A DNA stretch of 64,000 nt from Acidovorax sp. 106 (lineage in GTDB: Bacteria > Pseudomonadota > Gammaproteobacteria > Burkholderiales > Burkholderiaceae_C): assembly GCF_003663825.1 (NCBI RefSeq), contig NZ_RCCC01000001.1, positions 4,224,501 through 4,288,500 on the forward strand, written 5' to 3'. The notes beneath the pieces are model-generated. The model was not told the DNA's origin. It searched no databases and saw nothing but the letters and a program-made list of their open reading frames with translations. Position numbers and translations under genes: made by a program. Positions within the stretch are counted from its first letter, which is position 1. Each line of letters opens with the position of its first letter. Positions 1-64,000 of this stretch are shown here, in pieces.

Positions 1-534
1 GGTGAGCGTGACCTGGTGGCGGACTGCCGCAGCCTGGCCCGCTTTGAATTGCGCGGCATTCCCGCCATGGCTGCAGGCGCGGCCCGTATCCGCGTGACCT
101 TCACGGTGGACGCAGATGGCCTGTTGGCAGTCAGTGCCAAAGAGCAGGGCAGTGGGGTGGAAGCGCGCATTGACGTGAAGCCGTCCTATGGCTTGTCGGA
201 CGACCAGATTGCCCAGATGCTGCAAGACGGCTTTGCCACCGCTGCGCAAGACATGCGGGCCCGCGCAGTGGTCGAAGCCCGTGTCGATGCCGACCGGATG
301 CTGTTGGCCACCCAAAGCGCGTTGGATGCCGATGGCGACGTGCTGAGCGCCGCTGAGCGCAGTGCGATTGATGCGCTGATGGAAGCCCTTCGCCAGCAGC
401 GCGGGGCCGATGAGGCAGCCACCATCGAAGCCGCTACGCAGGCGCTGGCCAAGGGCACAGAGGCCTTTGCCGCCCAGCGCATGAACCGTGGCATTCAGCA
501 GGCGCTGGCGGGCAAAAACGTCCAGTCCCTCTGA
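1..534 (+). CDS. hscA: Fe-S assembly chaperone HscA, C-terminal part (5' truncated by window)
   Basis: This is the C-terminal 177 residues of the Hsp70-type chaperone that, with HscB, helps IscU pass its cluster to acceptor proteins. The reading frame is open from base 1 and begins in the substrate-binding domain; [20 protein letters not shown] is the characteristic HscA/DnaK beta-domain segment. It is followed by the alpha-helical lid, rich in Ala and Arg. The upstream gene continues outside the window. It lies 45 bp before fdx, as expected for the distal end of an isc operon (hscB-hscA-fdx). Identity is secure from the segment and the neighbour. Confidence 0.93.
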
Positions 535-579
535 ATTCAAGCCCTTTCCAAGTTTCCAAGATACAAAATCCAGGACGCC

Positions 580-918
580 ATGCCCGTCATCAAAATCCTC
601 CCCCACCCCGAATACTGCCCCGCTGGCGCGGAAATCACAGCCCCCGCAGGCACTTCGGTGTGTGAAGCCCTGCTGGAACATCACATCAACATCGAGCACG
701 CTTGCGACATGAGCTGCGCCTGCACCACTTGCCATGTGATCGTGCGCGAGGGGCTGGCTTCTTTGAACGAGGCGGAGGAGGAGGAGGAAGACCTGCTTGA
801 CCGCGCCTGGGGCCTGGAGCCTCAATCGCGCCTGTCGTGCCAGGCCATCCTCGCCCAAAAGGACTTGGTCATTGAGATTCCAAAGTACACGATCAACCAC
901 GCCAAGGAAAACCACTGA
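580..918 (+). CDS. fdx: ISC-system [2Fe-2S] ferredoxin
   Basis: Adrenodoxin-type ferredoxin of 112 residues that supplies electrons for Fe-S cluster assembly on IscU. The four cluster ligands are visible as C42, C48 and C51 in HACDMSCACTTCH and C87 in RLSCQAI, the same positions as in E. coli Fdx. An acidic stretch (residues 64-71, six Glu in a row region) is the usual partner-docking face. It follows hscA closely and its stop codon TGA shares one base with the ATG of dnaQ, so the downstream gene is probably translationally coupled. Confidence 0.96.
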   Translation: MPVIKILPHPEYCPAGAEITAPAGTSVCEALLEHHINIEHACDMSCACTTCHVIVREGLASLNEAEEEEEDLLDRAWGLEPQSRLSCQAILAQKDLVIEIPKYTINHAKENH

Positions 919-1634
919 TGACCCGTCAGATCGTTCTGGACACGGAGACCACCGGCCTCTCGGCCGAAGGTGGGGATCGCATCATTGAGCTGGGTTGCGT
1001 AGAGCTGCTCAATCGCAAGCTCACGGGCAACAACCTGCATCTGTACTTCAACCCAGGGCGCGACAGCCATGAGGATGCCCTGAAGGTCCATGGCATCACC
1101 AACGAGTTCCTCAAAGACAAGCCCAAGTTTGCAGACATGGCGCCCCAGATCCTGGAGTACCTTCAGGGGGCTGAGATCATCATCCACAACGCGGCGTTTG
1201 ACGTTGGCTTTTTGAATAAAGAGCTGGAGCTTACAGGGCGTGCGCCGTTCAAAACCTATGTAGAAAGCGTGACCGACACCTTGGCGATGGCCAAGGAAAT
1301 GTTCCCGGGCAAGCGCAATTCTCTGGACGCTTTGTGTGACCGCTTGGAGGTGGACAACTCAGGCCGCACGCTGCACGGTGCTTTGCTGGATGCGGAGTTG
1401 CTGGCGGATGTCTACATCAACCTGACCCGTGGGCAAGACGCCTTGCTGATGGCGGACGAACCGCAAGAGAGTGCAGACGGAGTCGTGATCCCTTCGATAG
1501 ATTTGAGCCGCTTTGCACTGCAGGTGGTGGCCGCGAATGAGCAAGAGCTGGGCACCCACGAAGAGGTGATGGTGCAGATCGATAAATCGAGCGGCGGTAA
1601 AACAATTTGGAGAAAATTGCAGGCAGCCGTTTAA
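918..1634 (+). CDS. dnaQ: DNA polymerase III epsilon subunit (3'-5' proofreading exonuclease)
   Basis: 238-residue DEDDh exonuclease. Exo I is LDTETTG with D8 and E10; Exo II is HNAAFDVGFLN; Exo III is HGALLDAELLADVY, carrying the general-base His and the last Asp. The roughly 60-residue tail after the exonuclease fold is where DnaQ binds the polymerase subunit DnaE. The start ATG overlaps the fdx stop by one base. Coupling of a proofreading subunit to an Fe-S operon is a matter of gene order and need not imply shared function. Confidence 0.94.
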   Translation: MTRQIVLDTETTGLSAEGGDRIIELGCVELLNRKLTGNNLHLYFNPGRDSHEDALKVHGITNEFLKDKPKFADMAPQILEYLQGAEIIIHNAAFDVGFLNKELELTGRAPFKTYVESVTDTLAMAKEMFPGKRNSLDALCDRLEVDNSGRTLHGALLDAELLADVYINLTRGQDALLMADEPQESADGVVIPSIDLSRFALQVVAANEQELGTHEEVMVQIDKSSGGKTIWRKLQAAV

Positions 1635-1665
1635 TCTGTGCCATAATCTAAGGCTTGACGCAAAG

Positions 1666-1740
1666 GGGTGATTAGCTCAGCGGTAGAGCACTGCCTTCAC
1701 ACGGCAGGGGTCACATGTTCGATCCATGTATCACCCACCA
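1666..1740 (+). tRNA. tRNA-Val (anticodon CAC), copy 1
   Basis: 75-nt cloverleaf. The acceptor strands GGGTGAT and ATCACCC pair fully, and the gene encodes the 3' ACCA. The anticodon stem is CTGCC/GGCAG around the loop TTCACAC, giving anticodon CAC, which reads GUG. The T arm contains GTTCGATCC. It follows dnaQ by 31 bp. Confidence 0.97.
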
Positions 1741-1781
1741 TTTGCTGTTATGACGATGCCCAAATTTCAGGGCGTCACCTA

Positions 1782-1856
1782 GGGTGATTAGCTCAGCGGT
1801 AGAGCACTGCCTTCACACGGCAGGGGTCACATGTTCGATCCATGTATCACCCACCA
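1782..1856 (+). tRNA. tRNA-Val (anticodon CAC), copy 2
   Basis: Base-for-base identical to the first tRNA-Val, including the encoded CCA, and separated from it by 41 bp. The pair is most likely one transcript ending at the hairpin just downstream. The spacer between them (1741-1781) is not duplicated. Confidence 0.97.
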
Positions 1857-1866
1857 GATTTGAAAT

Positions 1867-1896
1867 CGCCTTGCAGCAATGCAAGGCGCTTTTTTC
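1867..1896 (+). terminator. Rho-independent terminator after the tRNA-Val pair
   Basis: Perfect 8-bp stem CGCCTTGC/GCAAGGCG with loop AGCAAT, followed after one C by six T residues. It closes the tRNA transcription unit. Confidence 0.85.
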
Positions 1897-2048
1897 TTTG
1901 GCGTCGTGCTTCGCTCACCGCACATGGCCTCATTCTCTGAGGGCACAATGGCTCTCCACTGTCCGCCGACATGAGTCCGAGCCCGCAATTGTTCCATCGT
2001 GAACAGGCCGGTCTTTTGGGCAGTCCCTCAGAGTCCACCTGCTTTGCC

Positions 2049-3092
2049 ATGATCAGCTTCCACAACCCATTGCACCACTTGCACGCCCCGCAGCACGAGT
2101 TCTTCAGGGGCACCCGCGTCGATTGTTTCGAAAAGCCTTTGCGGGCCGAATTTGTAGAGCTGGCGCTGCAGCAGGGCGGATACACCCTGTTGGCGCCCGA
2201 TACAGACTCTGCCAGCACGCTCCACAAAGTGCACGATGCCCGCTACCTGGCTTTTTTGCAGACGGCCTGGCAGCAGTGGGTACAACTGGCGCCAGAGAAT
2301 GCGCAAACCCAGCCGTTCCCGTCGGTGTGGCCTGTGCGTACCCTGCGCAGCGATGTGGAGCCCGCCAACTTCATCGCCAAACTGGGGCTGTACTCCATGG
2401 ACAACGGCACCCCCATGGCCGCAGGCACCTGGGACGCCGCCAAGGCTGGCGCGGATGCAGCCGCCAGCGCTGCCATGCGAGTGGCGCAAGGTGCACCCGC
2501 GGCGTTTTGCTGCACCCGCCCCCCAGGTCACCACGCGGGCCCTGATTTCATGGGGGGATACTGCTTTTTGAACAACGCAGCGGTAGCAGCCCAAACCTTG
2601 TTGGACCAGGGGGCTAAACGGGTGGTGGTGCTGGACGTGGACTATCACCACGGCAACGGTACGCAGAGCATTTTTTATGGCCGCTCGGACGTGCTGTTCA
2701 TCAGCATCCACGGTGACCCGCTCACCGAGTACCCCTTTTACCTGGGCCATGCCGATGAGCTGGGCGAAGGTGAGGGCCTGGGCTTTAACCTCAACCTTCC
2801 GTTGCCAGCAGGGTCTTCGGTAGCGGCCTGGTTTGCCGCGCTGGAGGCCGCCAGTCTGCGCATTGCGCAGTACCGCGCTGATGCCCTGGTGGTGTCCCTC
2901 GGCCTGGACACCTTTGTGGGCGACCCTATCTCGCATTTCGCTTTGACCACTGATGACTTTTTCACCATGGGGCAGCGGCTGGCAGCCCTGCACTTGCCCA
3001 CGGCGCTGGTGCTTGAGGGGGGTTATGCCGCTTCAGAACTGGGGGCCAATGCGGTACAGGTGATTCGCGGCTTTGAAGCCGTTGGATCGTAA
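2049..3092 (+). CDS. Histone deacetylase superfamily, acetylpolyamine amidohydrolase type
   Basis: Zinc-dependent deacetylase of 347 residues, the length of bacterial acetylpolyamine amidohydrolases. The active site is visible: RPPGHHAG with the His dyad H161/H162, and VLDVDYHHGNG with zinc ligands D198 and H200. A late GLDTFVGDP supplies the third zinc ligand. The N-terminal half (HAPQHEFFRG, then FEKPLRAEF) matches the polyamine deacetylase subfamily rather than AcuC. The frame is open from 1971, but the Met at 2049 fits the family start, so I use it. Substrate is inferred: N-acetylated polyamines or acetyl-lysine. Confidence 0.85.
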   Translation: MISFHNPLHHLHAPQHEFFRGTRVDCFEKPLRAEFVELALQQGGYTLLAPDTDSASTLHKVHDARYLAFLQTAWQQWVQLAPENAQTQPFPSVWPVRTLRSDVEPANFIAKLGLYSMDNGTPMAAGTWDAAKAGADAAASAAMRVAQGAPAAFCCTRPPGHHAGPDFMGGYCFLNNAAVAAQTLLDQGAKRVVVLDVDYHHGNGTQSIFYGRSDVLFISIHGDPLTEYPFYLGHADELGEGEGLGFNLNLPLPAGSSVAAWFAALEAASLRIAQYRADALVVSLGLDTFVGDPISHFALTTDDFFTMGQRLAALHLPTALVLEGGYAASELGANAVQVIRGFEAVGS

Positions 3093-3127
3093 ATTAGAAG
3101 TGGATGGAACAGGCGCAGGAGCAAGGA

Positions 3128-4246
3128 ATGACGGATCAAGTGCAATGCGTTGTGGTGGGCGCTGGTGTAGTGGGCTTGGCTGTGGCCCGAGCGCTGGCGT
3201 TGCGGGGCATGGAAGTGATAGTGCTGGAGGCGGCCGATGCCATTGGCACCGGCACCAGCTCTCGCAACAGCGAAGTCATACATGCAGGCCTGTACTACCC
3301 TCCAGGCTCACTCAAGGCCCGCCTGTGTGTCGAGGGGCGCAACATGCTCTACGCCTATGCCAACGAACGGGGCATAGGCCACCATCGCTGTGGCAAGTTG
3401 CTGGTAGCCACGGCAGAGGAGCAACGCGCAGGTCTGCAAAGCATTTACGAACGGGCACAGGCCAACGGCGTCACGGACCTGCGCTGGCTTGACCGTGACC
3501 AAGCCCGAGCGATGGAGCCCGCACTGGAGTGCGTTGCGGCCTTGCATTCCCCTAGCACCGGCATCATTGACAGCCACGGGCTCATGCTGGCCCTGCAAGG
3601 CGATCTTGAAAACGCAGGCGGTCTTGTAGTGCTCAATTCGCCTCTGGCGCACGCACGCATTGCGCAAGAAGCTATTGAATTAATAGCATCTGATGGCACC
3701 CAGCTCCACGCACAGTATTTGATCAATGCCGCAGGGCTTCATGCGCCCCAGCTGGCACACGCCTTTGAAGGGTTGGACCCTGCCCACATTCCAGTGGCGC
3801 GCTTTGCCAAAGGCAGCTACTTCACACTGGCAGGCAAAGCCCCTTTCAAGCATTTGATTTACCCGGCGCCCGAGGCCGCCGGGCTGGGCGTGCACCTGAC
3901 GCTGGATTTGGGCGGGCAGGCCAAGTTTGGACCTGATGTGCAATGGGTGGACTCTGCTGAAGATCTGCTGGTCGATCCACGCCGTGGCGACGCTTTTTAT
4001 GCGGAGGTGCGCAAGTACTGGCCTGCCTTGCCCGATGGCGCGTTGGCTCCTGGCTACGCGGGCATGCGCCCTAAAATTCACGGCCCGCATGATCCTGCAG
4101 CCGACTTCTGCATCCAAGGGCAAGACACCCACGGCATCCCAGGGCTAGTGAATCTGTTTGGCATTGAATCCCCCGGCTTGACCAGCGCTCTGGCCATTGG
4201 CGAGCATGTGGCGAAAATGTTGGTGCAGCCCACTGCCAATTTGTAG
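3128..4246 (+). CDS. FAD-dependent oxidoreductase, L-2-hydroxyglutarate oxidase (LhgO)-like
   Basis: DAO-family flavoprotein of 372 residues. It opens with the dinucleotide-binding [14 protein letters not shown] and an acidic residue at the end of beta-2 (VLEAAD). The segment [16 protein letters not shown] with PGSLKARLC is diagnostic of the LhgO/YgaF group, which oxidises L-2-hydroxyglutarate to 2-oxoglutarate and passes electrons to quinone. The C-terminal [17 protein letters not shown] is the usual FAD-closing segment. The Met at 3128 is preceded by an AGGAGCAAGGA ribosome site, better than the upstream Met at 3104. A GCTATTGAATTAATAGC stretch at 3671-3687 resembles part of the dispersed repeat described elsewhere. 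Confidence 0.8.
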
Positions 4247-4389
4247 CGCCCCACTGAGCCAGCGCAGACGTTGTAACCCTATGCGTCAGTGTCCTACAGC
4301 CCGCCGCTGCATGGCAACGCTAAGATGCACTAGCAGCCATCCCCATGGTTTCATCCTTTTTGGTTTGACTTGTTTTTGAAAGGGTTTGT

Positions 4390-4692
4390 ATGAGTGCCTC
4401 TGAAACTTCCTCCACCCAAGGTGAACTGGAAAAATTGGTGTCTGACCTGCGCGGCCTGCTGGCCAACAAGGACCTGGATGCGGTGCCAGAGATCAAGCTG
4501 CTGCGCCAGCGCCTGGACGATGGAATCCACTCGGCCCGCGAATCGGCCATTCGTGCTGCGCAAGATGCGGCCCGCCAAGCCAAGGACGCAGCCCTGGCAG
4601 CCGACCGCTACGCCCACGACGAGCCTTGGCGTGTCGCCGGTGCGGCCCTGGCTGTGGGCGCTTTGGTGGGCTTTTTGCTTGCACGCCGCTAA
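4390..4692 (+). CDS. DUF883 (ElaB/YqjD) family membrane-anchored protein
   Basis: 100-residue protein: an amphipathic Ala/Arg-rich helical region (residues 10-80) followed by one C-terminal membrane helix, VAGAALAVGALVGFLLARR. ElaB/YqjD proteins anchor at the inner membrane through this tail and bind ribosomes in stationary phase. It is the first of three genes in a yqjD-yqjE-yqjK-like arrangement. Confidence 0.85.
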   Translation: MSASETSSTQGELEKLVSDLRGLLANKDLDAVPEIKLLRQRLDDGIHSARESAIRAAQDAARQAKDAALAADRYAHDEPWRVAGAALAVGALVGFLLARR

Positions 4693-4731
4693 GGCTGTGC
4701 TATCACCCACTGGCGCGCAGCAAGGCCACGC

Positions 4732-5127
4732 ATGAACTGGATCTCCTTGCTAGGGCTGGACCACCTGCTGGCGCGCGTTCGCGTGGCCGCCATTGAAGGG
4801 GCCATTGCCGCGGAGGATCGCCTGGACTTGGCGCGTCTGGAATGGCAGGACCAAAAGCGCAGCCTGCTGCAACTGCTGATTTTGGCGGTGGCTGTCACCG
4901 GGCTCACGGTGGTGAGCATGGTGGTGCTCTCCATTGCCGTGGTCGTGCATTTTTGGGATACGCCGCACCGGGGCTTGGCAGGCTGGCTGGTCAGCGCTGT
5001 CTGGCTGGTGCTGTGGGTATTGGCTTTGGTTGGGCTGCTGCGCGCAGCGCGGCGGGCGGGCAATGGTTTTACCCTGACGCGGCAAGAGCTGGCCCAAGAC
5101 TGGCGCGATATCAAGGAGCAGCTATGA
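4732..5127 (+). CDS. YqjE-like phage-holin-family membrane protein
   Basis: 131 residues with two adjacent hydrophobic helices (about residues 42-70 and 82-103: LLILAVAVTGLTVVSMVVLS and LVSAVWLVLWVLALVGLL) between basic, soluble ends. This is the layout of the YqjE/putative holin superfamily III proteins found after DUF883 genes; there is no sign of a prophage nearby, so holin here is a family name and not a lysis function. The stop overlaps the next start (ATGA). Confidence 0.8.
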   Translation: MNWISLLGLDHLLARVRVAAIEGAIAAEDRLDLARLEWQDQKRSLLQLLILAVAVTGLTVVSMVVLSIAVVVHFWDTPHRGLAGWLVSAVWLVLWVLALVGLLRAARRAGNGFTLTRQELAQDWRDIKEQL

Positions 5128-5456
5128 GCCCAGCTGGTAGCCATGGACAACCGGTGCGCCCCGCTGCACCTGTCATCGTCCCCACCTTGGAGCAGCAAAA
5201 GGTGCTGTTGCGCATCTCTGCGCAACGCGAACGCATTCGGGAGCGCCGAGCCGCACGTTTTCTGGCCCAGCAGCAAACGCTGGATGCGGGTAATCCAGGC
5301 GCGGGTGACTCACTGATTCTGCAAGGGGTGGCTTTTGCCAAGCAGCACCCTGCCGCCGTGGCGGCCGTTGCTGCGGCGGCGATGGCCTTGGGGCCACGGC
5401 GCCTGGTTCGCTGGATGGGCGTCGCCTTGCCTTGGATTGTGCGATTGCGGCGTTAG
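5124..5456 (+). CDS. Small YqjK-like protein, third gene of the DUF883 operon
   Basis: 110 residues starting at an ATG that overlaps the upstream stop by four bases. A Pro-rich N-terminus is followed by a basic helix (residues 25-50, rich in Arg, Glu, Gln) and an Ala-rich C-terminal hydrophobic stretch. The gene position, size and basic helix fit YqjK-like proteins; sequence similarity is weak and the function is unknown. Confidence 0.7.
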   Translation: MSPAGSHGQPVRPAAPVIVPTLEQQKVLLRISAQRERIRERRAARFLAQQQTLDAGNPGAGDSLILQGVAFAKQHPAAVAAVAAAAMALGPRRLVRWMGVALPWIVRLRR

Positions 5457-5479
5457 TGGCGCATGGCGACGTTGCCTCA

Positions 5480-5515
5480 GGGCCGGTGGTTTTGTCGACT
5501 CCCGGCCCTTTTTGT
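5480..5515 (+). terminator. Terminator between the DUF883 operon and pyrD
   Basis: GGGCCGG pairs with CCGGCCC across a 15-nt loop and is followed by five T residues. It ends the rightward DUF883 operon just before the convergent pyrD stop. Confidence 0.75.
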
Positions 5516-5530
5516 TTCAGCTCACACGCA

Positions 5531-6622
5531 TCAGCGGCGCACTGCCGCCGCTTTGACCGCTGCCGCTGCAGCGGACACCAAGCCTGGCCCCTCGTAAATC
5601 AGCCCGGTGTAGATTTGCACCACATCGGCGCCAGCCTCCATCTTGCTCACGGCGTCGCTGGCGCTCATGATGCCACCCACACCGATGATGGGAAATTGGG
5701 CGCCCAGCTCAGCCCGCAGTTGCCGGATGACCCGGTTGCTGGCCTGCAATACCGGTGCGCCGCTAAGCCCACCGGTCTCAGTGGCATGGGCCAGCCCTTG
5801 GACCGCATCGCGGCTGATGGTGGTGTTGGTGGCGATGACACCGTCCATGCCATGTCGCTTCAAGGTGGCTGCAATCACAGCCACCTGGGCTTCATCCAGG
5901 TCTGGGGCAATTTTTACGAAGATAGGAACGCGCCGCTTGCCTGCGCCCGTTGCACTGCCCGCAGGAGCGTCTTGCGCAGCCAGCCACTCGCGGCGCTCAG
6001 CGATGGCCCCTAGCAAGTTGTCCAGGGCTTCATCGCTTTGCAGTGCACGTAGGTTTTGCGTGTTGGGCGAACTGATGTTCACCGTCACATAGTCCGCATG
6101 CGGATAGACGCCATCCAGGCACGTCAGGTAATCGCTGGTGGCATTTTCGATGGGTGTCGCAGCGTTCTTGCCAATGTTCAAGCCCAGCAGCATGGGGGTG
6201 GCACCACGAGCTTGGCGAAATTGCGCTTGCTGCACATTGCGCACAAATGCGTCCAGCCCTTCGTTGTTGAAGCCCAGGCGATTGATCAGGGCCTTGGCCT
6301 GCGGCAAGCGAAACATGCGCGGTTTGGGGTTGCCCGGCTGGCCCTTGGGCGTCACGGTGCCCACTTCGACAAAACCGAACCCCATGGCGCCCAGGGCATC
6401 AATGCAGCGGGCGTTTTTGTCTAGGCCCGCAGCCATCCCCACCCGGTTGGGGAACCGCAGTCCAGCCAGCTCCACGGGGTCTTCCACCCGGCTCTGGCAC
6501 CACGCCCACTGCAGTGGGGTGCGCTGCCCCTTGGCCAGAAGGTTCATGGTGAGGTCGTGGGCGGCCTCGGGGTCCATGCCGAACAGAAAGGGGCGGGTGA
6601 GAGCGTAGGGAATGAGGGACAT
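5531..6622 (-). CDS. pyrD: Dihydroorotate dehydrogenase, class 2 (quinone-dependent)
   Basis: 363-residue membrane-associated flavoprotein of pyrimidine synthesis, oxidising dihydroorotate to orotate with quinone as acceptor. Seen in order: the N-terminal amphipathic membrane helix typical of class 2, [20 protein letters not shown], the [19 protein letters not shown] signature, and FNNEG. These are followed by the FMN-phosphate site [19 protein letters not shown] and the C-terminal [11 protein letters not shown]. It is divergent from rpiA, with only 37 bp between the two start codons. Confidence 0.95.
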
Positions 6623-6659
6623 GGGACGATAATTGAAGAATTACCTCCGATTTTCTCTC

Positions 6660-7349
6660 ATGACGACACCTTCCTCACTGACCCAAGACGAACTCAAAGC
6701 CCTGGTGGGCCAGGCCGCTTTGCACTATGTGGTGCCCGGCGATATCGTGGGCGTGGGCACAGGCTCCACGGTCAATAAGTTCATCGATGCGCTGGCCAGC
6801 ATCAAGGGCGACATCAAAGGCGCTGTTTCCAGCTCTGTGGCCAGCACCGAACGCCTGCTGGCGCTGGGCATTCCCGTGCTGGATGCCAATGAAGTGGAGT
6901 CCCTGTCGGTCTACATCGATGGCGCCGACGAAATCGACGGCCAGGGCCACATGGTCAAGGGTGGCGGCGCGGCACTGACCCGCGAGAAGATTGTTGCTGC
7001 CTTGGCCCGGCGTTTTGTCTGCATTGCCGATGAATCCAAGCGCGTCGAAGTTCTGGGCAAGTTCCCGCTGCCAGTGGAGGTGATTCCTATGGCGACACAG
7101 CACATCGCTCGCCGTTTTGCGGCCATGGGCGGTGTGGCCACCGTTCGCCAAAAAGACGGCAAGCCACTGGTGACCGACAACGGCCAGCACATTCTGGACG
7201 TGACGGGCCTGTCGATTGCCGAGCCGCTGCAGTTCGAGTCAGAAGTGAACCAATGGCCCGGGGTGGTGACCGTGGGCGTGTTCGCGCACCAGAAGGCGGC
7301 GGTGTGCTTGCTGGGTACAGCGCAGGGTGTGAAAACACTGGTTTATTGA
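6660..7349 (+). CDS. rpiA: Ribose-5-phosphate isomerase A
   Basis: 229 residues from the Met at 6660; an in-frame upstream Met at 6633 would lie inside the very short divergent promoter region and is less likely. The RpiA signatures are [11 protein letters not shown] (phosphate loop), DGADEID (catalytic Asp residues) and [12 protein letters not shown] (catalytic Glu/Lys). It interconverts ribose 5-phosphate and ribulose 5-phosphate in the pentose phosphate pathway. Confidence 0.95.
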
Positions 7350-7356
7350 ACCAAAC

Positions 7357-7390
7357 AAAAAAGGCGCATTCAATGAATGCGCCTTTTTTG
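7357..7390. terminator. Bidirectional terminator between rpiA and the DUF4124 gene
   Basis: An A-run, then GGCGCATTCA pairing with TGAATGCGCC, then a T-run, so it can stop transcription from both sides. The two genes flanking it converge here. Confidence 0.9.
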
Positions 7391-7413
7391 ATAGAAAGAC
7401 CGCGAGCGGGTGC

Positions 7414-8067
7414 TCAGAACTTCAAGCCCGCCGGGTTGTTGGGGTTAGGGGCATTGGTGTCTGCAGGCGGGGCAGCGGGGCGTGCGCGGCGCCCAGTCTC
7501 GGCGGTGGCGGTATCTGATGCCGAGGCGGCTGGTGCGGCCTTCGCGGGTTGGGTCAAAGGCGTTGCCGCTGGACGCCGATAGTTGGTGGGGAGCTGCGAT
7601 GTTTTGGGATAACCCGCCGCATCCAGGTACTGCGTCCACTCCGACTCAGAGAAGCCCGAAAGGTTTTGACCTCCGATTTTGGCGAAAGGCAGGCTGGAGT
7701 CGCTGCCCAGATTGGTCAGGGCCTGCAGGTCTTCGTTGGTGTTGATAGTGCGCTCGGTAAACGGAACACCACGGGACACCAGCAAGCGCCGTCCGCTGTC
7801 GCAGGGGGGGCAATTCTGGCCAGTGAAAATCGTCACAGGGAACCGTGCGGCCACTTTACCCAGCTCGTAAGGCAGGCCAGCGCCTGCACTGTCACCTCCG
7901 CCTGACGTGGTGACAACTGCCTGGCTGTTCTTGGAAGGCGTCTCTGGGGCCTTGTCAGAAAACGTGACTTTGCCATCTGGGCCAACAATACGGTACACCG
8001 TCTGGGCCTGTGCACCGACGGCAAGCAGCGCCAACATCAATGGCAAGGTCAGGGCTTTGAGCTGCAT
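7414..8067 (-). CDS. Secreted DUF4124 protein with glutaredoxin-like domain
   Basis: 217 residues from the Met preceded by an AGGAAA ribosome site. There is a Sec signal peptide (basic start, LTLPLMLALLAVGAQA, cut before QTVYR). Next comes a DUF4124 module (YRIVGPDGKVTFSDKAP), then a glutaredoxin/thioredoxin-like fold with active site NCPPC and downstream GVPFTE and PFAKIGG segments. A Pro/Ala-rich disordered tail of about 55 residues ends it. It is likely a periplasmic thiol protein; partners are unknown. Confidence 0.82.
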   Translation of the reverse strand: MQLKALTLPLMLALLAVGAQAQTVYRIVGPDGKVTFSDKAPETPSKNSQAVVTTSGGGDSAGAGLPYELGKVAARFPVTIFTGQNCPPCDSGRRLLVSRGVPFTERTINTNEDLQALTNLGSDSSLPFAKIGGQNLSGFSESEWTQYLDAAGYPKTSQLPTNYRRPAATPLTQPAKAAPAASASDTATAETGRRARPAAPPADTNAPNPNNPAGLKF

Positions 8068-8105
8068 GGTGAATTTCCTCGTGGGGTACTTGGGACAACG
8101 GCGCA

Positions 8106-10178
8106 TCATAGAGGCTGCGAGGCCTGGGCCATACCCTGGTGTCGCAGCAACGCATCAAGCTGCGGCTCTCGCCCACGGAAGGCCTTGAACGACTCCATGG
8201 CAGGGCGGCTGCCCCCGGCTTCCAAGATGGCCTTGCGGTACTTGCGCCCGGTCTCGATGCTGGGCAGGCCATCGGTCCCCATGGTTTCCTCGAACGCTGC
8301 GTAAGCGTCGGCACTGAGCACTTCTGCCCATTTGTAGCTGTAGTAACCCGCTGCGTAACCGCCCGCAAAAATATGGCTGAAGGTGTGCGCAGTGCGGCTG
8401 AATTCCGGGGGCTGCAGCACAGCCACTTCATTGCGTACCCGCGTCAGCAGGGGCATCACGTCGTTAGCTGGGTCGTGCTCGGTGTGCAGCAGCATGTCAA
8501 ACAAGGCAAATTCGATTTGCCGCAGCGTCTGCATGCCGCTCTGGAAGTTCTTGGCCGCCGTCATCTTGTCAAACAACGCACGTGGCAGCGACTCGCCCGT
8601 GTCCACATGGGCGGTCATGTGCTTGAGCACGTCCCATTCCCAGCAGAAATTCTCCATGAACTGGCTGGGCAACTCCACCGCATCCCACTCCACACCGCCA
8701 ATGCCGGACACATCACGCTCATTCACCTGGGTGAGCATGTGGTGCAGGCCGTGACCGAACTCGTGGAAGAGGGTGATGACATCGTCGTGCGTGAGCAACG
8801 CGGGCTTGCCGTCCACGCTATCGGCGAAATTGCACACCAGATGGGCCACAGGCGTTTGCACCACGCCCGTGTCCGGGCGCAGCCAGCGCGTGCGCACATC
8901 GTCCATCCAGGCGCCGCCACGCTTGCCGGTGCGGGCGGGCTGGTCCAGATAGAACTGGCCTACCAGTTGCGTGCCCATGCGGGCACCCTCCGGGTGCGTG
9001 CGTTCAATGCGATAAAAATCGACCGAAGGGTGCCAGACCGGCGCGCTGTCGCGCCGAATGGCCACTTCAAACAGGGTTTCGATGATTTTGAAAAGGCCTG
9101 CCAGCACTTTGGGCGCGGTGAAGTACTGTTTGACTTCCTGCTCGCTGAACGCGTAGCGCGCCTCTTTGAGCTTTTCGGCCACATAGGGCCAGTCCCACGC
9201 CTGGGGTGATTCCAGGCCCAGTTCTGTGCGGGCAAACTCGCGCAGATCGGCCACGTCTTTCTCTGCGTAGGGTCGGGCACGTTGGGCCAGGTCGCGCAAG
9301 AAGTGCGTCACTTCGGCGGGCGATTGGGCCATCTTGGGCACCACGGAGACTTCGCCAAAGTTGGCGTAACCCAGCAATTGGGCTTCTTCCTTGCGCAAGG
9401 CGAGGATCTCGCCCATCAGCGCGGTGTTGTCAAACTTGCGCGCATCCCCCTCGGCTTGGTCAGATGCCCGGGTCACGTAGGCGCGGTACATCTTTTCGCG
9501 CAGCGCAGCCTGCTCGGCAAACTGCATCACCGGCAGGTAGCAAGGCATCTTGAGGGTGAGCTTGTAGCCCTCTTTGCCCTCGGCCTGGGCAGCTGCCAGG
9601 GCGGCTTGCTGCACATCCGCGGGCACGCCTTGCAGCTCGGGCTCTGTCGCGTAGTAGGCAAACGCATCAGTGGCATCCAGGGCGTTTTCACTGAACTTCT
9701 GGCTCAGCTCCGCCTGGCGCTCCTGGATTTTGGCAAACCGTTCCTTGGCCTCCCCAACCAGCTCAGCACCGCTGAGCACAAAGTTGCGAACCGCATTTTG
9801 GTGCGCCTGGCGCTGCTCGGCATTCAGGGTGGCAGGGTCGATGGCCTTGTACTTTGCATACAGGCGCTCATCGGCACCCAGACGGGTCCAGAACTCGGTG
9901 ACCTGGGGCAGGGCTGCGTTGTAGGCGGCGCGCAGCTCGGCGGTATCGGCCACGCTGTTGAGGTGGCTGACGGCCCCCCATGCAATGCCCAGTTGTTCCG
10001 TGGCCACGTCCAGCACTTTGGCAATCGCATCCCAGCGGGCTGGAAAGTCTGCGGCGGTCACTGTTTCAAGTGCGGCATTGGCGCGCTCTAGCAGGGCGTC
10101 GACCGCAGGGGCTACGTCGGCAGGTTGGATGCGATCGAACGCGGGCAGGGTGGAGAAGTCGAGGAGGGCGTTGCTCAT
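8106..10178 (-). CDS. prlC: Oligopeptidase A (M3 family metallopeptidase)
   Basis: 690-residue cytoplasmic zinc peptidase of the thimet family, the usual length for PrlC/OpdA. The zinc motif HEFGH lies at residues 472-476 followed by LHHML, and the third ligand Glu is in the later VEWDAVELPSQFMENFCWE segment. It degrades short peptides, including cleaved signal peptides. It is followed downstream by the DUF4124 gene on the same strand with 38 bp between them. Confidence 0.94.
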   Translation of the reverse strand: MSNALLDFSTLPAFDRIQPADVAPAVDALLERANAALETVTAADFPARWDAIAKVLDVATEQLGIAWGAVSHLNSVADTAELRAAYNAALPQVTEFWTRLGADERLYAKYKAIDPATLNAEQRQAHQNAVRNFVLSGAELVGEAKERFAKIQERQAELSQKFSENALDATDAFAYYATEPELQGVPADVQQAALAAAQAEGKEGYKLTLKMPCYLPVMQFAEQAALREKMYRAYVTRASDQAEGDARKFDNTALMGEILALRKEEAQLLGYANFGEVSVVPKMAQSPAEVTHFLRDLAQRARPYAEKDVADLREFARTELGLESPQAWDWPYVAEKLKEARYAFSEQEVKQYFTAPKVLAGLFKIIETLFEVAIRRDSAPVWHPSVDFYRIERTHPEGARMGTQLVGQFYLDQPARTGKRGGAWMDDVRTRWLRPDTGVVQTPVAHLVCNFADSVDGKPALLTHDDVITLFHEFGHGLHHMLTQVNERDVSGIGGVEWDAVELPSQFMENFCWEWDVLKHMTAHVDTGESLPRALFDKMTAAKNFQSGMQTLRQIEFALFDMLLHTEHDPANDVMPLLTRVRNEVAVLQPPEFSRTAHTFSHIFAGGYAAGYYSYKWAEVLSADAYAAFEETMGTDGLPSIETGRKYRKAILEAGGSRPAMESFKAFRGREPQLDALLRHQGMAQASQPL

Positions 10179-10249
10179 GCGGATGTAGATAACGGCGCAG
10201 TGCGCAGGTTCAAGTTGCCAAGCTGCCGAAAGCGGCTTTTACCGAAGGT

Positions 10250-11101
10250 TTACCCGGCGGCGCGTTCAGCGGCCTCCAGGGTGTTGACCAGCAGCATGGT
10301 GATGGTCATGGGACCCACGCCGCCTGGCACGGGGGTGATGTGACTGGCCACGGCCTTGACGCCTTCAAAGTCCACATCGCCGCAGAGCTTGCCTTCGTCG
10401 TTGCGGTTCATGCCCACATCCAGTACCACGGCGCCGGGTTTGACCATGTCTGCCGTGAGTACGTTGCGCTTGCCCACCGCGGCCACGATCACGTCAGCCT
10501 GCAGGGTAAGTGCTTTCAAGTCAGCGGTGCGCGAATGGCAAACGGTGACGGTGGCATCCTTTTGCAGCAGCATCAGCGCCATGGGCTTACCCACGATGTT
10601 GCTGCGGCCAATCACCACGGCATGCTTGCCCTTGAGGTCGTAGCCAATGCTCTCCAGCATCTTCATGCAGCCGTAGGGGGTGCAAGGCCAAAAACCGGGC
10701 ATGCCGGTCATCAGTGCCCCGGCGCTGGCAATGTGAAAGCCGTCCACATCCTTGGCGGGCGAGATGGCTTCGATCACTTTTTGGGCGTCGATATGGGCGG
10801 GCAAGGGCAACTGCACCAGGATGCCGTGGATGCTGGGGTCGTTGTTCAGTGCGTCCACGCGGGCCAGCAGCTCGGCCTCGCTCATGCCGGCGTCGTACTT
10901 TTCCAGCACCGAATGCAGGCCGCTGTCTTCACAGGCCTTGACCTTGTTGCGCACATACACCTGGCTGGCGGGGTTATCCCCCACCAGCACTACGGCCAGG
11001 CCGGGGGTGACGCCACGCGTTTTCAGGGCCGCAGCGCGTTCGGCGACTTCGGTGCGCAGTTGGCGGGAGAGTGCGTTGCCGTCGATGGGTTGAGCAGTCA
11101 T
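10250..11101 (-). CDS. folD: Bifunctional methylenetetrahydrofolate dehydrogenase/cyclohydrolase
   Basis: 283 residues from the ATG at 11101; an in-frame TTG four codons upstream is an alternative. Signatures are [14 protein letters not shown] (with the catalytic Lys), [21 protein letters not shown] and [12 protein letters not shown], plus the NADP-binding [16 protein letters not shown]. It oxidises 5,10-methylene-THF and hydrolyses methenyl-THF to 10-formyl-THF for one-carbon metabolism. Confidence 0.96.
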
Positions 11102-11107
11102 TCTGAT

Positions 11108-11165
11108 TTTCAAATAAAAACAGCCGCTAACGCTCTATAGATAAGCGCTAGCAGCTATGAAAAAA
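11108..11165. repeat. Dispersed AGCGCTT-core repeat, copy 1
   Basis: Intergenic element read on the minus strand as TTTCATAGCTGCTAGCGCTT, then an A/T centre, then AGCGTTAGCGGCTG. The two arms are imperfect inverted repeats flanked by A/T runs. Related copies occur elsewhere in this window. It sits between the folD start and the response regulator stop. Confidence 0.7.
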
Positions 11166-11172
11166 GGAGCAA

Positions 11173-11799
11173 TCAGCCCTTGGGTGCGTTTTGCCCCAGG
11201 GCAATCTTCAGCAGGTCGGCCACGGTGTTGGCGTTGAGCTTTTCCATGATGTTGGCGCGGTGCGCTTCCACGGTCTTGATGCTGATGCCCAGGTCGTCGG
11301 CGATCTGCTTGTTCAAGCGGCCGGCCACGATGCGTTCAAGCACCTGGGCCTCGCGGCTGGTGAGCTTGGAGAGCAAGGCGTCGCGGCTGGCGGCCTGTTG
11401 AAAGCCGGCGAAGGCCTCACGGGCATGGTCGAGCATGCGCTCCACCAGGCCCAGCAGTTCTTCTTCGTTGAAAGGCTTCTGAATGAAATCCAGTGCGCCT
11501 TTCTTCATGGTGTTCACGGCCATGGGCACATCGCCGTGGCCGGTGATGAAAACGATGGGCAGGGGAGACTTGCGTTCGATCAAGCGGTCTTGCAATTCCA
11601 GGCCGGTCATGCCGCCCATGCGGATGTCCACGATCAGGCAGGCCACTTCGCGGGGGTCATAACGGGACAGGAAGGTCTCAGCCGAATCAAAGCAGCGCAC
11701 CCGATAGTCCTTGCCCTCTAGCAGCCACTGCAAAGAGTCGCGGACGGCCTCATCATCATCAACAACGTATACGGTGCCTTTTTTCGGAATCAAGCTCAT
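11173..11799 (-). CDS. FixJ-like response regulator (receiver + LuxR HTH)
   Basis: 208 residues. The receiver domain has VVDDDEAVRD as acidic pocket, D58 (in LIVDIRMGG) as phosphate acceptor, and the conserved Thr and Lys in FITGHGD and FIQKPF. A LuxR/FixJ helix-turn-helix follows at about residues 142-200 (LTSREAQVLERI through KTVEAHRANIMEKL). It overlaps the kinase gene by four bases (ATGA), so the two are co-translated partners. The position next to aceE suggests, but does not show, control of the pyruvate dehydrogenase operon. Confidence 0.9.
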   Translation of the reverse strand: MSLIPKKGTVYVVDDDEAVRDSLQWLLEGKDYRVRCFDSAETFLSRYDPREVACLIVDIRMGGMTGLELQDRLIERKSPLPIVFITGHGDVPMAVNTMKKGALDFIQKPFNEEELLGLVERMLDHAREAFAGFQQAASRDALLSKLTSREAQVLERIVAGRLNKQIADDLGISIKTVEAHRANIMEKLNANTVADLLKIALGQNAPKG

Positions 11800-14354
11800 G
11801 CAATGGTCCTTGGAGTTTGTTCGTTTGCTACAGAGTTTGTAGTGTCATCGGCAGGCTTTGCCAGCGGCAGCCAGAAGGAGAATCGGCAGCCCGTGACCTC
11901 TGATCCATTGTAGATGTTCTGCGCCTGCATCCGCCCCTGGTGCGACTCGACGATGCTGCGGCACAGGTTCAGGCCCATGCCCATGCCTTCTTGCTTGGTG
12001 GAGAAGAAGGCTTCAAACAGGCGCTCCAGCACCTCAGGCGCCAAACCCTTGCCAGTGTCCTGTACCGAGAACTCCACCACTTCGCGCTCATCCACCTGCT
12101 TGGGTACCACGCGCAACTCCACGCTGCGGCCCGATGCCGGGCGCTCGGCATGCTGAATCGATTCGGCGCCGTTCTTCATGAGGTTCACCAGCACTTGCTC
12201 GATGAGGATGGTGTCGGCCATCACCGGGGGCAAACGGGCTGCGATGTAGTGCGTGAGGCGCACGTTGTGCCGCCGCAGTTCGATGTCGGCCAGCTCCACC
12301 GCTTCAGACACCATATGGTGCACATCGGCCAGCGTGCGATTGGGCTCGCTCTTTTTCACGAAGGCGCGGATGCGCTGAATGATTTGCCCAGCGCGCTGGG
12401 CCTGGTGGGCTGTCTTTTGCAGCGCCGTCAGCAGGGCCTCTTCGGTCAGTTGGCCGCTCTGGATGCGCGAGACCATGCCGCTGCAGTAGTTGTTGATGGC
12501 GGTGAGCGGCTGGTTCAGCTCGTGCGCCACGCTGGACGCCATCTCGCCCATGGTGATGAGACGGCTGACCGACTGCGCCCGTTCTGCCTGCCGGTCCGCC
12601 TGCTCCTCGGCAAGCCGCCGGGGCGTGATGTCGGTGGCAATCACCATCTGCGCCAGTCGGCCATCCACCCAGTTCAGGTAGCGCGAGCGCACTTCCAGCC
12701 ACTTGCCCAGATCGGGCAGGTAGATCTCGGCGTTTTCTGAGCGGGCGCTGGTCAGCGGGTCGGTGGGCAGGCCCATCAGGCCATCTTCATCGTCCACGCC
12801 ACTGCTGGCGCTGCTGGCCACGGGCAACACGCCTGCCTGGGCTACCAGTTGCAGATGTCCTATGGTTTGCGAGCCAAACCACTGGCGGTAGAGCTTATTG
12901 GCAAACAGCAGTTCTTGGCTGCCCAATGGCGCAACGGACACAGAGGCGTCCAGCGACTCCAACACGATGGTGAAGCGTTCGTGCGCTGCTGTGAGCTGCT
13001 GGCGCACACGGTTGGGCTCGGTGATATCGGTCATCGAGGTCATCCAGCCGGTTTGCTGCCCGTGTGCGTCGATCAAAGGCGACACATACAGGCGCGCATC
13101 AAACAGGCTGCCGTTTTTGCGTTGCACGCGCACCTGAAAACCACCACTCACGCTGCGGCCACTGATTTCATCGCGCAGCTTGGCGTGCAGCGCTTCATGG
13201 TCCTCTTTGGGCCAATAGGGGTAGGGCGGTAGCAGACCCACCAGCTCGGCCTCGCTCCAGCCCGTCATCTGGCACAGGGCCGCGTTCACATAAGTGATAC
13301 GGCCTTCCATGTCCAAGGCGCGCATGCCGGTCAGGATGGAGTTCTCCATCGCTCGGCGGAAATTGGTCTCGGCCACCAGCGCCTGCTGGGCCTGCAAGCG
13401 GCGGCGGGTATGGCGCCAGGTGGCAATCAGCATCCACGCCGTCATGGCGCTGAGGGTGCCCACCAACCAGAAGAGCCCGCTGCCCACCACCCCAAGTGAC
13501 GTGCGGTAGGCCTGCGCACGCAGCACCAGCCCGTTGCCGACGGGCGATACGGGCACTTCGTATTCGTTGGCCTTGGGCGTCCAGGGCAGCAAGTGGCTGG
13601 CCGGATTGCGTGCGGGCAGCGGAGTGCCCGCCAACACCTGGCTGCGGCCATCGAGCAGGGTCACAGCGTAGCGCGCCAGCACCTCGGTGGGTGTGCCATA
13701 GCGCAGCAGGCTGTCAATCGAATACTCGCCCAGCACCACGCCAGCGAATTTGCCCTGGTTATTCAATGGCACCTGCAATTGCAGCAGGGGCGACACATCG
13801 CCCTTGGCCACTGCGGGCTGTGCATACACAGGCTGCTGCAGGTCGCGCGCCAGGCCATAGGTATCGGCTGTGTCCCCCGGCTTGAGCACTTCGCCCGCCA
13901 CCCGAAGTTGCGGGCTCGACAGGGTGGGCGCGGCATGGCTGGCACGGATCTTCCGGCGCTCGTCAATCCAGGTAATGGCCTGAAGCTCGGGGTACTGGCT
14001 GATGAGGGCCTCGGCACGGTTCACGAATTCCGCACGCTCCAGCTCCTGATTGGACAGGTCGCGCGCAATGCGCATGAGCTGCTCTTGCCGCTCCAGCAGC
14101 CGCAGGCGCACCCGCTGCTGGGCATATTCCACGTCGCGGCGCAAGGCTTCTTGTTCGCGCTCCGCCTCCTCGGCCCTCAAATACCAGAACGCGGCCACGA
14201 TGGCCGCCAAGAACATCATCACCGCCGCCAAGGGCGCCAGGGCGGCAAACCGGTCTTGCCGCGTGGGCGAAAGGCTGCGCCACCATTTGCGCCACCAGCG
14301 CGCCGGCGCGGCAATGGCAGAGGGGGCTGCGATGGGCTCTGAACTTGTATCCAT
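11796..14354 (-). CDS. Membrane PAS sensor histidine kinase
   Basis: 852 residues from the Met at 14354 (an upstream in-frame start at 14417 is possible). The order is a transmembrane helix near residues 40-62, an extracytoplasmic sensor region of about 240 residues, and a second helix near residues 300-320. Two PAS domains follow (FRRAMENSILTGMRALDMEG and FTIVLESLDASVSV). Then come HisKA with H611 in VAHELNQPL and HATPase with NLMKNGAES, DTGKGL and GMGMGLNLCRS. The external region looks like a CHASE or dCache-type small-molecule sensor; ligand unknown. Confidence 0.9.
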   Translation of the reverse strand: MDTSSEPIAAPSAIAAPARWWRKWWRSLSPTRQDRFAALAPLAAVMMFLAAIVAAFWYLRAEEAEREQEALRRDVEYAQQRVRLRLLERQEQLMRIARDLSNQELERAEFVNRAEALISQYPELQAITWIDERRKIRASHAAPTLSSPQLRVAGEVLKPGDTADTYGLARDLQQPVYAQPAVAKGDVSPLLQLQVPLNNQGKFAGVVLGEYSIDSLLRYGTPTEVLARYAVTLLDGRSQVLAGTPLPARNPASHLLPWTPKANEYEVPVSPVGNGLVLRAQAYRTSLGVVGSGLFWLVGTLSAMTAWMLIATWRHTRRRLQAQQALVAETNFRRAMENSILTGMRALDMEGRITYVNAALCQMTGWSEAELVGLLPPYPYWPKEDHEALHAKLRDEISGRSVSGGFQVRVQRKNGSLFDARLYVSPLIDAHGQQTGWMTSMTDITEPNRVRQQLTAAHERFTIVLESLDASVSVAPLGSQELLFANKLYRQWFGSQTIGHLQLVAQAGVLPVASSASSGVDDEDGLMGLPTDPLTSARSENAEIYLPDLGKWLEVRSRYLNWVDGRLAQMVIATDITPRRLAEEQADRQAERAQSVSRLITMGEMASSVAHELNQPLTAINNYCSGMVSRIQSGQLTEEALLTALQKTAHQAQRAGQIIQRIRAFVKKSEPNRTLADVHHMVSEAVELADIELRRHNVRLTHYIAARLPPVMADTILIEQVLVNLMKNGAESIQHAERPASGRSVELRVVPKQVDEREVVEFSVQDTGKGLAPEVLERLFEAFFSTKQEGMGMGLNLCRSIVESHQGRMQAQNIYNGSEVTGCRFSFWLPLAKPADDTTNSVANEQTPRTIA

Positions 14355-14418
14355 GGCCGAAGTGTAGAGGACGGGCGTGCACTTTTCAGTAGCTGAAATT
14401 ATGTGCGCCTGCAGCATT

Positions 14419-14435
14419 TTTTCGCAATGCGAAAA
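14419..14435. promoter_or_regulatory. Perfect palindrome upstream of aceE
   Basis: TTTTCGCA-A-TGCGAAAA, an exact 8-1-8 inverted repeat, lies midway between the divergent sensor kinase and aceE, about 83 bp before the aceE start. A further half site TGTGCGAAA follows at about 14466. It looks like an operator for a dimeric repressor. It is not the PdhR site of enterobacteria. Confidence 0.6.
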
Positions 14436-14517
14436 GCAAAAGCACGATTTGAAATGATGAAAAAATGTGCGAAACTACGCCCGATTTTTGCCCGCTGCAC
14501 TTCACAGGAGACAAAGC

Positions 14518-17226
14518 ATGTCAGCTCAGCCCGACCCACAGGCCGGCCTCGGTATCGGCACCGACGCAGACCAGCAGGAAACCCGCGAATGGATGGACGC
14601 CTTGTCCGCCGTGATCGAAAAAGAGGGGCCAGAACGTGCTCACTCCCTGCTTGAACAACTGCTGGAACACGCCCGCCAGAGCAGCATTGACATGCCGTTC
14701 TCTGCCAACACCGGCTACGTCAACACCATCGAGCCCGACAAAGAGGCCCATTGCCCTGGCAACATCGCCATTGAAAAGCGCTTGCGTGCCTACATGCGCT
14801 GGAACGCCATGGCCATGGTGGTGCGGGCCAACCGCCTGAACCCCGCGGACGGTGGCGACCTGGGCGGTCACATCGGCTCCTTTGCCTCGGTGGCCAGCAT
14901 GTTTGGTGCGGGCTTCAACCACTTCTGGCATGCCGCCAGTGAAGACCACGGCGGTGACCTGCTGTACATCCAGGGCCACAGCTCCCCCGGCATCTACGCC
15001 CGCGCGTACCTGGAAGGTCGCCTGAGCGAAGAGCAGCTCGATAGCTTCCGCCAGGAAGTGGACGGCAAGGGCCTGTCCAGCTACCCGCATCCCAAGCTGA
15101 TGCCTGAGTTCTGGCAGTTCCCCACGGTGTCGATGGGGCTGGGCCCATTGATGGCCATCTACCAAGCCCGCTTCCTCAAGTACCTGCACGCCCGTGGCAT
15201 CGCCAACACCGAAAACCGCAAGGTCTGGGTGTTCTGCGGCGACGGCGAAATGGACGAGCCCGAATCCCTGGGCGCCATCGGCCTGGCCGCGCGTGAAAAC
15301 CTCGACAACCTGGTCTTCGTCATCAACTGCAACCTGCAGCGCTTGGACGGCCCGGTGCGCGGCAACGGCAAGATCGTGCAAGAACTCGAAGGCGAATTCC
15401 GCGGCGCGGGCTGGAACGTCATCAAGCTGCTGTGGGGCAACGGCTGGGACACCTTGCTGGCCCGCGACAAGACCGGCAAGCTCAAGCAGCTGATGATGGA
15501 AACCCTGGACGGCGACTACCAGGCCATGAAGGCCAACGACGGTGCCTTCGTGCGCAAGAACTTCTTTGGCAAGTACCCAGAGACTGCCAAGCTCGTCGAG
15601 CACATGACCGACGAAGAGATCTTCGAGTTGCGCCGTGGTGGCCATGAGCCCGCCAAGGTGTACGCCGCCTTCCACGCTGCCAACTCGCACAAGAACCAGC
15701 CTACCGTGCTGCTGGTCAAGACCGTCAAGGGCTACGGCATGGGCAAGGCCGGTGAAGGCAAGAACACCGTGCACCAGACCAAGAAGCTGTCGGACGAAGA
15801 CATCAAGTACATCCGCGACCGCTTCGCCATCCCGATTCCAGACAGCCAGCTGGGTGACATCCCCTACTACAAGCCTGCCGACGACACGCCCGAGATGCGC
15901 TACCTGCACGAGCGTCGCAAGGCCCTGGGCGGCTACCTACCCAAGCGCTTGCCCAAGGCCGAAGAGCACTTCACCGTGCCATCGCTGGACACCTTCAAGG
16001 CCGTGCTCGAACCCACCGCCGAAGGCCGTGAAATCTCCACCACCCAGGCCTACGTGCGTTTCCTGACGCAACTGCTGCGTGACCAGGCCCTGGGCCCACG
16101 CGTCGTGCCCATTTTGGTGGACGAAGCCCGCACGTTTGGTATGGAAGGTCTGTTCCGCCAGATCGGTATCTACAACCCCAAGGGCCAGCTGTACACCCCG
16201 GTGGACCGCGACCAGGTCATGTACTACCGCGAAGACAAGGCCGGTCAGATCCTGCAAGAAGGCATCAACGAAGCGGGCGGCATGGCCAGCTGGATCGCTG
16301 CCGCCACCAGCTACAGCACGAACAACCGGATCATGATCCCGTTCTACGTGTACTACTCGATGTTCGGCTTCCAGCGCATTGGCGACTTGGCCTGGGCAGC
16401 GGGCGACATGCAGGCACGTGGCTTCTTGCTGGGCGGTACCTCGGGCCGCACCACGCTCAACGGCGAAGGCCTGCAGCACGAAGACGGTCACAGCCACATC
16501 CTGGCCAACACCATCCCCAACTGCGTGAGCTACGACCCGACCTTCGCCCACGAAGTCGGCGTGATCATGCACCACGGCCTCAAGCGCATGGTCGAGCGCC
16601 AGGAAAACGTCTTCTACTATCTGACGCTGCTCAACGAAAACTACCCCATGCCCGGCCTGCAGCCTGGCACTGAAGAGCAGATCATCAAGGGCATGTACCT
16701 GTGCAAGCCCGGTGCCGACGGCGCCAAGCGCGTGCAGCTGCTGGGCTCGGGCACCATCCTGCGCGAGTCGCTGGAAGCGCAAACCCTGCTGGCCGCCGAC
16801 TGGGGCGTGCAAGCCGACGTGTGGAGCTGCCCAAGCTTCAACGAACTGACCCGCGAAGGCCAGGACGCTGACCGCTGGAACCTGCTGCACCCGCTGGAAA
16901 CCCCACGCGTGCCATTCGTCACGCAGCAACTGGGCAGCCGCAGCGGCCCCATGGTGGCGTCCACCGACTACATGAAGGCCTACGCCGAGCAGATTCGCCC
17001 CTTCGTCCCCAAGGGCCGCACCTACCGCGTGCTGGGCACCGACGGCTTTGGCCGCAGCGACTTCCGCAGCAAGCTGCGCGAGCACTTCGAGGTGAACCGC
17101 CACTACATCGTGGTTGCCGCCCTGAAGGCGCTGGCCGACGACGGCGTGATGCCCCTGGCCAAGGTGGCCGAAGCGATTGCCAAGTACGGCATCAACGCTG
17201 ACAAGATCAACCCGCTGTACGCGTAA
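14518..17226 (+). CDS. aceE: Pyruvate dehydrogenase E1 component (homodimeric type)
   Basis: 902 residues, the length of the homodimeric AceE family, which decarboxylates pyruvate with thiamine diphosphate and acetylates the E2 lipoyl groups. The thiamine site is seen as GDGEMDEPESLGA through NLDNLVFVINCNLQRLDGPV, preceded by HIGSFASVASMFGAGFNHFW. The start at 14518 is chosen because CACAGGAGAC stands just upstream; an in-frame Met 17 codons earlier lacks a ribosome site. aceF follows after 18 bp. Confidence 0.97.
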   Translation: MSAQPDPQAGLGIGTDADQQETREWMDALSAVIEKEGPERAHSLLEQLLEHARQSSIDMPFSANTGYVNTIEPDKEAHCPGNIAIEKRLRAYMRWNAMAMVVRANRLNPADGGDLGGHIGSFASVASMFGAGFNHFWHAASEDHGGDLLYIQGHSSPGIYARAYLEGRLSEEQLDSFRQEVDGKGLSSYPHPKLMPEFWQFPTVSMGLGPLMAIYQARFLKYLHARGIANTENRKVWVFCGDGEMDEPESLGAIGLAARENLDNLVFVINCNLQRLDGPVRGNGKIVQELEGEFRGAGWNVIKLLWGNGWDTLLARDKTGKLKQLMMETLDGDYQAMKANDGAFVRKNFFGKYPETAKLVEHMTDEEIFELRRGGHEPAKVYAAFHAANSHKNQPTVLLVKTVKGYGMGKAGEGKNTVHQTKKLSDEDIKYIRDRFAIPIPDSQLGDIPYYKPADDTPEMRYLHERRKALGGYLPKRLPKAEEHFTVPSLDTFKAVLEPTAEGREISTTQAYVRFLTQLLRDQALGPRVVPILVDEARTFGMEGLFRQIGIYNPKGQLYTPVDRDQVMYYREDKAGQILQEGINEAGGMASWIAAATSYSTNNRIMIPFYVYYSMFGFQRIGDLAWAAGDMQARGFLLGGTSGRTTLNGEGLQHEDGHSHILANTIPNCVSYDPTFAHEVGVIMHHGLKRMVERQENVFYYLTLLNENYPMPGLQPGTEEQIIKGMYLCKPGADGAKRVQLLGSGTILRESLEAQTLLAADWGVQADVWSCPSFNELTREGQDADRWNLLHPLETPRVPFVTQQLGSRSGPMVASTDYMKAYAEQIRPFVPKGRTYRVLGTDGFGRSDFRSKLREHFEVNRHYIVVAALKALADDGVMPLAKVAEAIAKYGINADKINPLYA

Positions 17227-17244
17227 CCCCTACCGGAGACAACA

Positions 17245-18921
17245 ATGGCATTGGTAGACATTCAAGTCCCAGACATCGGGGATTTCGATGAAGTTGGCGT
17301 GATCGAGTTGCTCGTGAAGGTGGGCGATACCGTCAAGGCCGAGCAGTCGCTCATCACCGTGGAGTCCGACAAGGCTTCCATGGAGATTCCCTCCAGCCAC
17401 GCAGGCGTGGTGAAGGAACTCAAGGTGGTTCTGGGCGACAAGGTCAAGCAAGGCTCAGTGATTGCCGTGGTGGAAGCCGCTGGCGCAGCGGCAGCCGCCC
17501 CAGCAGCTGCGGCACCTGCTCCCGCTGTGGCCCAGGCTCCCGCTCCCGTGGCTGCGCCCGTTACAGCCCCTGCCGCAGCCGTGGCTGCAGGCCCCGTGGA
17601 AGTGCGCGTGCCCGACATCGGCGACTTCAAGGACGTGGCCGTCATTGAAATGCTGGTCAAGGTGGGCGACACCATCGCGCTGGAGCAATCGCTCTTTACC
17701 GTCGAATCCGACAAAGCCTCCATGGAGATCCCTTCGCCCGCCGCAGGCGTGCTCAAGGAGCTCAAGGTCAAGATCGGCGACACCGTGAACATCGGTGACC
17801 TGATGGCCATCCTCGAAGGCGTGGCCAGCACTGCTGCTCCCGCTGCGGCGGCACCCGCCCCCGCACCGGCGGCTGCGCCTGTTGCAGCACCCACAGCCGC
17901 CCCAGCCATTGCAGCGGCCGCACCTGCCGCAGCCGTGGCCACCGTGGCTGCGCCAGCAGCCCATCAGCCAGGCGCAGGCACGCTGGGCTTGCCCCACGCC
18001 AGTCCCTCGGTGCGCAAGTTCGCCCGCGAACTGGGCGTGCCGCTCGATGAAGTCAAGGGCTCCGGCCCCAAGGGCCGCATCACGCAAGACGACATCCAAA
18101 GCTTCACCAAGCAAGTGATGAGCGGCGCTGCGCAAACCAAGGCCCAGGCCGCCAAGGCACCCGCTGCGAGCGGTGGCTCCGGCGTCGGTCTGGATCTGCT
18201 GCCCTGGCCCAAGGTCGACTTCGCCAAGTTTGGCCCGGTCGAGCGCAAGGACCTCTCGCGCATCAAGAAGATCAGCGGCGCCAACCTGCACCGCAACTGG
18301 GTTGTCATCCCGCACGTCACCAACCACGACGACGCGGACATCACCGACCTGGAAGCCTTCCGCGTGCAGTTCAACAAGGAAAACGAGAAGAGTGGCGTCA
18401 AGGTCACCATGCTCGCCTTCATGATCAAGGCCGCTGTGGCCGCGCTCAAGAAGTTCCCCGAGTTCAACAGCTCACTCGACGGCGACCAGCTGGTGCTCAA
18501 GAACTACTTCCACATCGGCTTTGCGGCCGACACGCCCAACGGCCTCGTTGTGCCCGTCATCCGCGATGCCGACAAGAAGGGCATCGTGCAGATCAGCCAA
18601 GAAATGGGCGACCTGGCCAAGAAGGCGCGCGACGGCAAGCTCGGCCCAGCCGACATGACCGGCGGCTGCTTCTCCATCAGCTCGCTGGGTGGCATTGGTG
18701 GCCGTTACTTCACGCCCATCATCAACGCGCCTGAAGTCGCCATCATGGGCGTGTGCAAGAGCAGCATCGAACCCAAGTGGGATGGCAAGCAGTTTGCCCC
18801 GCGCCTGATGCTGCCGCTGAGCCTGAGCTGGGACCACCGCGTGATCGATGGTGCCGCCGCTGCGCGCTTTAACGTGTACTTTGCCTCGCTGCTGGCGGAC
18901 TTCCGCCGCATCGTGATGTAA
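17245..18921 (+). CDS. aceF: Dihydrolipoamide acetyltransferase (E2), two lipoyl domains
   Basis: 558 residues. Two lipoyl domains (about 1-75 and 115-190) each carry [11 protein letters not shown] with lipoyl-lysines K43 and K157, joined by Ala/Pro-rich flexible linkers. An E3/E1-binding domain ([30 protein letters not shown]) lies near residues 250-290. The catalytic domain ends in [15 protein letters not shown] with H531 and D535. It transfers the acetyl group to CoA and forms the PDH core. Confidence 0.96.
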
Positions 18922-18937
18922 CGCGAGGGCAATACCC

Positions 18938-20803
18938 ATGGCAATCATCGACATCAAGGTGCCCGACATCGGCGACTTCGCCGAAGTGGCCATCATCGAA
19001 GTGCTGGTTAAACCCGGCGACACCATCAAGGCAGAGCAGAGCCTGATCACCGTGGAGTCTGACAAAGCCTCCATGGAGATCCCGTCCAGCCATGCTGGCG
19101 TGGTCAAAGAGCTGAAAGTGAAGCTGGGCGACAAAATCGCCGAAGGCGCTGTGGTGCTGACGCTGGAAGTGCAGGGCGCAGCCGCTGCAGCCCCCGCGCC
19201 CGCTGCACCCGTGGCGGCACCGGCGTCTACGCCTGCAGCTTCTGAGTCAAAACAGGCTCCAGCGCAAGTAAATCAAGCGCAGGCAGCTATCAACTCAGTA
19301 GCATCCAGCTTTGCTGGCACGGCAGACTTGGACTGCGACGTGCTCGTGCTCGGCGGCGGCCCCGGTGGCTACAGCGCCGCCTTCCGCGCGGCAGACCTGG
19401 GCCTCAAGGTCATCATCGTCGAGCGCTACGCTGCCCTGGGCGGCGTGTGCCTGAACGTGGGCTGCATTCCGTCCAAGGCGCTGCTGCACGTGGCAGCCGT
19501 CATGGACGAAGTCAGCCACATGGCCGACCTGGGCGTGGACTTTGGTGCGCCGGTGGTCAACATCGACAAGCTGCGCGGCCACAAAGAGAAGGTCATCGGC
19601 AAGCTCACCGGCGGCCTGGCCGCCATGGCCAAGATGCGCAAGGTGACCACCGTGCGTGGCTACGGTGCGTTCGTCGGCGCCAACCACCTCGAAGTGGAAG
19701 AGACCACTGGCACCGGCCAAGAGAAGACGGGCACCAAGAAGGTCATCGCCTTCAAGAACGCCATCATCGCCGCCGGCAGCCAGGCCGTGCGCCTGCCCTT
19801 CATGCCCAACGACCCACGCGTGGTCGACTCCACCGGCGCCCTGGCACTGAAAGAAGTGCCCAAGCGCATGCTCATCCTGGGCGGCGGCATCATCGGCCTG
19901 GAAATGGGCACGGTGTACAGCACCCTGGGTGCGCGCCTGGACGTGGTGGAAATGATGGACGGCCTGATGCAGGGCGCTGACCGCGACCTCGTCAAGATCT
20001 GGCAAAAGATGAACGCCAAGCGCTTCGACAACATCATGTTGAAGACGAAAACCGTGGGCGCCGAAGCCACCCCCGAAGGTATCAAGGTCACATTCGCACC
20101 AGCGGAAGAGGGCGGCACCGCCCCCGAACCCCAGGTGTACGACCTGGTGCTGCAGGCCGTGGGCCGCACGCCCAACGGCAAGAAGATCGCCGCCGAAAAG
20201 GCCGGTGTGGCCGTGACGGACCGCGGTTTCATCAACGTCGACATCCAGATGCGCACCAACGTGCCGCACATCTTCGCCATCGGCGACATCGTGGGCCAGC
20301 CCATGTTGGCGCACAAGGCGGTGCATGAAGCGCACGTGGCAGCCGAAGTCATCGCTGGTGAACTGCAAGGCAACAAGGAGCTGGCATCCGCCGCTTTCAA
20401 CGCCCGCGTGATCCCCAGCGTGGCCTACACCGACCCCGAAGTGGCATGGGTGGGCCTGACCGAAGACCAGGCCAAGGCCCAAGGCATCAAGGTCAAGAAG
20501 GGCCTGTTCCCCTGGACCGCCTCCGGCCGCGCCATCGCCAATGGCCGCGACGAAGGCGTCACCAAGCTGCTGTTCGACGACTCGCCCGAAGCCCATGGTC
20601 ACGGCAAGATTCTGGGCGGCGGCATGGTCGGCACGCATGCGGGCGACATGATCGGCGAGATCGCTTTGGCCATCGAGATGGGCGCTGACGCTGTGGACAT
20701 CGGCAAGACCATCCACCCGCACCCCACGCTGGGCGAGAGCATCGGCATGGCGGCGGAGATTGCGCACGGCAGCTGCACGGACGTGCCGCCTGCGAAGAAG
20801 TAA
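18938..20803 (+). CDS. lpdA: Dihydrolipoamide dehydrogenase (E3) with N-terminal lipoyl domain
   Basis: 621 residues, about 130 more than a plain E3. The extra N-terminal part is a lipoyl domain (K43 in [11 protein letters not shown]) plus an Ala/Pro/Gln linker. The flavoprotein begins near residue 125 with [18 protein letters not shown]. It has the redox pair C171/C176 in [13 protein letters not shown], an NAD-binding [11 protein letters not shown] and the C-terminal HPHPTLGE His-Glu pair. It reoxidises the dihydrolipoyl groups of E2. This lipoyl-E3 form is familiar from Ralstonia and Neisseria. Part of the linker is built from a dispersed repeat. Confidence 0.96.
19246..19295 (+). repeat. 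Dispersed AGCGCTT-type repeat inside the lpdA linker
   Basis: The stretch starting TCAAAACAGGCTCCAGCGCA and ending AGCGCAGGCAGCTATCAACT has the arm order, centre and flanks of the intergenic repeats elsewhere in the window. It stays in frame and encodes the linker segment around [15 protein letters not shown]. Codon choice here (caa, gta, aat, tca) is unlike the GC-rich codons on both sides, which supports an insertion. Confidence 0.6.
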
Positions 20804-20828
20804 GCTGGTTCTGCGTTTATCAATGCAG

Positions 20829-20863
20829 AAAGCCCTGGACGGGAAACTGTCCGGGGCTTTTTA
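20829..20863 (+). terminator. Terminator of the aceE-aceF-lpdA operon
   Basis: AAAGCCCTGGAC pairs with GTCCGGGGCTTT (one mismatch-type wobble) around GGGAAACT, then T residues. It lies 25 bp after the lpdA stop. Confidence 0.8.
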
Positions 20864-20877
20864 CTGGGCATGACGGG

Positions 20878-21630
20878 GTGCTGGAGAGGAGTAACGCCAA
20901 AGACATGCGGGCCTACCAGCATAGCGGCTTCTCGGTGAACGCCGGTGTGTGCATTCAGGCGCATGATCGCGCTGCTCTGGAGCGGCGCTGCGGTATTGTG
21001 CCCGCCCACCCTTTGCCATGGAGCGCGTTCGCAAAGAGGGTGCGGCCTTGGTGTGCCGCTGTGCCAAGCAGCGTAGCGAGCCCACCGGTGACAAGCGAGG
21101 TTCCAAGGTAGACGAACTTGACCCCAGGCCACTGGAGTTGATCGACCGCATTGCCTCTCTGGTGCAGCTACCACGTACCCACAGGCATCGCTACTTTGAC
21201 GCGCATGCATCGAACTCGCCGCTACGCGATGCTGTGACGGCGCTGGCTGCACCGCCGCAAGCCGCCGTGGGTCAGAGTTCGCCAATCCAGTGCGTGCCGC
21301 CAAAGCGCTCACCTACCCCCTACCTGTGGGCAGTGTTGATCGCCCGCATCTATGAGGTGTCCCCGCTGCTGTGCCCGCTGTGCGGTGGGGCAGTTGCGCC
21401 TGAATACGTTCATCACGCACAGCGCTGACATCAGGCAAATACTGCATTACATCGGAGTTGACTCGCTGCCGCCCATCACCCCTGCACGCGGGCTACCGCT
21501 GTGGGATGAGCGCGATGCGAAAGTTGGCGAGTGGGTACAAATCGATCCGGACTGGGCTATAGCGGCGCAACCGGCAACCGGCAACCGGCACCCGACTACG
21601 AGTCGATCAGTGCATCAATTGGTGAGGGGA
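20878..21630 (+). pseudogene. IS91-type transposase remnant, frameshifted
   Basis: The C-terminal half of an IS91-family transposase is readable across three frames. First comes YQHSGFSVNAGVCIQAHDRA, then DRIASLVQLPRTHRHRYFD with SNSPLRDAVTALA, then WAVLIARIYEVSPLLCPLCGG, and finally FITHSADIRQILHYIG with ARGLPLWDE. The catalytic Tyr region is absent and there are at least three frameshifts, so the gene is dead. One frameshift is explained by a GCAACCG unit repeated three times at 21567-21587, which adds 14 bases relative to a plain AAQPAPDYE reading. Confidence 0.75.
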
Positions 21631-21738
21631 TGAAACAGCAAGTCAGACTTGCTGTGGGTGAATCTGCGTGCCCCATAGCCAGCGCACCGGTAATCGCATT
21701 TCTGAGCAGAGCTTTGGGGTATAGACGCGACCCCACTA

Positions 21739-21882
21739 CGGTGGTGTTGCCCATCCTGATCTACGAACCCTCGATTGGCCTGTTACCCCTGGTGGGGGCC
21801 GAGTTGTTCAATCTGTTACGCAAGCTGGCCGACCAGGGCACTACGGTGCTGATGGTGGAGCAAAACGTTCTATCCGTCGAAT
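21739..21882 (+). pseudogene. Fragment of a LivF-type branched-chain amino acid ABC ATPase
   Basis: About 48 codons read ILIYEPSIGLLPLVGAELFN, then LLRKLADQGTTVLMVEQNV. This matches the Walker B to H-loop-side segment of LivF (normally LLLDEPxxGLAPLVV and GTTVLLVEQNV). Neither Walker A nor the rest of the protein is present, and the usual Asp of Walker B is Tyr. The flanks are not recognisable. It is a decayed scrap beside the transposase remnant. Confidence 0.6.
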
Positions 21883-22013
21883 GGTGTGCGAGAGTTGATG
21901 TGCTTGCGACAATCGAATGGACTCATGCCGTTCAGCTCCGCCGCATTTCGAGGGCCGCCTTGATGTGGCTCTGCCAGTCTTTCTCATTTGTCCGATCATG
22001 GGTTCAGCGAGCA

Positions 22014-22050
22014 ATAAAAAGGCCTCGGGTCTTTTCAGACTCCGAGGCCC
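22014..22050 (-). terminator. Terminator downstream of the IPTL-CTERM gene
   Basis: On the minus strand, GGCCTCGGAGTCT pairs with AGACCCGAGGCC (one bulged base) around GAAA, followed by five T residues. It lies 54 bp past the stop of the IPTL-CTERM gene. Confidence 0.8.
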
Positions 22051-22103
22051 TTGCGACTACTTTTGCGCGGACGGAGGATGGCTGACCCCGCCCTGAACAA
22101 GGC

Positions 22104-22742
22104 TCAAACCTGCCTGCGTCGCAGTGTGAGAAAACTACCTACTGCCATCATACTGATGAGGGCGATGATCCCCCATGTTGAAAGGGTAGGAATCGCGGCA
22201 GTAGTGCACGTGTTGGTTCCCATGGCGATGCAGCCAGGGCCAGTCACAGTCGCTGAATAGTTAAGACCTACTGGGTTGGAGCCATAGGCAATCAGCCAAG
22301 TGTATTGTTGCCCGGCGACCAGGTTCAAAGATGTGAAGTTGCCTGTGCCAGGGTTCGCGGTCGAAAAAATACCTGCGAAAAAATTGCTCAGTGGCGTCAC
22401 AAGTACGGTGGAATTCGGCGTGAACAAACCCGACAAGAACCAGGAAGTATGCACCGAACCATTGACAGTCACCGTGGCCGAGTACGTGCCTGACTGATTG
22501 ACGGTGAAGGGCAAAAGCGTATATCCATACGGCCCAGAGTCAGGGCCAGTGAAGGTTGTTTTTTGCGTACCGGCAGGGGTCGGAATTTCTGGAGTCATAG
22601 TCTGCGCTGGGATGGCAGCAACCCAATTCCCTGATGCAGTCGCTGTGCCAGCGTTGGCGGCCGGGGCCAGGGTGACGAGCAACAACGCTGACATAACAAC
22701 GGTTTTGAGAACGGCAACGCCGCTTTTTTTATGATTAATCAT
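22104..22742 (-). CDS. Secreted protein with IPTL-CTERM sorting signal
   Basis: 212 residues from the ATG with CAGGAG 11 bases upstream. A signal peptide (VVMSALLLVTLAPAANAG) is followed by a Ser/Thr/Gly/Asn-rich beta-type region of about 140 residues with only two Cys. The C-terminus is IPTLSTWGIIALISMMAVGS followed by FLTLRRRQV, the IPTL-CTERM tripartite signal: motif, membrane helix, basic end. Such proteins are expected to be processed by an exosortase/archaeosortase-like enzyme and placed at the cell surface. The body has no family I recognise. No sortase gene is in the window. Confidence 0.82.
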   Translation of the reverse strand: MINHKKSGVAVLKTVVMSALLLVTLAPAANAGTATASGNWVAAIPAQTMTPEIPTPAGTQKTTFTGPDSGPYGYTLLPFTVNQSGTYSATVTVNGSVHTSWFLSGLFTPNSTVLVTPLSNFFAGIFSTANPGTGNFTSLNLVAGQQYTWLIAYGSNPVGLNYSATVTGPGCIAMGTNTCTTAAIPTLSTWGIIALISMMAVGSFLTLRRRQV

Positions 22743-22782
22743 GACCCACAAGACTCCTGATTGCGTAGTGTTGTATCAATGT

Positions 22783-22804
22783 TGCTTGATTAGCTAATCG
22801 AGCA
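22783..22804. promoter_or_regulatory. 22-bp near-perfect palindrome upstream of the IPTL-CTERM gene
   Basis: TGCTTGATTAG abuts CTAATCGAGCA; only one pair mismatches. It stands 41 bp upstream of the start codon in an AT-rich stretch, where a promoter would be, and looks like an operator. Confidence 0.5.
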
Positions 22805-22860
22805 ATTTTAATGCAATACGAAATTTAGAAGCAAAACAGATTGCATATCACCATTAACCA

Positions 22861-23094
22861 TATCAGTACCGCGAGGAAGAGGCCCGCTATTCACGCCGGG
22901 TGGAAATGGCGGAGATTGAAAAGAACGACTTCAACCTGAATATCTCGCGCTACATCAGCACGGCGGTGGGGGAGGCGGAGATTGACCTAGAGGCTACCCA
23001 CGGGGAGCTGCTGAACATTGAGAAAGCGATTGCGGTGGCGAAGGCCAAACACAACGTAGTATTGAAAGAACTGTGCTTGAAGCTGTTGCCGTAA
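22861..23094 (+). pseudogene. C-terminal remnant of a type I restriction HsdM methyltransferase
   Basis: About 77 codons read YREEEARYSRRVEMAEIEKN, DFNLNISRYISTAVGEAEID and a Lys-rich end KHNVVLKELCLKLLP. NDFNLNISRY is the typical late HsdM segment just before its C-terminal helix. No methylase motifs (DPPY) or other hsd genes remain. The frame has no own start worth trusting. It marks the site of a lost type I system. Confidence 0.7.
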
Positions 23095-23155
23095 ACATCT
23101 GGTGAGGGCGCGGCAGCAGGCTGCCAAAGGGTGGCGGCTGTGCTGACTGAGTCAA

Positions 23156-25756
23156 CTATGCCAGCAGCGCCTGCACCGCAGCCCGCGCCTTGCCTGTGGG
23201 GCGTTGCCCCGCCAGCACTTGGCGCACGTTGCTAGGCAGTGGCCGGTGGTGTGCCAGTTGCAGCTCCAGCATCAATTCCAGAAGCGGCGCGCAGTCTTTG
23301 CGGGGGGCTTCGGGGTGGGTCACCGCCATGGCGCACAGCAGGGGGTACACCGCTAGTGGCAGGCTGGCGTGGCTTTGGGCCACGGCGGCCAGGCTTTTGG
23401 CCAAGCGTGGGCCTTTGGGCAGTGGCGTGGCCCACAGGGCAGCCAGCACTTCAGCCAGTGCCTGCACGCTGACCCGGCCTTGCAGCAAGCACTGGGCCGT
23501 GGCGTCTATAGCCAGGGCGGTTTGCCCCGGCTCTTTGCCCGCAAGTCCCACGCAGATCATCAACTGGCCCATGGGTGTGAGCGGGTCTGTGGATTGCAGC
23601 AGCACGTCCAGGTAGGCGCGGTTTTGCCAGCAGGCTTCCCACCAATCCAAGTTGTTGCCGAGCGCGAGCGCCCCTTGGGCGTAGAAGGCGTCCAGCTCGC
23701 AAGGGCGCAGCCCCGCAAGGCAATGAATGACGGCGGCATCGCGTTCCTCGTAGCACTGCCGGTACGCGAGGAGTCTGTCCGTCAGCGCGGTGGAGACATC
23801 GCTCCCTGCCACTGGTGGCGAGGGGCGGTCGGCCACGGCAGGGTTTGGGTGCACATGCAGATCGTGAAACACATATTCGTCGCCTCTGCTGCTGACCGAC
23901 CATCGCAAATTCAGCCCCGCTGCGGCTTGTGTTGTGCCTTGGGTTGGGGGGCAGCGCATTTGCGCCAGCGCCAGATCGTCTGCCTGAGGCCGTGCCCCCG
24001 CTTGCGCGTAAAGCGCCAGCCGCTCTTGCAGAGTCTGTGGGCTGACCAGGCCACCCCGATGGGTGGGTGCAGACAAGGGTGGCAGGCCGCGCCCTTGCTG
24101 TGCCAGTGCCAGCAGGCTACGGGTGCGCCAGGCTACAAAGTCGGCATTGCTGGCCCGCAGGCCGGTGGGGGACACTGGGTCTAGCGGTGGCTGCACTGCC
24201 TGGCCCAGGGCGCAGGCCATCAGTTGGGCCAGGGCAAACGGCAGGGGTTTGTCTTGCCAGGTGAATCGCTTGGCGCGTTTGTGCAACGCTGCAAATGCTG
24301 CGTGCTCGCTGGCAGGCAGAGGGGCCATGCGCACCAGGGCATCGGCTGCGCGTTCCCAGGCTTGCATGTCAGCGGGGTTTTCGAAGGAGTAGGCGAGGGT
24401 GTCTATCAGCTCCGCCAGAGTGGTGATGGGCGGGATGGATCGGCTGGGGGCTAGCGGATCGGCTGCCGTATCTGGCGGCATGAATGGTTTGGGCGCACTT
24501 GCAGGGAGGTGCGTGGGGGCGCTGGCGGGTGCTTTTTCTGCCGCGTCACCATTCGCGCTCAGCAGTGCTTTCAAGGCAGCTTGGTTGGAGGCTGCTACCA
24601 GCGGCACATGGGCGCTGGCTGCGTCCTGGCCGTCGCTGTCCAGCCCCCAGCGCTTGAGGCAGGCCAGCACTTTCTTTTGTACGTCGGCAGCGCTGTGTGC
24701 CAGCGCAGGCACGGCCTGGGCGCTGGCGCTGTGGGCGGCTGCGGGGTTGGCTTTGGCGATCTGGTCCAGCAGTTCCAGCGCGGCCAGCACATGGGCCTTG
24801 GTGGCAGAGTTGAGCACCGGCTGCAGGGCGTCCAGCAGGGCAGGTGGGCTCACCACATCTGCTTGGTACAGCGTAGCCACGGCTTGCACCGCAAGTGTGA
24901 CGGTGGGCGCAATGCGGCTGTGGCACAGGGCGAGGTAGCGGTCGGCATGCGGGGCCATCTCGGCACTGCTGGGGGCCAGGCTGGCGTGAAAGCGCGAGAA
25001 CCAGCCAGACTTGAACTGCGGCCAGTCGCAGGCGAGGGCACCCAGGGTTTTGTCCAGCAACTGGTCGCGGGTGTATACGCCGCGCTCGCACAGCGTCAAA
25101 AATGCGGTGCTCCAGTGCAGCGCGGGGTCATGGCAGTACTTCTCTACGGCGGCAAAGCTGGTGTCGGATGCGCCTTCGCGCTCAAACAGGCGCAGCAGCA
25201 CGCTCGCCAAGCCAGGGTCGGCATCGACATGTTGCAGCACCAGGTTGCTTTCCTGGCGCAAGTCGCCAAAGAACAGGCTGTCCAGGTATTCGTCGGTATC
25301 GGGCCGGGGAATCAAGCCCGCCACCACGGCGCGTTGCAAGTGCCTGCGGCGCTCCCATTCGTTGTCGCCGCGAATCTGGCGTTGCAGGGCCTGCCCCTGG
25401 GGTGGATGGGGCTTGTAGCGTTGCTGGAAGGCGGCAATGTCCTGGATGCCGATATGCATCCAATAGTCGGCCAGCGGCAGCTCAGCGTTGCACATGAAGC
25501 GGGCCACATCCACCGCACGAAACAGTCGGTTGGCGTGCTCGGGCTCGCATGCATCGACCCAGGCTTTGCCGTCAGGTGCGCGTTTGCGAATCAGTTGCCA
25601 GCGCTGGAACAGCATGGCTTGCACACCGACGAATGTGGTGGCTTTTTCTGCGGCAGACAGGGCATCCACCAAGTCCATCACGCCGGTGATGTCCCCCGCC
25701 AGCAGGCAGCAGCCCAGCGGCGTACGGTAAAAGTCTTTGTTCAGCGTGTCATCCAT
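23156..25756 (-). CDS. DUF6493-like large helical protein, partner of a SWIM protein
   Basis: 866 residues from the Met at 25756. The N-terminal 400 residues are helical repeats (for example DQLLDKTLGALACDWPQFKS, WFSRFHASLAPS), like the DUF6493 family. A low-complexity Ala/Pro segment at about 395-450 joins a C-terminal part with LRWSVSSRGDEYVFHDLHVH. There is no catalytic motif I can name. Its start overlaps the stop of the SWIM gene by eight bases, which implies coupled translation and a joint function. Function unknown. Confidence 0.72.
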   Translation of the reverse strand: MDDTLNKDFYRTPLGCCLLAGDITGVMDLVDALSAAEKATTFVGVQAMLFQRWQLIRKRAPDGKAWVDACEPEHANRLFRAVDVARFMCNAELPLADYWMHIGIQDIAAFQQRYKPHPPQGQALQRQIRGDNEWERRRHLQRAVVAGLIPRPDTDEYLDSLFFGDLRQESNLVLQHVDADPGLASVLLRLFEREGASDTSFAAVEKYCHDPALHWSTAFLTLCERGVYTRDQLLDKTLGALACDWPQFKSGWFSRFHASLAPSSAEMAPHADRYLALCHSRIAPTVTLAVQAVATLYQADVVSPPALLDALQPVLNSATKAHVLAALELLDQIAKANPAAAHSASAQAVPALAHSAADVQKKVLACLKRWGLDSDGQDAASAHVPLVAASNQAALKALLSANGDAAEKAPASAPTHLPASAPKPFMPPDTAADPLAPSRSIPPITTLAELIDTLAYSFENPADMQAWERAADALVRMAPLPASEHAAFAALHKRAKRFTWQDKPLPFALAQLMACALGQAVQPPLDPVSPTGLRASNADFVAWRTRSLLALAQQGRGLPPLSAPTHRGGLVSPQTLQERLALYAQAGARPQADDLALAQMRCPPTQGTTQAAAGLNLRWSVSSRGDEYVFHDLHVHPNPAVADRPSPPVAGSDVSTALTDRLLAYRQCYEERDAAVIHCLAGLRPCELDAFYAQGALALGNNLDWWEACWQNRAYLDVLLQSTDPLTPMGQLMICVGLAGKEPGQTALAIDATAQCLLQGRVSVQALAEVLAALWATPLPKGPRLAKSLAAVAQSHASLPLAVYPLLCAMAVTHPEAPRKDCAPLLELMLELQLAHHRPLPSNVRQVLAGQRPTGKARAAVQALLA

Positions 25757-27122
25757 GGTGGTTTCCTGCTGTCTGCAATGCAGCGGATTGGGCTGCCAGC
25801 ACATGTTTGCATGGCCCGCGCTCGCCCTGGTGCTTGCCGAACCAGGGGCAGGTGCAGCGCAAGGTGTCGCCTTGCTCGCGCACGTGGTAATGCACGTCGC
25901 CGCTGTGCACCAGGGCTTCTAGCGGATGGGTGTTGCGCAGTTGCACAGCGCCTGCCTCCAGCAAGGCGCGGGCGTCGGCCAGGCGCGGGTTCAGGTCTTC
26001 CAGCAAATCGGGTTCAAAAGGCAGTTCGCGGTGGAAGTAGGCGGCATGTTCCAGGTCATACCCCACCAGCCCCATGGCACCCAACACCTGCAATGAGCGC
26101 TCGACCGCTGTGCCCGGCCAGCCCAGCTGATGCGCCAGCGTGTCGCTGGGCAGCACGTCTTGCCAGTGCAGTTGCGCACGCAGGGTGGATACCGGGTGCG
26201 GCCCAGCTTGCTGCACCAGCGCATGCAGCGCCTGCCCCTCGCCCGAGAAGCCGCGCCACACTTCGGCGCTGAGCACCAGCGTCAGGCGCATGCTGCCAAA
26301 GTCCACGCACCAGGCACTGGCCTGGCCTTGCAGGTCTGCGTACACGCTCAGCGCGCGCGCCTGGGGTAGCAGGGCCTCCAGAATGCGAAGACGGCTGCTG
26401 TCGGTAAAGCGCACGCCCCCAGCGCTGGGCTGCGCGGTGGTGCGCAGCCCCTGCGGCCCGCCCACCACCCACAGCGGCGTTTTGCTGGTGGATGCCTTGG
26501 GCAGGCTGCGCAGAAAACGCAGCGCGGGCACGGCATCTACCTGCAACACCCGCCGCATGGCGGCCTGGTACGCCTGCACGGCCACCATGCTGCGCAGCCA
26601 GCGCAGGGGCAAATCCACCTTTTTCTCCAGCACCTGGGTGCCGCCAGAGCGCATGGCAAATTCAGAGCGCCCCACGGAGAGGGCCAGCCCGTCAGCGTCG
26701 CGCACACGGGCCAGCGCGGCTCGCATGGGGGCATTGAAATCCACATTGGTGGTGCCTTTGCCTACGATGTCGCCAGCGTACGACGCAGGCTCCAGGTCCA
26801 CCCGGATATAGGTGCTGCAGCAGCCCGAGAAGCCCTCCAGCCGCAACATGCCCGCGCCTGCGGTGACAACCGGGTCTGCCAGAGCCACAGCTTTGGCCAC
26901 TGTATTGGGTGGGGTGAAAAACCGTGACCCGACCAGCAGATGCACAGCGCTGAGCAGTTGGGCGGCAAGGTGCGGCTGGTGCAAGCGCCCTTCAAAGAAA
27001 TGAGGATGCTCTACCGCGCTGGGCGAGGAGGTTGCCAGCCGAAGCTCAGGCGCGGCATGCAGGTCCACCGCCGAGGGTTCGGCATAGCGGTAGGTGTGCG
27101 CAAAGTGGGTCATGCAGCGCAT
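25749..27122 (-). CDS. SWIM zinc-finger protein
   Basis: 457 residues (the start may be the Met three codons later). Only the C-terminus gives a domain: CTCPWFGKHQGERGPCKHVL, the CxCx(n)CxH SWIM zinc finger, near residue 425-445, used for nucleic-acid or protein binding. The preceding region includes a possible winged-helix segment (DTLAHQLGWPGTAVERSLQV). Such SWIM proteins are commonly paired with the DUF6493-type gene that overlaps it here. Biological role not established. Confidence 0.78.
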   Translation of the reverse strand: MRCMTHFAHTYRYAEPSAVDLHAAPELRLATSSPSAVEHPHFFEGRLHQPHLAAQLLSAVHLLVGSRFFTPPNTVAKAVALADPVVTAGAGMLRLEGFSGCCSTYIRVDLEPASYAGDIVGKGTTNVDFNAPMRAALARVRDADGLALSVGRSEFAMRSGGTQVLEKKVDLPLRWLRSMVAVQAYQAAMRRVLQVDAVPALRFLRSLPKASTSKTPLWVVGGPQGLRTTAQPSAGGVRFTDSSRLRILEALLPQARALSVYADLQGQASAWCVDFGSMRLTLVLSAEVWRGFSGEGQALHALVQQAGPHPVSTLRAQLHWQDVLPSDTLAHQLGWPGTAVERSLQVLGAMGLVGYDLEHAAYFHRELPFEPDLLEDLNPRLADARALLEAGAVQLRNTHPLEALVHSGDVHYHVREQGDTLRCTCPWFGKHQGERGPCKHVLAAQSAALQTAGNHHG

Positions 27123-27313
27123 TGTCTACAAACTGACCATGGCGTTGTGCCTGCTTGGTGCCTTCTTGTATGTGTCTCAAACCTGCTGCAGGGTATGCAC
27201 TTGCAAGTGCTGCATTGGCGGAGCAACAGGCCCGTCCATAGGCTCACAGTCCTGTGTGTTTGTGCATGGGCACCTGAATTTGCTTCGGGCCCCTTTACTT
27301 TCAATTGCGCAAT

Positions 27314-27359
27314 TTTCTATACGGGATAGATCATTGGAAGAAGATTTTTTGTATAGAAA
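27314..27359. promoter_or_regulatory. Inverted-repeat operator candidate before the hipA remnant
   Basis: TTTCTATAC at 27314-27322 and GTATAGAAA at 27351-27359 are exact inverted copies 28 bp apart, in an AT-rich promoter-like region. Within the left arm TCTATACGGGATAGA is itself a short dyad. It lies immediately before the ATG at 27369. HipB-type regulators bind such dyads in front of their operons, so autoregulation by the downstream HTH protein is plausible. Confidence 0.5.
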
Positions 27360-27368
27360 TCCACCGAA

Positions 27369-27665
27369 ATGAACCCTCATTGCACCCTGCAAATCCACCA
27401 CCAGGGCCGCTGGCACGATGCTGCCACGTCGCCCTGTGGGGCGATGCTGACCAAGGCTGGCGGTGCAAAACCTGTGCGGGGTACGAGGCCGATTGGTCTG
27501 TGGAGCACTTTGGCAAGCACGATGCCCACGCCCTGAGCTGCCGCTGGCCCGTGGGGCTGGAAGCGATGGACTGGCCGCATTGGCCGGTGTTCCTGATCGA
27601 CATGCTGCCCCAGGGCTTTGGCCGGGCGGAGTTGCTGCGGCGGCTGGGCCTGGTGCGATCCCAAA
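27369..27665 (+). pseudogene. HipA-family N-terminal remnant (frameshifted, truncated)
   Basis: The first codons read MNPHCTLQIHHQGRWHDAAT. A +/-1 frameshift near 27425 then leads into HVALWGDADQGWRCKTCAGY, HALSCRWPVGLEAMDWPHWP and VFLIDMLPQGFGRAELLRRL. The WPxFLxDMLPQGxGR segment is the N-subdomain signature of HipA-type kinases. The kinase core (about 300 residues) is missing. The toxin half of a hip module is therefore inactivated while the regulator persists. Confidence 0.7.
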
Positions 27666-27699
27666 AAGATCTTGAACAGGTTCTTAGCGGAAACACACC

Positions 27700-27981
27700 A
27701 TGGACAAACGCTTTAAACCCCTTTCCCCGCCTGAGCAACTGCAGCAGCGCCGCCAGGCCATTGAAGACGTGCTGGCGCACCCTGAATGGACGCTGGCCGA
27801 GGCGGTGCGGCATATCCAGACCGGCCTTCGCCTGACCAGTGCCGAACTGGCCCGTGTGGCGGGGGTGTCGCAAAAGACGCTGCTTGATATTGAGCAGGGC
27901 CGCAGCCCCGGCACGGTGCAAACCCTCAACCGCATTCTGGGCGTGGTCGGGCTCAAGCTGGGGGTGGTGCGGGCGCGGTAG
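27700..27981 (+). CDS. XRE-family HTH regulator, HipB-like
   Basis: 93 residues. The helix-turn-helix is LRLTSAELARVAGVSQKTLL followed by DIEQGRSPGTVQTLNRIL, typical of Cro/HipB proteins. It starts at an ATG 34 bp after the hipA remnant. It appears intact, and the order remnant-then-regulator is reversed from the usual hipB-hipA. It may be an orphan antitoxin/regulator. Confidence 0.8.
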   Translation: MDKRFKPLSPPEQLQQRRQAIEDVLAHPEWTLAEAVRHIQTGLRLTSAELARVAGVSQKTLLDIEQGRSPGTVQTLNRILGVVGLKLGVVRAR

Positions 27982-28035
27982 CACCGTGCGCGTCTGCTGC
28001 GCCACATTGATTGTTCCGGCATGAATCTACTTGAA

Positions 28036-28096
28036 CCGTTCACGCTGAGCGCCGTCGAAGCGCGGCGCAGGGCTTCGACAAGCTCAGCCTGAACGG
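28036..28096. repeat. REP-like inverted repeat
   Basis: CCGTTCACGCTGAGC and GCTTCGACAAGCTCAGCCTG with AACGG form an imperfect inverted repeat across 61 bp. The arm GCTTCGACAAGCTCAGC is a sequence I know as a common repetitive extragenic palindrome in high-GC proteobacteria. It lies in the gap between the HipB-like gene and phoX terminator. Confidence 0.6.
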
Positions 28097-28130
28097 ATTT
28101 TCAAGTTCAAAGATGCCGACTCAATAAAAC

Positions 28131-28160
28131 AAAAGCCCAGGCCTGTGCGGGCCTGGGCTT
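28131..28160 (-). terminator. Terminator of the phoX-like gene
   Basis: On the minus strand AGCCCAGGC pairs with GCCTGGGCT, followed by TTTGTTTTA. It lies about 85 bp after the phosphatase stop codon. Confidence 0.78.
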
Positions 28161-28243
28161 GGTGACTGGCGCTTTGTCCAGCACCTCATTCACGCTCCAT
28201 GGTGGCTTTGCGCAAGGCTGTCACGCCTTATGCCACGCCTGGC

Positions 28244-30259
28244 TTACGTGCGCAGCGAAATAGCAGCGTCCGTGGCCGTGAGGTAGCCCACCGCGGCTGA
28301 GAAGCGGTCGTTGTAGTTCTTGCGCACCAGCGGATCGAGCGTGTCCTTGACCTTGCTGTGCACGCCTTGCCAGTCACCTGGGTGCTGGAAGTTGCTCATG
28401 ATGTAAGTCCAGCCGTTGATGCTGTCCACTGCATGCAGACCGGTGGACTCGGCCCCCGATGGGGTGGAGAGCACGCGGCTGAGCTGTTTGGTGTCCACGT
28501 TGTAGGCCCACAGAAAGTTGTTGACGTGGTCTGTGGTGTCTTCGCCGATGAACAAGGTGCGCAGGCCTTCCGAGAACTTGATGTTGTCGGGGCTGGCGAT
28601 CTTGTCGGGGTGGGCAGTGTTGCCCAGTGCGTCGGCGGCAATGTCCTCGCCCAGCAGCATGATGCGCGATTGCTTGGGCACCCAGTCGCTGTTGATGGCG
28701 TTGCCTTCGGTGTCCTTTTGGCCGCCCACGAGGTCATGGGCCAGGATGCCGCCCGCGTTGATCTTTTTGGGGAAGGCCACGTTGTGCTTTTCGACATAGC
28801 CGGCCGCGCCCACCACCATCGAGTCCTTGATGTTGGCCACCACAGAATAAGCCACCTTGTCGCGCGCGTTCACCGTCACGCCTTCGCTTTTGGTCAGCGC
28901 CAAGCTGCCGCCCTTCAAGGCTGCGTAGCGGTGCGTTTCCAGGAAGGCGGCGGCCTTGTCCATGCCGGGCTTCACGCGCACCCAGCACTTGGTGTTGTCT
29001 TTGTTGAGGACGATGCGGGTGTAAGAAGGGTCATTGGGATCGGTATTCACGACGGAGTCCATGATGTCCGTCGGCTTGATGCCGTTGTTGATCAGGGTCT
29101 CGATCTCGGCGCTGGTGGCGTGGCCCAGCTTGATCCACTGCATCGCGGCGGTGCTGGTGTCGGTGAGCTTTTCCGTCCATTTGGCGACGTACAGCGTGCC
29201 TGCAGAGAGGTCGCGCGCCTTGTCGGCCACAAACATGAACCAGCCGCCGTTGGTGGCGTCGTCGCCCATCAGGGCGGTGCGCTCGTCGGGCATCACCTGA
29301 ATCAGCTCGTGCGATATGCGGCCCAGGCCGTAGTGCTTCTTGATCGAGCCGGTACCGTCAGGGTTCACCGTCACCTCGGGGATGTGGCCGTAGTGGTACG
29401 GGTTGGCTTTGGAGGCATCGCCGTACAGGTTGGCGCTGAATTTGTCGAGTTTGGTCGTGGTGGCACCGCCCAAACCTTGGCGGAAGGCGTCGGGCTCGTA
29501 CTCTTCGCTAGAGAGGTGCGTTCCCCAGGGCGAAAGGCTGGCTCCGCAGGTCACCCACAGGCCATGCACGGGCGTGGTGTCCACGTTGTGGTACTTCACC
29601 AGCGTGAGCTTGCCGGTCTTGGGGTCCTGGTCCAGCGTCAGCACGGCGATGGGGGAGGGTAGCTCAGCCCACAGCTGGTCGGTCTTGTCTGCGTTGGCCA
29701 GGTCGGTGTCGGTGTACTCAAACTGCACCACGGCAAACACCGGGTTGCCCTTGACGCCATCGACCTTGGCATTGGGTACCGTCAGCAGCGAACTGCCGTC
29801 CGGGCAGTCCGAGAAGAACTGGCGCTCTTTGCCGGGCACTGATTTGTCGATGATGGGGCGGTTGTTGATGTCATAGATACCGCCTGCGACCAGCGTGCCG
29901 CCCTTGCCATCGGGCACCTTGTCGCCGGTCAGGAAGAAAGGCTGGTAGCCCAGCTGAAGCGTCTTGCTGCTGCCGTCGCTGAAGCTGAGCTTGAGTTGTG
30001 AGCCCACGGTGCAGGTGGCCATAGCGTTGGGGTTGGTCAGATTGGGGGCTGCCATGCCAACAAAGGCTGCCGACGTCATGGTGGCCGTGGCTGCAGGGGC
30101 GTCATCGCCGCCGCCGCAGCCCGCAAGAACGGTGGCCGCCAGGGTGCCCCCCAAAGGCAACATGGGCGTGCTGGCCAACAGGCGCAGCAAGGTGCGGCGT
30201 TGCAGGGAGGGGTTAGCGTCGATGGATTCGGAGGGGAATGCGTTGTGGTCCATGGGCAT
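28244..30259 (-). CDS. phoX: PhoX-family phosphatase, Tat-exported
   Basis: 671 residues from the Met at 30259 (the frame is open to 30349 but the extra residues look untranslated; no clear ribosome site at either). The N-terminus has a twin-arginine signal QRRTLLRLLASTPML and a lipobox-like LAGC. The PhoX/DUF839 fold is shown by GTHLSSEEYEPDA, a glutamate/calcium site region, by RTALMGDDATNGGWFMFVAD and by LFIGEDTTDHVNNFLWAYN. PhoX enzymes are calcium/iron-dependent alkaline phosphatases that release phosphate from organic esters in the periplasm. The gene stands alone with its own terminator. Confidence 0.85.
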   Translation of the reverse strand: MPMDHNAFPSESIDANPSLQRRTLLRLLASTPMLPLGGTLAATVLAGCGGGDDAPAATATMTSAAFVGMAAPNLTNPNAMATCTVGSQLKLSFSDGSSKTLQLGYQPFFLTGDKVPDGKGGTLVAGGIYDINNRPIIDKSVPGKERQFFSDCPDGSSLLTVPNAKVDGVKGNPVFAVVQFEYTDTDLANADKTDQLWAELPSPIAVLTLDQDPKTGKLTLVKYHNVDTTPVHGLWVTCGASLSPWGTHLSSEEYEPDAFRQGLGGATTTKLDKFSANLYGDASKANPYHYGHIPEVTVNPDGTGSIKKHYGLGRISHELIQVMPDERTALMGDDATNGGWFMFVADKARDLSAGTLYVAKWTEKLTDTSTAAMQWIKLGHATSAEIETLINNGIKPTDIMDSVVNTDPNDPSYTRIVLNKDNTKCWVRVKPGMDKAAAFLETHRYAALKGGSLALTKSEGVTVNARDKVAYSVVANIKDSMVVGAAGYVEKHNVAFPKKINAGGILAHDLVGGQKDTEGNAINSDWVPKQSRIMLLGEDIAADALGNTAHPDKIASPDNIKFSEGLRTLFIGEDTTDHVNNFLWAYNVDTKQLSRVLSTPSGAESTGLHAVDSINGWTYIMSNFQHPGDWQGVHSKVKDTLDPLVRKNYNDRFSAAVGYLTATDAAISLRT

Positions 30260-30368
30260 CGGGGGTTCAGAAAAATAGGGGCCTGGGCTGCCCAAGTGGT
30301 TGTGGGCAGCCCAGGCATTCAGGGGCCGCAGATGCTCGCATCGGCTCATGACGTGGCAGTGACCGATT

Positions 30369-30398
30369 CATGAACGCACATGAACGCACATGAACGCG
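30369..30398. repeat. Three 10-bp direct repeats upstream of phoX
   Basis: The unit CATGAACGCA occurs three times head to tail (last base G in the third). Read towards phoX the unit is TGCGTTCATG. A 10-bp period places all units on one helix face. It is reminiscent of, but not the same as, an 11-bp-period Pho box. Confidence 0.6.
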
Positions 30399-30435
30399 TG
30401 CTGGGGCTGACGTTTGCAGGCTTTTTTCATCCAGC

Positions 30436-30480
30436 ATTTTTGCTACTAAATGTGTAGCTGCTCGCTCTTGTTTCATGGGC
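30436..30480. repeat. Dispersed AGCGCTT-core repeat, degenerate copy
   Basis: TTTTTGCTACTAAATGTGTA followed by GCTGCTCGCTCTTG has the left half of the dispersed element (TTTGCTAN..AAATNTATAGCTGCTAGCGC) with several changes. The rest of the 30260-30736 gap, apart from the 10-bp repeats, shows no gene or RNA structure I recognise. Confidence 0.45.
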
Positions 30481-30736
30481 TTCAGAAGGCTTTTTGCCTT
30501 ATGCCGTATGGTTGCCCCGGTTGCCCATGCGCCCCGTGATGGCCCCTTGCAGCCACGCGCGTCTTGGTTGTGGTCCTGGGCTGCATTGCGCGCATCTGCC
30601 TTGGGTTGCACAAGCGCTGTGCAGGGGCGCACAAAGCCGACGGAAAAACTGATGGAAAATAGCGGGCTTGCTGCCACTCCCCGTAGGCCAGCAACCCGCC
30701 CGGCCTTCTAACCCTTTTGCTCCCCTGAGCCTGTCC

Positions 30737-32158
30737 ATGTCAGACGTCCACTCCTCCAAGATCTCTGTCGAGAAAATCGGCGGCACTTCCATGACCGCTT
30801 TTGGCGATGTGCTGCGCCACATCGTGCTGCACGACCCCAAGCGCATTAACGGCCGCATTTACGTGGTGTCTGCCTACTCGGGCGTGACGAACCAGTTGCT
30901 GGAGCACAAGAAGACGGGCGAGCGCGGCATCTATGCCTTGTTTGCGGAAGGCAAGGGTTACCAGGATGCCTTGACGGGCCTGGCTGCCAGCTTGAAGAAG
31001 CTCAATGCTGGCTACGCCGACATCGGCCTGCCGCTGGCTGTGGCCGATGCCTTTATCGACCAGCGCATTGGCCAGGCGCGCGAGTACCTGGGCGCAATGC
31101 ACCATGTGCTGGCCAGCGGCTACTTGAGCCGCAAGGATGTGCTGTTGGCCGCGCGCGAAGTTCTGGCATCGATTGGCGAGTCGCACAGCGCGTTCAACTC
31201 GGTCGAGATCCTCAAGGCCAATGGCGTGAATGCCATCCTGATGGACCTGGCCGGTTTTGACGACAACGAAGCCTGGACCATTGACGAGCGCATCGCCAAC
31301 AGCTTCAAGGGCATCGACCTGAGCGACAAGGTGGTGGTGGCCACGGGCTACACCAAGGGCACCGAAGGCATCATGCGCGAGTTTGACCGGGGCTACTCCG
31401 AAGTCACCTTCAGCAAGATCGCCGTGGAAGTGCGCCCCGCCGAGGCCGTGATCCACAAGGAATTCCACCTCTCGTCAGCCGATCCCAACCTGGTGGGCCT
31501 GGAAAACGCCATCGTGGTGGGTGCCACCAACTACGACGTGGCCGACCAACTGGCCGACGTGGGCATGGAAGCCATCCACCCCAAGGCCGCCAAGCCGATG
31601 GAGTTGGCGGGGATCCCCATCCGCCTGAAAAACACCTTTGAGCCCGACCACCCCGGCACGCTCATCACCAAAGACTTCGTGGGCGAACGCGCCCGCGTGG
31701 AGATCGTGACCGGCACCGACAAGGTCACCCTGATCGAGATCCACGACCCTAGCATGGTGGGCACCGTGGGCTTTGATGCAGGGCTGATGGAAGTGTTCTG
31801 CAAGCACGACGTGAGCTACATCCTGAAGGCCACCAACGCCAACTCCATCGCCCATCTGGTGTGGGACAACCAGGTGACTCCTGATCTGGTGGCAGAGCTG
31901 CAAGAGGCTTACCAGGTCGTGACCATCAAGCCCAGCGCCATCGTGTGCACCATCGGCTCCAACATCGGCATCCCCGGCGTGCTGGCCAAGGCTGCGCAGG
32001 CACTGGCCGACGCGCAGGTCAACGTGAACTGCGTGTCGCAGACCTTGCGCCAGGTGAATATGCAATTCGTGATTGAGCGCGAAGACTACAAGACCGCCAT
32101 CAAGGCACTGAACATGGCCTTGTGCGTCAACTCCGGCACGCCCGTGCCCCGCGTCTGA
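30737..32158 (+). CDS. Aspartate kinase, ectoine-cluster (Ask_Ect) type
   Basis: 473 residues from the Met at 30737. It opens with VEKIGGTSM rather than the usual KFGGTS. It then shows VVSAYSGVTNQLLEHKKTGE, DRGYSEVTFSKIA, IHKEFHLSSADP and NYDVADQLADVGMEAIHPKA, which together are the pattern of the Ask_Ect branch. Two ACT-type regulatory repeats follow (KVTLIEIHDPSMVGT and NIGIPGVLAKAAQALADAQV). It phosphorylates aspartate towards lysine, threonine, methionine or, in halophiles, ectoine. No ectABC genes are adjacent. Confidence 0.85.
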   Translation: MSDVHSSKISVEKIGGTSMTAFGDVLRHIVLHDPKRINGRIYVVSAYSGVTNQLLEHKKTGERGIYALFAEGKGYQDALTGLAASLKKLNAGYADIGLPLAVADAFIDQRIGQAREYLGAMHHVLASGYLSRKDVLLAAREVLASIGESHSAFNSVEILKANGVNAILMDLAGFDDNEAWTIDERIANSFKGIDLSDKVVVATGYTKGTEGIMREFDRGYSEVTFSKIAVEVRPAEAVIHKEFHLSSADPNLVGLENAIVVGATNYDVADQLADVGMEAIHPKAAKPMELAGIPIRLKNTFEPDHPGTLITKDFVGERARVEIVTGTDKVTLIEIHDPSMVGTVGFDAGLMEVFCKHDVSYILKATNANSIAHLVWDNQVTPDLVAELQEAYQVVTIKPSAIVCTIGSNIGIPGVLAKAAQALADAQVNVNCVSQTLRQVNMQFVIEREDYKTAIKALNMALCVNSGTPVPRV

Positions 32159-32174
32159 CACGAAGCCATCTTTC

Positions 32175-32202
32175 AAAAAGCCCGCCCCGTGCGGGCTTTT
32201 TT
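32175..32202 (+). terminator. Terminator after the aspartate kinase gene
   Basis: AAAAAGCCCGC pairs with GCGGGCTTTTTT around CCCGT, with flanking A- and T-runs. Confidence 0.88.
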
Positions 32203-32252
32203 GTGGGCAGGGTGGGGCACCCAGATGCGGCCTTAGCGGGTTTTGCAGGCCT

Positions 32253-32279
32253 TTATCTTTTTTTATCAAAATAAGATAA
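32253..32279. promoter_or_regulatory. GATAA-rich operator candidate before the AAA ATPase gene
   Basis: TTATCTT and AAGATAA are exact inverted copies 13 bp apart in a very AT-rich stretch. Two more GATAA words follow at 32294 and 32304, the last just before the start codon. The clustering suggests binding sites of a regulator; no regulator gene is next to it. Confidence 0.4.
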
Positions 32280-32309
32280 TTAACCATATTCAGATAAGTG
32301 GAGATAACC

Positions 32310-33458
32310 ATGGCCCCCGACGTGTTCCACCGCACCGCCTACGCAGAGCAAATGGCCCAGCAGTTGCTGCAGCCATCGCCCCTGCACATGAACGTGCGCT
32401 CGGGCGTGCTGCTTTCGGGCATACGCCGCGTGGGCAAGACCACCTTTTTGCGCCAGGACCTAGTGCCTGCGCTGGAGGCGCGGGGGGCGCTGGTGATTTA
32501 CGTGGACCTGTGGGCCGACCGCAGCAAAAGCCCTGCCGTGCTGGTGCTCGATGCTGTTCGCGCCACGCTGTTGCAAATGCAAACCCCAGGCTCGGGCTTG
32601 CTGCAGCGCTTCAAGGGGCTGAATTTGGGCGCGGCGGGCATCACGCTGGGTTTTCAGGTGGAGCATTTGGGCACGCCGGGCGGCACCACGCTGGCGCAGG
32701 CGTTTTCAGAGCTGGTGGCCAAGGCCAAGGTGGATGTGGTGCTGATCGTGGACGAAGTGCAGCAGGCCCTGGGCACCGAAGACGGCACCAGCTTGCTGCA
32801 CGCTCTCAAGGCGGCGCGCGATGCGGTCAATGCCCAGCCGGGCACGCCGGGGTGCTTCTTGTTTTTGGGCACGGGCTCGCACAAGTCGCTCATCACCGAC
32901 ATGGCCACACGCCACTCGCAGCCCTTTACGGGTGCGCTGACCACGGCCTACGAGCCACTGGGGCAAGACTTTGTGCAGTGGCAACTTCAGCGCATTGCAG
33001 GCAGCCCAGGCGTGGTGCTGCCCAGCACCGAAGTGGCTTGGGCAGGCTTTCAGTCGCTGGGCCACCGCCCTGAAGAAATGCTCAAAGCCTTGGTGCAACT
33101 GCAAAGCGCCCAGGCCCCGGCAGACCAGGCGTTCCCCATCATCTGCGCCACGCTGGCATCGGCCGCTGCCGATGTAGAGCTGCGCGCCATCGAAGAATTT
33201 GGCGAACTGGGCCAAGCGGTTTTCGACTACATCGCCCAAGGCAGCGAGACCGGCGTATCGGGCCTGTTTGGCGAAGAAGCCATGGCCAGCTACACCGCCC
33301 GCACCGGGGGCAAGGTGCCCACATCGCAGGTGCAAAAGCTGGCCGAAAAGATGATCAGCGCCAACCTGATCGCCCGCCCAGGCCACGGCATCTACACCGT
33401 GGCCGATCCGTTTGTGCGCAAGGTGTGGCTGGAGCGGCGGCGGTTGCTGCAGCGTTGA
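32310..33458 (+). CDS. AAA-family ATP-binding protein
   Basis: 382 residues starting at the ATG with GGAG seven bases upstream. Walker A is GIRRVGKTTFLRQDL, near residue 36-43, and Walker B is VDVVLIVDEVQQ, near residue 145. A sensor-like FLFLGTGSHKSL follows. This is the pattern of the archaeal-ATPase/STAND-like group often found as free-standing ATPases in accessory DNA. The C-terminal third looks like a winged helix (ASYTARTGGKVPTSQVQKLA). No nuclease partner is adjacent. It is the first gene of the accessory island; function unknown. Confidence 0.75.
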   Translation: MAPDVFHRTAYAEQMAQQLLQPSPLHMNVRSGVLLSGIRRVGKTTFLRQDLVPALEARGALVIYVDLWADRSKSPAVLVLDAVRATLLQMQTPGSGLLQRFKGLNLGAAGITLGFQVEHLGTPGGTTLAQAFSELVAKAKVDVVLIVDEVQQALGTEDGTSLLHALKAARDAVNAQPGTPGCFLFLGTGSHKSLITDMATRHSQPFTGALTTAYEPLGQDFVQWQLQRIAGSPGVVLPSTEVAWAGFQSLGHRPEEMLKALVQLQSAQAPADQAFPIICATLASAAADVELRAIEEFGELGQAVFDYIAQGSETGVSGLFGEEAMASYTARTGGKVPTSQVQKLAEKMISANLIARPGHGIYTVADPFVRKVWLERRRLLQR

Positions 33459-33494
33459 TCTGAACGTTGATCTGCAGCGGCTGGAAGATACTTC

Positions 33495-33545
33495 AATTTT
33501 GATAGCTGCCAGCGCTTGATGAAAAAGGGCTGGAGCCTGATTTTG
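33495..33545. repeat. Dispersed AGCGCTT-core repeat, copy
   Basis: AATTTTGATAGCTGCCAGCG followed by CTTGATGAAAAAGGGCTGGA GCC has the left arm of the element well conserved and the right arm as GGGCTGGAGCC. It follows the AAA gene stop by about 36 bp. Confidence 0.6.
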
Positions 33546-33675
33546 CTTAAGAGAAATAATTGCCTGGGGGCAAGACAAAAGACCTGACCTCAGCGCCCGC
33601 GATGGTGCAGGTAGTGGGCGTTCGCGAAAGTCAGGACGACGCCGAACGCAACTACCGCCAGGCCCGCGCGCTGCA

Positions 33676-33838
33676 GGGATGGTTTGCATGACTCTGGCGA
33701 GGATGTGGTGGCGCGGATCGGGATGGCATACAAGGCGATTTTTGCAGCCAATAGCACGCTATTGGCAAGAAAAGCAACGCCGTAGACCGCCCGAATCCGT
33801 GCGGCCACAGACCGCAGGGAGTTATGAAGAGCATCCCT
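33676..33838 (-). mobile_element. 163-bp MITE-like repeat, copy A
   Basis: It matches, in inverse orientation, the element at 55404-55566 over its whole length. Ends are inverted repeats: GGGATGCTCTTCATAACTC on one side and GGGATGGTTTGCATGACTC on the other. The centre is a long hairpin built on TTGCCAATAGC and GCTATTGGC. It has no reading frame preserved between copies. It directly abuts a truncated LacI-type gene. Confidence 0.7.
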
Positions 33839-33839
33839 T

Positions 33840-34136
33840 ATGCAGAACGACGACTTGGCAGGCATCTACAACATCGGCGGCGGGGCCGAAGGCATTGGGC
33901 GGGCGCTGAAAGAGGCCGGGGCAGACCGCAAGATCGTGTTCATCGGCCACGGCCTCACGCCGGATACGCGGGCGCTGCTGATCGACGGGACGATGGACGC
34001 GGTGATCACCCAGAACCCGCAGGGCGCGGTGATGAACTGCGTGCGGATTTTTGCCAACCTGCGGGATGGGCGGGAGCCGACGAGTGGGGTGGAGACGACG
34101 CGGAGTCAGGTGATTTTTCGGGAGAATTTGCCGTAG
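33840..34136 (+). pseudogene. C-terminal remnant of a LacI-family sugar-responsive regulator
   Basis: 98 codons: DLAGIYNIGGGAEGIGRALK, IVFIGHGLTPDTRALLIDGT, MDAVITQNPQGAVMNCVRIF. This is the last third of the periplasmic-binding-protein-like domain of a LacI-type regulator (group with DLxGIYNxGGG and NPxxE/V). The DNA-binding and most ligand-binding parts are missing; the break coincides with the end of the 163-bp repeat. Confidence 0.75.
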
Positions 34137-34470
34137 GGGTGGTGCTGCGTCGCGTTGGCGGCAGGCCAGCAGGCGGGCAAAGGCGTGCTCTGTATGGGAA
34201 TACCTATGCTGAGCTGGCTCATTGATCGCTCAAGGCTGAGAGCCGTCGTTCATCTCTTACGCAGCCCGGAGCACCAAGGGCCCCGAAGGTGGCGCGGGTG
34301 AGCGGTCGTTCGTTCCCGCCAGCAATCAACCCGTTGCGGTCATCCAGATTTCAATCTCACAGTCGGAGAGCAGTCTGCCGCTCAAATCGAGCCAAGCTCG
34401 CCAGCTTCCGTTCAATGCAGGCTTGCTTTCGTGTCCGTTACAGTTACCCCAAAACACCAAAAGGGGAGCT
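34137..34470. other. 334-bp gap with no recognised feature
   Basis: I see no gene, RNA or repeat here apart from the GGGGAGCT ribosome site just before the next start. Base composition falls from the flanking high GC, marking the left edge of the accessory genes. Confidence 0.5.
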
Positions 34471-36627
34471 ATGACAAAGAGCGGAGGGGTCCGGATCCTT
34501 ACGGAGCCAAGTGCTGCTACGGCGCTCTTGGGAGAGGTCGTGCAGGCAGCAGACAGCGACCGAGACGCGCTCGGATTTTTCTCGCGCAGCGTCTATGCGG
34601 CCTTCTGTCGCAAAGGACAATTGTTTGTAGCGGTCGAGAGTGACGGTCGCGGCGAGACGTATGTCGGTCATCTGTTGTTTGATCTCCGCTTCCCCAAAGC
34701 GCACGTGCGGCAGATCTATGTTCCTAAGACAAGTCGCAGTCGAAACATCGGTCGGATGCTGCTCGATGCCTTGAAGAACATGTCCACGGAGGCACAGTTC
34801 ATTTCGATTCATGCCCGGGTAGCTGAAGACCTCAAAGACGCCAACTTGTTCTGGGAAGCGCAGGGGTTCTACGCCCAACGAGTTGAACCAGGAGGGGCTA
34901 GTCGCAATCGCATGATCGTGGTTCGCGCCCATGAACTCGACACCCCTCAGCTCTTTGCGCCCAGCGGAATCAACGCCGTTGACCCACTCGGCCTAGATGC
35001 CTTGGAGGGTGGGGGCAAACCGCTCTACCTTCTGGACTTGAATGTGCTTTTCGACCTCGGGCCTCGCCGGCCTCGGTACGAACTAGCCATGAGTGTCTTC
35101 AGGGCCGAGCGGATGCGGACATGTTCACTGGCGATTAGCAGCGAGATTGAGACGGAGCTGCGCCGCACCGCCCACGACGGAAAGACGGATCCGATGCTCT
35201 CGTTCGCAGGAACACTTGCGAAGTTCTCGACGCCACCAGACAACGAGTGGGAGCGCCTTTCGCCGATGCTTGCGGCAATCGTATTTCCCCAGCGCCATGC
35301 GTCGGGCTCGCTGTCGGAGAATGACCAGTCTGACCTGCAACACCTCGCAACGGCTATTCACCACGGCCTGCCAGGGCTCATAACCAGCGATGGACGAATT
35401 CTTGAGCGGGCACCTGAGCTCAGAAGGCAGTTTGGAGTGGACGCAATTTCGCCTGAGCTGTTTCAGGTCGATCCCGACCACACCGCGAGTCCTGTAGTGC
35501 ACAAGGCCCATAGTACGGACATCATCGAAGTGCAACCCGCATCGGCAAGCGATGCAACGGCCGTTCGGAGTCTGTTGACGAACCTTGGCCTCGACACTGC
35601 GACCCAGGTTAACGAATGGGCCGCGACTGAGGCCGATAATTCGGCGTGCTTGCGCCACGTGGCGCGATGCAATGGTGTCGTCGCTGGCTACTTAGTAATG
35701 CCGACGAGCATTCGAGGACAGGAGATTCGAGCTTTTGCGGCGGTTGCCGAGGACCAGAGAGACGCATATGAGATTGCCCAAACCTTGCTCCGACACGTTC
35801 TGAGCATCGTAAAACCAGGGGATGTCGGCCGGGTGCGGTTGAGCTGTCCTCCGCGTCAAGCCACGCTTCGCGAAGTCGCGGCAACCTTCGGCTATGTGGC
35901 GTCCTCATCGACGTCGGACGACCTTCAGAAGATCGTCGCCAAAGGGCGTATGACAGAACGTAACTGGGATGTCGGACGCAAATCGTTGGCGGCAGTGAGC
36001 AAACTAGGTTTGCCAGACACGCCCCCACTGTTCCGGCACGTCGATCAGCAAATTTCAGTGATTCGACCGGACGGGCAGAAAGTCTTGGTCCCGCTTTTCA
36101 AGTTGGAGTCCCTGCTGGCGCCGATGCTCATGTGCTTGCCAGGTAGAGAGGGTGTGATGGTCCCCCTGAGAAAGCAATTTGAGGAGCATCTCTTGGCGGA
36201 CTCACCGCAGGACTCCTTCCTGCCCCAAGGAAAGGCCCAGCTTGCACCGTTGCGCCACTACCTGAGCGACAAGAAGACACTTAAGAACTATTCGCGCGGT
36301 GATTTGATGTTCTTCTACGAGCCCGTGAAGAACGGAGGTTCCGGCGCTGTCATTGCGGTTGGTCGCGTACTACGTGCCTACCTTCGCGATGAGTCTGCCA
36401 TGCAAGCCGACGACTTGGCGCCCTCGGTGCTGGATAGCACCCAACTTTCCAGCATCGGGGTCGCGAAGACCAAGACCATCACGGTGTTCGACAATGTGTT
36501 GCGCCTGCCCAGGCCTGTACCGCTGCATGAGCTCAAGGCTTTGAACTGCGGCGAGGCCTACCAACTGATTACTTGCCAACGACTGTCTTCCGAGCAGGTT
36601 CAGGCGATCCTAGAAAAAGGCCTTTGA
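34471..36627 (+). CDS. GNAT-PIN-GNAT-EVE multidomain protein
   Basis: 718 residues from the ATG behind GGGGAGCT. (1) Residues about 20-150 are a GNAT acetyltransferase with VRQIYVPKTSRSRNIGRMLL as the acetyl-CoA loop and FWEAQGFY. (2) Residues about 185-330 are a PIN nuclease: D189 in LLDLNVLFD, E229 in EIETELRR, D288 in NDQSDLQHLATAI and D307 in ITSDGRIL. (3) Residues about 350-485 look like a second, diverged GNAT without a clear CoA loop. (4) Residues about 530-718 end in an EVE/PUA-like barrel (GDLMFFYEPV, AVIAVGRVLRAYL). Its stop overlaps the ASCH gene start. A tRNA- or RNA-acting role is inferred. Confidence 0.7.
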   Translation: MTKSGGVRILTEPSAATALLGEVVQAADSDRDALGFFSRSVYAAFCRKGQLFVAVESDGRGETYVGHLLFDLRFPKAHVRQIYVPKTSRSRNIGRMLLDALKNMSTEAQFISIHARVAEDLKDANLFWEAQGFYAQRVEPGGASRNRMIVVRAHELDTPQLFAPSGINAVDPLGLDALEGGGKPLYLLDLNVLFDLGPRRPRYELAMSVFRAERMRTCSLAISSEIETELRRTAHDGKTDPMLSFAGTLAKFSTPPDNEWERLSPMLAAIVFPQRHASGSLSENDQSDLQHLATAIHHGLPGLITSDGRILERAPELRRQFGVDAISPELFQVDPDHTASPVVHKAHSTDIIEVQPASASDATAVRSLLTNLGLDTATQVNEWAATEADNSACLRHVARCNGVVAGYLVMPTSIRGQEIRAFAAVAEDQRDAYEIAQTLLRHVLSIVKPGDVGRVRLSCPPRQATLREVAATFGYVASSSTSDDLQKIVAKGRMTERNWDVGRKSLAAVSKLGLPDTPPLFRHVDQQISVIRPDGQKVLVPLFKLESLLAPMLMCLPGREGVMVPLRKQFEEHLLADSPQDSFLPQGKAQLAPLRHYLSDKKTLKNYSRGDLMFFYEPVKNGGSGAVIAVGRVLRAYLRDESAMQADDLAPSVLDSTQLSSIGVAKTKTITVFDNVLRLPRPVPLHELKALNCGEAYQLITCQRLSSEQVQAILEKGL

Positions 36628-37064
36628 TGCAACCGAACCAGCATGTGCTCATATCACTTGACGAGCGCCATGCAAACAACATCCTCGCTGGTACTAAGCA
36701 AGTGGAGCTAAGGCGCAGGACCATGCACGTTGAGCCAGGCTCGACGATTTGGTTCTACGTGAAGAAACCTGTAGGTGCAGTCGTTGGTTTTGCGACCGTG
36801 GGCACGATCTACTCGGCCGCGCCGAGCACCGTCTGGCGTAAATACAGCTCCGTCTCAGGCCTCGGCAAGTCCGAGTTCATGAGCTACTTTGACGGGGTGG
36901 CTGTGGCGTCGGCGATGGCGCTGTCTGGCGCCAAGAAATTGAAGAAGCCCATCACGCTTGAAGCCCTTCGGACAGCCATGCCGGGGTTCCATCCGCCGCA
37001 GTTCTACTGTCGACTTGAGACCAATTCACCGGTCAGGCAGCGCCTTTTAGCAGTGACCGCCTAG
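36627..37064 (+). CDS. ASCH/PUA-like domain protein
   Basis: 145 residues. HVLISLDERHANNILAGTKQ followed by VELRRR is the ASCH opening (hydrophobic strand, helix, then the basic xFRRR strand), and TIWFYVKKPVGAVVGFATVG is the central barrel strand pair. ASCH domains bind RNA or modified nucleotides. The ATG shares its A with the TGA of the upstream fusion gene, so the two are translated together. Likely a recognition partner for the GNAT-PIN protein. Confidence 0.75.
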   Translation: MQPNQHVLISLDERHANNILAGTKQVELRRRTMHVEPGSTIWFYVKKPVGAVVGFATVGTIYSAAPSTVWRKYSSVSGLGKSEFMSYFDGVAVASAMALSGAKKLKKPITLEALRTAMPGFHPPQFYCRLETNSPVRQRLLAVTA

Positions 37065-37162
37065 GGTTGCCGCTATCTAGGAAAAGCTGGTCGATTCACA
37101 TCCAGGCACGGGCGGTGAGGGGCGCACCGTGTGCGTCTGATCCCCACAGGCAAAACTCCAAC

Positions 37163-37990
37163 ATGAATCTCTTCGTCATCAACACTGACCTCAAAGACGA
37201 TGCGGTTGACGCCGAGCATCACTGGTTTGACAGGGGCATCGCCGTCACAAGCGGTGGTCAGCGATACCGCAACGGCCTGAAGCGCCCTCGCGAAGGCGAC
37301 CTGCTGGCGCTATACGTCAATGGGCGTGGCATTGCGGCGGTTGGGCGCGCAGTCGATGACGTCGTTGTGGAGGTTCACGGGGATGACCTCGTCAATCCGA
37401 AGGAGTCGGAGGAGTACCACCGCGCCGTGGTCTGGCAGTACGACCTAAGGGAGGCGCCCATCACCATTCCCGCCCTTCGAGACCTCCGCATATTCGGACA
37501 GAACGCCGTCAGCCAGGTCAAGTTGAGCAGTGCGTACCAGGGGTTCCTTCAGCTCCTAGCTGGCCGGGCGGCCAAGCCACAGTCGGATCGAACGGAATTG
37601 AGGCGCTCGGCCGCCCTGGTCCAAAGGACCGGCCCGCTGAAGCGCCCAGCGGGGGCGCGGAAGCCGTTGCAGCGGCCGGCTCCTGGCATGGTTTTCGACC
37701 GCGATCCAGCCGTTAAGGCCTGGACACTTCGGCGTTCGAAGGGACTATGCGAGTGCTGCCGCCAGAAAGCGCCCTTCACAGACAAGGACGGGTTGCCTTA
37801 CCTTGAGTCCCATCACATCGTGCACCTAGCCAACGGCGGCACCGATACCCCTGACAACGCCGCGTCAGTTTGCCCGAACTGCCATAGGGAGCTTCACCAC
37901 GCGGGCGAGGCTCGCCGGCGGGAGTTGACGGACAAGCTGCGCCGTCACGTTCTTGAGACGGAAGAGGCATCTGGTGGGGTACTGGCCTAG
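37163..37990 (+). CDS. HNH endonuclease with N-terminal EVE-like domain
   Basis: 275 residues from the Met at 37163; the open frame extends upstream but without a ribosome site. Residues 1-110 resemble an EVE/PUA reader (REGDLLALYVNGRGIAAVGR). A basic linker with two RxxGPLKRP/RKPLQRP segments follows. Residues about 200-265 are an HNH nuclease: CECC, then YLESHHIVHLANGGTDTPDN and CPNCHRELHH, with four zinc Cys and the catalytic His. The domain pair resembles modification-dependent (type IV-like) restriction enzymes. It follows the ASCH gene by 98 bp. Confidence 0.8.
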   Translation: MNLFVINTDLKDDAVDAEHHWFDRGIAVTSGGQRYRNGLKRPREGDLLALYVNGRGIAAVGRAVDDVVVEVHGDDLVNPKESEEYHRAVVWQYDLREAPITIPALRDLRIFGQNAVSQVKLSSAYQGFLQLLAGRAAKPQSDRTELRRSAALVQRTGPLKRPAGARKPLQRPAPGMVFDRDPAVKAWTLRRSKGLCECCRQKAPFTDKDGLPYLESHHIVHLANGGTDTPDNAASVCPNCHRELHHAGEARRRELTDKLRRHVLETEEASGGVLA

Positions 37991-38226
37991 CGTTGGGCGA
38001 CCGGGGGCTGTAGAGGGATTGTCCAATCGCTCAAAGCGCTTCCGACGGCGTTCGCGAGGCCAGAATTCCTGCCGTGCGCAGACTCCCGACGCCGCTCCTC
38101 AAGAGTGCCCATTTCGTTAGCGACCGGCTCCTTACGCTGCGAAGCTGGCCCCTCCGGCGTTCCAGGACCATTAGCTGAGTGCCTCGCAGCTCGTCCTTGT
38201 AGCCACGAGCCCACAAGGTTTGACAG

Positions 38227-38991
38227 CTACATCAGTTCGAAAGGAGAAAGAACGCCGCAGAGCCTGCCCTGCTTTTCTTCGACAAGCCAAAGCCGCGTTT
38301 CCTTTCCCTGGTCATCCGCGAGAAGCTTTTGGACCTCATCCGTGGGGCCAACAACGGTAGCCTCCAGCAAGTCGAGCTCTTGGGCAGCTTCATCAATCGT
38401 GCGCGCGAGCGCCCCCGCCCAGTCCTTGCTAGCCAGCATGTACCTGGCGAGACCGTTCTCAGAAAGCAGCTTCCACCCATCCTTGAAGACAGGCAGAAAC
38501 GAGAAGGAGTGCGTGAGCATCAGCTGCCGTGCGTACGCGACCGGCTGCCAAACTTCCAGCACGACGGGTGACTTAACCATGAAGTCTTTGACGGCCTGGC
38601 GAGGGAGTTGCTGTTCTTTCATGAGTGCCTCTTCTAGGCCGATACAGAGTTCGATGGCTGCTGCCGTCGCATGCCGCGCGAAGACACCGGTATGCATCGC
38701 GTCGTTCCTCGCTTTTTTAACCACCGCAAAAAGCGCCGAGAAGGTGCTGAAACGTCCAGGTTGCGTCTCTGATAGTCGAGAAAGTACGACTGACGCATTG
38801 GCCAATGCAGCAAGCGCTTGCTCGTACTGGCCCAGGTTTTTCTTGCGGCCGAAAAGCCGTAGGCCTAGTGCCTCGAGCGCAAAACAGATCGCATCAAAGC
38901 CCTCGGCATCTGCCAGCGCAGCGTAACGGCCGGCACGCAGCGCATCGCGATGGTAGAGGCGCTCGTGCCATTGAAGCGTGGGAACATTCAT
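38227..38991 (-). CDS. HEPN-like domain fused to CBS pair
   Basis: 254 residues. The N-terminal helical half contains ARNDAMHTG with R95-x4-H100, the Rx4-6H catalytic motif of HEPN ribonucleases, preceded by the conserved long helices. The C-terminal half (about 132-254) has the two CBS half-motifs: VKDFMVKSPVVLEVWQPVAY with FSFLPVF, and LWLVEEKQGRLCGVLSPFEL. CBS pairs bind adenosine nucleotides, so a nucleotide-gated RNase is a reasonable inference. It converges on the HNH gene across 236 bp in which I see nothing. HEPN assignment rests on the motif and helicity only. Confidence 0.6.
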   Translation of the reverse strand: MNVPTLQWHERLYHRDALRAGRYAALADAEGFDAICFALEALGLRLFGRKKNLGQYEQALAALANASVVLSRLSETQPGRFSTFSALFAVVKKARNDAMHTGVFARHATAAAIELCIGLEEALMKEQQLPRQAVKDFMVKSPVVLEVWQPVAYARQLMLTHSFSFLPVFKDGWKLLSENGLARYMLASKDWAGALARTIDEAAQELDLLEATVVGPTDEVQKLLADDQGKETRLWLVEEKQGRLCGVLSPFELM

Positions 38992-39224
38992 CTGCGCGTT
39001 TGAAGGCCCTGCCGCAGGCCTTGATTTATTGACAATCAGTCAGTGTCGCAGATATAGGTAATATCTTTGAGCCATTCTCGATTGCATTGCCTCGTAGAGT
39101 GGCCCGTCGGGCCATCGCCCTGTAGCCGTAGGGAACGACTGCTTGATGCTGGACAGGGCGAGCACGCGTGCGCGCGGCCACTGGCCGCAAACGCTGCACA
39201 GCGGACATAGCGACTCGTAGTTGC

Positions 39225-39280
39225 TACTGTATTTATAGCTATTAGCGCTTTACCAATAAGCGCAAGGACCTATTTTTACT
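39225..39280. repeat. Dispersed AGCGCTT-core repeat, copy
   Basis: TGCTACTGTATTTATAGCTA then TTAGCGCTTTACCAATAAGC and GCAAGGACC: both arms (AGCGCTT/AAGCGC) are intact around a short AT centre. It ends at the stop codon of the SDR gene, so it may double as its 3' end. Confidence 0.7.
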
Positions 39281-40781
39281 AATATTCTGCGTGAGCCAAA
39301 CCTGTTCCCGCCGCATCAGTCAGTGCAAGGCCTGCCAGCGCACTACTCAGCCGCGGATGCACAAACCGGTATCCCTGGCTCAGCGCGGTACGCGGCACGG
39401 CAGACTGCCCATCCATCAGCAGGGTGGACATTTCCCCCAGTAGGACCCGCATCGGTAGCCCCGGCATGCGCAGCCAGACACATCGTCCAAACGATGCAGC
39501 CAGGGCCTGCGCAAACGTGGCCTGCGTCACCGCATCAGGCGCCACGGCATTGACGGGGCCTTGCAGGGTTTGGTGCGCCATCGCAAACCGCACCAGCCCC
39601 ACCGCGTCAGCCAGATGAATCCACGGCGCAGGCTGGCGGCCATTGCCCAGCACCGCGCCCAGGCCCAGCCGTGCGCTCAGGGCTTGCAGGGGGTAGGCGC
39701 CACCGCCATGCCCCAGCACCACACCAAAGCGCATGCGCACCACCCGCACGCCCAGGGCTTCGGCGCGGCGTGCCTCGTGCTCGATGGCCGCGCACAGGTC
39801 AGACTGGAACTCGCCAGGGCGGGGTGGGGCGGTTTCGTCCAACGGCTCCATCGACGCGTTGGGCGATGCGCCGTAGAAGCCGACGGCCGACGCGCTGACC
39901 AGCACGCGTGGGGCCTTGTGCAGGCGCCGCATCAGGCTAACGACTGCCACGGTGGTGTCGACGCGGCTGGCCAGCAGTTGGCGTCTGCGCGCCTGGGTCC
40001 ACGGCATGCCCAGCACGCGTGCGCCTGCCAGATTGACCACTGCGTCGATGGTCGTTTCAGACGGGATGGCGTCCAGGGTATCCACCACCCACACGCCGGG
40101 GCCAAAGCTGGCGCGGGCCTGCAGCGCGTCACGCGTCAACACGATCACCCGCTGGCCGTCGCGCACCAGGTCGGCCACCAGGGCGCTGCCCACAAAGCCT
40201 GTAGCGCCAGTGACCAAAGTAGCTGGCTGGGGTGAGAGACTGCTGGCAAGCGGGGCGCTCGTTTGAGCAGACGCGGCCACGCGGTACAGGTGCACGGTGG
40301 CGATCGCATTGCGCACGCTCCAGGCCCACACGCCCACCGCGTAGGCCGTGAACAGCCAAGACACCCAGCCGTGCGGGGCCAGCACCATGGCGGTAGGCTG
40401 CTGCAGCCAGCCCCACAGCACCGGGGCTACCAGTCCCAGGAACAGGCCGTAACTGATGGTCAGCAGCGTGTGCAGCAGGCGTTCAAACGGTGGCAGGCGC
40501 CGGGTGCGGTCTTCTTCCAAAAAGTCGGCCAGGGTAATGCCCAGCTCGATCACCAGCAGGGCCGCGAGCAGCGCGGCAAAGGCGCCGCGCCATTCAAACC
40601 AGGCCAGGCCGAAAAAGACGATGCCGTAGATGGCCTCGCGTGCGGCATGCAGCGCCAGCTCGTAGCGCGCCGAGGTGCGCTGCGGCAGCCGGGCCTCCAG
40701 CTCGTGGTGCCACAGGTTGTCAAACGCGCCCATCACGGCCTGGACGGACAGCAGCAGAAAAATGGTGTTCATGGCATTCAT
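39279..40781 (-). CDS. TIGR01777/YfcH-type SDR epimerase with N-terminal membrane domain
   Basis: 500 residues from the ATG behind GAGGGC. The first 175 residues contain four or so hydrophobic helices (for example AIYGIVFFGLAWFEW and LLTISYGLFLGLVAPVLWGW). The last 300 are an NAD(P)-binding SDR of the YfcH group: LVTGATGFVGSALVADLV, LAGARVLGMPWT, VSASAVGFYG, WIHLADAVGL. The fusion of a membrane part to this SDR is the oddity. It follows the DUF4166 gene by 37 bp in the same operon. Substrate unknown. Confidence 0.78.
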   Translation of the reverse strand: MNAMNTIFLLLSVQAVMGAFDNLWHHELEARLPQRTSARYELALHAAREAIYGIVFFGLAWFEWRGAFAALLAALLVIELGITLADFLEEDRTRRLPPFERLLHTLLTISYGLFLGLVAPVLWGWLQQPTAMVLAPHGWVSWLFTAYAVGVWAWSVRNAIATVHLYRVAASAQTSAPLASSLSPQPATLVTGATGFVGSALVADLVRDGQRVIVLTRDALQARASFGPGVWVVDTLDAIPSETTIDAVVNLAGARVLGMPWTQARRRQLLASRVDTTVAVVSLMRRLHKAPRVLVSASAVGFYGASPNASMEPLDETAPPRPGEFQSDLCAAIEHEARRAEALGVRVVRMRFGVVLGHGGGAYPLQALSARLGLGAVLGNGRQPAPWIHLADAVGLVRFAMAHQTLQGPVNAVAPDAVTQATFAQALAASFGRCVWLRMPGLPMRVLLGEMSTLLMDGQSAVPRTALSQGYRFVHPRLSSALAGLALTDAAGTGLAHAEY

Positions 40782-40818
40782 GGTTTTGCCCTCAGTGAGA
40801 AGAAAAATGGGTAGGTGG

Positions 40819-41508
40819 TCAATCGGTGCGCTCATCGGCCACGGGGTCGGTGAATACGCCGGACTGGTGGAAGGTTTCGCCCCACAGCGGGTGCACCATG
40901 CTCAGCGTGAAGCGGAACTGGCCTGCGCCCAGGTCGGTGTGGGCCACCCGGCAGGTGCCCGGCGTGAGCAGGGTGGGCACAGGGATGCGCAGGCGCCCCA
41001 GCACCCACCAAAAGCGGCGGCTGCGAAACACCAGCGAGCCGTCCTCCTCGAGCACATCCAGCGACATGGCCAAGCCGCCATCGGTGCGTTCGAGCAAGCC
41101 GCCATCGGCGCCCAGCTCCTTGGTCGATCGCACAGTGCGGTCTGCTCCGTGGTGGGCGCCGTTTTCGGATTCAGTGCCGGTGTGAAAGCACCGCTCCCAC
41201 ACCACACCTCCGCGCCCGTTGTGGCTGACGCGCACAGTGGCGGGCAGGGCGGTGGTGTGGAGGTGGGTCAGCGGGCCGCCCCAGGGGCGGGTCAATGCGG
41301 CATAGACATGGCCGATCCGCGAGCAGCGCAGGTCCATCTGGCCGCGGTAGCTCACATCGGCGTGTGCCAGGCCAAAGCGGCGCTGCACGGCGGCGGGCAG
41401 GCGTGCCCAGGCTGCGGCACCCACCAAGGCGCGCAGATCCAGATCGCGGGCTGGGCCGACGGCGGGTGCTTCGCTGTGGCGGGACGCAGGGGTGAAAAGG
41501 GCAAACAT
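40819..41508 (-). CDS. DUF4166 domain protein
   Basis: 229 residues. It shows the DUF4166 layout: LPAAVQRRFG near residue 40, then YRGQMDLRCSRIG, and a C-terminal RFTLSMVHPLWGETFHQSG. DUF4166 is often found fused to or beside YfcH-type SDRs, as here. No signal peptide or catalytic motif. Function unknown. Confidence 0.78.
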   Translation of the reverse strand: MFALFTPASRHSEAPAVGPARDLDLRALVGAAAWARLPAAVQRRFGLAHADVSYRGQMDLRCSRIGHVYAALTRPWGGPLTHLHTTALPATVRVSHNGRGGVVWERCFHTGTESENGAHHGADRTVRSTKELGADGGLLERTDGGLAMSLDVLEEDGSLVFRSRRFWWVLGRLRIPVPTLLTPGTCRVAHTDLGAGQFRFTLSMVHPLWGETFHQSGVFTDPVADERTD

Positions 41509-41704
41509 GCTGGGCTCGGAAGGAGTGGCGGTTGCTCTCTCTATTGCGAAACCCGGGCCAGCCTCATCGTGCGCTGCAAGTGCTTGATTTCATTGAAATT
41601 CGCTGGCCGACCTGCATACTTGGTTTACAGTGCGCGCAGCCCCACCGTTAACCCCAGGAACAGGTCTCCGCCATGTGCAACGTCTTTGCCCACCCTGTCT
41701 GCGC

Positions 41705-43576
41705 ATGCTGATCCACGCCGTCCTGGGGTTTTCGGTGCTCGAAACGCTGGTGCTGGCCGCGGTGCTGCTGGCCTGGGCCGACCGCGTGGCGGGTGCCCGG
41801 CTTTTGGCGGCTTTTTTGACCGGTATCTCGCTGTGGATGGTGGGCAACGAACTGCCCAACTGGCTGGGCCCCGAGACCGAGCCTGTGGCCATGCGCTTGC
41901 TGGCGACGGCGCCATTCGCCTCTGCGCTGTTCTTTCATTTCTGCACGGTGTTTTGCCGCGTGGACCTGGGGCGCTGGGGTGTTGCGGCAGCCTATGCGCT
42001 GGGCGGGTGCGCTACGGTGGTTTCCATGGTTTTGGTGCCAGGGCACTTGATCCATCACCGTGACATAGGCTGGATTGCGGTTGCAGACACCGTAGGCGCT
42101 GTGGCCAGCATGGCCTGGGTCATTCTGGGCATTGGCGGTGTGGCGGTGCTGGTGCATGCTTTGCTGCGTGCACGCCAGTCGGGCGACGGGCAGAAATTTC
42201 GGCAAATTGCTGCGGTCACCGCATCGTGCCTGTGGGGCCTGCTGTGCCTGGCGGGCTACGGCATTGCGGTGCTGGATCTTCCGATCTATCCGTTTCCCTT
42301 GCTGGGCCTGCCGCTCTACTCGTTGATTTTGGTCTACGGCATCTTGCGCTATGGCGTGTTTGTGGCCAACGCCTGGGCCCGCCGCGCCCTGGTGTGGGCG
42401 CTGCTGCTGGCGCTGGGGGCGGTGGTGCTGGCGCTCACGCCACTGCTGCCGTTTGAATCGCGCTGGCTGGGTGGGCTGGCGGTAGCGGCCAGTGTGCTGG
42501 CGCTCAACGGCCCAGTGCGCCGCGTGGCCGAGCGGCTGGTGTACCCCGGGGGCGAGGTGTCCATAGCCGACCTGGGTGCCTGGCGCAGCGCGCTGCTGTC
42601 GGCCGATACGCCCCAGGCCTTGGCGCAGCAGGCCGCCCAGTTGCTGGGCCAGCGCATCGGCACGCAGGTCGAAGTCCATCTCGGCGGCCCATTGGCACCC
42701 GCAACGCCTGCCATACCCCCGGCCGGTACCCCGCAGCTGGTGTGCAGCCCAGGCCCGCAAGGCTGGCAGACCACGCTGCAGGGCTGGGACGCCGCACCGC
42801 CGGGGCCACGCCATGTGGCCGAGCTGTTTGGCACCGTGGTGGCCGAGGCCGCAGCGCGTGTCGAGCAGTCGCAGCAGTTTGCCGCCCGCGAGCGCGAGCG
42901 CCAGTTGCAGGCGCGGCTGGCCGAACTGGGCGCGCTGGCGGCCACCGTGGCCCATGACATCCGCAACCCGCTCAACATCATCTCCATGGCCGTAGCCGCC
43001 GCGCCCGCCGACACGCGCCGCGAGGTGGCAGACCAGGTGGCGCGCATTGCCCACCTCACCAACGACTTGCTGGACTTTGCCAAACCCTGGAAGCTGGTGC
43101 CCCGCGAACTGGACCTGGCCGCCCATGTGCGCACCGCAGCCCAACGCCTGCCCGCTGTGACCCTGGGCGCAGGCCTGGCCCAGCCGCTGCCACTGCACGC
43201 CGACCCCCGCCGCATAGACCAGGCACTGACCAACTTGCTGGAGAACGCGCGCACTGCGCTGGCATCCGGCGCCGCGGAACCCTATGGTGCTGCAGATATC
43301 GCAGCAGCCACTGCGCACAGCCCCGTGCACATTGACGCAGAAACCACCGACAACGCCGTGCTGCTGCACATCTGCGACGCCGGCCCCGGGGTGCCCGACG
43401 AAATCCGCAGCCGCCTGTTCGAGCCCTTTGCATCGCGCAGCCCCGGCGGCACCGGGCTGGGCCTGGCCATCGTGGCCCGCATCATGGCCGCGCACGGCGG
43501 CTCGGTGGCGCTGACCGAGCGGCCACCGTGGAGCACCTGCTTTACGCTGCACTTTCCTTTGACGCCCCCACCATGA
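41705..43576 (+). CDS. Multi-pass membrane sensor histidine kinase
   Basis: About 623 residues if the Met at 41705 is used; the frame is open to 41630 and the start is uncertain. Seven or eight membrane helices fill residues 1-280. A GAF-like linker and a coiled coil (residues about 375-410) lead to HisKA with H417 in TVAHDIRNPLN, then HATPase with NLLENARTAL, DAGPGVP and GGTGLGLAIVARI. It overlaps the next gene by four bases, so they form a cognate two-component pair. Confidence 0.88.
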   Translation: MLIHAVLGFSVLETLVLAAVLLAWADRVAGARLLAAFLTGISLWMVGNELPNWLGPETEPVAMRLLATAPFASALFFHFCTVFCRVDLGRWGVAAAYALGGCATVVSMVLVPGHLIHHRDIGWIAVADTVGAVASMAWVILGIGGVAVLVHALLRARQSGDGQKFRQIAAVTASCLWGLLCLAGYGIAVLDLPIYPFPLLGLPLYSLILVYGILRYGVFVANAWARRALVWALLLALGAVVLALTPLLPFESRWLGGLAVAASVLALNGPVRRVAERLVYPGGEVSIADLGAWRSALLSADTPQALAQQAAQLLGQRIGTQVEVHLGGPLAPATPAIPPAGTPQLVCSPGPQGWQTTLQGWDAAPPGPRHVAELFGTVVAEAAARVEQSQQFAARERERQLQARLAELGALAATVAHDIRNPLNIISMAVAAAPADTRREVADQVARIAHLTNDLLDFAKPWKLVPRELDLAAHVRTAAQRLPAVTLGAGLAQPLPLHADPRRIDQALTNLLENARTALASGAAEPYGAADIAAATAHSPVHIDAETTDNAVLLHICDAGPGVPDEIRSRLFEPFASRSPGGTGLGLAIVARIMAAHGGSVALTERPPWSTCFTLHFPLTPPP

Positions 43577-45057
43577 CAGCCCACACCCCTGACAACCTGC
43601 CATTCAATGCGTCGGACACTCCTGCCGATGCGCGGCAAGATGCCGCACTGACGCCCGAGCCGGAAAGCGGCCAGGCCAGCGGCGACATCAGCGGCCATGT
43701 GCTGCTGGTCGATGACGAGGCTGCATTTCAACGCCTGGGCGGTGCGTTTTTGCGCAACCTGGGCCACACCGTCACGCTGGCGGGCGATGGCGCGCAGGCC
43801 CAGGCCGCTTTCGCCCAACAGCCGCCCGAGCTGGTGCTGCTAGACCTGGCCATGCCGCCCCACATGGACCCGGAGATCGGCCTGGAGCTGATCCCGCGCT
43901 TTGCGCCCGTGCCCGTGGTGGTGCTGACGGGCCACGGCGACCACGCGCTGGCCCTGCGCGCCACCGAGCTGGGCGCCTGGGATTTTTTGACCAAGCCCAT
44001 TGACCCGGACATGCTGCGCTTTGTTGTGGCGCGCGGGCTGCGCAAGGCCCGGCTGGACGCGGAACTGGCAGCCCTGCGTGCGGGGCAGTCACAGGACGAC
44101 TTGGGGCTGGTGGGGCAGGCGGCCGCCACGGTGCAACTGCGCGCCCTGGTGCGCCGCGTGGCCCCCACACAGGTCAGCGTGCTGGTGCTGGGCCCCACGG
44201 GCACGGGCAAAGAACTGGTGGCCCGTGCCTTGCACGCCTGCAGCGCCCGCAAGAGCGAGCCCTTTGTCGCCATCCACTGCGGCGCGTTGTCGGCAGAGCT
44301 GCTGGAGAGCGAACTTTTTGGGCACATGAAGGGCAGCTTCACCGGCGCTTACCGCGACCAGCCGGGCTTGGTAGAGGCCGCACACGGCGGCACGCTGTTT
44401 CTGGACGAGGTGGGCGAGATGCCACCGCCCATGCAGGTCAAGCTGCTGCGCTTTTTGCAAGAGGGCACCTTTGTGCCCGTGGGCGGGCGCAGCCAAAAGC
44501 GTGCGGATGCGCGCGTGGTTGCGGCCACCCACCGCGATCTGGAAGCGATGGTGCGCGAAGGCACGTTCCGCGAAGACCTGTTTTACCGCCTCAAGGGCGT
44601 GGTGCTGCGCACACCGTCTTTGGCAGAGCGGCCCGCCGACATCCCGCTGCTGGCCACGCGGTTTTTGCACCGCGTGGCGCAGCGTGCCAGCCTCTCGCCC
44701 AGCGCCCTGGCGTGGCTGATGGCGCGTGACTGGCCGGGCAATGTGCGCGAACTCAAAGCCGTGGTGGAGTCAGCCGGGGCGCTGCTGATGCCCGCGCAGC
44801 GCGAGGTAGATGCCGAGCTGCTGCAACTGGCCAGCGGCGACCTAACCGACGCAAGCGACATTGCCCCTGCCCACCACGCCACACTTGGCACGCAGGGCAG
44901 CACCGGGCCACTGGACGCAGCCCTGATGGAGCTGGAAGTGCGCATGCTCCGCGACACGCTGGCGGCGGTGGCTGGCAATCAGTCGGAGGCCGCCCGGCGG
45001 CTGGGAATCTCGCGGGTGGGGCTGATCAAGAAAATGACGCGGCTGGGCTTGCGTTGA
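43573..45057 (+). CDS. NtrC-family sigma-54-dependent response regulator
   Basis: 494 residues starting at the ATGA overlap. The receiver (about 40-160) has VDDEAAFQ, phosphate acceptor D91 in LLDLAMPP, and TKPID. The AAA+ domain has Walker A GPTGTGKELVARALH, the sigma-54 loop as GSFTGA (Ser replacing the usual Ala), Walker B GGTLFLDEVGEMP and RDWPGNVREL. A Fis-type HTH ends it (NQSEAARRLGISRVGLIKKM). It activates sigma-54 promoters in response to the upstream kinase; targets are not evident. Confidence 0.92.
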   Translation: MTAHTPDNLPFNASDTPADARQDAALTPEPESGQASGDISGHVLLVDDEAAFQRLGGAFLRNLGHTVTLAGDGAQAQAAFAQQPPELVLLDLAMPPHMDPEIGLELIPRFAPVPVVVLTGHGDHALALRATELGAWDFLTKPIDPDMLRFVVARGLRKARLDAELAALRAGQSQDDLGLVGQAAATVQLRALVRRVAPTQVSVLVLGPTGTGKELVARALHACSARKSEPFVAIHCGALSAELLESELFGHMKGSFTGAYRDQPGLVEAAHGGTLFLDEVGEMPPPMQVKLLRFLQEGTFVPVGGRSQKRADARVVAATHRDLEAMVREGTFREDLFYRLKGVVLRTPSLAERPADIPLLATRFLHRVAQRASLSPSALAWLMARDWPGNVRELKAVVESAGALLMPAQREVDAELLQLASGDLTDASDIAPAHHATLGTQGSTGPLDAALMELEVRMLRDTLAAVAGNQSEAARRLGISRVGLIKKMTRLGLR

Positions 45058-45066
45058 AGCGGTGGC

Positions 45067-46044
45067 TCAGGCAGATGGGGTGCCCGGCTTAGCTAACGGA
45101 TGAACAACACTCGGGGATGGACTCACTGCAGGCTCCCCCCGCTTGCTGATCAACAACACCCCCGCCAACACCAGCGCCGCCCCCGCCATCTGCGGCCAGG
45201 ACAAGGGTTCGTCCAATATCCAGCAGCCAAAAAAGATCGTGAGCACCGGGCCCAGCGTGCCGATCAGTGCGGTTTTGGCTGCGCCGATGCGGCGGATGGC
45301 GGCCGACGTCATGAACACGGGCAGCACGGTCGAGAAGAGGGCCATGCCCAGCGCGTGCAGGTAGACCGGGGCGGGCTGCACCAAGGCGCCCACAGGCTGC
45401 GACACCCCAAAGTGCAGCAGCGTGGCACCCGTGGAGACCAACATGGCCAAGGCGGTGAAGCGTGCTGCGCCCAGCCTGCGGATGGCGGGCTCGCTGCCCG
45501 CCTGATAGAACGCGTAAGACACCGCCGAGCCGAACACAAAACCCGCCCCGATGAGCACGGCGCGCGTGTCCCCCGCAATGTGCAAGTCGTGCGCAAACGC
45601 CAGGCCAATGCCTGCATAGGACAGCAGCAGCGCCCCCACCTCGCGCCGCGAGGCCCGTTTGCCCATGAACAGCACGCCAATCAGGATGGTGAGGGTGGGG
45701 TAGGTGAACAAAATCAGCCGCTCCAGGCTGGCGGTGATGTACTGCAAGCCCATGAAGTCGAGGATGCTGGAGCCGTAGTACCCCAACAAGCCCAGCGCAA
45801 TGACCGCCAGCCAGTCGCGCCGGGGCAGCGGGGCCAGGGCGCGGCTGGCGCGCCAGCCCACCCAGGCAAACACGGGCACGGAAAACGCCATGCGCAGGGC
45901 CAGCAAGGTGACCGAATCCACCGGCACCGCTTGCGGCACCGCGTAGGCCAGCTTCACAAAAATGGCTTTGAAGGAAAAGCCCAGGGCAGCCAAAACGGCC
46001 AGAACAATGCCGAGGCGTTCGGCGGACCAGTGTTTCCAGGGCAT
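45067..46044 (-). CDS. EamA (DMT) family transporter
   Basis: 325 residues from the Met at 46044 with about ten hydrophobic helices and two EamA repeats (GIVLAVLAALGFSFKAIFVK and AVLIGAGFVFGSAVSYAFYQ). Positive charges cluster on cytoplasmic loops. DMT transporters move metabolites or amino acids out of the cell. It is divergent from a LysR gene with a palindrome between them, so LysR control is likely. Confidence 0.87.
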   Translation of the reverse strand: MPWKHWSAERLGIVLAVLAALGFSFKAIFVKLAYAVPQAVPVDSVTLLALRMAFSVPVFAWVGWRASRALAPLPRRDWLAVIALGLLGYYGSSILDFMGLQYITASLERLILFTYPTLTILIGVLFMGKRASRREVGALLLSYAGIGLAFAHDLHIAGDTRAVLIGAGFVFGSAVSYAFYQAGSEPAIRRLGAARFTALAMLVSTGATLLHFGVSQPVGALVQPAPVYLHALGMALFSTVLPVFMTSAAIRRIGAAKTALIGTLGPVLTIFFGCWILDEPLSWPQMAGAALVLAGVLLISKRGEPAVSPSPSVVHPLAKPGTPSA

Positions 46045-46170
46045 GGGGCGGGGCAGCGTCAAGATGGGAAAGTTATGCGAACAGGGCGAACGCTTACCGT
46101 GGCAAGGATTCAACGATGGGCAATGATCCTATAGGCGCACTGACGGCACAATTGCCCATTCCCCAAGCAT

Positions 46171-46191
46171 GCGTTCGTTAAAAACGAACGC
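46171..46191. promoter_or_regulatory. Perfect palindrome between EamA and LysR genes
   Basis: GCGTTCGTT-AAA-AACGAACGC, an exact 9-3-9 inverted repeat, lies 37 bp before the GTG start of the LysR gene and 127 bp before the transporter start. It fits an autoregulatory LysR binding site. Confidence 0.6.
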
Positions 46192-46227
46192 TGCATGCCG
46201 CCGTCACCCCCCGCCAGGAGCCCGTTT

Positions 46228-47130
46228 GTGAACTACGACCTTGTGGATTTGCGCCTGTTTGTAGCCATGGCCGAAGAGCGCAACCTCACGCGCGGCGCCG
46301 CGCGCGCCTGCCTGGCCCCCTCGTCGGCCAGCCACCGGCTGCGGCGGCTGGAAGAGGCCCTGAACACGCCGCTGTTTGAGCGCCAGACCCGGGGCCTGGC
46401 CCTCACGCCTGCGGGCGAGACCCTGCTGCGCAATGCCCGCGAGGTGTTTGCGCGCATCGAGCAAATGCACGCCAACCTGCAGCCGTTTGCATCGGGCATT
46501 CGCGGCCATGTCAGCCTGTGGGCCAACACGCACGCCACGCATACCTTTTTGCCGGGCGACCTGGCCGGTTTTTTGAAGCACCACCCGCAGGTGAGCGTGA
46601 CGCTGGAGGAGCGCACCAGCGCAGAAATTGTGGTGGCGGTGGCCGGTGGGGAGATCGAGGTGGGCGTGCTGGCAGACAGCGGCTCGGGCGTGGGGGTGGA
46701 GCTGGTTCCGTACCGGCAGGACCGCCTGGTGCTCATCGTGCCTGCAGGCCATGGGCTGGCAGGGCGCTCGCACGTGGGGTTTGCCGAGGTGATCGACCAT
46801 GCGTTTGTCATGTTGCACGCGGGCTCAGCCATCCACACTTTCACGATGAACGCCGCAGCGGCACTGGGGCGCCACCTCGATGTACGCATCCAGGTGCGCA
46901 GTTTTGAGGCCGTGTGCCGCATGGTCGGGGCGGGTGTGGGCATTGGCCTTGTGCCACGGGGTGCCGCCTTGCAGGTGGCAGGCTTGAGCGAGCCGCCCGT
47001 GGTGCTGGAGATGAACGAGCCCTGGGCGCAGCGCGACCTGCAGATTTGCGTGCGCAAGGGCGCGGTGTTGTCCGGCTTTGCACAGGCGCTGGTGGCCCAT
47101 TTGCGCCAGAGCGCGGCGTCTGCAAGCTGA
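46228..47130 (+). CDS. LysR-family transcriptional regulator
   Basis: 300 residues from a GTG start with AGGAG seven bases upstream; an in-frame ATG 11 codons earlier has no ribosome site. The N-terminal HTH is VDLRLFVAMAEERNLTRGAA with SSASHRLRRLEEALNTPLFE. The effector domain follows with the usual two-lobe pattern (ANTHATHTFLPGDLAGF, GVGIGLVPRG). It likely controls the divergent EamA exporter and itself. The stop abuts the convergent DeoR gene with no gap. Confidence 0.9.
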   Translation: MNYDLVDLRLFVAMAEERNLTRGAARACLAPSSASHRLRRLEEALNTPLFERQTRGLALTPAGETLLRNAREVFARIEQMHANLQPFASGIRGHVSLWANTHATHTFLPGDLAGFLKHHPQVSVTLEERTSAEIVVAVAGGEIEVGVLADSGSGVGVELVPYRQDRLVLIVPAGHGLAGRSHVGFAEVIDHAFVMLHAGSAIHTFTMNAAAALGRHLDVRIQVRSFEAVCRMVGAGVGIGLVPRGAALQVAGLSEPPVVLEMNEPWAQRDLQICVRKGAVLSGFAQALVAHLRQSAASAS

Positions 47131-47892
47131 TCAGGCTGTGGCGGTGCTGACCTTCACGCCGTCCGCCTGAAGCTTCTTGCGCAAGGCGGCTGGGGTGGAG
47201 GCGGGCACCACCAGCGCCGCAAGTTCGCTGAGGGGGGCAATCGTGAAGGGCGACGCCGCGCCCAGCTTGTCTGCAGAGGCCAGTACCACGGTCTCGGCTG
47301 CGCGCTCGTGCAGTGCCCGTTTGACGGCGGCCTCTTCAAAATCGCCCGTGGTCAAGCCCGCTGTGGAGTGCACGCCGGTCACGCCCATCAGGTACAGGTC
47401 TGCGCGCAGCCGGGCGGCGGCTTCCACCACACTGGCGCCCACGTTCACCATCGAATGGCGAAACAGGCGGCCGCCCAGCATCAGCACCTCGATCTGCGCA
47501 TGGCCAGCCAGTGCTACCGCAATGGTGGGGCTGTGGGTGACCACCGTGGCGCGCAGGGTAAGCGGCAGGTGCTGCACCACTTGCAGTGACGTGGTGCCTC
47601 CGTCCAGGATCACCACCTGGCCTGGTTGCACCAGCGCTGCGCCAGCGCGGCCCAGGGCCCTTTTTTCGTCGGGGGCCAAAGCAGCGCGCACCTGCATATC
47701 ACCGATGGCGGCAGAAGCGGGCAGCGCACCACCGTGCACGCGCTGCAGCTGGCCTTCAGCGGCCAGCTCGCGCAGATCGCGCCGCACCGTGTCTTCTGAG
47801 ATGCCCAGCTCTTCGCTGAATGCCTTGGCCACGATCTGGCCCTCCTGCTGAAGGCGCTGGAGGATGAGTTGCTTGCGCTGGGTGGTGAGCAT
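47131..47892 (-). CDS. DeoR-family transcriptional repressor
   Basis: 253 residues. The N-terminal DeoR HTH is TQRKQLILQRLQQEGQIVAK followed by FSEELGISEDTVRRDLREL and HGGALP. The sugar-phosphate-sensing domain (DeoRC) shows ILDGGTTSLQVVQHL, VLMLGGRLFRHSMVNVG and MGVTGVHSTAGLTTGDFEEA. It is divergent from a nucleotide-salvage-like operon and direct repeats lie between. Ligand likely a phosphorylated sugar or deoxyribose derivative (inference). Confidence 0.92.
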   Translation of the reverse strand: MLTTQRKQLILQRLQQEGQIVAKAFSEELGISEDTVRRDLRELAAEGQLQRVHGGALPASAAIGDMQVRAALAPDEKRALGRAGAALVQPGQVVILDGGTTSLQVVQHLPLTLRATVVTHSPTIAVALAGHAQIEVLMLGGRLFRHSMVNVGASVVEAAARLRADLYLMGVTGVHSTAGLTTGDFEEAAVKRALHERAAETVVLASADKLGAASPFTIAPLSELAALVVPASTPAALRKKLQADGVKVSTATA

Positions 47893-47929
47893 GGCGTGGT
47901 TTGTCAGAACGGTGGGGCGCGGAAATGTG

Positions 47930-47970
47930 ATTGCACGAATTTAATTGAAAGTGCATGATATTGCACGAAT
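47930..47970. promoter_or_regulatory. Direct-repeat operator candidate for the DeoR regulator
   Basis: ATTGCACGAAT occurs at 47930-47940 and again at 47960-47970, a 30-bp (three-turn) spacing. GTGCA at 47951 and TGCAC at 47962 add an inverted arm. The sites fill the 96-bp gap between the divergent DeoR gene and the deoxyribosyltransferase-like gene. Confidence 0.6.
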
Positions 47971-47988
47971 CAATCTTTTGACAACCCA

Positions 47989-48399
47989 ATGCCTGACACC
48001 GATGCACCCGATTGCCCACTGCTGGTCCTGATTGCCGGCCCCTACCTGTCGGGCACCGACGGCGACCCGACCAAAATCGCAGCCAACCGTGCCCGGCTGG
48101 AGGCTGCGGCACTGCCCATCTACGAGCGCGGCCATCTTCCGTTGTTGGGCGAATGGCTGGCGTTGCCCATCGTCCATGCGGCGGGTGGGCGGGAGCCCGG
48201 CGATGCAGTGTTCCACGCCTACCAGTACCCGGTGGCCGAGCGGCTGCTGGCGCGCTGCGATGCCGTGTTGCGCCTGCCCGGCGCATCGCAGGGCGCGGAC
48301 ATGGACGTGGCCCGGGCGCAAATGCGGGGCCTGCCGGTGTACCACCACATCGACGAATTGCCGGTGCGGGCGGCGAGCCACCAAGGGATTGCCGCATGA
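47989..48399 (+). CDS. Nucleoside 2-deoxyribosyltransferase-like (DUF4406) protein
   Basis: 136 residues of Rossmann-like fold: LVLIAGPYLSGTDGDPTKIA at the N-terminus and VLRLPGASQGADMDVARAQM near residue 93, with the Gly-rich and Asp-containing loop used for nucleotide or deoxyribose binding in this superfamily. The Glu needed for classic deoxyribosyltransferase catalysis is not clear. Its stop overlaps the NudK start (ATGA). Confidence 0.72.
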   Translation: MPDTDAPDCPLLVLIAGPYLSGTDGDPTKIAANRARLEAAALPIYERGHLPLLGEWLALPIVHAAGGREPGDAVFHAYQYPVAERLLARCDAVLRLPGASQGADMDVARAQMRGLPVYHHIDELPVRAASHQGIAA

Positions 48400-49022
48400 G
48401 CCGCCCCTCACCCGCACCGATCAACGCCCAGGCTGAGCATGTGCGCCTGCTGGACGTGCAGTTGCTGTCGAACGACTGGTATGTGCTGCGCAAGGTCACG
48501 TTCGAGTTGCAACGCCGCGACGGCCAGTGGCAGCGCCTGAGCCGTGAGGCCTACGACCGGGGCAACGGCGCCACGCTGCTGCTGTTCAATCCACGGCGCG
48601 GCACGGTGGTGCTCACGCGGCAGTTCCGGCTGCCAGCGTTCCTCAACGGCTGCGCCGATGGCCATCTGCTGGAAGCCTGCGCTGGCCTGCTCGATGGCGA
48701 CGACCCGGAAACCTGCATCCGCCGCGAAGCCGAAGAAGAAACCGGCTACCGCATCCGCGCCCCCCGCAAGGTGTTTGAGGCCTACATGAGCCCGGGCTCT
48801 GTCACCGAAAAGCTGCACTTCTTTGTGGCCGACTACGAAGTTGCAGACCGTGTTCAAGCGGGCGGCGGATTGGCGAGTGAAGGCGAAGACATCGAAGTCG
48901 TCGAAATGGCGCTGAGCGAAGCGCTGGCGGGCATCCGTGCGGGCACCATTGAGGACGGCAAAACCATCATGCTGCTGCAGCATGTAGCGCTGGAGGCCTT
49001 GCAAGGGGGCAAGAGCAAGTAA
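48396..49022 (+). CDS. nudK: NudK-like Nudix hydrolase (GDP-mannose pyrophosphatase family)
   Basis: 208 residues. Close overall pattern to E. coli NudK: REAYDRGNGATLLLFNPRRG, TRQFRLPAFLNGC and the Nudix box ending CIRREAEEETGYRI, then YMSPGSVTEKLHFFVADYE and EDIEVVE. NudK cleaves GDP-mannose and related nucleotide sugars. It is coupled to the upstream gene, suggesting a shared nucleotide-salvage or sanitation role under the DeoR regulator. Confidence 0.88.
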   Translation: MSRPSPAPINAQAEHVRLLDVQLLSNDWYVLRKVTFELQRRDGQWQRLSREAYDRGNGATLLLFNPRRGTVVLTRQFRLPAFLNGCADGHLLEACAGLLDGDDPETCIRREAEEETGYRIRAPRKVFEAYMSPGSVTEKLHFFVADYEVADRVQAGGGLASEGEDIEVVEMALSEALAGIRAGTIEDGKTIMLLQHVALEALQGGKSK

Positions 49023-49145
49023 GCTTCAGGCCCCTCAAATCCCTGCGCTGATCGTGACAAGCACCCGCAGCCTTTGCCGTACGGGCCTTGAAACGGCTGC
49101 AGCGTATTGAGAAACCCACGCCACCCACAGCCGAAACCACACCGA

Positions 49146-50099
49146 ATGCAAGCCCTGCTCGACGCCATCGCCCAGATGCACCTCCCCACCGACGCCCAGC
49201 GCATCTTCCATGGCCGTGGGGGCCGCTACCCAGGCTGCGAGCAGTGGACGCTGGACGCCTACCCGCCCGTCTTTGTGCTCACCAGCTTTTTGCCTGCGGA
49301 CGACGCAACCGAAGGGCAACTGGCGGCCATCGGCGCTGCGCTGGCTGAGCGCTGGGGGGCCATCGCGCCTGGGCAGCCGCTGAACTGGGTGTTTCAGTGC
49401 CGCAACGAAGCCTTGCGCACCCAGGGCCGCACCGAAACGCGGCTGATGCAAGGAGAGGTGCCTGACCCGCACACCGTGACGGAGGGCGGTGCGCGCTTCA
49501 AAACCCATGTGCTGCGCGGCCAGAACCATGGCCTGTTCCTGGACATGGCCGAAGGCCGCCGCTGGGTGCGCAACTATGCCGAGGCCCGCAGACAGGACCG
49601 CTATGGGCTGAAGGTGCTCAATCTGTTTGCCTACACCTGCGCGTTCTCGGTGGTGGCGCTGCAGGGCGGGGCCAAGCAGGTAGTCAACGTGGACATGAGC
49701 CACGGGGCCATGGGCATTGGCCAGCAGAACCACCAGCTCAACGGCATCACCACCGGGGCAAGCTTTCTGGCGCACGACATCTTCAGCAGCTGGGGCAAGA
49801 TCACCCGCAGCGGGCCTTACGGCCTCGTCATTGTGGACCCGCCCAGCTACCAAAAAGGCAGCTTTGTGGCTACCAAAGACTATGCCCGCCTGATGCGCCG
49901 CCTGCCCGACTTGTTGGCCCCCGGCGGCCACGCATTGCTCTGCCTGAACGCGCCCGAGCTGGGCGTGGACTTTTTGCAAAACCAGATGCAGGAACTCGCG
50001 CCCGAGCTGAAGTTTGTCGAGCGCGTGGCCAACCCGGCCGTGTTTGCCGACGTGGACGAGGGCAGGGCGCTGAAAGTGTTGGTGTACCAGGCCGAGTAA
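49146..50099 (+). CDS. RlmI-like class I SAM methyltransferase
   Basis: 317 residues from the Met at 49146. The SAM fold is shown by LKVLNLFAYTCAFSVVALQG (motif I), VNVDMSHGAMGIGQQNHQLN (motif II), VIVDPPSYQKGSF (motif IV, DPPSY) and DLLAPGGHALLCLN. This is the COG1092 branch that includes the 23S rRNA m5C enzyme RlmI. The N-terminal PUA domain of RlmI is not evident, so the target may differ. Confidence 0.82.
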   Translation: MQALLDAIAQMHLPTDAQRIFHGRGGRYPGCEQWTLDAYPPVFVLTSFLPADDATEGQLAAIGAALAERWGAIAPGQPLNWVFQCRNEALRTQGRTETRLMQGEVPDPHTVTEGGARFKTHVLRGQNHGLFLDMAEGRRWVRNYAEARRQDRYGLKVLNLFAYTCAFSVVALQGGAKQVVNVDMSHGAMGIGQQNHQLNGITTGASFLAHDIFSSWGKITRSGPYGLVIVDPPSYQKGSFVATKDYARLMRRLPDLLAPGGHALLCLNAPELGVDFLQNQMQELAPELKFVERVANPAVFADVDEGRALKVLVYQAE

Positions 50100-50144
50100 C
50101 ACGACATCAGCGAAGCAACAGCGTGTGCAGCCCCGCCGCAACGC

Positions 50145-50633
<489 letters not shown>

Positions 50634-50664
50634 GTCGCAGATGTCAGGGGGCGCCTGGGTTTAA

Positions 50665-50720
50665 TGCTATTTTTTTGATAGCTCGCAGCGCTTATTCCAT
50701 AAGCGCCATGTGCCATTTTG
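50665..50720. repeat. Dispersed AGCGCTT-core repeat, copy
   Basis: TGCTATTTTTTTGATAGCTC followed by GCAGCGCTTATTCCATAAGC and GCCATGTGCC: arms AGCGCTTAT and ATAAGCGC flank a CC centre. It lies upstream of the EVE start and before the DUF3592-linked operon. Confidence 0.7.
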
Positions 50721-50855
50721 ACTTTAAAAATGGGTCGAGCGCTAGACTGGGCTTGGCAAGAGCGGCGGCGCACCAGCGCAACCGCTGGGCCGTTGCCACA
50801 CCGCGGCCCGCACCACAAAAACACCAAACAAAACACCAAACGAGGGGGGACCGTG

Positions 50856-52109
50856 ATGGGCCCATCGCAAGATACACCCGGTTCGCAGCCAGATCGGCCC
50901 TGGCTGCTGCGCAAAGCATGGGCCAGCAACCGCATCCGCTCACACAAGCGGTGGGAGGTCATCATCCTGTGGGGCTTTGCCGTGGTCTGGAGCCTGATCT
51001 CCACCCCCTTGGCCCATGTGCAGATTCCCAAGGCTTTGGCTCGCGGCGAGACGGCGGTGGTCTGGATCATCGGTGTCATGTTGCTGGTAGCCGTCGGCTT
51101 GATCGCGGCCGCTGTGCGCGCCACACGGGACGCGCACAGCCACGGAGACGTGCGCTTGGTGATGGACCCGTTTCCCGGCTCCATTGGCGGGCATGTAGGG
51201 GCCGCCATTGATCTGCCTGCAGTCGCCTATCGCGCCGACCTGCGGTTTGATGTCACGCTGCGCTGCGCGTACCACTATCAGACCCGCTCGGCGGGGGACA
51301 ACAGTACCGAGTCGCGTGAGCAAATGGTTTGGCAAACGGAAGGTGTGGCGCAAGTGCATCCACAAGGGTTGGGCAGCCGCGTGTCGTTTCGTCTGAATGT
51401 GCCCGAAGGGCTGCCCCAGTCGGAAGACCCTGTGGGCGATAGCGAGCACCACTGGACGGTGCTGCTCACGAGCACTGACCCAGCGCTGAAGTTCTCGCGC
51501 CGATTTGAGGTGCCGGTGTACGCCACGCGCACCGAATCCACTTGGCTGGCCCAGGATGCGGCCGACCACCCGCAGGCGCTGGCGCAGCGCCAAGCCGATC
51601 TCAATGCCGTGAGCGACCTCGAACGCGTGGCCGGGGGCGTGCGCCTGTACCAGCCCTACGGTCGCCTGTGGCGCCACAACCTGCTGTGGCTGGTGATGGG
51701 CGGGGTGTTCTTTGGCTTTGGCATGGCGGCCAAGGGCATGCAGGCGCCTGTGGTGTTTTTGGTGCTGTTTGGCGGCGTGGGCGGGGCCATGCTGCTGTGG
51801 GGCTTTTTTGCGCTGTGCAACAGCCTGCGCGTGCAACTGGATGGCCAGGGCCTGCGCACCGAGCGGCGCCTGCTGGGCCTCATGTTCGCCTGGCATCACG
51901 TGCCCCGCAGCGATTTGCGGGGGTTGCAACTCGTGCAGAGCTACAGCTCGCAATCCGGTGCAGAGCACACCGTGTGGTACCGGATTCGGGTCGTGCTGAA
52001 AAGTGGCAAATCCATCACCGTGGCCGACAGCCTGGGCGGCAAAGCGGTGGCCGACCAAATGCTGCAGACGTTGTCAGATGCCACCGGGCTGCCCACGCAA
52101 TCGGCTTGA
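50856..52109 (+). CDS. Membrane protein of the DUF3592 cluster, unknown function
   Basis: 417 residues from the ATG behind CGAGGGGGG. Two N-terminal helices (VIILWGFAVVWSLISTPL and AVVWIIGVMLLVAVGLIAA) are followed by a soluble beta-rich region of about 180 residues, then two helices (LLWLVMGGVFFGFGMAA and VVFLVLFGGVGGAMLLWGFF) and a 90-residue PH-like tail. I do not recognise a named family. It heads a three-gene cluster with two DUF3592 proteins. An 11-bp AAACACCAAAC duplication stands in the leader. Confidence 0.65.
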   Translation: MGPSQDTPGSQPDRPWLLRKAWASNRIRSHKRWEVIILWGFAVVWSLISTPLAHVQIPKALARGETAVVWIIGVMLLVAVGLIAAAVRATRDAHSHGDVRLVMDPFPGSIGGHVGAAIDLPAVAYRADLRFDVTLRCAYHYQTRSAGDNSTESREQMVWQTEGVAQVHPQGLGSRVSFRLNVPEGLPQSEDPVGDSEHHWTVLLTSTDPALKFSRRFEVPVYATRTESTWLAQDAADHPQALAQRQADLNAVSDLERVAGGVRLYQPYGRLWRHNLLWLVMGGVFFGFGMAAKGMQAPVVFLVLFGGVGGAMLLWGFFALCNSLRVQLDGQGLRTERRLLGLMFAWHHVPRSDLRGLQLVQSYSSQSGAEHTVWYRIRVVLKSGKSITVADSLGGKAVADQMLQTLSDATGLPTQSA

Positions 52110-52147
52110 AGTGGGGCCCAAACCCGCGCACCTTCTCACAACTCCTT

Positions 52148-52771
52148 ATGCCTAGCACCTCAACACCGCACCCACCTCAGCCCACCACCAGCGCAGGCCG
52201 CTGGCGCCCAGGGCCTGGGGCATCGCCGCTCACACTCAGCTTGGCAGCGCTCTTTTTGCTGCCCTTTGTCGTGATCGGTCTGAGCATGCTGCTGTTTGGT
52301 GTTGGCCCCAAAGTGGTGGACTGGGTGCGTGCTCAGTCGTGGCAGGCCACACCAGCGGTGGTGGAGTCTGCCACCACCGTGCGCGATCCAGGGCAACACG
52401 GTGGAGCGGCCTATGGAGTGGAGGTGCGCTACCGCTACGAAGTCAATGGGCAGGTGTACCGGGGGCAGCGAGCCTCGCTGCACACGGGCGACGAAAACCT
52501 GAGCCTGTTCCAGCAGCAGCTGGGTGAAAGGCTGGAGGCCGCGCAACGCACGGGCAACCCGGTGCAGGTGTGGGTGCATCCTGCGCAGCCTTCCGAGTCC
52601 ATCGCCGACCGCAGCCTGCGCCTGGACTTGTTGGCGCTGGAGCTGGTGGTGGCGTTGGGCTTTACGGGCTTCGGCCTGGGCATGTGGTGGGTGTTGCTAA
52701 TCACCTGGCGCAGCTTGCGTCTGGAACGCAAGGCAGCGAACGCCCGACACACACTGAGCCCTGAGCCCTGA
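52148..52771 (+). CDS. DUF3592 membrane protein, copy 1
   Basis: 207 residues: a helix at about 27-52 (LSLAALFLLPFVVIGLSMLL), an extracytoplasmic segment with VEVRYRYEVNGQVYRGQR and NPVQVWVHPAQPSESIADRS, then a second helix (ALELVVALGFTGFGLGMWWV). Membrane topology and the YRYxVxGxxYxG and VWVxPxxPxxS motifs are those of DUF3592. The next gene is a paralogue, so this is a tandem duplication. Function unknown. Confidence 0.8.
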   Translation: MPSTSTPHPPQPTTSAGRWRPGPGASPLTLSLAALFLLPFVVIGLSMLLFGVGPKVVDWVRAQSWQATPAVVESATTVRDPGQHGGAAYGVEVRYRYEVNGQVYRGQRASLHTGDENLSLFQQQLGERLEAAQRTGNPVQVWVHPAQPSESIADRSLRLDLLALELVVALGFTGFGLGMWWVLLITWRSLRLERKAANARHTLSPEP

Positions 52772-52794
52772 GCCCACCACAGAAAGCCCCTTTG

Positions 52795-53346
52795 ATGAAA
52801 AGACCCGCTGGTGCCGACAAAAAGCCAACCCTGCTTGGGCTGCTCGTGCTTGCCGTGTTCGCCGTGCCATTTGCTGCCGCAGGCCTGGGCATCCTGCTCT
52901 TCATGACCGCACCCATGGTGTACGACTGGGCGCGCATGCAAACGTGGCAAAGCGTGTCTGCGCAGGTGGAATCAGCCACCCTCCAGAGCCACACCTCCAG
53001 CAAAGGGGGCACCTCTTACAGCGTATCCACCCGCTATCGCTACCAGATGGCTGGGGTGGAATACACCGGGAACCGCGCCTCCATCACCTCGCGTGCAGAC
53101 AACATCGGCAGCTTTCAAGAGCGACTGGGGCACAAGCTGCAAGGCGCCCAGCGCACAGGCCAGCCAGTGCTGGTGTGGGTCAACCCCGCGCAGCCCGACG
53201 AGTCGGTCGTGGACCGCAGCCTGCGCCCCGGGCTACTGGCCTTGCAGTTGGGGCTGGCCCTGGTGTTTGGCGCTTTCGGAGGCAATATCGTGTTCTGGAT
53301 GGCCCGCACGCTGTGGCGCAAGCTGCGCGACCCTGCAACCGCCTGA
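52795..53346 (+). CDS. DUF3592 membrane protein, copy 2
   Basis: 183 residues with the same helix-domain-helix layout: LLVLAVFAVPFAAAGLGILL, then STRYRYQMAGVEYTGNR and QPVLVWVNPAQPDESVVDRS, then LALVFGAFGGNIVFW. Clearly paralogous to the preceding gene at about the level of shared motifs. It lies 23 bp after it. Confidence 0.8.
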   Translation: MKRPAGADKKPTLLGLLVLAVFAVPFAAAGLGILLFMTAPMVYDWARMQTWQSVSAQVESATLQSHTSSKGGTSYSVSTRYRYQMAGVEYTGNRASITSRADNIGSFQERLGHKLQGAQRTGQPVLVWVNPAQPDESVVDRSLRPGLLALQLGLALVFGAFGGNIVFWMARTLWRKLRDPATA

Positions 53347-53397
53347 GCGGGCACTGCGAGGTGTCGGGTCACTACAAGCAGTAGGCCGCCCCGGCGC

Positions 53398-54579
53398 TCA
53401 AGCCTTGGCCGACTGGCTGGCCTGGTCCAGTGCGATGCTCTTGTACAGCGCCACCAGCAGGTCAGACTGCGTGACCATGCCCACCACCTTGCGCCGCGCG
53501 TCAATCACCGGCACATGGGGCAGGGCGCGCTGCGAGATCTGGCGAATCAGCTCAGACAGCGGTGTTTGCGGCGTGGCGGTAAAAACCTCCGGGCTCATGA
53601 TCTGGCCCACCACCTCGGGCTTGTCGGCATAAGGCCCCGGGGTGCGCTTGAGCAGCGCCTGCACCAGTGTTGCCAGGTCTTTGGGTGTGGCCTGGGCATC
53701 GATCTGGCGCAGAAAATCTGCCACCGTCACGATGCCGATCAGGCGGTCAAACCGGTCGATCACCGGCAACGACTTGATCTTGTGCTTGCACAGCAACTGC
53801 CAGGCCACGGCCAGGTCGGTGTCAAAGTGGGCGGTGATGACATCGCGCGACATGATGTCCGCGCAGGTCAACCCCACATGGCGCCCAAACGCATGGTCAA
53901 CCGCCAGGTTGTAAATCTCGACCAGTTCGTCTTCCTGCACGTCCACAAAGGTGTTGAGCGTTTTGACGGCGCTCTCCAGGTCGGTGTGGGTCAGCCCCAT
54001 GCGCTCTATGGGCGTCCGGTCTTGCGTGCGGTGGCCCGGGCCAGGCGGTGTGCTGCTGTGCGGGTAACGGCGGCGCAAAACCCAGCTGTTGATCAGCAAG
54101 GTGGCCACCAGCAAGGCCACAGCGTTGATGCCAATCAGCTCGCCCACAGCCAGCATTTGCGCGGGGGTGTAAGGCCCGTTGAGCACCAGCAACAAAGCCA
54201 GCGCGCCCCCCGGCGGGTGCACGCAATTGAGCCGGGCCATGAGCCAAATGCACAGAGCCACCGCCAGGGCCGCGGCCCACGCGGGCTGCGCCACCCAGTG
54301 CGAGCAGGCCAGCCCCACCAGGGTGGCAACCAGGTAGCTGCCCAGCAACGGCCACGGCTGCGCCACCGGGCTGTGAAACTGCACGAACAAAATCACCACA
54401 CTGGCCCCCACAGGGGCGAGCAGCCAGTGCGCATCCAGCGGCAAGCTGCGCAGCAGCAGCCCGCAGGCTGCCAGGCACAGCAGTGCCCCCAGGCTGGCTT
54501 TCCAGCGTTCGCTGCTCGATAAGGACAGGGTATTGCTGAGCACCCTGGAGTGAAACCAGACGCTGATTCTTTTGGGCAC
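53398..54579 (-). CDS. HPP-family membrane protein with two CBS domains
   Basis: 393 residues from a GTG start with AGGGA nine bases upstream; the frame is open further but that part is not supported. Residues about 25-180 are the HPP membrane domain with four helices and the naming motif CVHPPGGALALLL. Residues about 255-393 are a CBS pair (VTADIMSRDVITAH-like segment with SLPVIDRFDRLIGIVTVADF, and VGQIMSPEVFTATP with HVPVIDARRKVVGMVTQSDL). CBS would sense adenosine nucleotides. HPP proteins are implicated in nitrite or small-solute handling; the role here is not known. Confidence 0.85.
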   Translation of the reverse strand: MPKRISVWFHSRVLSNTLSLSSSERWKASLGALLCLAACGLLLRSLPLDAHWLLAPVGASVVILFVQFHSPVAQPWPLLGSYLVATLVGLACSHWVAQPAWAAALAVALCIWLMARLNCVHPPGGALALLLVLNGPYTPAQMLAVGELIGINAVALLVATLLINSWVLRRRYPHSSTPPGPGHRTQDRTPIERMGLTHTDLESAVKTLNTFVDVQEDELVEIYNLAVDHAFGRHVGLTCADIMSRDVITAHFDTDLAVAWQLLCKHKIKSLPVIDRFDRLIGIVTVADFLRQIDAQATPKDLATLVQALLKRTPGPYADKPEVVGQIMSPEVFTATPQTPLSELIRQISQRALPHVPVIDARRKVVGMVTQSDLLVALYKSIALDQASQSAKA

Positions 54580-54705
54580 GTGAAAGGTTCCCTGGCATAG
54601 GCCGTGAATGGCCCGTCTATGGCGGCAGATTTGCACCCAAACTGTGCAGCCGCACATCCTAGCGATCAGGCCACGGCATCGCGGTTTGGGGGTTACCCAG
54701 GTTTT

Positions 54706-54770
54706 TGACAATTTGCTATCAAATATATAGCTTGTAGCGCTTAATACACGGCCGCTAGGCTACGAAATCA
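54706..54770. repeat. Dispersed AGCGCTT-core repeat, copy
   Basis: TTTGCTATCAAATATATAGC, then TTGTAGCGCTTAATACACGG and CCGCTAGGCTACGAAAT. The left half is well conserved; the right arm is decayed. It lies in the gap between the HPP gene and the metal-resistance block. Confidence 0.6.
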
Positions 54771-54852
54771 TCCATGCAACTAGCCCATAGGATGCTGTCC
54801 TTGGAACACGCTGCCAACTCCGCTTGACCCGATGCCCATCATGACAAAAACG

Positions 54853-54875
54853 TAATCTACCTGTCTGGCAGATTA
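54853..54875. promoter_or_regulatory. Dyad upstream of the DUF4148 gene
   Basis: TAATCT and AGATTA are inverted across 11 bp (ACCTGTCTGGC), about 80 bp before the DUF4148 start codon. A hairpin CCAACC/GGTTGG follows at 54910-54927. It could be a binding site for a metal-responsive OmpR-type regulator; this is a guess from position. Confidence 0.35.
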
Positions 54876-54954
54876 ATGCCCTGGTTTTCTAACATTCAAA
54901 CCATGCCAGCCCAACCAACGCGGTTGGCATGTTTTAAATCGAAAGGAAGCCTTG

Positions 54955-55299
54955 ATGCCTATCTCCAAAAACTTGAATATCGTTTTGATTGCAATGGCAT
55001 TGTCCGTGCCAGGTATTTCGTTTGCCAACACCCAATACCACTTGGTGGATGGGGAGGCGGGTTACAAAGAATTTCCGGGGCACGTGAAGCCCAGCGGGCT
55101 TGAACGCTCAGACGTCATCAGGGAACTGCAGAAGTCCCGCGCCGATGGATCATTGGCTGCACTGTCGCGTGGCAATGCCTTGCAAAACACAAGAGACCAA
55201 GCCAAAGGCAGCACGCTGACCCGAGAACAAGTGCGTGCAGAGGCCATGCGCCCAGGCCAGCGCAATAGCAATGCCAGCTCAATCGATGGTGAAAAGTAA
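54955..55299 (+). CDS. Small secreted DUF4148-like protein
   Basis: 114 residues starting at the ATG behind AAGGAA. A signal peptide (NLNIVLIAMALSVPGISFA, cut before NTQYH) is followed by two DUF4148-like helical repeats, RSDVIRELQKSRADGSLAAL and TLTREQVRAEAMR. DUF4148 proteins are periplasmic and are often induced with metal resistance genes in Burkholderiales. It precedes the cadA/czc block by about 420 bp. Confidence 0.7.
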   Translation: MPISKNLNIVLIAMALSVPGISFANTQYHLVDGEAGYKEFPGHVKPSGLERSDVIRELQKSRADGSLAALSRGNALQNTRDQAKGSTLTREQVRAEAMRPGQRNSNASSIDGEK

Positions 55300-55403
55300 T
55301 CGATCCATGATTTTCCATGGGATTATGCTGGGCTGATTTTCCAATGCCACGCCCCCACGGCTTTAAAAAGGCGCCACCGGCTGGACAACATAATCCGCCG
55401 CTG

Positions 55404-55566
55404 GGGATGTCTTGCATAACTCCCTGCGGTCTTTGGCAGCGCGGCCTCGGGCGGTTCGCTGCGTTGCTTTTGTTGCCAATAGCTCAGCTATTGGCAACAA
55501 AAGGCGCCTTGCGACCCATCCCTATCCGCACTACCACCGTCTCGCGAGGGTTATGCAGGACATTCC
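55404..55566 (+). mobile_element. 163-bp MITE-like repeat, copy B
   Basis: Inverted terminal repeats are GGGATGTCTTGCATAACTC and, inverted at the other end, GGAATGTCCTGCATAACCC. In the centre, 55468-55502 is a perfect 16-3-16 palindrome (TTTTGTTGCCAATAGC, TCA, GCTATTGGCAACAAAA). Copy A lies at 33676-33838 in reverse orientation. The flanking gaps, 55300-55403 and 55567-55667, hold nothing I recognise. Confidence 0.72.
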
Positions 55567-55667
55567 TGGCGTTGGTTTGGGCCTTGGTGCCCCGATTCTT
55601 ATTGAAGTGCATTGCGCCTGGTTTTGCCGTGGGTCCAAAAGTCCCGAGCCGAATGCGCCTCAGCCCC

Positions 55668-55698
55668 TTGACATTGAAGTCACTTCAAGGTTTCCAAT
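55668..55698 (+). promoter_or_regulatory. MerR-family-type promoter/operator for the P-type ATPase
   Basis: A -35 box TTGACA and a -10-like TCCAAT are 19 bp apart, the overlong spacing that MerR-family activators untwist. The spacer contains TTGAAGT-C-ACTTCAA, an exact 7-1-7 palindrome, as in ZntR/CadR/PbrR operators. Transcription would start about 15 bp before the ATG at 55720. No merR-type gene is within the window, so the activator is encoded elsewhere. Confidence 0.75.
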
Positions 55699-55719
55699 AG
55701 GCTGCATACAACGCACACC

Positions 55720-57951
55720 ATGAAGTCCACTGAAGCCCTCCACACCCACGCCACTGCACACAGCTGCTGCGGCGACCACCACGACACCCCCACCCAGCCG
55801 GGCGACGCACCACCGGCTGCGCAAGCCACCCAAGGCACGGTGTTTCGCATCGCCGCCATGGACTGCGCTGCCGAAGAAAGCGAAATCCGGCGCGCGCTGG
55901 CCTCCATCCCCGGGATACGCGGCTTGGGGTTTCAGTTGGGCGCACGCACTTTGACGATTGACGCACCGGCCGATGCCATCCCGGCCGCTGTGGCTGCCAT
56001 CCGCAAGGCGGGCTTTGATCCGCAGCCCATTGGCACAGACGATGCAGGGACGCAGGCCCATGGCGCCACCGAAGGCCTGTGGCGCATGGTGCTGGCGCTG
56101 GGCTTGGCGATTGCGGCAGAGGCCCTGTCTTTCTTCTCCCACGACACCACCGTGTTCAAAGGCCTGGGCATGGCACTGGCGGCGGGCGCCATCGGGCTGG
56201 CGGGTTTCTCCACCTACCGCAAGGGCTTGGCCGCCCTGAAGCAGGCGCGTTTGAATATCAACGCCCTGATGACCGTGGCGGTCACCGGTGCCTTCCTCAT
56301 TGGCCAGTGGCCCGAAGCCGCCATGGTGATGGCCTTGTATGCCATCGCTGAATTGATTGAGGGCCGAGCGGTGGACCGCGCCCGCAACGCCATCAAAAGC
56401 CTGCTGGCGCTGACCCCAGACACCGCCGAGGTGCGCCAGAGCGACGGCAGCTGGGCTTCGCAGCCCGCAGCCGACGTGCCCGTGGCGGCCACCGTGCGCG
56501 TCAAGCCCGGCGCACGCATCCCGCTCGATGGGGCGGTGGCCAGCGGCACCAGCGCCGTCAACCAAGCCCCCGTCACGGGAGAGAGCATTCAAGTAGACAA
56601 AGCCCAGGGCGACCTGGTGTTTGCGGGCACCATCAATGAAACCGGCACGCTCGAAATCACCGTGACGGCGGCTGCCAACAACACCACCCTGGCACGCATC
56701 ATCCAGTCGGTGGAGCAGGCCCAAGGCTCACGGGCCCCCACTCAGCAGTTTGTGGACCGGTTCGCTGCGGTGTACACCCCCGTCGTGTTTGTCATGGCCT
56801 TGCTGGTGGCCGTGCTCACCCCGGTATTGCTGGACTTCACCTGGACGCAGGCGCTGTACAAGGCGCTGGTGCTGCTGGTCATTGCCTGCCCCTGCGCACT
56901 GGTGATTGCCACCCCTGTCACCGTGGTCAGTGGCCTGGCCGCCGCCGCACGCCGGGGCATCCTCATCAAGGGCGGTGTGTACCTGGAAGACGCCTACAAA
57001 CTCAAAGCCATCGCGCTGGACAAGACCGGCACCATCACGGAAGGCAGGCCCAAGCTCGTCGCCCAAGAGGTGCTGAGCACCCAGCAACCCACAGCCGCCG
57101 TGCTGGCCTGGGCCGCAGACCTGGCCGGGCATTCCGACCACCCCGTCTCCAAAGCCATCGCCCAGGGCTTGCCCGCCGGGTCCGGCAGCGTGAGCCACTT
57201 CAAGGCCCTGCCGGGCCGAGGGGTGGAGGCAAAGCTGGCGCAGCTGCAAGGCCAGACGCTGTGGCTTGGTAACCACCGTTTGGTGCGAGAGCGGGGGCTA
57301 TCCTCTGCGGCCCTGGAGAAGCTGCTGGCAGTGCACGAGGCACAAGGCCGCACGGTGACGTTGCTGGCCAATGAAAATGAGGTGTTGGCGCTGTTTGCCG
57401 TGGCCGACACGATCAAGGACAGCTCCCGTGAGGCCATAGCGCAGCTGCACGCGCTGGGCGTGGCCTCGGTCATGCTGACGGGCGACAACCCTTCCACAGC
57501 CCAGGCCATCGCCCAGCAAGCGGGCATCGACACGGCGCAAGGCAACCTGTTACCCGAGGACAAGCTCGCCGCCATCGAGCGCATGCAGGTTGACCTGGGC
57601 CCCACCGCCATGGTGGGCGATGGCATCAACGACGCCCCCGCTTTGGCGCGCGCGCACATTGGCATTGCCATGGGTGCCGCTGGCACGGACACGGCCATGG
57701 AGGCGGCCGACATCGTCATCATGAACGACGACCTGCGCCGCATCCCCGAGGTCATCCGCCTCTCGCGCCGCACGCGCAATGTGCTGTGGCAAAACATCGT
57801 GTTTGCGCTCGGCATCAAAGGGGCCTTTTTGGCCATGGCGGTGTTTGGCAATGCCTCGATGTGGATGGCGGTGTTTGCCGACATGGGGGCCAGCCTGCTG
57901 GTCGTTCTCAATGGCCTGCGCTTGCTGCGCGGCGTTGCCACTGGGCGCTGA
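55720..57951 (+). CDS. cadA: Zn/Cd/Pb P1B-type ATPase
   Basis: 743 residues. A His/Cys-rich N-terminus (HTHATAHSCCGDHH) precedes one HMA domain with MDCAAEE (residues about 40-110). Eight membrane helices include C390-P391-C392 in ACPCALVIATP, the CPC ion site of Zn2+/Cd2+/Pb2+ pumps. D434 in DKTGT is the phosphorylated residue and GDGIND begins at residue 633. It pumps metal from the cytoplasm to the periplasm, where CzcCBA can take over. It is driven by a MerR-type promoter. Confidence 0.93.
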   Translation: MKSTEALHTHATAHSCCGDHHDTPTQPGDAPPAAQATQGTVFRIAAMDCAAEESEIRRALASIPGIRGLGFQLGARTLTIDAPADAIPAAVAAIRKAGFDPQPIGTDDAGTQAHGATEGLWRMVLALGLAIAAEALSFFSHDTTVFKGLGMALAAGAIGLAGFSTYRKGLAALKQARLNINALMTVAVTGAFLIGQWPEAAMVMALYAIAELIEGRAVDRARNAIKSLLALTPDTAEVRQSDGSWASQPAADVPVAATVRVKPGARIPLDGAVASGTSAVNQAPVTGESIQVDKAQGDLVFAGTINETGTLEITVTAAANNTTLARIIQSVEQAQGSRAPTQQFVDRFAAVYTPVVFVMALLVAVLTPVLLDFTWTQALYKALVLLVIACPCALVIATPVTVVSGLAAAARRGILIKGGVYLEDAYKLKAIALDKTGTITEGRPKLVAQEVLSTQQPTAAVLAWAADLAGHSDHPVSKAIAQGLPAGSGSVSHFKALPGRGVEAKLAQLQGQTLWLGNHRLVRERGLSSAALEKLLAVHEAQGRTVTLLANENEVLALFAVADTIKDSSREAIAQLHALGVASVMLTGDNPSTAQAIAQQAGIDTAQGNLLPEDKLAAIERMQVDLGPTAMVGDGINDAPALARAHIGIAMGAAGTDTAMEAADIVIMNDDLRRIPEVIRLSRRTRNVLWQNIVFALGIKGAFLAMAVFGNASMWMAVFADMGASLLVVLNGLRLLRGVATGR

Positions 57952-58006
57952 ATGCCTTACCCAACCGCCCCGTGGGGGCGCCATGTGGCTTTGCTAAACT
58001 GAAAAA

Positions 58007-58384
58007 ATGAGCCGCTGGATCATCGCTTGTCTGTTGTTGCTGCTACCGCTCCAGTTCAGCTGGGCTGCGGTGGCTTCCTACTGCCAGCACGAGCGCACCA
58101 CGGCGGCCCCTGCCGTGCAGCACCTGGGACACCACGAGCACCAGCATGCATCGGCCAGCGCTGAAGCCCCGTCCAAGGTCAGCGATACAGGCACGGAAAG
58201 AGGCATCGACCAGCCCGACCCCGACTGCCGCATGTGCCATGGTCTTGGCTTGGGTTTCGTCCACCAACCAGAGGCCAAGCCTGGGCCTCCTCGCAGCAGT
58301 GCCTGGGCGGGGCCTGCTGTGGAGCCTTTGGCCCAGCTCAGCCCCATTCCGCCAGAGCGCCCTCAGTGGCTGCGCCTCGCCTGA
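58007..58384 (+). CDS. czcI: CzcI-family metal-resistance accessory protein
   Basis: 125 residues. A signal peptide (IIACLLLLLPLQFSWAAVA) precedes a His/Cys-rich region: YCQHERT, then HLGHHEHQHASA and CRMCHG. The start and the SYCQHE segment match CzcI, a periplasmic regulator or metal-binding protein encoded before czcCBA in Cupriavidus. It lies 55 bp after cadA and 155 bp before czcC; the latter gap shows no structure I can name. Confidence 0.85.
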   Translation: MSRWIIACLLLLLPLQFSWAAVASYCQHERTTAAPAVQHLGHHEHQHASASAEAPSKVSDTGTERGIDQPDPDCRMCHGLGLGFVHQPEAKPGPPRSSAWAGPAVEPLAQLSPIPPERPQWLRLA

Positions 58385-58539
58385 TCGGCGGGGCTGCTCC
58401 TTCCTTCTTTCTGACCTGGCCGCATTGCTGCGGCAGGTGCTCTTGCGCGTGCCGCATCTGAAAAAGTGAGCCTGTCCGGCCAGCCTGGCGCTGGCCACCC
58501 CGCCGATTTCTTCGTGTTTTGAGTTCACTGGAGAATCGG

Positions 58540-59883
58540 ATGTTGAAGCGAAATCATGCAAATAAAGGCCAGGGGCTTGCCCAGGGTCAACAGAGTTTTG
58601 CGCTTGCAGCCCTTGCAAGCGCCATGTTGTGGGCCACAGCCCCGGTGGCAATGGCCCAGGAAGGGGCAGGGGGGGCACAACTGCCCCAGCGCTTTGCCAC
58701 GCACACGGCCACGGCGCTGACCTTGCCCCAGGCCGTAGAGCTTGCGCTGGCAAGCCATGCCGATGTCGCAGCCGCCAAGCGTTTGGTGGAGGCTATGCAA
58801 GGGCAAGTGATTCAGGGCGGCGCCCGGCCCAACCCTGAGCTGGCCTACGCACTGGAAGACACGCGCTCTGCCACGCGCAGCCAGAGCTGGCAGCTCAATG
58901 TGCCGCTGGAGCTGGGGGGCAAGCGCAGCGCGCGCACCAGGGCTGCAGAAAAGGCCCGCGAGCAAGCCTTGGTCCAACTCGCAGACGTGCAAGCTGCTGT
59001 GCGCGCCAACGTAGCCACCGCGTACTGGGATGCGCTGGCGGCACAGGAGCGGCTGGCCCTGTCCCAGGACAGCGCAGCGCTGGCCAAGGCCGCCACTGAC
59101 ACCGTGGCCAAACGCGTTGCGGCCGGCAAGGTCTCCCCCGTGGAAGAGACCAAAGCCCGGGTGGCGGAAGCTGGCATTCGGCTGGAGCTGGCACAGGCTG
59201 CCAGCGATGAACGCAATGCACAGACCCGCTTGTATGCCCTGCTGGGGGCACCCCAGGCCAGTGCCTTTCAGCTCCAGGGTACAGGCGATGCTTTGCCACC
59301 GGTGCCAGACTTCGCTTCCCTGCATTTACAGGCCGCATCGGCCCCCGCCATTTTGCTGGCCAGGGCAGAGGTGGAGCGGCGCCAAGCCCTGACAGCGGTG
59401 GAGCAAAGCAAGCGGGCCCCGGACATCACCCTGAGCGCGGGCGTCAAGCGCAGCAATGAGACGCAGCGCAACATGGTGCTCCTGGGTGTGTCGGTGCCCA
59501 TCCCCGTGTTCGATCGCAACCAGGGCAACCTCCTGGAAGCCCTCCAGCTGGAAGACAAGGCCCGGGATGAACTGCAGGCCGCCACCGTGCGCCTGGGCAG
59601 TGAGCTGAGCCAAGCACACGACCGTTTGTCCACCATCACCACCGAAGTGCGCACGCTGCAGGCCGACGTACTGCCAGGGGCCAAGTCAGCCTACGACGCG
59701 GCCACCGTGGGCTTTGAGAACGGCAAATTCAGCTTTCTGGAAGTGCTGGACGCGCAACGCACCTACTTCAGCGCCAAGTCGCAATACCTCAAGGCCCTCG
59801 CGGAGTCACACCGCGCCGCAGCCGACATAGACCGCCTTCTGGGCAACGCCCTACGCACCGCCTTCACCCCATCTTCGCAATGA
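58540..59883 (+). CDS. czcC: CzcC outer-membrane factor (TolC family)
   Basis: 447 residues from the ATG with GGAG six bases upstream. A signal peptide (LAALASAMLWATAPVAMAQ) is followed by the two long coiled-coil outer-membrane-efflux repeats, with TLPQAVELALASHADVAAAK and LNVPLELGGKR in the first and LLGVSVPIPVFDRNQGNLLE in the second. It forms the outer-membrane channel of the CzcCBA tripartite pump. It overlaps czcB by four bases. Confidence 0.92.
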   Translation: MLKRNHANKGQGLAQGQQSFALAALASAMLWATAPVAMAQEGAGGAQLPQRFATHTATALTLPQAVELALASHADVAAAKRLVEAMQGQVIQGGARPNPELAYALEDTRSATRSQSWQLNVPLELGGKRSARTRAAEKAREQALVQLADVQAAVRANVATAYWDALAAQERLALSQDSAALAKAATDTVAKRVAAGKVSPVEETKARVAEAGIRLELAQAASDERNAQTRLYALLGAPQASAFQLQGTGDALPPVPDFASLHLQAASAPAILLARAEVERRQALTAVEQSKRAPDITLSAGVKRSNETQRNMVLLGVSVPIPVFDRNQGNLLEALQLEDKARDELQAATVRLGSELSQAHDRLSTITTEVRTLQADVLPGAKSAYDAATVGFENGKFSFLEVLDAQRTYFSAKSQYLKALAESHRAAADIDRLLGNALRTAFTPSSQ

Positions 59884-61493
59884 CATCGCACATGAACCTC
59901 TTTCAATCACGCATCAGCAAAAAGCACCTGATCGCCATGGCCGTCGTCATGGCAGTGGGGGCAGCGGCCGGCACCGTCATCCTGCAAGGCGGCAAGACCA
60001 AAGCGGCAGCCGCCGCAGACGATGGACATGGGCACGGCACCCATGCCGAGGCCAAAGGCCACAGCGACCCAGAACACCATGCTGAAACAGCCAGCAAAGA
60101 CCATGAGGACGAAAAAGGCCATGCCGACGGAGAGCACCATGAGAAAAGCCCCAGCCAAGGCGCTCACGGCGGCCAGCTTTTCAAGGAAGGTGACCTGACC
60201 CTGGAGGCCCTGCTGTCCGAAGACGGCGGCGAGCCACGGCTGCGCCTGTGGTTGTTGGACAAAGACCAGCCGCTGGCACTCAGCGCAGCCACGGTAGCCG
60301 CCACGGTCGTGCGCCCCAGCGGCGAGAAGCAGGCCCTGAGCTTTGTGCAGGACAAGGGCGGGTGGGTCAGCCGCGAGGTCGTGGAGGAACCCCACGCATT
60401 TGACATCGAGATGGTGGCCCGCAGGGGCAAAGACTCTTTGAAATTTGTGATGAGCAAAGAGGAGGGCAAGGTCGAGCTGACCGATGCACAGATCCAGGCG
60501 GCCGCCATTTCGATCGACACAGCCTCTGCCGCAACCATTCAGTCTGCACTGGTGCTGCCTGGCGAAATTCGCCTGAACGAAGACCGCACATCCCATGTAG
60601 TGCCACGCCTGGCGGGCGTGGTGGAGCACGTGAATGCCAATTTGGGGCAGGTCGTCAAAAAGGGCCAAATCCTGGCCACCCTTGCCAGCCCCACGGCCTC
60701 AGAGCAGCGCAGCGAACTGCAGACTGCCCGAAAGCGCCTGGCACTGGCCCAAACCACCTACGACCGGGAGAAAAAGCTCTGGGAACAGAAAGTCTCTGCC
60801 GAGCAGGACTACCTGCAGGCCCAGCAAGCCCTGAACGAGTCCGAGGTTGCCGTGGCCAACGCCCACCAAAAGCTCAGTGCGCTGGGGCTGTCCACGGCAT
60901 CTGGCGCGGGCCTGAACCGCCTTGAACTGCGCGCCCCTTTTGACGGCATCGTGATCGAAAAGCACCTGAGCCAGGGCGAGTCGGTCAAGGAAGACGCAGC
61001 CGTGTTCACCATCTCGGACCTGGGCCAGGTGTGGGCTGAAATCAACGTGCCCGCCAAAGACCTGCCACAGGTGCGGGTGGGCGAAAAAGTCACCATCAAG
61101 GCCACGGCCTTTGATGCGTCTGCCACCGGCACGGTGGCGTTTGTGGGGGCACTGATTGGCGAGCAAACCCGCACCGCCAAGGCCCGCGTGGTGCTGGCCA
61201 ACCCCAAGGGGGCTTGGCGTCCCGGCCTGTTTGTGAACGTGGATGTGGTGTCCGACGTGGCATCGGTACCCGTGACCATTGCGGCTGACGCTGTGCAGAC
61301 CGTGGGCGAAAAGACCGCTGTCTTCGTCAAGGTTCAGGGCGGCTTCATTGCCCAGCCCGTGCAACTGGGGCGCAGCGATGGCAAGCGGGTAGAGGTGCTG
61401 CAGGGCCTGCAGGCAGGCACCCGCTATGCCGCGGCCGGCAGCTTTGTCGTGAAGTCCGAGCTGGGCAAGGCCTCGGCAGAACACGCGCACTGA
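59880..61493 (+). CDS. czcB: CzcB periplasmic adaptor (membrane fusion protein)
   Basis: 537 residues. An N-terminal anchor (LIAMAVVMAVGAAAGTVIL) precedes a long His/Asp/Glu-rich stretch (residues about 45-100: HGHGTHAEAKGHSDPEHHAE and more), a likely zinc-binding tail. The adaptor core follows: lipoyl half-motifs (VVPRLAGVVEHVNANLGQVV, KKGQILATL), an alpha-helical hairpin (about 280-335) and beta-barrel segments (LRAPFDGIVIEKHLSQGESV). It links CzcA to CzcC. Confidence 0.93.
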   Translation: MTSHMNLFQSRISKKHLIAMAVVMAVGAAAGTVILQGGKTKAAAAADDGHGHGTHAEAKGHSDPEHHAETASKDHEDEKGHADGEHHEKSPSQGAHGGQLFKEGDLTLEALLSEDGGEPRLRLWLLDKDQPLALSAATVAATVVRPSGEKQALSFVQDKGGWVSREVVEEPHAFDIEMVARRGKDSLKFVMSKEEGKVELTDAQIQAAAISIDTASAATIQSALVLPGEIRLNEDRTSHVVPRLAGVVEHVNANLGQVVKKGQILATLASPTASEQRSELQTARKRLALAQTTYDREKKLWEQKVSAEQDYLQAQQALNESEVAVANAHQKLSALGLSTASGAGLNRLELRAPFDGIVIEKHLSQGESVKEDAAVFTISDLGQVWAEINVPAKDLPQVRVGEKVTIKATAFDASATGTVAFVGALIGEQTRTAKARVVLANPKGAWRPGLFVNVDVVSDVASVPVTIAADAVQTVGEKTAVFVKVQGGFIAQPVQLGRSDGKRVEVLQGLQAGTRYAAAGSFVVKSELGKASAEHAH

Positions 61494-61509
61494 CCTCGGA
61501 GCCACACAC

Positions 61510-64000
61510 ATGTTTGAAAAACTGATTCGTTTCTCCATCGAGCAACGCTGGCTGGTGCTGCTCGCGGCCCTGGCCATGGGGGCCCTGGGTATCTTTAACT
61601 ACCAGAAGCTGCCCATCGATGCGGTTCCAGACATCACCAATGTCCAGGTCCAGATCAACACGCAGGCAGCGGGTTACTCGCCACTGGAGACCGAGCAACG
61701 CGTGACCTACCCCATAGAAACCGTCATGGCCGGCTTGCCCCATTTGGAGCAAACCCGTTCGCTGTCGCGCTACGGGCTATCGCAGGTCACGGTGATCTTC
61801 AAGGACGGCACCGACATCTACTTTGCGCGCCAGCTGGTGAACGAACGCATCCAGGAGGCGCGTGACAAGCTGCCTGCAGGTATCACCCCGGCCCTGGGGC
61901 CTATCTCCACCGGCTTGGGCGAAATCTACCTGTGGACGGTGGAAACCAAAGACGGTGCAAAGAAGCCCGACGGCAACCCTTACACCCCCACAGACCTGCG
62001 CGAAATCCAGGACTGGATCATCAAGCCCCAGTTGCGCAATGTGCCTGGCGTGACGGAGATCAACTCCATCGGCGGGTTTGCCAAGGAGTACCAGATTGCG
62101 CCCGTTCCCGAGCGGCTGGCCTCACTGGGCGTCACGCTGCAAGACGTCGTGACGGCGCTGGACCGCAACAACGGCAACGTGGGCGCAGGCTATATCGAAA
62201 AGCGCGGCGAGCAGTACCTGATCCGGGCTCCGGGCCAGGTCAAATCGCTGGAGGACATTGGCAATGTGATATTGAGCAGTGCCAGCGGTGTACCTGTGCG
62301 GGTGCGCGACGTAGCGGACGTGGGCATTGGCCGGGAGCTGCGCACCGGCGCAGCCACCGACAACGGCCGCGAGGTGGTGCTTGGCACCGTGTTCATGCTG
62401 ATTGGAGAAAACAGCCGCACCGTTTCGCAAGCCGTTGACAAGAAGATGCGCGAGATCAACCGCAGCCTGCCCGAAGGGGTGCATGCGGTCACCGTCTATG
62501 ACCGCACCGTGCTGGTGGACAAGGCCATCAGCACCGTCAAGAAGAACCTGCTGGAGGGCGCGATCCTGGTGATCGTCATCCTCTTCCTGTTCCTGGGCAA
62601 CATCCGTGCGGCCATCATCACTGCCACGGTGATTCCGCTGTCCATGCTGTTCACCTTCACGGGCATGGTCACGTACAAGGTCAGTGCCAACCTGATGAGC
62701 CTGGGCGCTCTGGACTTCGGCATCATCATTGATGGGGCGGTGGTGATTGTGGAGAACTGCGTGCGGCGCCTGGCCCATGCGCAGGCCCACGTGGGGCGGC
62801 CTCTGACGCGGGCGGAGCGCTTCCATGAAGTGTTTCTGGCCTCCAAGGAATCGCGCCGCGCACTGCTGTTTGGCCAACTCATCATCATGGTGGTGTACCT
62901 GCCGATCTTTGCGCTCACGGGGGTCGAGGGCAAGATGTTCCACCCTATGGCGTTCACCGTGGTGGCGGCGCTGGTGGGCGCTATGGTTCTATCGGTCACA
63001 TTCATTCCGGCAGCCGTGGCACTGTTCATCGGCCAGCGGGTGGATGAAAAAGAGAACTTCCTTCTCGGCCATGCCAAACGCATCTACGCCCCTTTGCTGG
63101 AGCGAGTCATGTCCGCCAAGGCTGTGGTGCTGACCGTGGCAGGGGTGGCTGTGGTCCTGTGCGGGTTGATCGCCACCCGCATGGGCAGCGAGTTCGTACC
63201 CCAGCTCAATGAGGGCGACTTTGCCATCCAGGCCCTGCGCATACCGGGCACCAGCCTGTCGCAGTCGGTTGCCATGCAGCGCCAGATCGAGGCTGCGCTG
63301 AAGGCCAAGGTCCCGGAGATCGACCGCGTCTTCGCCCGCACAGGCACCGCAGAAATCGCTTCTGACCCCATGCCGCCCAATATCTCGGACGGCTACATCA
63401 TGCTCAAGCCCATGGACCAGTGGCCCGAGCCACGCCGCACACGCGATGAATTACTGGCCGCCATCCAGGAGGTGGTGGGCAAAATCCCGGGCAATAACTA
63501 CGAGTTCTCGCAGCCCATCCAGTTGCGCTTCAATGAACTCATCTCCGGCGTGCGCAGCGATGTGGCCATCAAGATTTTTGGTGACGACATGGACACCTTG
63601 AACCGCTCGGCCGAAGAGATTTCAACCATGCTGCAGAAGATCCCGGGTGCCTCCGAGGTCAAGGTCGAGCAAACCACTGGGCTGCCGATGCTCACCGTGA
63701 ACATTGACCGCGAAAAAGCCGCCCGCTATGGCTTGAACGTGGCCGACATCCAGGACACGGTAGCCACCGCCATCGGCGGACGGGAGGCGGGCACCTTGTT
63801 CGAAGGTGACCGGCGCTTTGACATCCTGGTGCGCCTGCCAGAGTCGATCCGCAACGACCTGGACGGCATGAAGCGCTTGCCCATCGCCCTGCCACGTGCA
63901 ACAGGTGCCGCAGAGGCTCGAACCCACTTCATCCCCTTGGCCGAAGTGGCATCGTTTGAGCTGGCGCCGGGCCCCAATCAGGTCAGCCGCGAAAACGGCA
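61510..64000 (+). CDS. czcA: CzcA heavy-metal RND transporter (3' end beyond window)
   Basis: The first 830 codons of a normally about 1,040-residue inner-membrane proton/metal antiporter. It starts MFEKLIRFSIEQRWLVLLAA and shows the porter-domain segment LPIDAVPDITNVQVQINTQA. The proton-relay residues D402, D408 and E415 lie in LDFGIIIDGAVVIVEN at exactly the positions known for Cupriavidus CzcA. It exports Co, Zn and Cd from the periplasm. The frame runs open off the right edge, and the remaining part is not in the window. Confidence 0.96.
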   Translation, partial: MFEKLIRFSIEQRWLVLLAALAMGALGIFNYQKLPIDAVPDITNVQVQINTQAAGYSPLETEQRVTYPIETVMAGLPHLEQTRSLSRYGLSQVTVIFKDGTDIYFARQLVNERIQEARDKLPAGITPALGPISTGLGEIYLWTVETKDGAKKPDGNPYTPTDLREIQDWIIKPQLRNVPGVTEINSIGGFAKEYQIAPVPERLASLGVTLQDVVTALDRNNGNVGAGYIEKRGEQYLIRAPGQVKSLEDIGNVILSSASGVPVRVRDVADVGIGRELRTGAATDNGREVVLGTVFMLIGENSRTVSQAVDKKMREINRSLPEGVHAVTVYDRTVLVDKAISTVKKNLLEGAILVIVILFLFLGNIRAAIITATVIPLSMLFTFTGMVTYKVSANLMSLGALDFGIIIDGAVVIVENCVRRLAHAQAHVGRPLTRAERFHEVFLASKESRRALLFGQLIIMVVYLPIFALTGVEGKMFHPMAFTVVAALVGAMVLSVTFIPAAVALFIGQRVDEKENFLLGHAKRIYAPLLERVMSAKAVVLTVAGVAVVLCGLIATRMGSEFVPQLNEGDFAIQALRIPGTSLSQSVAMQRQIEAALKAKVPEIDRVFARTGTAEIASDPMPPNISDGYIMLKPMDQWPEPRRTRDELLAAIQEVVGKIPGNNYEFSQPIQLRFNELISGVRSDVAIKIFGDDMDTLNRSAEEISTMLQKIPGASEVKVEQTTGLPMLTVNIDREKAARYGLNVADIQDTVATAIGGREAGTLFEGDRRFDILVRLPESIRNDLDGMKRLPIALPRATGAAEARTHFIPLAEVASFELAPGPNQVSRENG

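Follow-up and report, generated by a model that had tools for sequence, protein, structure and literature searches.

Operons that join a (PIN)-GNAT-EVE protein to an ASCH protein, often with an ATPase included, were described by Bell et al. in 2020, who already proposed a toxin-antitoxin role for this class (PMC7641849). In the accessible part of that article, EVE and ASCH are presented as readers of modified bases, Iyer et al. 2013 are cited for base acetylation, and none of the PIN, GNAT, HTH, EVE and ASCH modules is listed as experimentally characterised as of 2020. Within the accessible texts of the literature searched, PIN-GNAT-EVE proteins were described by Bell et al. only. The candidate defence database PADLOC contains a related pair, PDC-M11, for which no paper was found in the literature searched.

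Here we analysed a 64,000-nt stretch of DNA from Acidovorax sp. 106 (the window, whose numbering is used for all coordinates). It carries a 718-residue GNAT-PIN-GNAT-EVE protein and, directly downstream, an ASCH protein. The features of the locus are as follows.

34326-34470 (+): upstream stretch, common to the loci L019 (Diaphorobacter) and L020 (Pelomonas MAG) along with both genes
34471-36627 (+): GNAT-PIN-GNAT-EVE gene, 718 aa
34486-34938 (+): GNAT1, residues ~6-156, Ard1/Naa50/RimI-like fold, CoA loop residues retained
35020-35463 (+): PIN, residues ~184-331, with D189, E229, D288 and D307 (Pfam, PDC-M11A match, conserved acidic residues, structure model)
35518-35940 (+): GNAT2, residues ~350-490, GNAT fold lacking the CoA loop (modelled separately and compared with the PDB)
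36223-36603 (+): EVE, residues 585-711 (Pfam EVE)
36627-37064 (+): ASCH partner, 145 aa, start codon sharing one base with the stop codon of the large gene

An initial annotation had read this locus as a single GNAT-PIN-GNAT-EVE chain coupled to an ASCH protein through overlapping stop and start codons. Profile matches, conservation and two structure models all bore out the single chain and its coupled partner, and the overlap was confirmed as one base, the last base of the TGA of the large gene (36625-36627) being the first base of the ASCH ATG. The promoter of the two-gene unit likely lies in 34326-34470.

Domains of the large protein

The large protein contains the acidic site residues of PIN nucleases. 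D189, N191, E225, E229 and D288 were invariant in all 115 full-length homologues (the window protein included, drawn from the best 120 of 492 homologues), and D307 was D in 114 of them and E in one, which agrees with the complete acidic quartet claimed before. In a second set of 43 sequences, made up of the genome-scan sequences and two further loci, the same five residues were present in 43/43, and D307 was D in 41 and E in 2. Pfam PIN matched 24–33 of 69 homologues, PADLOC PDC-M11A matched residues 187-319 of the large protein, and the alpha/beta order in the structure model fitted PIN. The domain is predicted to be a nuclease. PIN domains act mostly on RNA.

At the C-terminus, Pfam EVE was found at residues 585-711 with 30.2 bits (cut-off 23) and in 57 of 69 homologues; a C-terminal EVE domain is a feature of the Bell 2020 class that the window protein shares. 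When the whole model was compared with the PDB, the matches were taken up by GNAT1, so the PIN and EVE domains were assigned on their sequence and predicted secondary structure. The initial annotation expected a second GNAT and an EVE barrel in a model of residues 350-718: the GNAT fold of GNAT2 was recovered in a separate model compared with the PDB, while the EVE part rests on sequence and secondary structure.

GNAT2 has lost its CoA loop, as had been noticed in the window sequence, and the loop was missing in 41/41 aligned sequences as well as in L074 and L079 (the set of 41 and the counts that depend on it leave out L039, L053 and partial loci). In L039 and L053 the large gene is split over two reading frames, and these may be inactivated copies or sequencing errors. 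The dN/dS ratios of GNAT2 were 0.136 against L019 and 0.106 against L020, compared to 0.141 and 0.122 for the whole protein, showing that GNAT2 is still under purifying selection like the rest of the protein. It was also the most variable domain, with a mean distance of 0.646 versus 0.450-0.475 for the other domains. Because GNAT2 has the fold without the cofactor loop, it is probably a scaffold, and acetyl transfer would have to come from GNAT1. The idea that GNAT2 is recognisably related in sequence to the internal GNAT of canonical PIN-GNAT-EVE proteins was rejected (hhalign E 0.35 and 0.49). The two domains agree in place and fold only, and GNAT2 may at most be a decayed canonical GNAT.

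GNAT1 has kept its loop. R89 was present in 115/115 homologues and position 94 was G or A in 115/115; in the set of 43, position 89 was R in 40, K in 2 and Q in 1, and position 94 was A in 31, G in 11 and S in 1. Residue 128, which aligns with a tyrosine in Ard1, was Trp in 115/115 homologues and Tyr solely in six alphaproteobacterial sequences of the 43. The tyrosine of the 'FY..GF' stretch is a general acid in some GNATs, and Trp at this position would count against ordinary acetyl transfer by GNAT1. In hhalign comparisons, GNAT1 matched the canonical GNAT with E 0.00089 and 0.03, and it matched GNAT2 with E 0.0028, values that point to no clear parentage. Forms without GNAT1 were sought among the six short homologues listed and were not accepted: P0037 starts at residue 192 and P0061 at residue 215, both within PIN, and the two look fragmentary.

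The ASCH partner and the spread of the two-gene unit

The ASCH partner matched PADLOC PDC-M11B (2.4e-26) and was homologous over its full length to the crystal structures of ZmASCH from Zymomonas mobilis (PDB 5gus, 5guq, 5y6b, 5y6c), with E-values of 2.8e-17 for the single sequence and 5e-36 for a profile of 31 sequences. The ZmASCH record is named as a helix-turn-helix protein, and the window partner is without the HTH part. According to the accessible part of its report, ZmASCH binds nucleic acids, cuts ssRNA between a pyrimidine and A, and left ssDNA undegraded; Tyr47, Lys53 and Ser128 contribute to the activity, and Arg32, Tyr90 and Gln127 also lie at the RNA in the published model (PMC5615036). 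Tyr47 corresponds to Tyr44 here (31/31), and Arg32, Tyr90 and Gln127 correspond to Arg29, Tyr87 and Gln125, all invariant in the 31 sequences. Lys53 and Ser128, by contrast, align with Gly50 and Phe126 in the window partner. Since two of the three mutated ZmASCH residues are not kept, this protein may be able to bind RNA but not to cut it.

The E. coli ASCH protein YqfB is reported, in the accessible text, to deacetylate N4-acetylcytidine through a Thr-Lys-Glu triad (PMC6972931). The window partner shares the ASCH fold and the Lys21 position with YqfB, but the position of the Thr24 nucleophile is Glu27 in 31/31 sequences, in a register taken from a weak profile match (E 0.25). A YqfB-like eraser role was rejected on this ground.

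A single scan of the genome collection recovered 47 loci, of which 43 had an ASCH frame directly 3' of the large gene; in the remaining four (L047, L056, L059 and L061) the contig ended before the ASCH position. The ASCH protein can thus be regarded as a linked partner, as the initial annotation had supposed. Two more linked pairs were found on a Caulobacter plasmid and in L079, a genome of the same class. The distances of the two proteins were correlated (r 0.947, 39 loci), a value that none of 2000 shuffles reached, and the correlation held without the alphaproteobacteria (r 0.902, 34 loci); shared descent alone also yields such correlations.

Similarity between distant sites was confined to the unit. 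Positions 34326-37070 of the window were 93.7% identical in DNA to the Diaphorobacter locus L019, and positions 34321-37070 were 88.9% identical to the Pelomonas MAG locus L020. Both matches stopped 6 bases past the ASCH stop, and no other match of at least 100 bases to the window was found around the unit in these two loci; the match of L019 to L020 extended 78 bases further. Between Bradyrhizobium L057 and Rhodopseudomonas L064, the match barely exceeded the two genes. The unit was missing from the corresponding site of the closest relative genome, whose flanks matched the window at 94% over 30646-33599 and at 92% over 39221-42246; in that genome, 4.7 kb of other DNA separated the two flanks. 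Several Paraburkholderia loci have common flanks, which indicates that inheritance was partly vertical. The two genes are one unit, inherited and moving together. Upstream of it, the 296 bases at 33842-34137 were 93-96% identical to two relative genomes (L069 and L071); by eye they resemble a segment of a sugar-binding LacI/periplasmic protein and are likely left over from an earlier occupant of this variable site.

The GNAT-PIN-GNAT-EVE form is rare and patchy. In a search at the order level, the own genome was the sole long match among 399 genomes, and the second match covered the GNAT only. In a search of the phylum, 10/398 genomes matched, and in three, the own genome included, the match spanned the long form. 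Matches were found in 0/50,697 phage records and in 1/72,556 plasmid records.

Candidate functions of the pair

The whole is best explained, in our tentative judgement, by a defence unit that finds and cuts RNA. The EVE domain and the ASCH partner would select and bind an RNA, the PIN domain would cut it, and GNAT1 would acetylate that RNA, an aminoacyl-tRNA or a protein. GNAT2 would be the scaffold between cutter and reader, and the ASCH protein could be a co-reader, a co-nuclease or a restraint. The purpose would be defence by RNA cleavage and a translation block in the invaded cell, with toxicity, immunity and phage defence as putative properties of the pair. RNA is the likelier target because the partner is homologous to ZmASCH, a reported ssRNA nuclease. 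This explanation is supported by the PIN and GNAT1 residues, the loop loss of GNAT2, the EVE match, the ASCH linkage, the homology of the partner to ZmASCH with its four invariant residues at the RNA, the PDC-M11 match, the four upstream neighbours that are known defence genes, the unit-confined similarity between distant sites and the absence of the unit from the closest relative; against it stand the changes at ZmASCH Lys53 and Ser128, the Trp at residue 128, the upstream neighbours without a defence match, the PDC-M11A miss in the own genome and the lack of a phage record.

A plain two-gene toxin-antitoxin system, in which the large protein is a constant toxin that the ASCH antitoxin neutralises by binding and in which a phage trigger is unneeded, is a possible but rather unlikely alternative. 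It would fit the overlapping genes, their strict linkage and the correlated distances, it would draw on GNAT and PIN as common toxin folds, and it is the role proposed by Bell et al. 2020 (PMC7641849). However, the toxin-like gene stands first, the partner is homologous to a reported RNase and not to a known antitoxin, a four-domain toxin of 718 aa is unusual, and the distance correlation is also expected from shared descent.

A further reading, in which the acetyltransferase has moved, is unlikely as well. The internal GNAT would have turned into a scaffold lacking the loop, with a new Ard1/RimI-like GNAT placed before PIN, so that the chain would mark an RNA-linked target and cut an RNA chosen by EVE and a ZmASCH-like co-nuclease.

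The neighbouring genes lean towards a defence role. Upstream neighbours, taken once per locus at 20 loci, included four matches to known defence genes at E <= 1e-8, a count given without a background rate: Wadjet JetC (L036), a type III methyltransferase (L032 and L046) and IetS (L040). The other 16 of the 20 had no PADLOC family at E <= 1e-8. A wider scan covered 86 of 142 neighbours, with the first 25 families listed per scan; the 142 exclude 12 loci, mostly near-duplicates or Paraburkholderia-type. Here the models for JetD, for the type III methyltransferase and for mad3 had two matches apiece among the 86 neighbours, again without a background rate, and many metabolic families were also present.

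In the window itself, a gene with a C-terminal HNH nuclease at 37163-37987 (+) matched a PADLOC type IV restriction-like model (2.9e-31) and begins 98 bases past the ASCH stop. It was considered as a third member and rejected, since it lies outside the unit common to L019 and L020. A CBS-domain protein at 38227-38991 (-) had an E-value of 0.00025, under the Pfam cut-off, and a faint match (E 0.074) to an anti-phage CBS model; it lies where the window and the closest relative diverge. At another locus, a second ASCH gene (L048:11652-12086, -) resembled the partner of canonical PIN-GNAT-EVE proteins (72.9 bits) more closely than did the ASCH next to the GNAT-PIN-GNAT-EVE gene of L048, and a tblastn search with one canonical PIN-GNAT-EVE protein over 49 loci, L048 included, found no canonical large gene at E 1e-3.

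In a restriction-like reading, modified bases of invading DNA or of its transcripts would be recognised by EVE and ASCH, which would recruit PIN, and GNAT1 would modify a base. The published view of EVE and ASCH as modified-base readers and the citation of Iyer et al. for base acetylation (PMC7641849) speak for it, as do the type III methyltransferase genes adjoining two loci and the type-IV-like HNH gene next in the window. Yet the HNH gene is outside the shared unit, ZmASCH did not degrade ssDNA (PMC5615036), and we regard this reading as improbable. The mostly RNA-directed action of PIN domains points the same way. Equally improbable is a resident RNA-processing or regulatory enzyme with no conflict role, which would suit the nearly always chromosomal location (with the phage and plasmid counts above), the common flanks of several Paraburkholderia loci and the many metabolic families among the neighbours, but sits poorly with the rare, patchy occurrence (one long match, the own genome, in the 399 genomes searched at the order level and 3/398 in the phylum search) and with the closest relative lacking the unit at the corresponding site.

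Comparison with described systems

The RNA-cutting defence unit favoured here is closest to the (PIN)-GNAT-EVE and ASCH operons of Bell et al. 2020. As far as the accessible text defines that class, the two share PIN, a GNAT fold and EVE in equal order and an ASCH gene in the operon, and they differ in that the window form has a GNAT of ~150 residues ahead of PIN; in the class, PIN is N-terminal if present, so the window form is filed as a variant. In profile comparisons of the canonical and window forms, PIN matched PIN with E 2e-5 and EVE matched EVE with 2.2e-9, and the ASCH proteins of the two forms were homologous. The internal GNAT of the canonical form keeps R-G-x-K-x-G in 119/119 sequences (from the best 120 of 1330 relatives of L003), whereas GNAT2 of the window form is without the loop. 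The ATPase gene, which is often but not always in the class as described, was missing from the window-form loci, where two canonical ATPases had no match at E <= 0.01 among the ORFs of the 47 loci. The added N-terminal GNAT, the loop-less internal GNAT and the absence of a canonical ATPase at 47 loci make the window form a variant.

Examples of the shorter form were also present in our data. A search with the PADLOC model brought up L002 and L003, which have a 490-residue form followed by an ASCH protein and a short P-loop protein (domains assigned by eye and hhalign), and L076 has an annotated N-acetyltransferase, an ASCH match and an ATP-binding protein. On the Paracoccus plasmid pAK2 (L075:3614-5948, +), a PIN-GNAT-EVE-like frame of 513 residues, absent from the annotation, overlaps an HTH-ASCH gene; the GNAT loop of this frame looks intact, and an annotated ATPase comes after it.

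PDC-M11A (2.7e-8) and PDC-M11B (2.4e-26) matched side by side in the window, so the locus resembles this PADLOC candidate defence pair in having A and B adjacent. The A profile (486 positions) starts at PIN, while the window protein is ~180 residues longer in front, and PDC-M11A matched in pieces, at 187-319 and, with a second model, at 563-717. In a six-frame search of the own genome, PDC-M11A was below threshold (E 0.001). The GNAT-PIN-GNAT-EVE order had no description in the accessible texts of the literature searched, and an earlier mention in Iyer et al. 2013 is possible.

GNAT toxins of the TacT/AtaT type and VapC-type PIN toxins are short, single-domain proteins with small DNA-binding antitoxins. 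The window protein has the same GNAT and PIN folds, but here they are fused in one chain and the partner is an ASCH protein. The variant separates the roles, with a loop-bearing and a loop-less GNAT in one chain and a partner whose homologue has been solved and assayed as an RNase; if the favoured explanation is true, the large protein would combine reading, marking and cutting of RNA in a one-chain enzyme.
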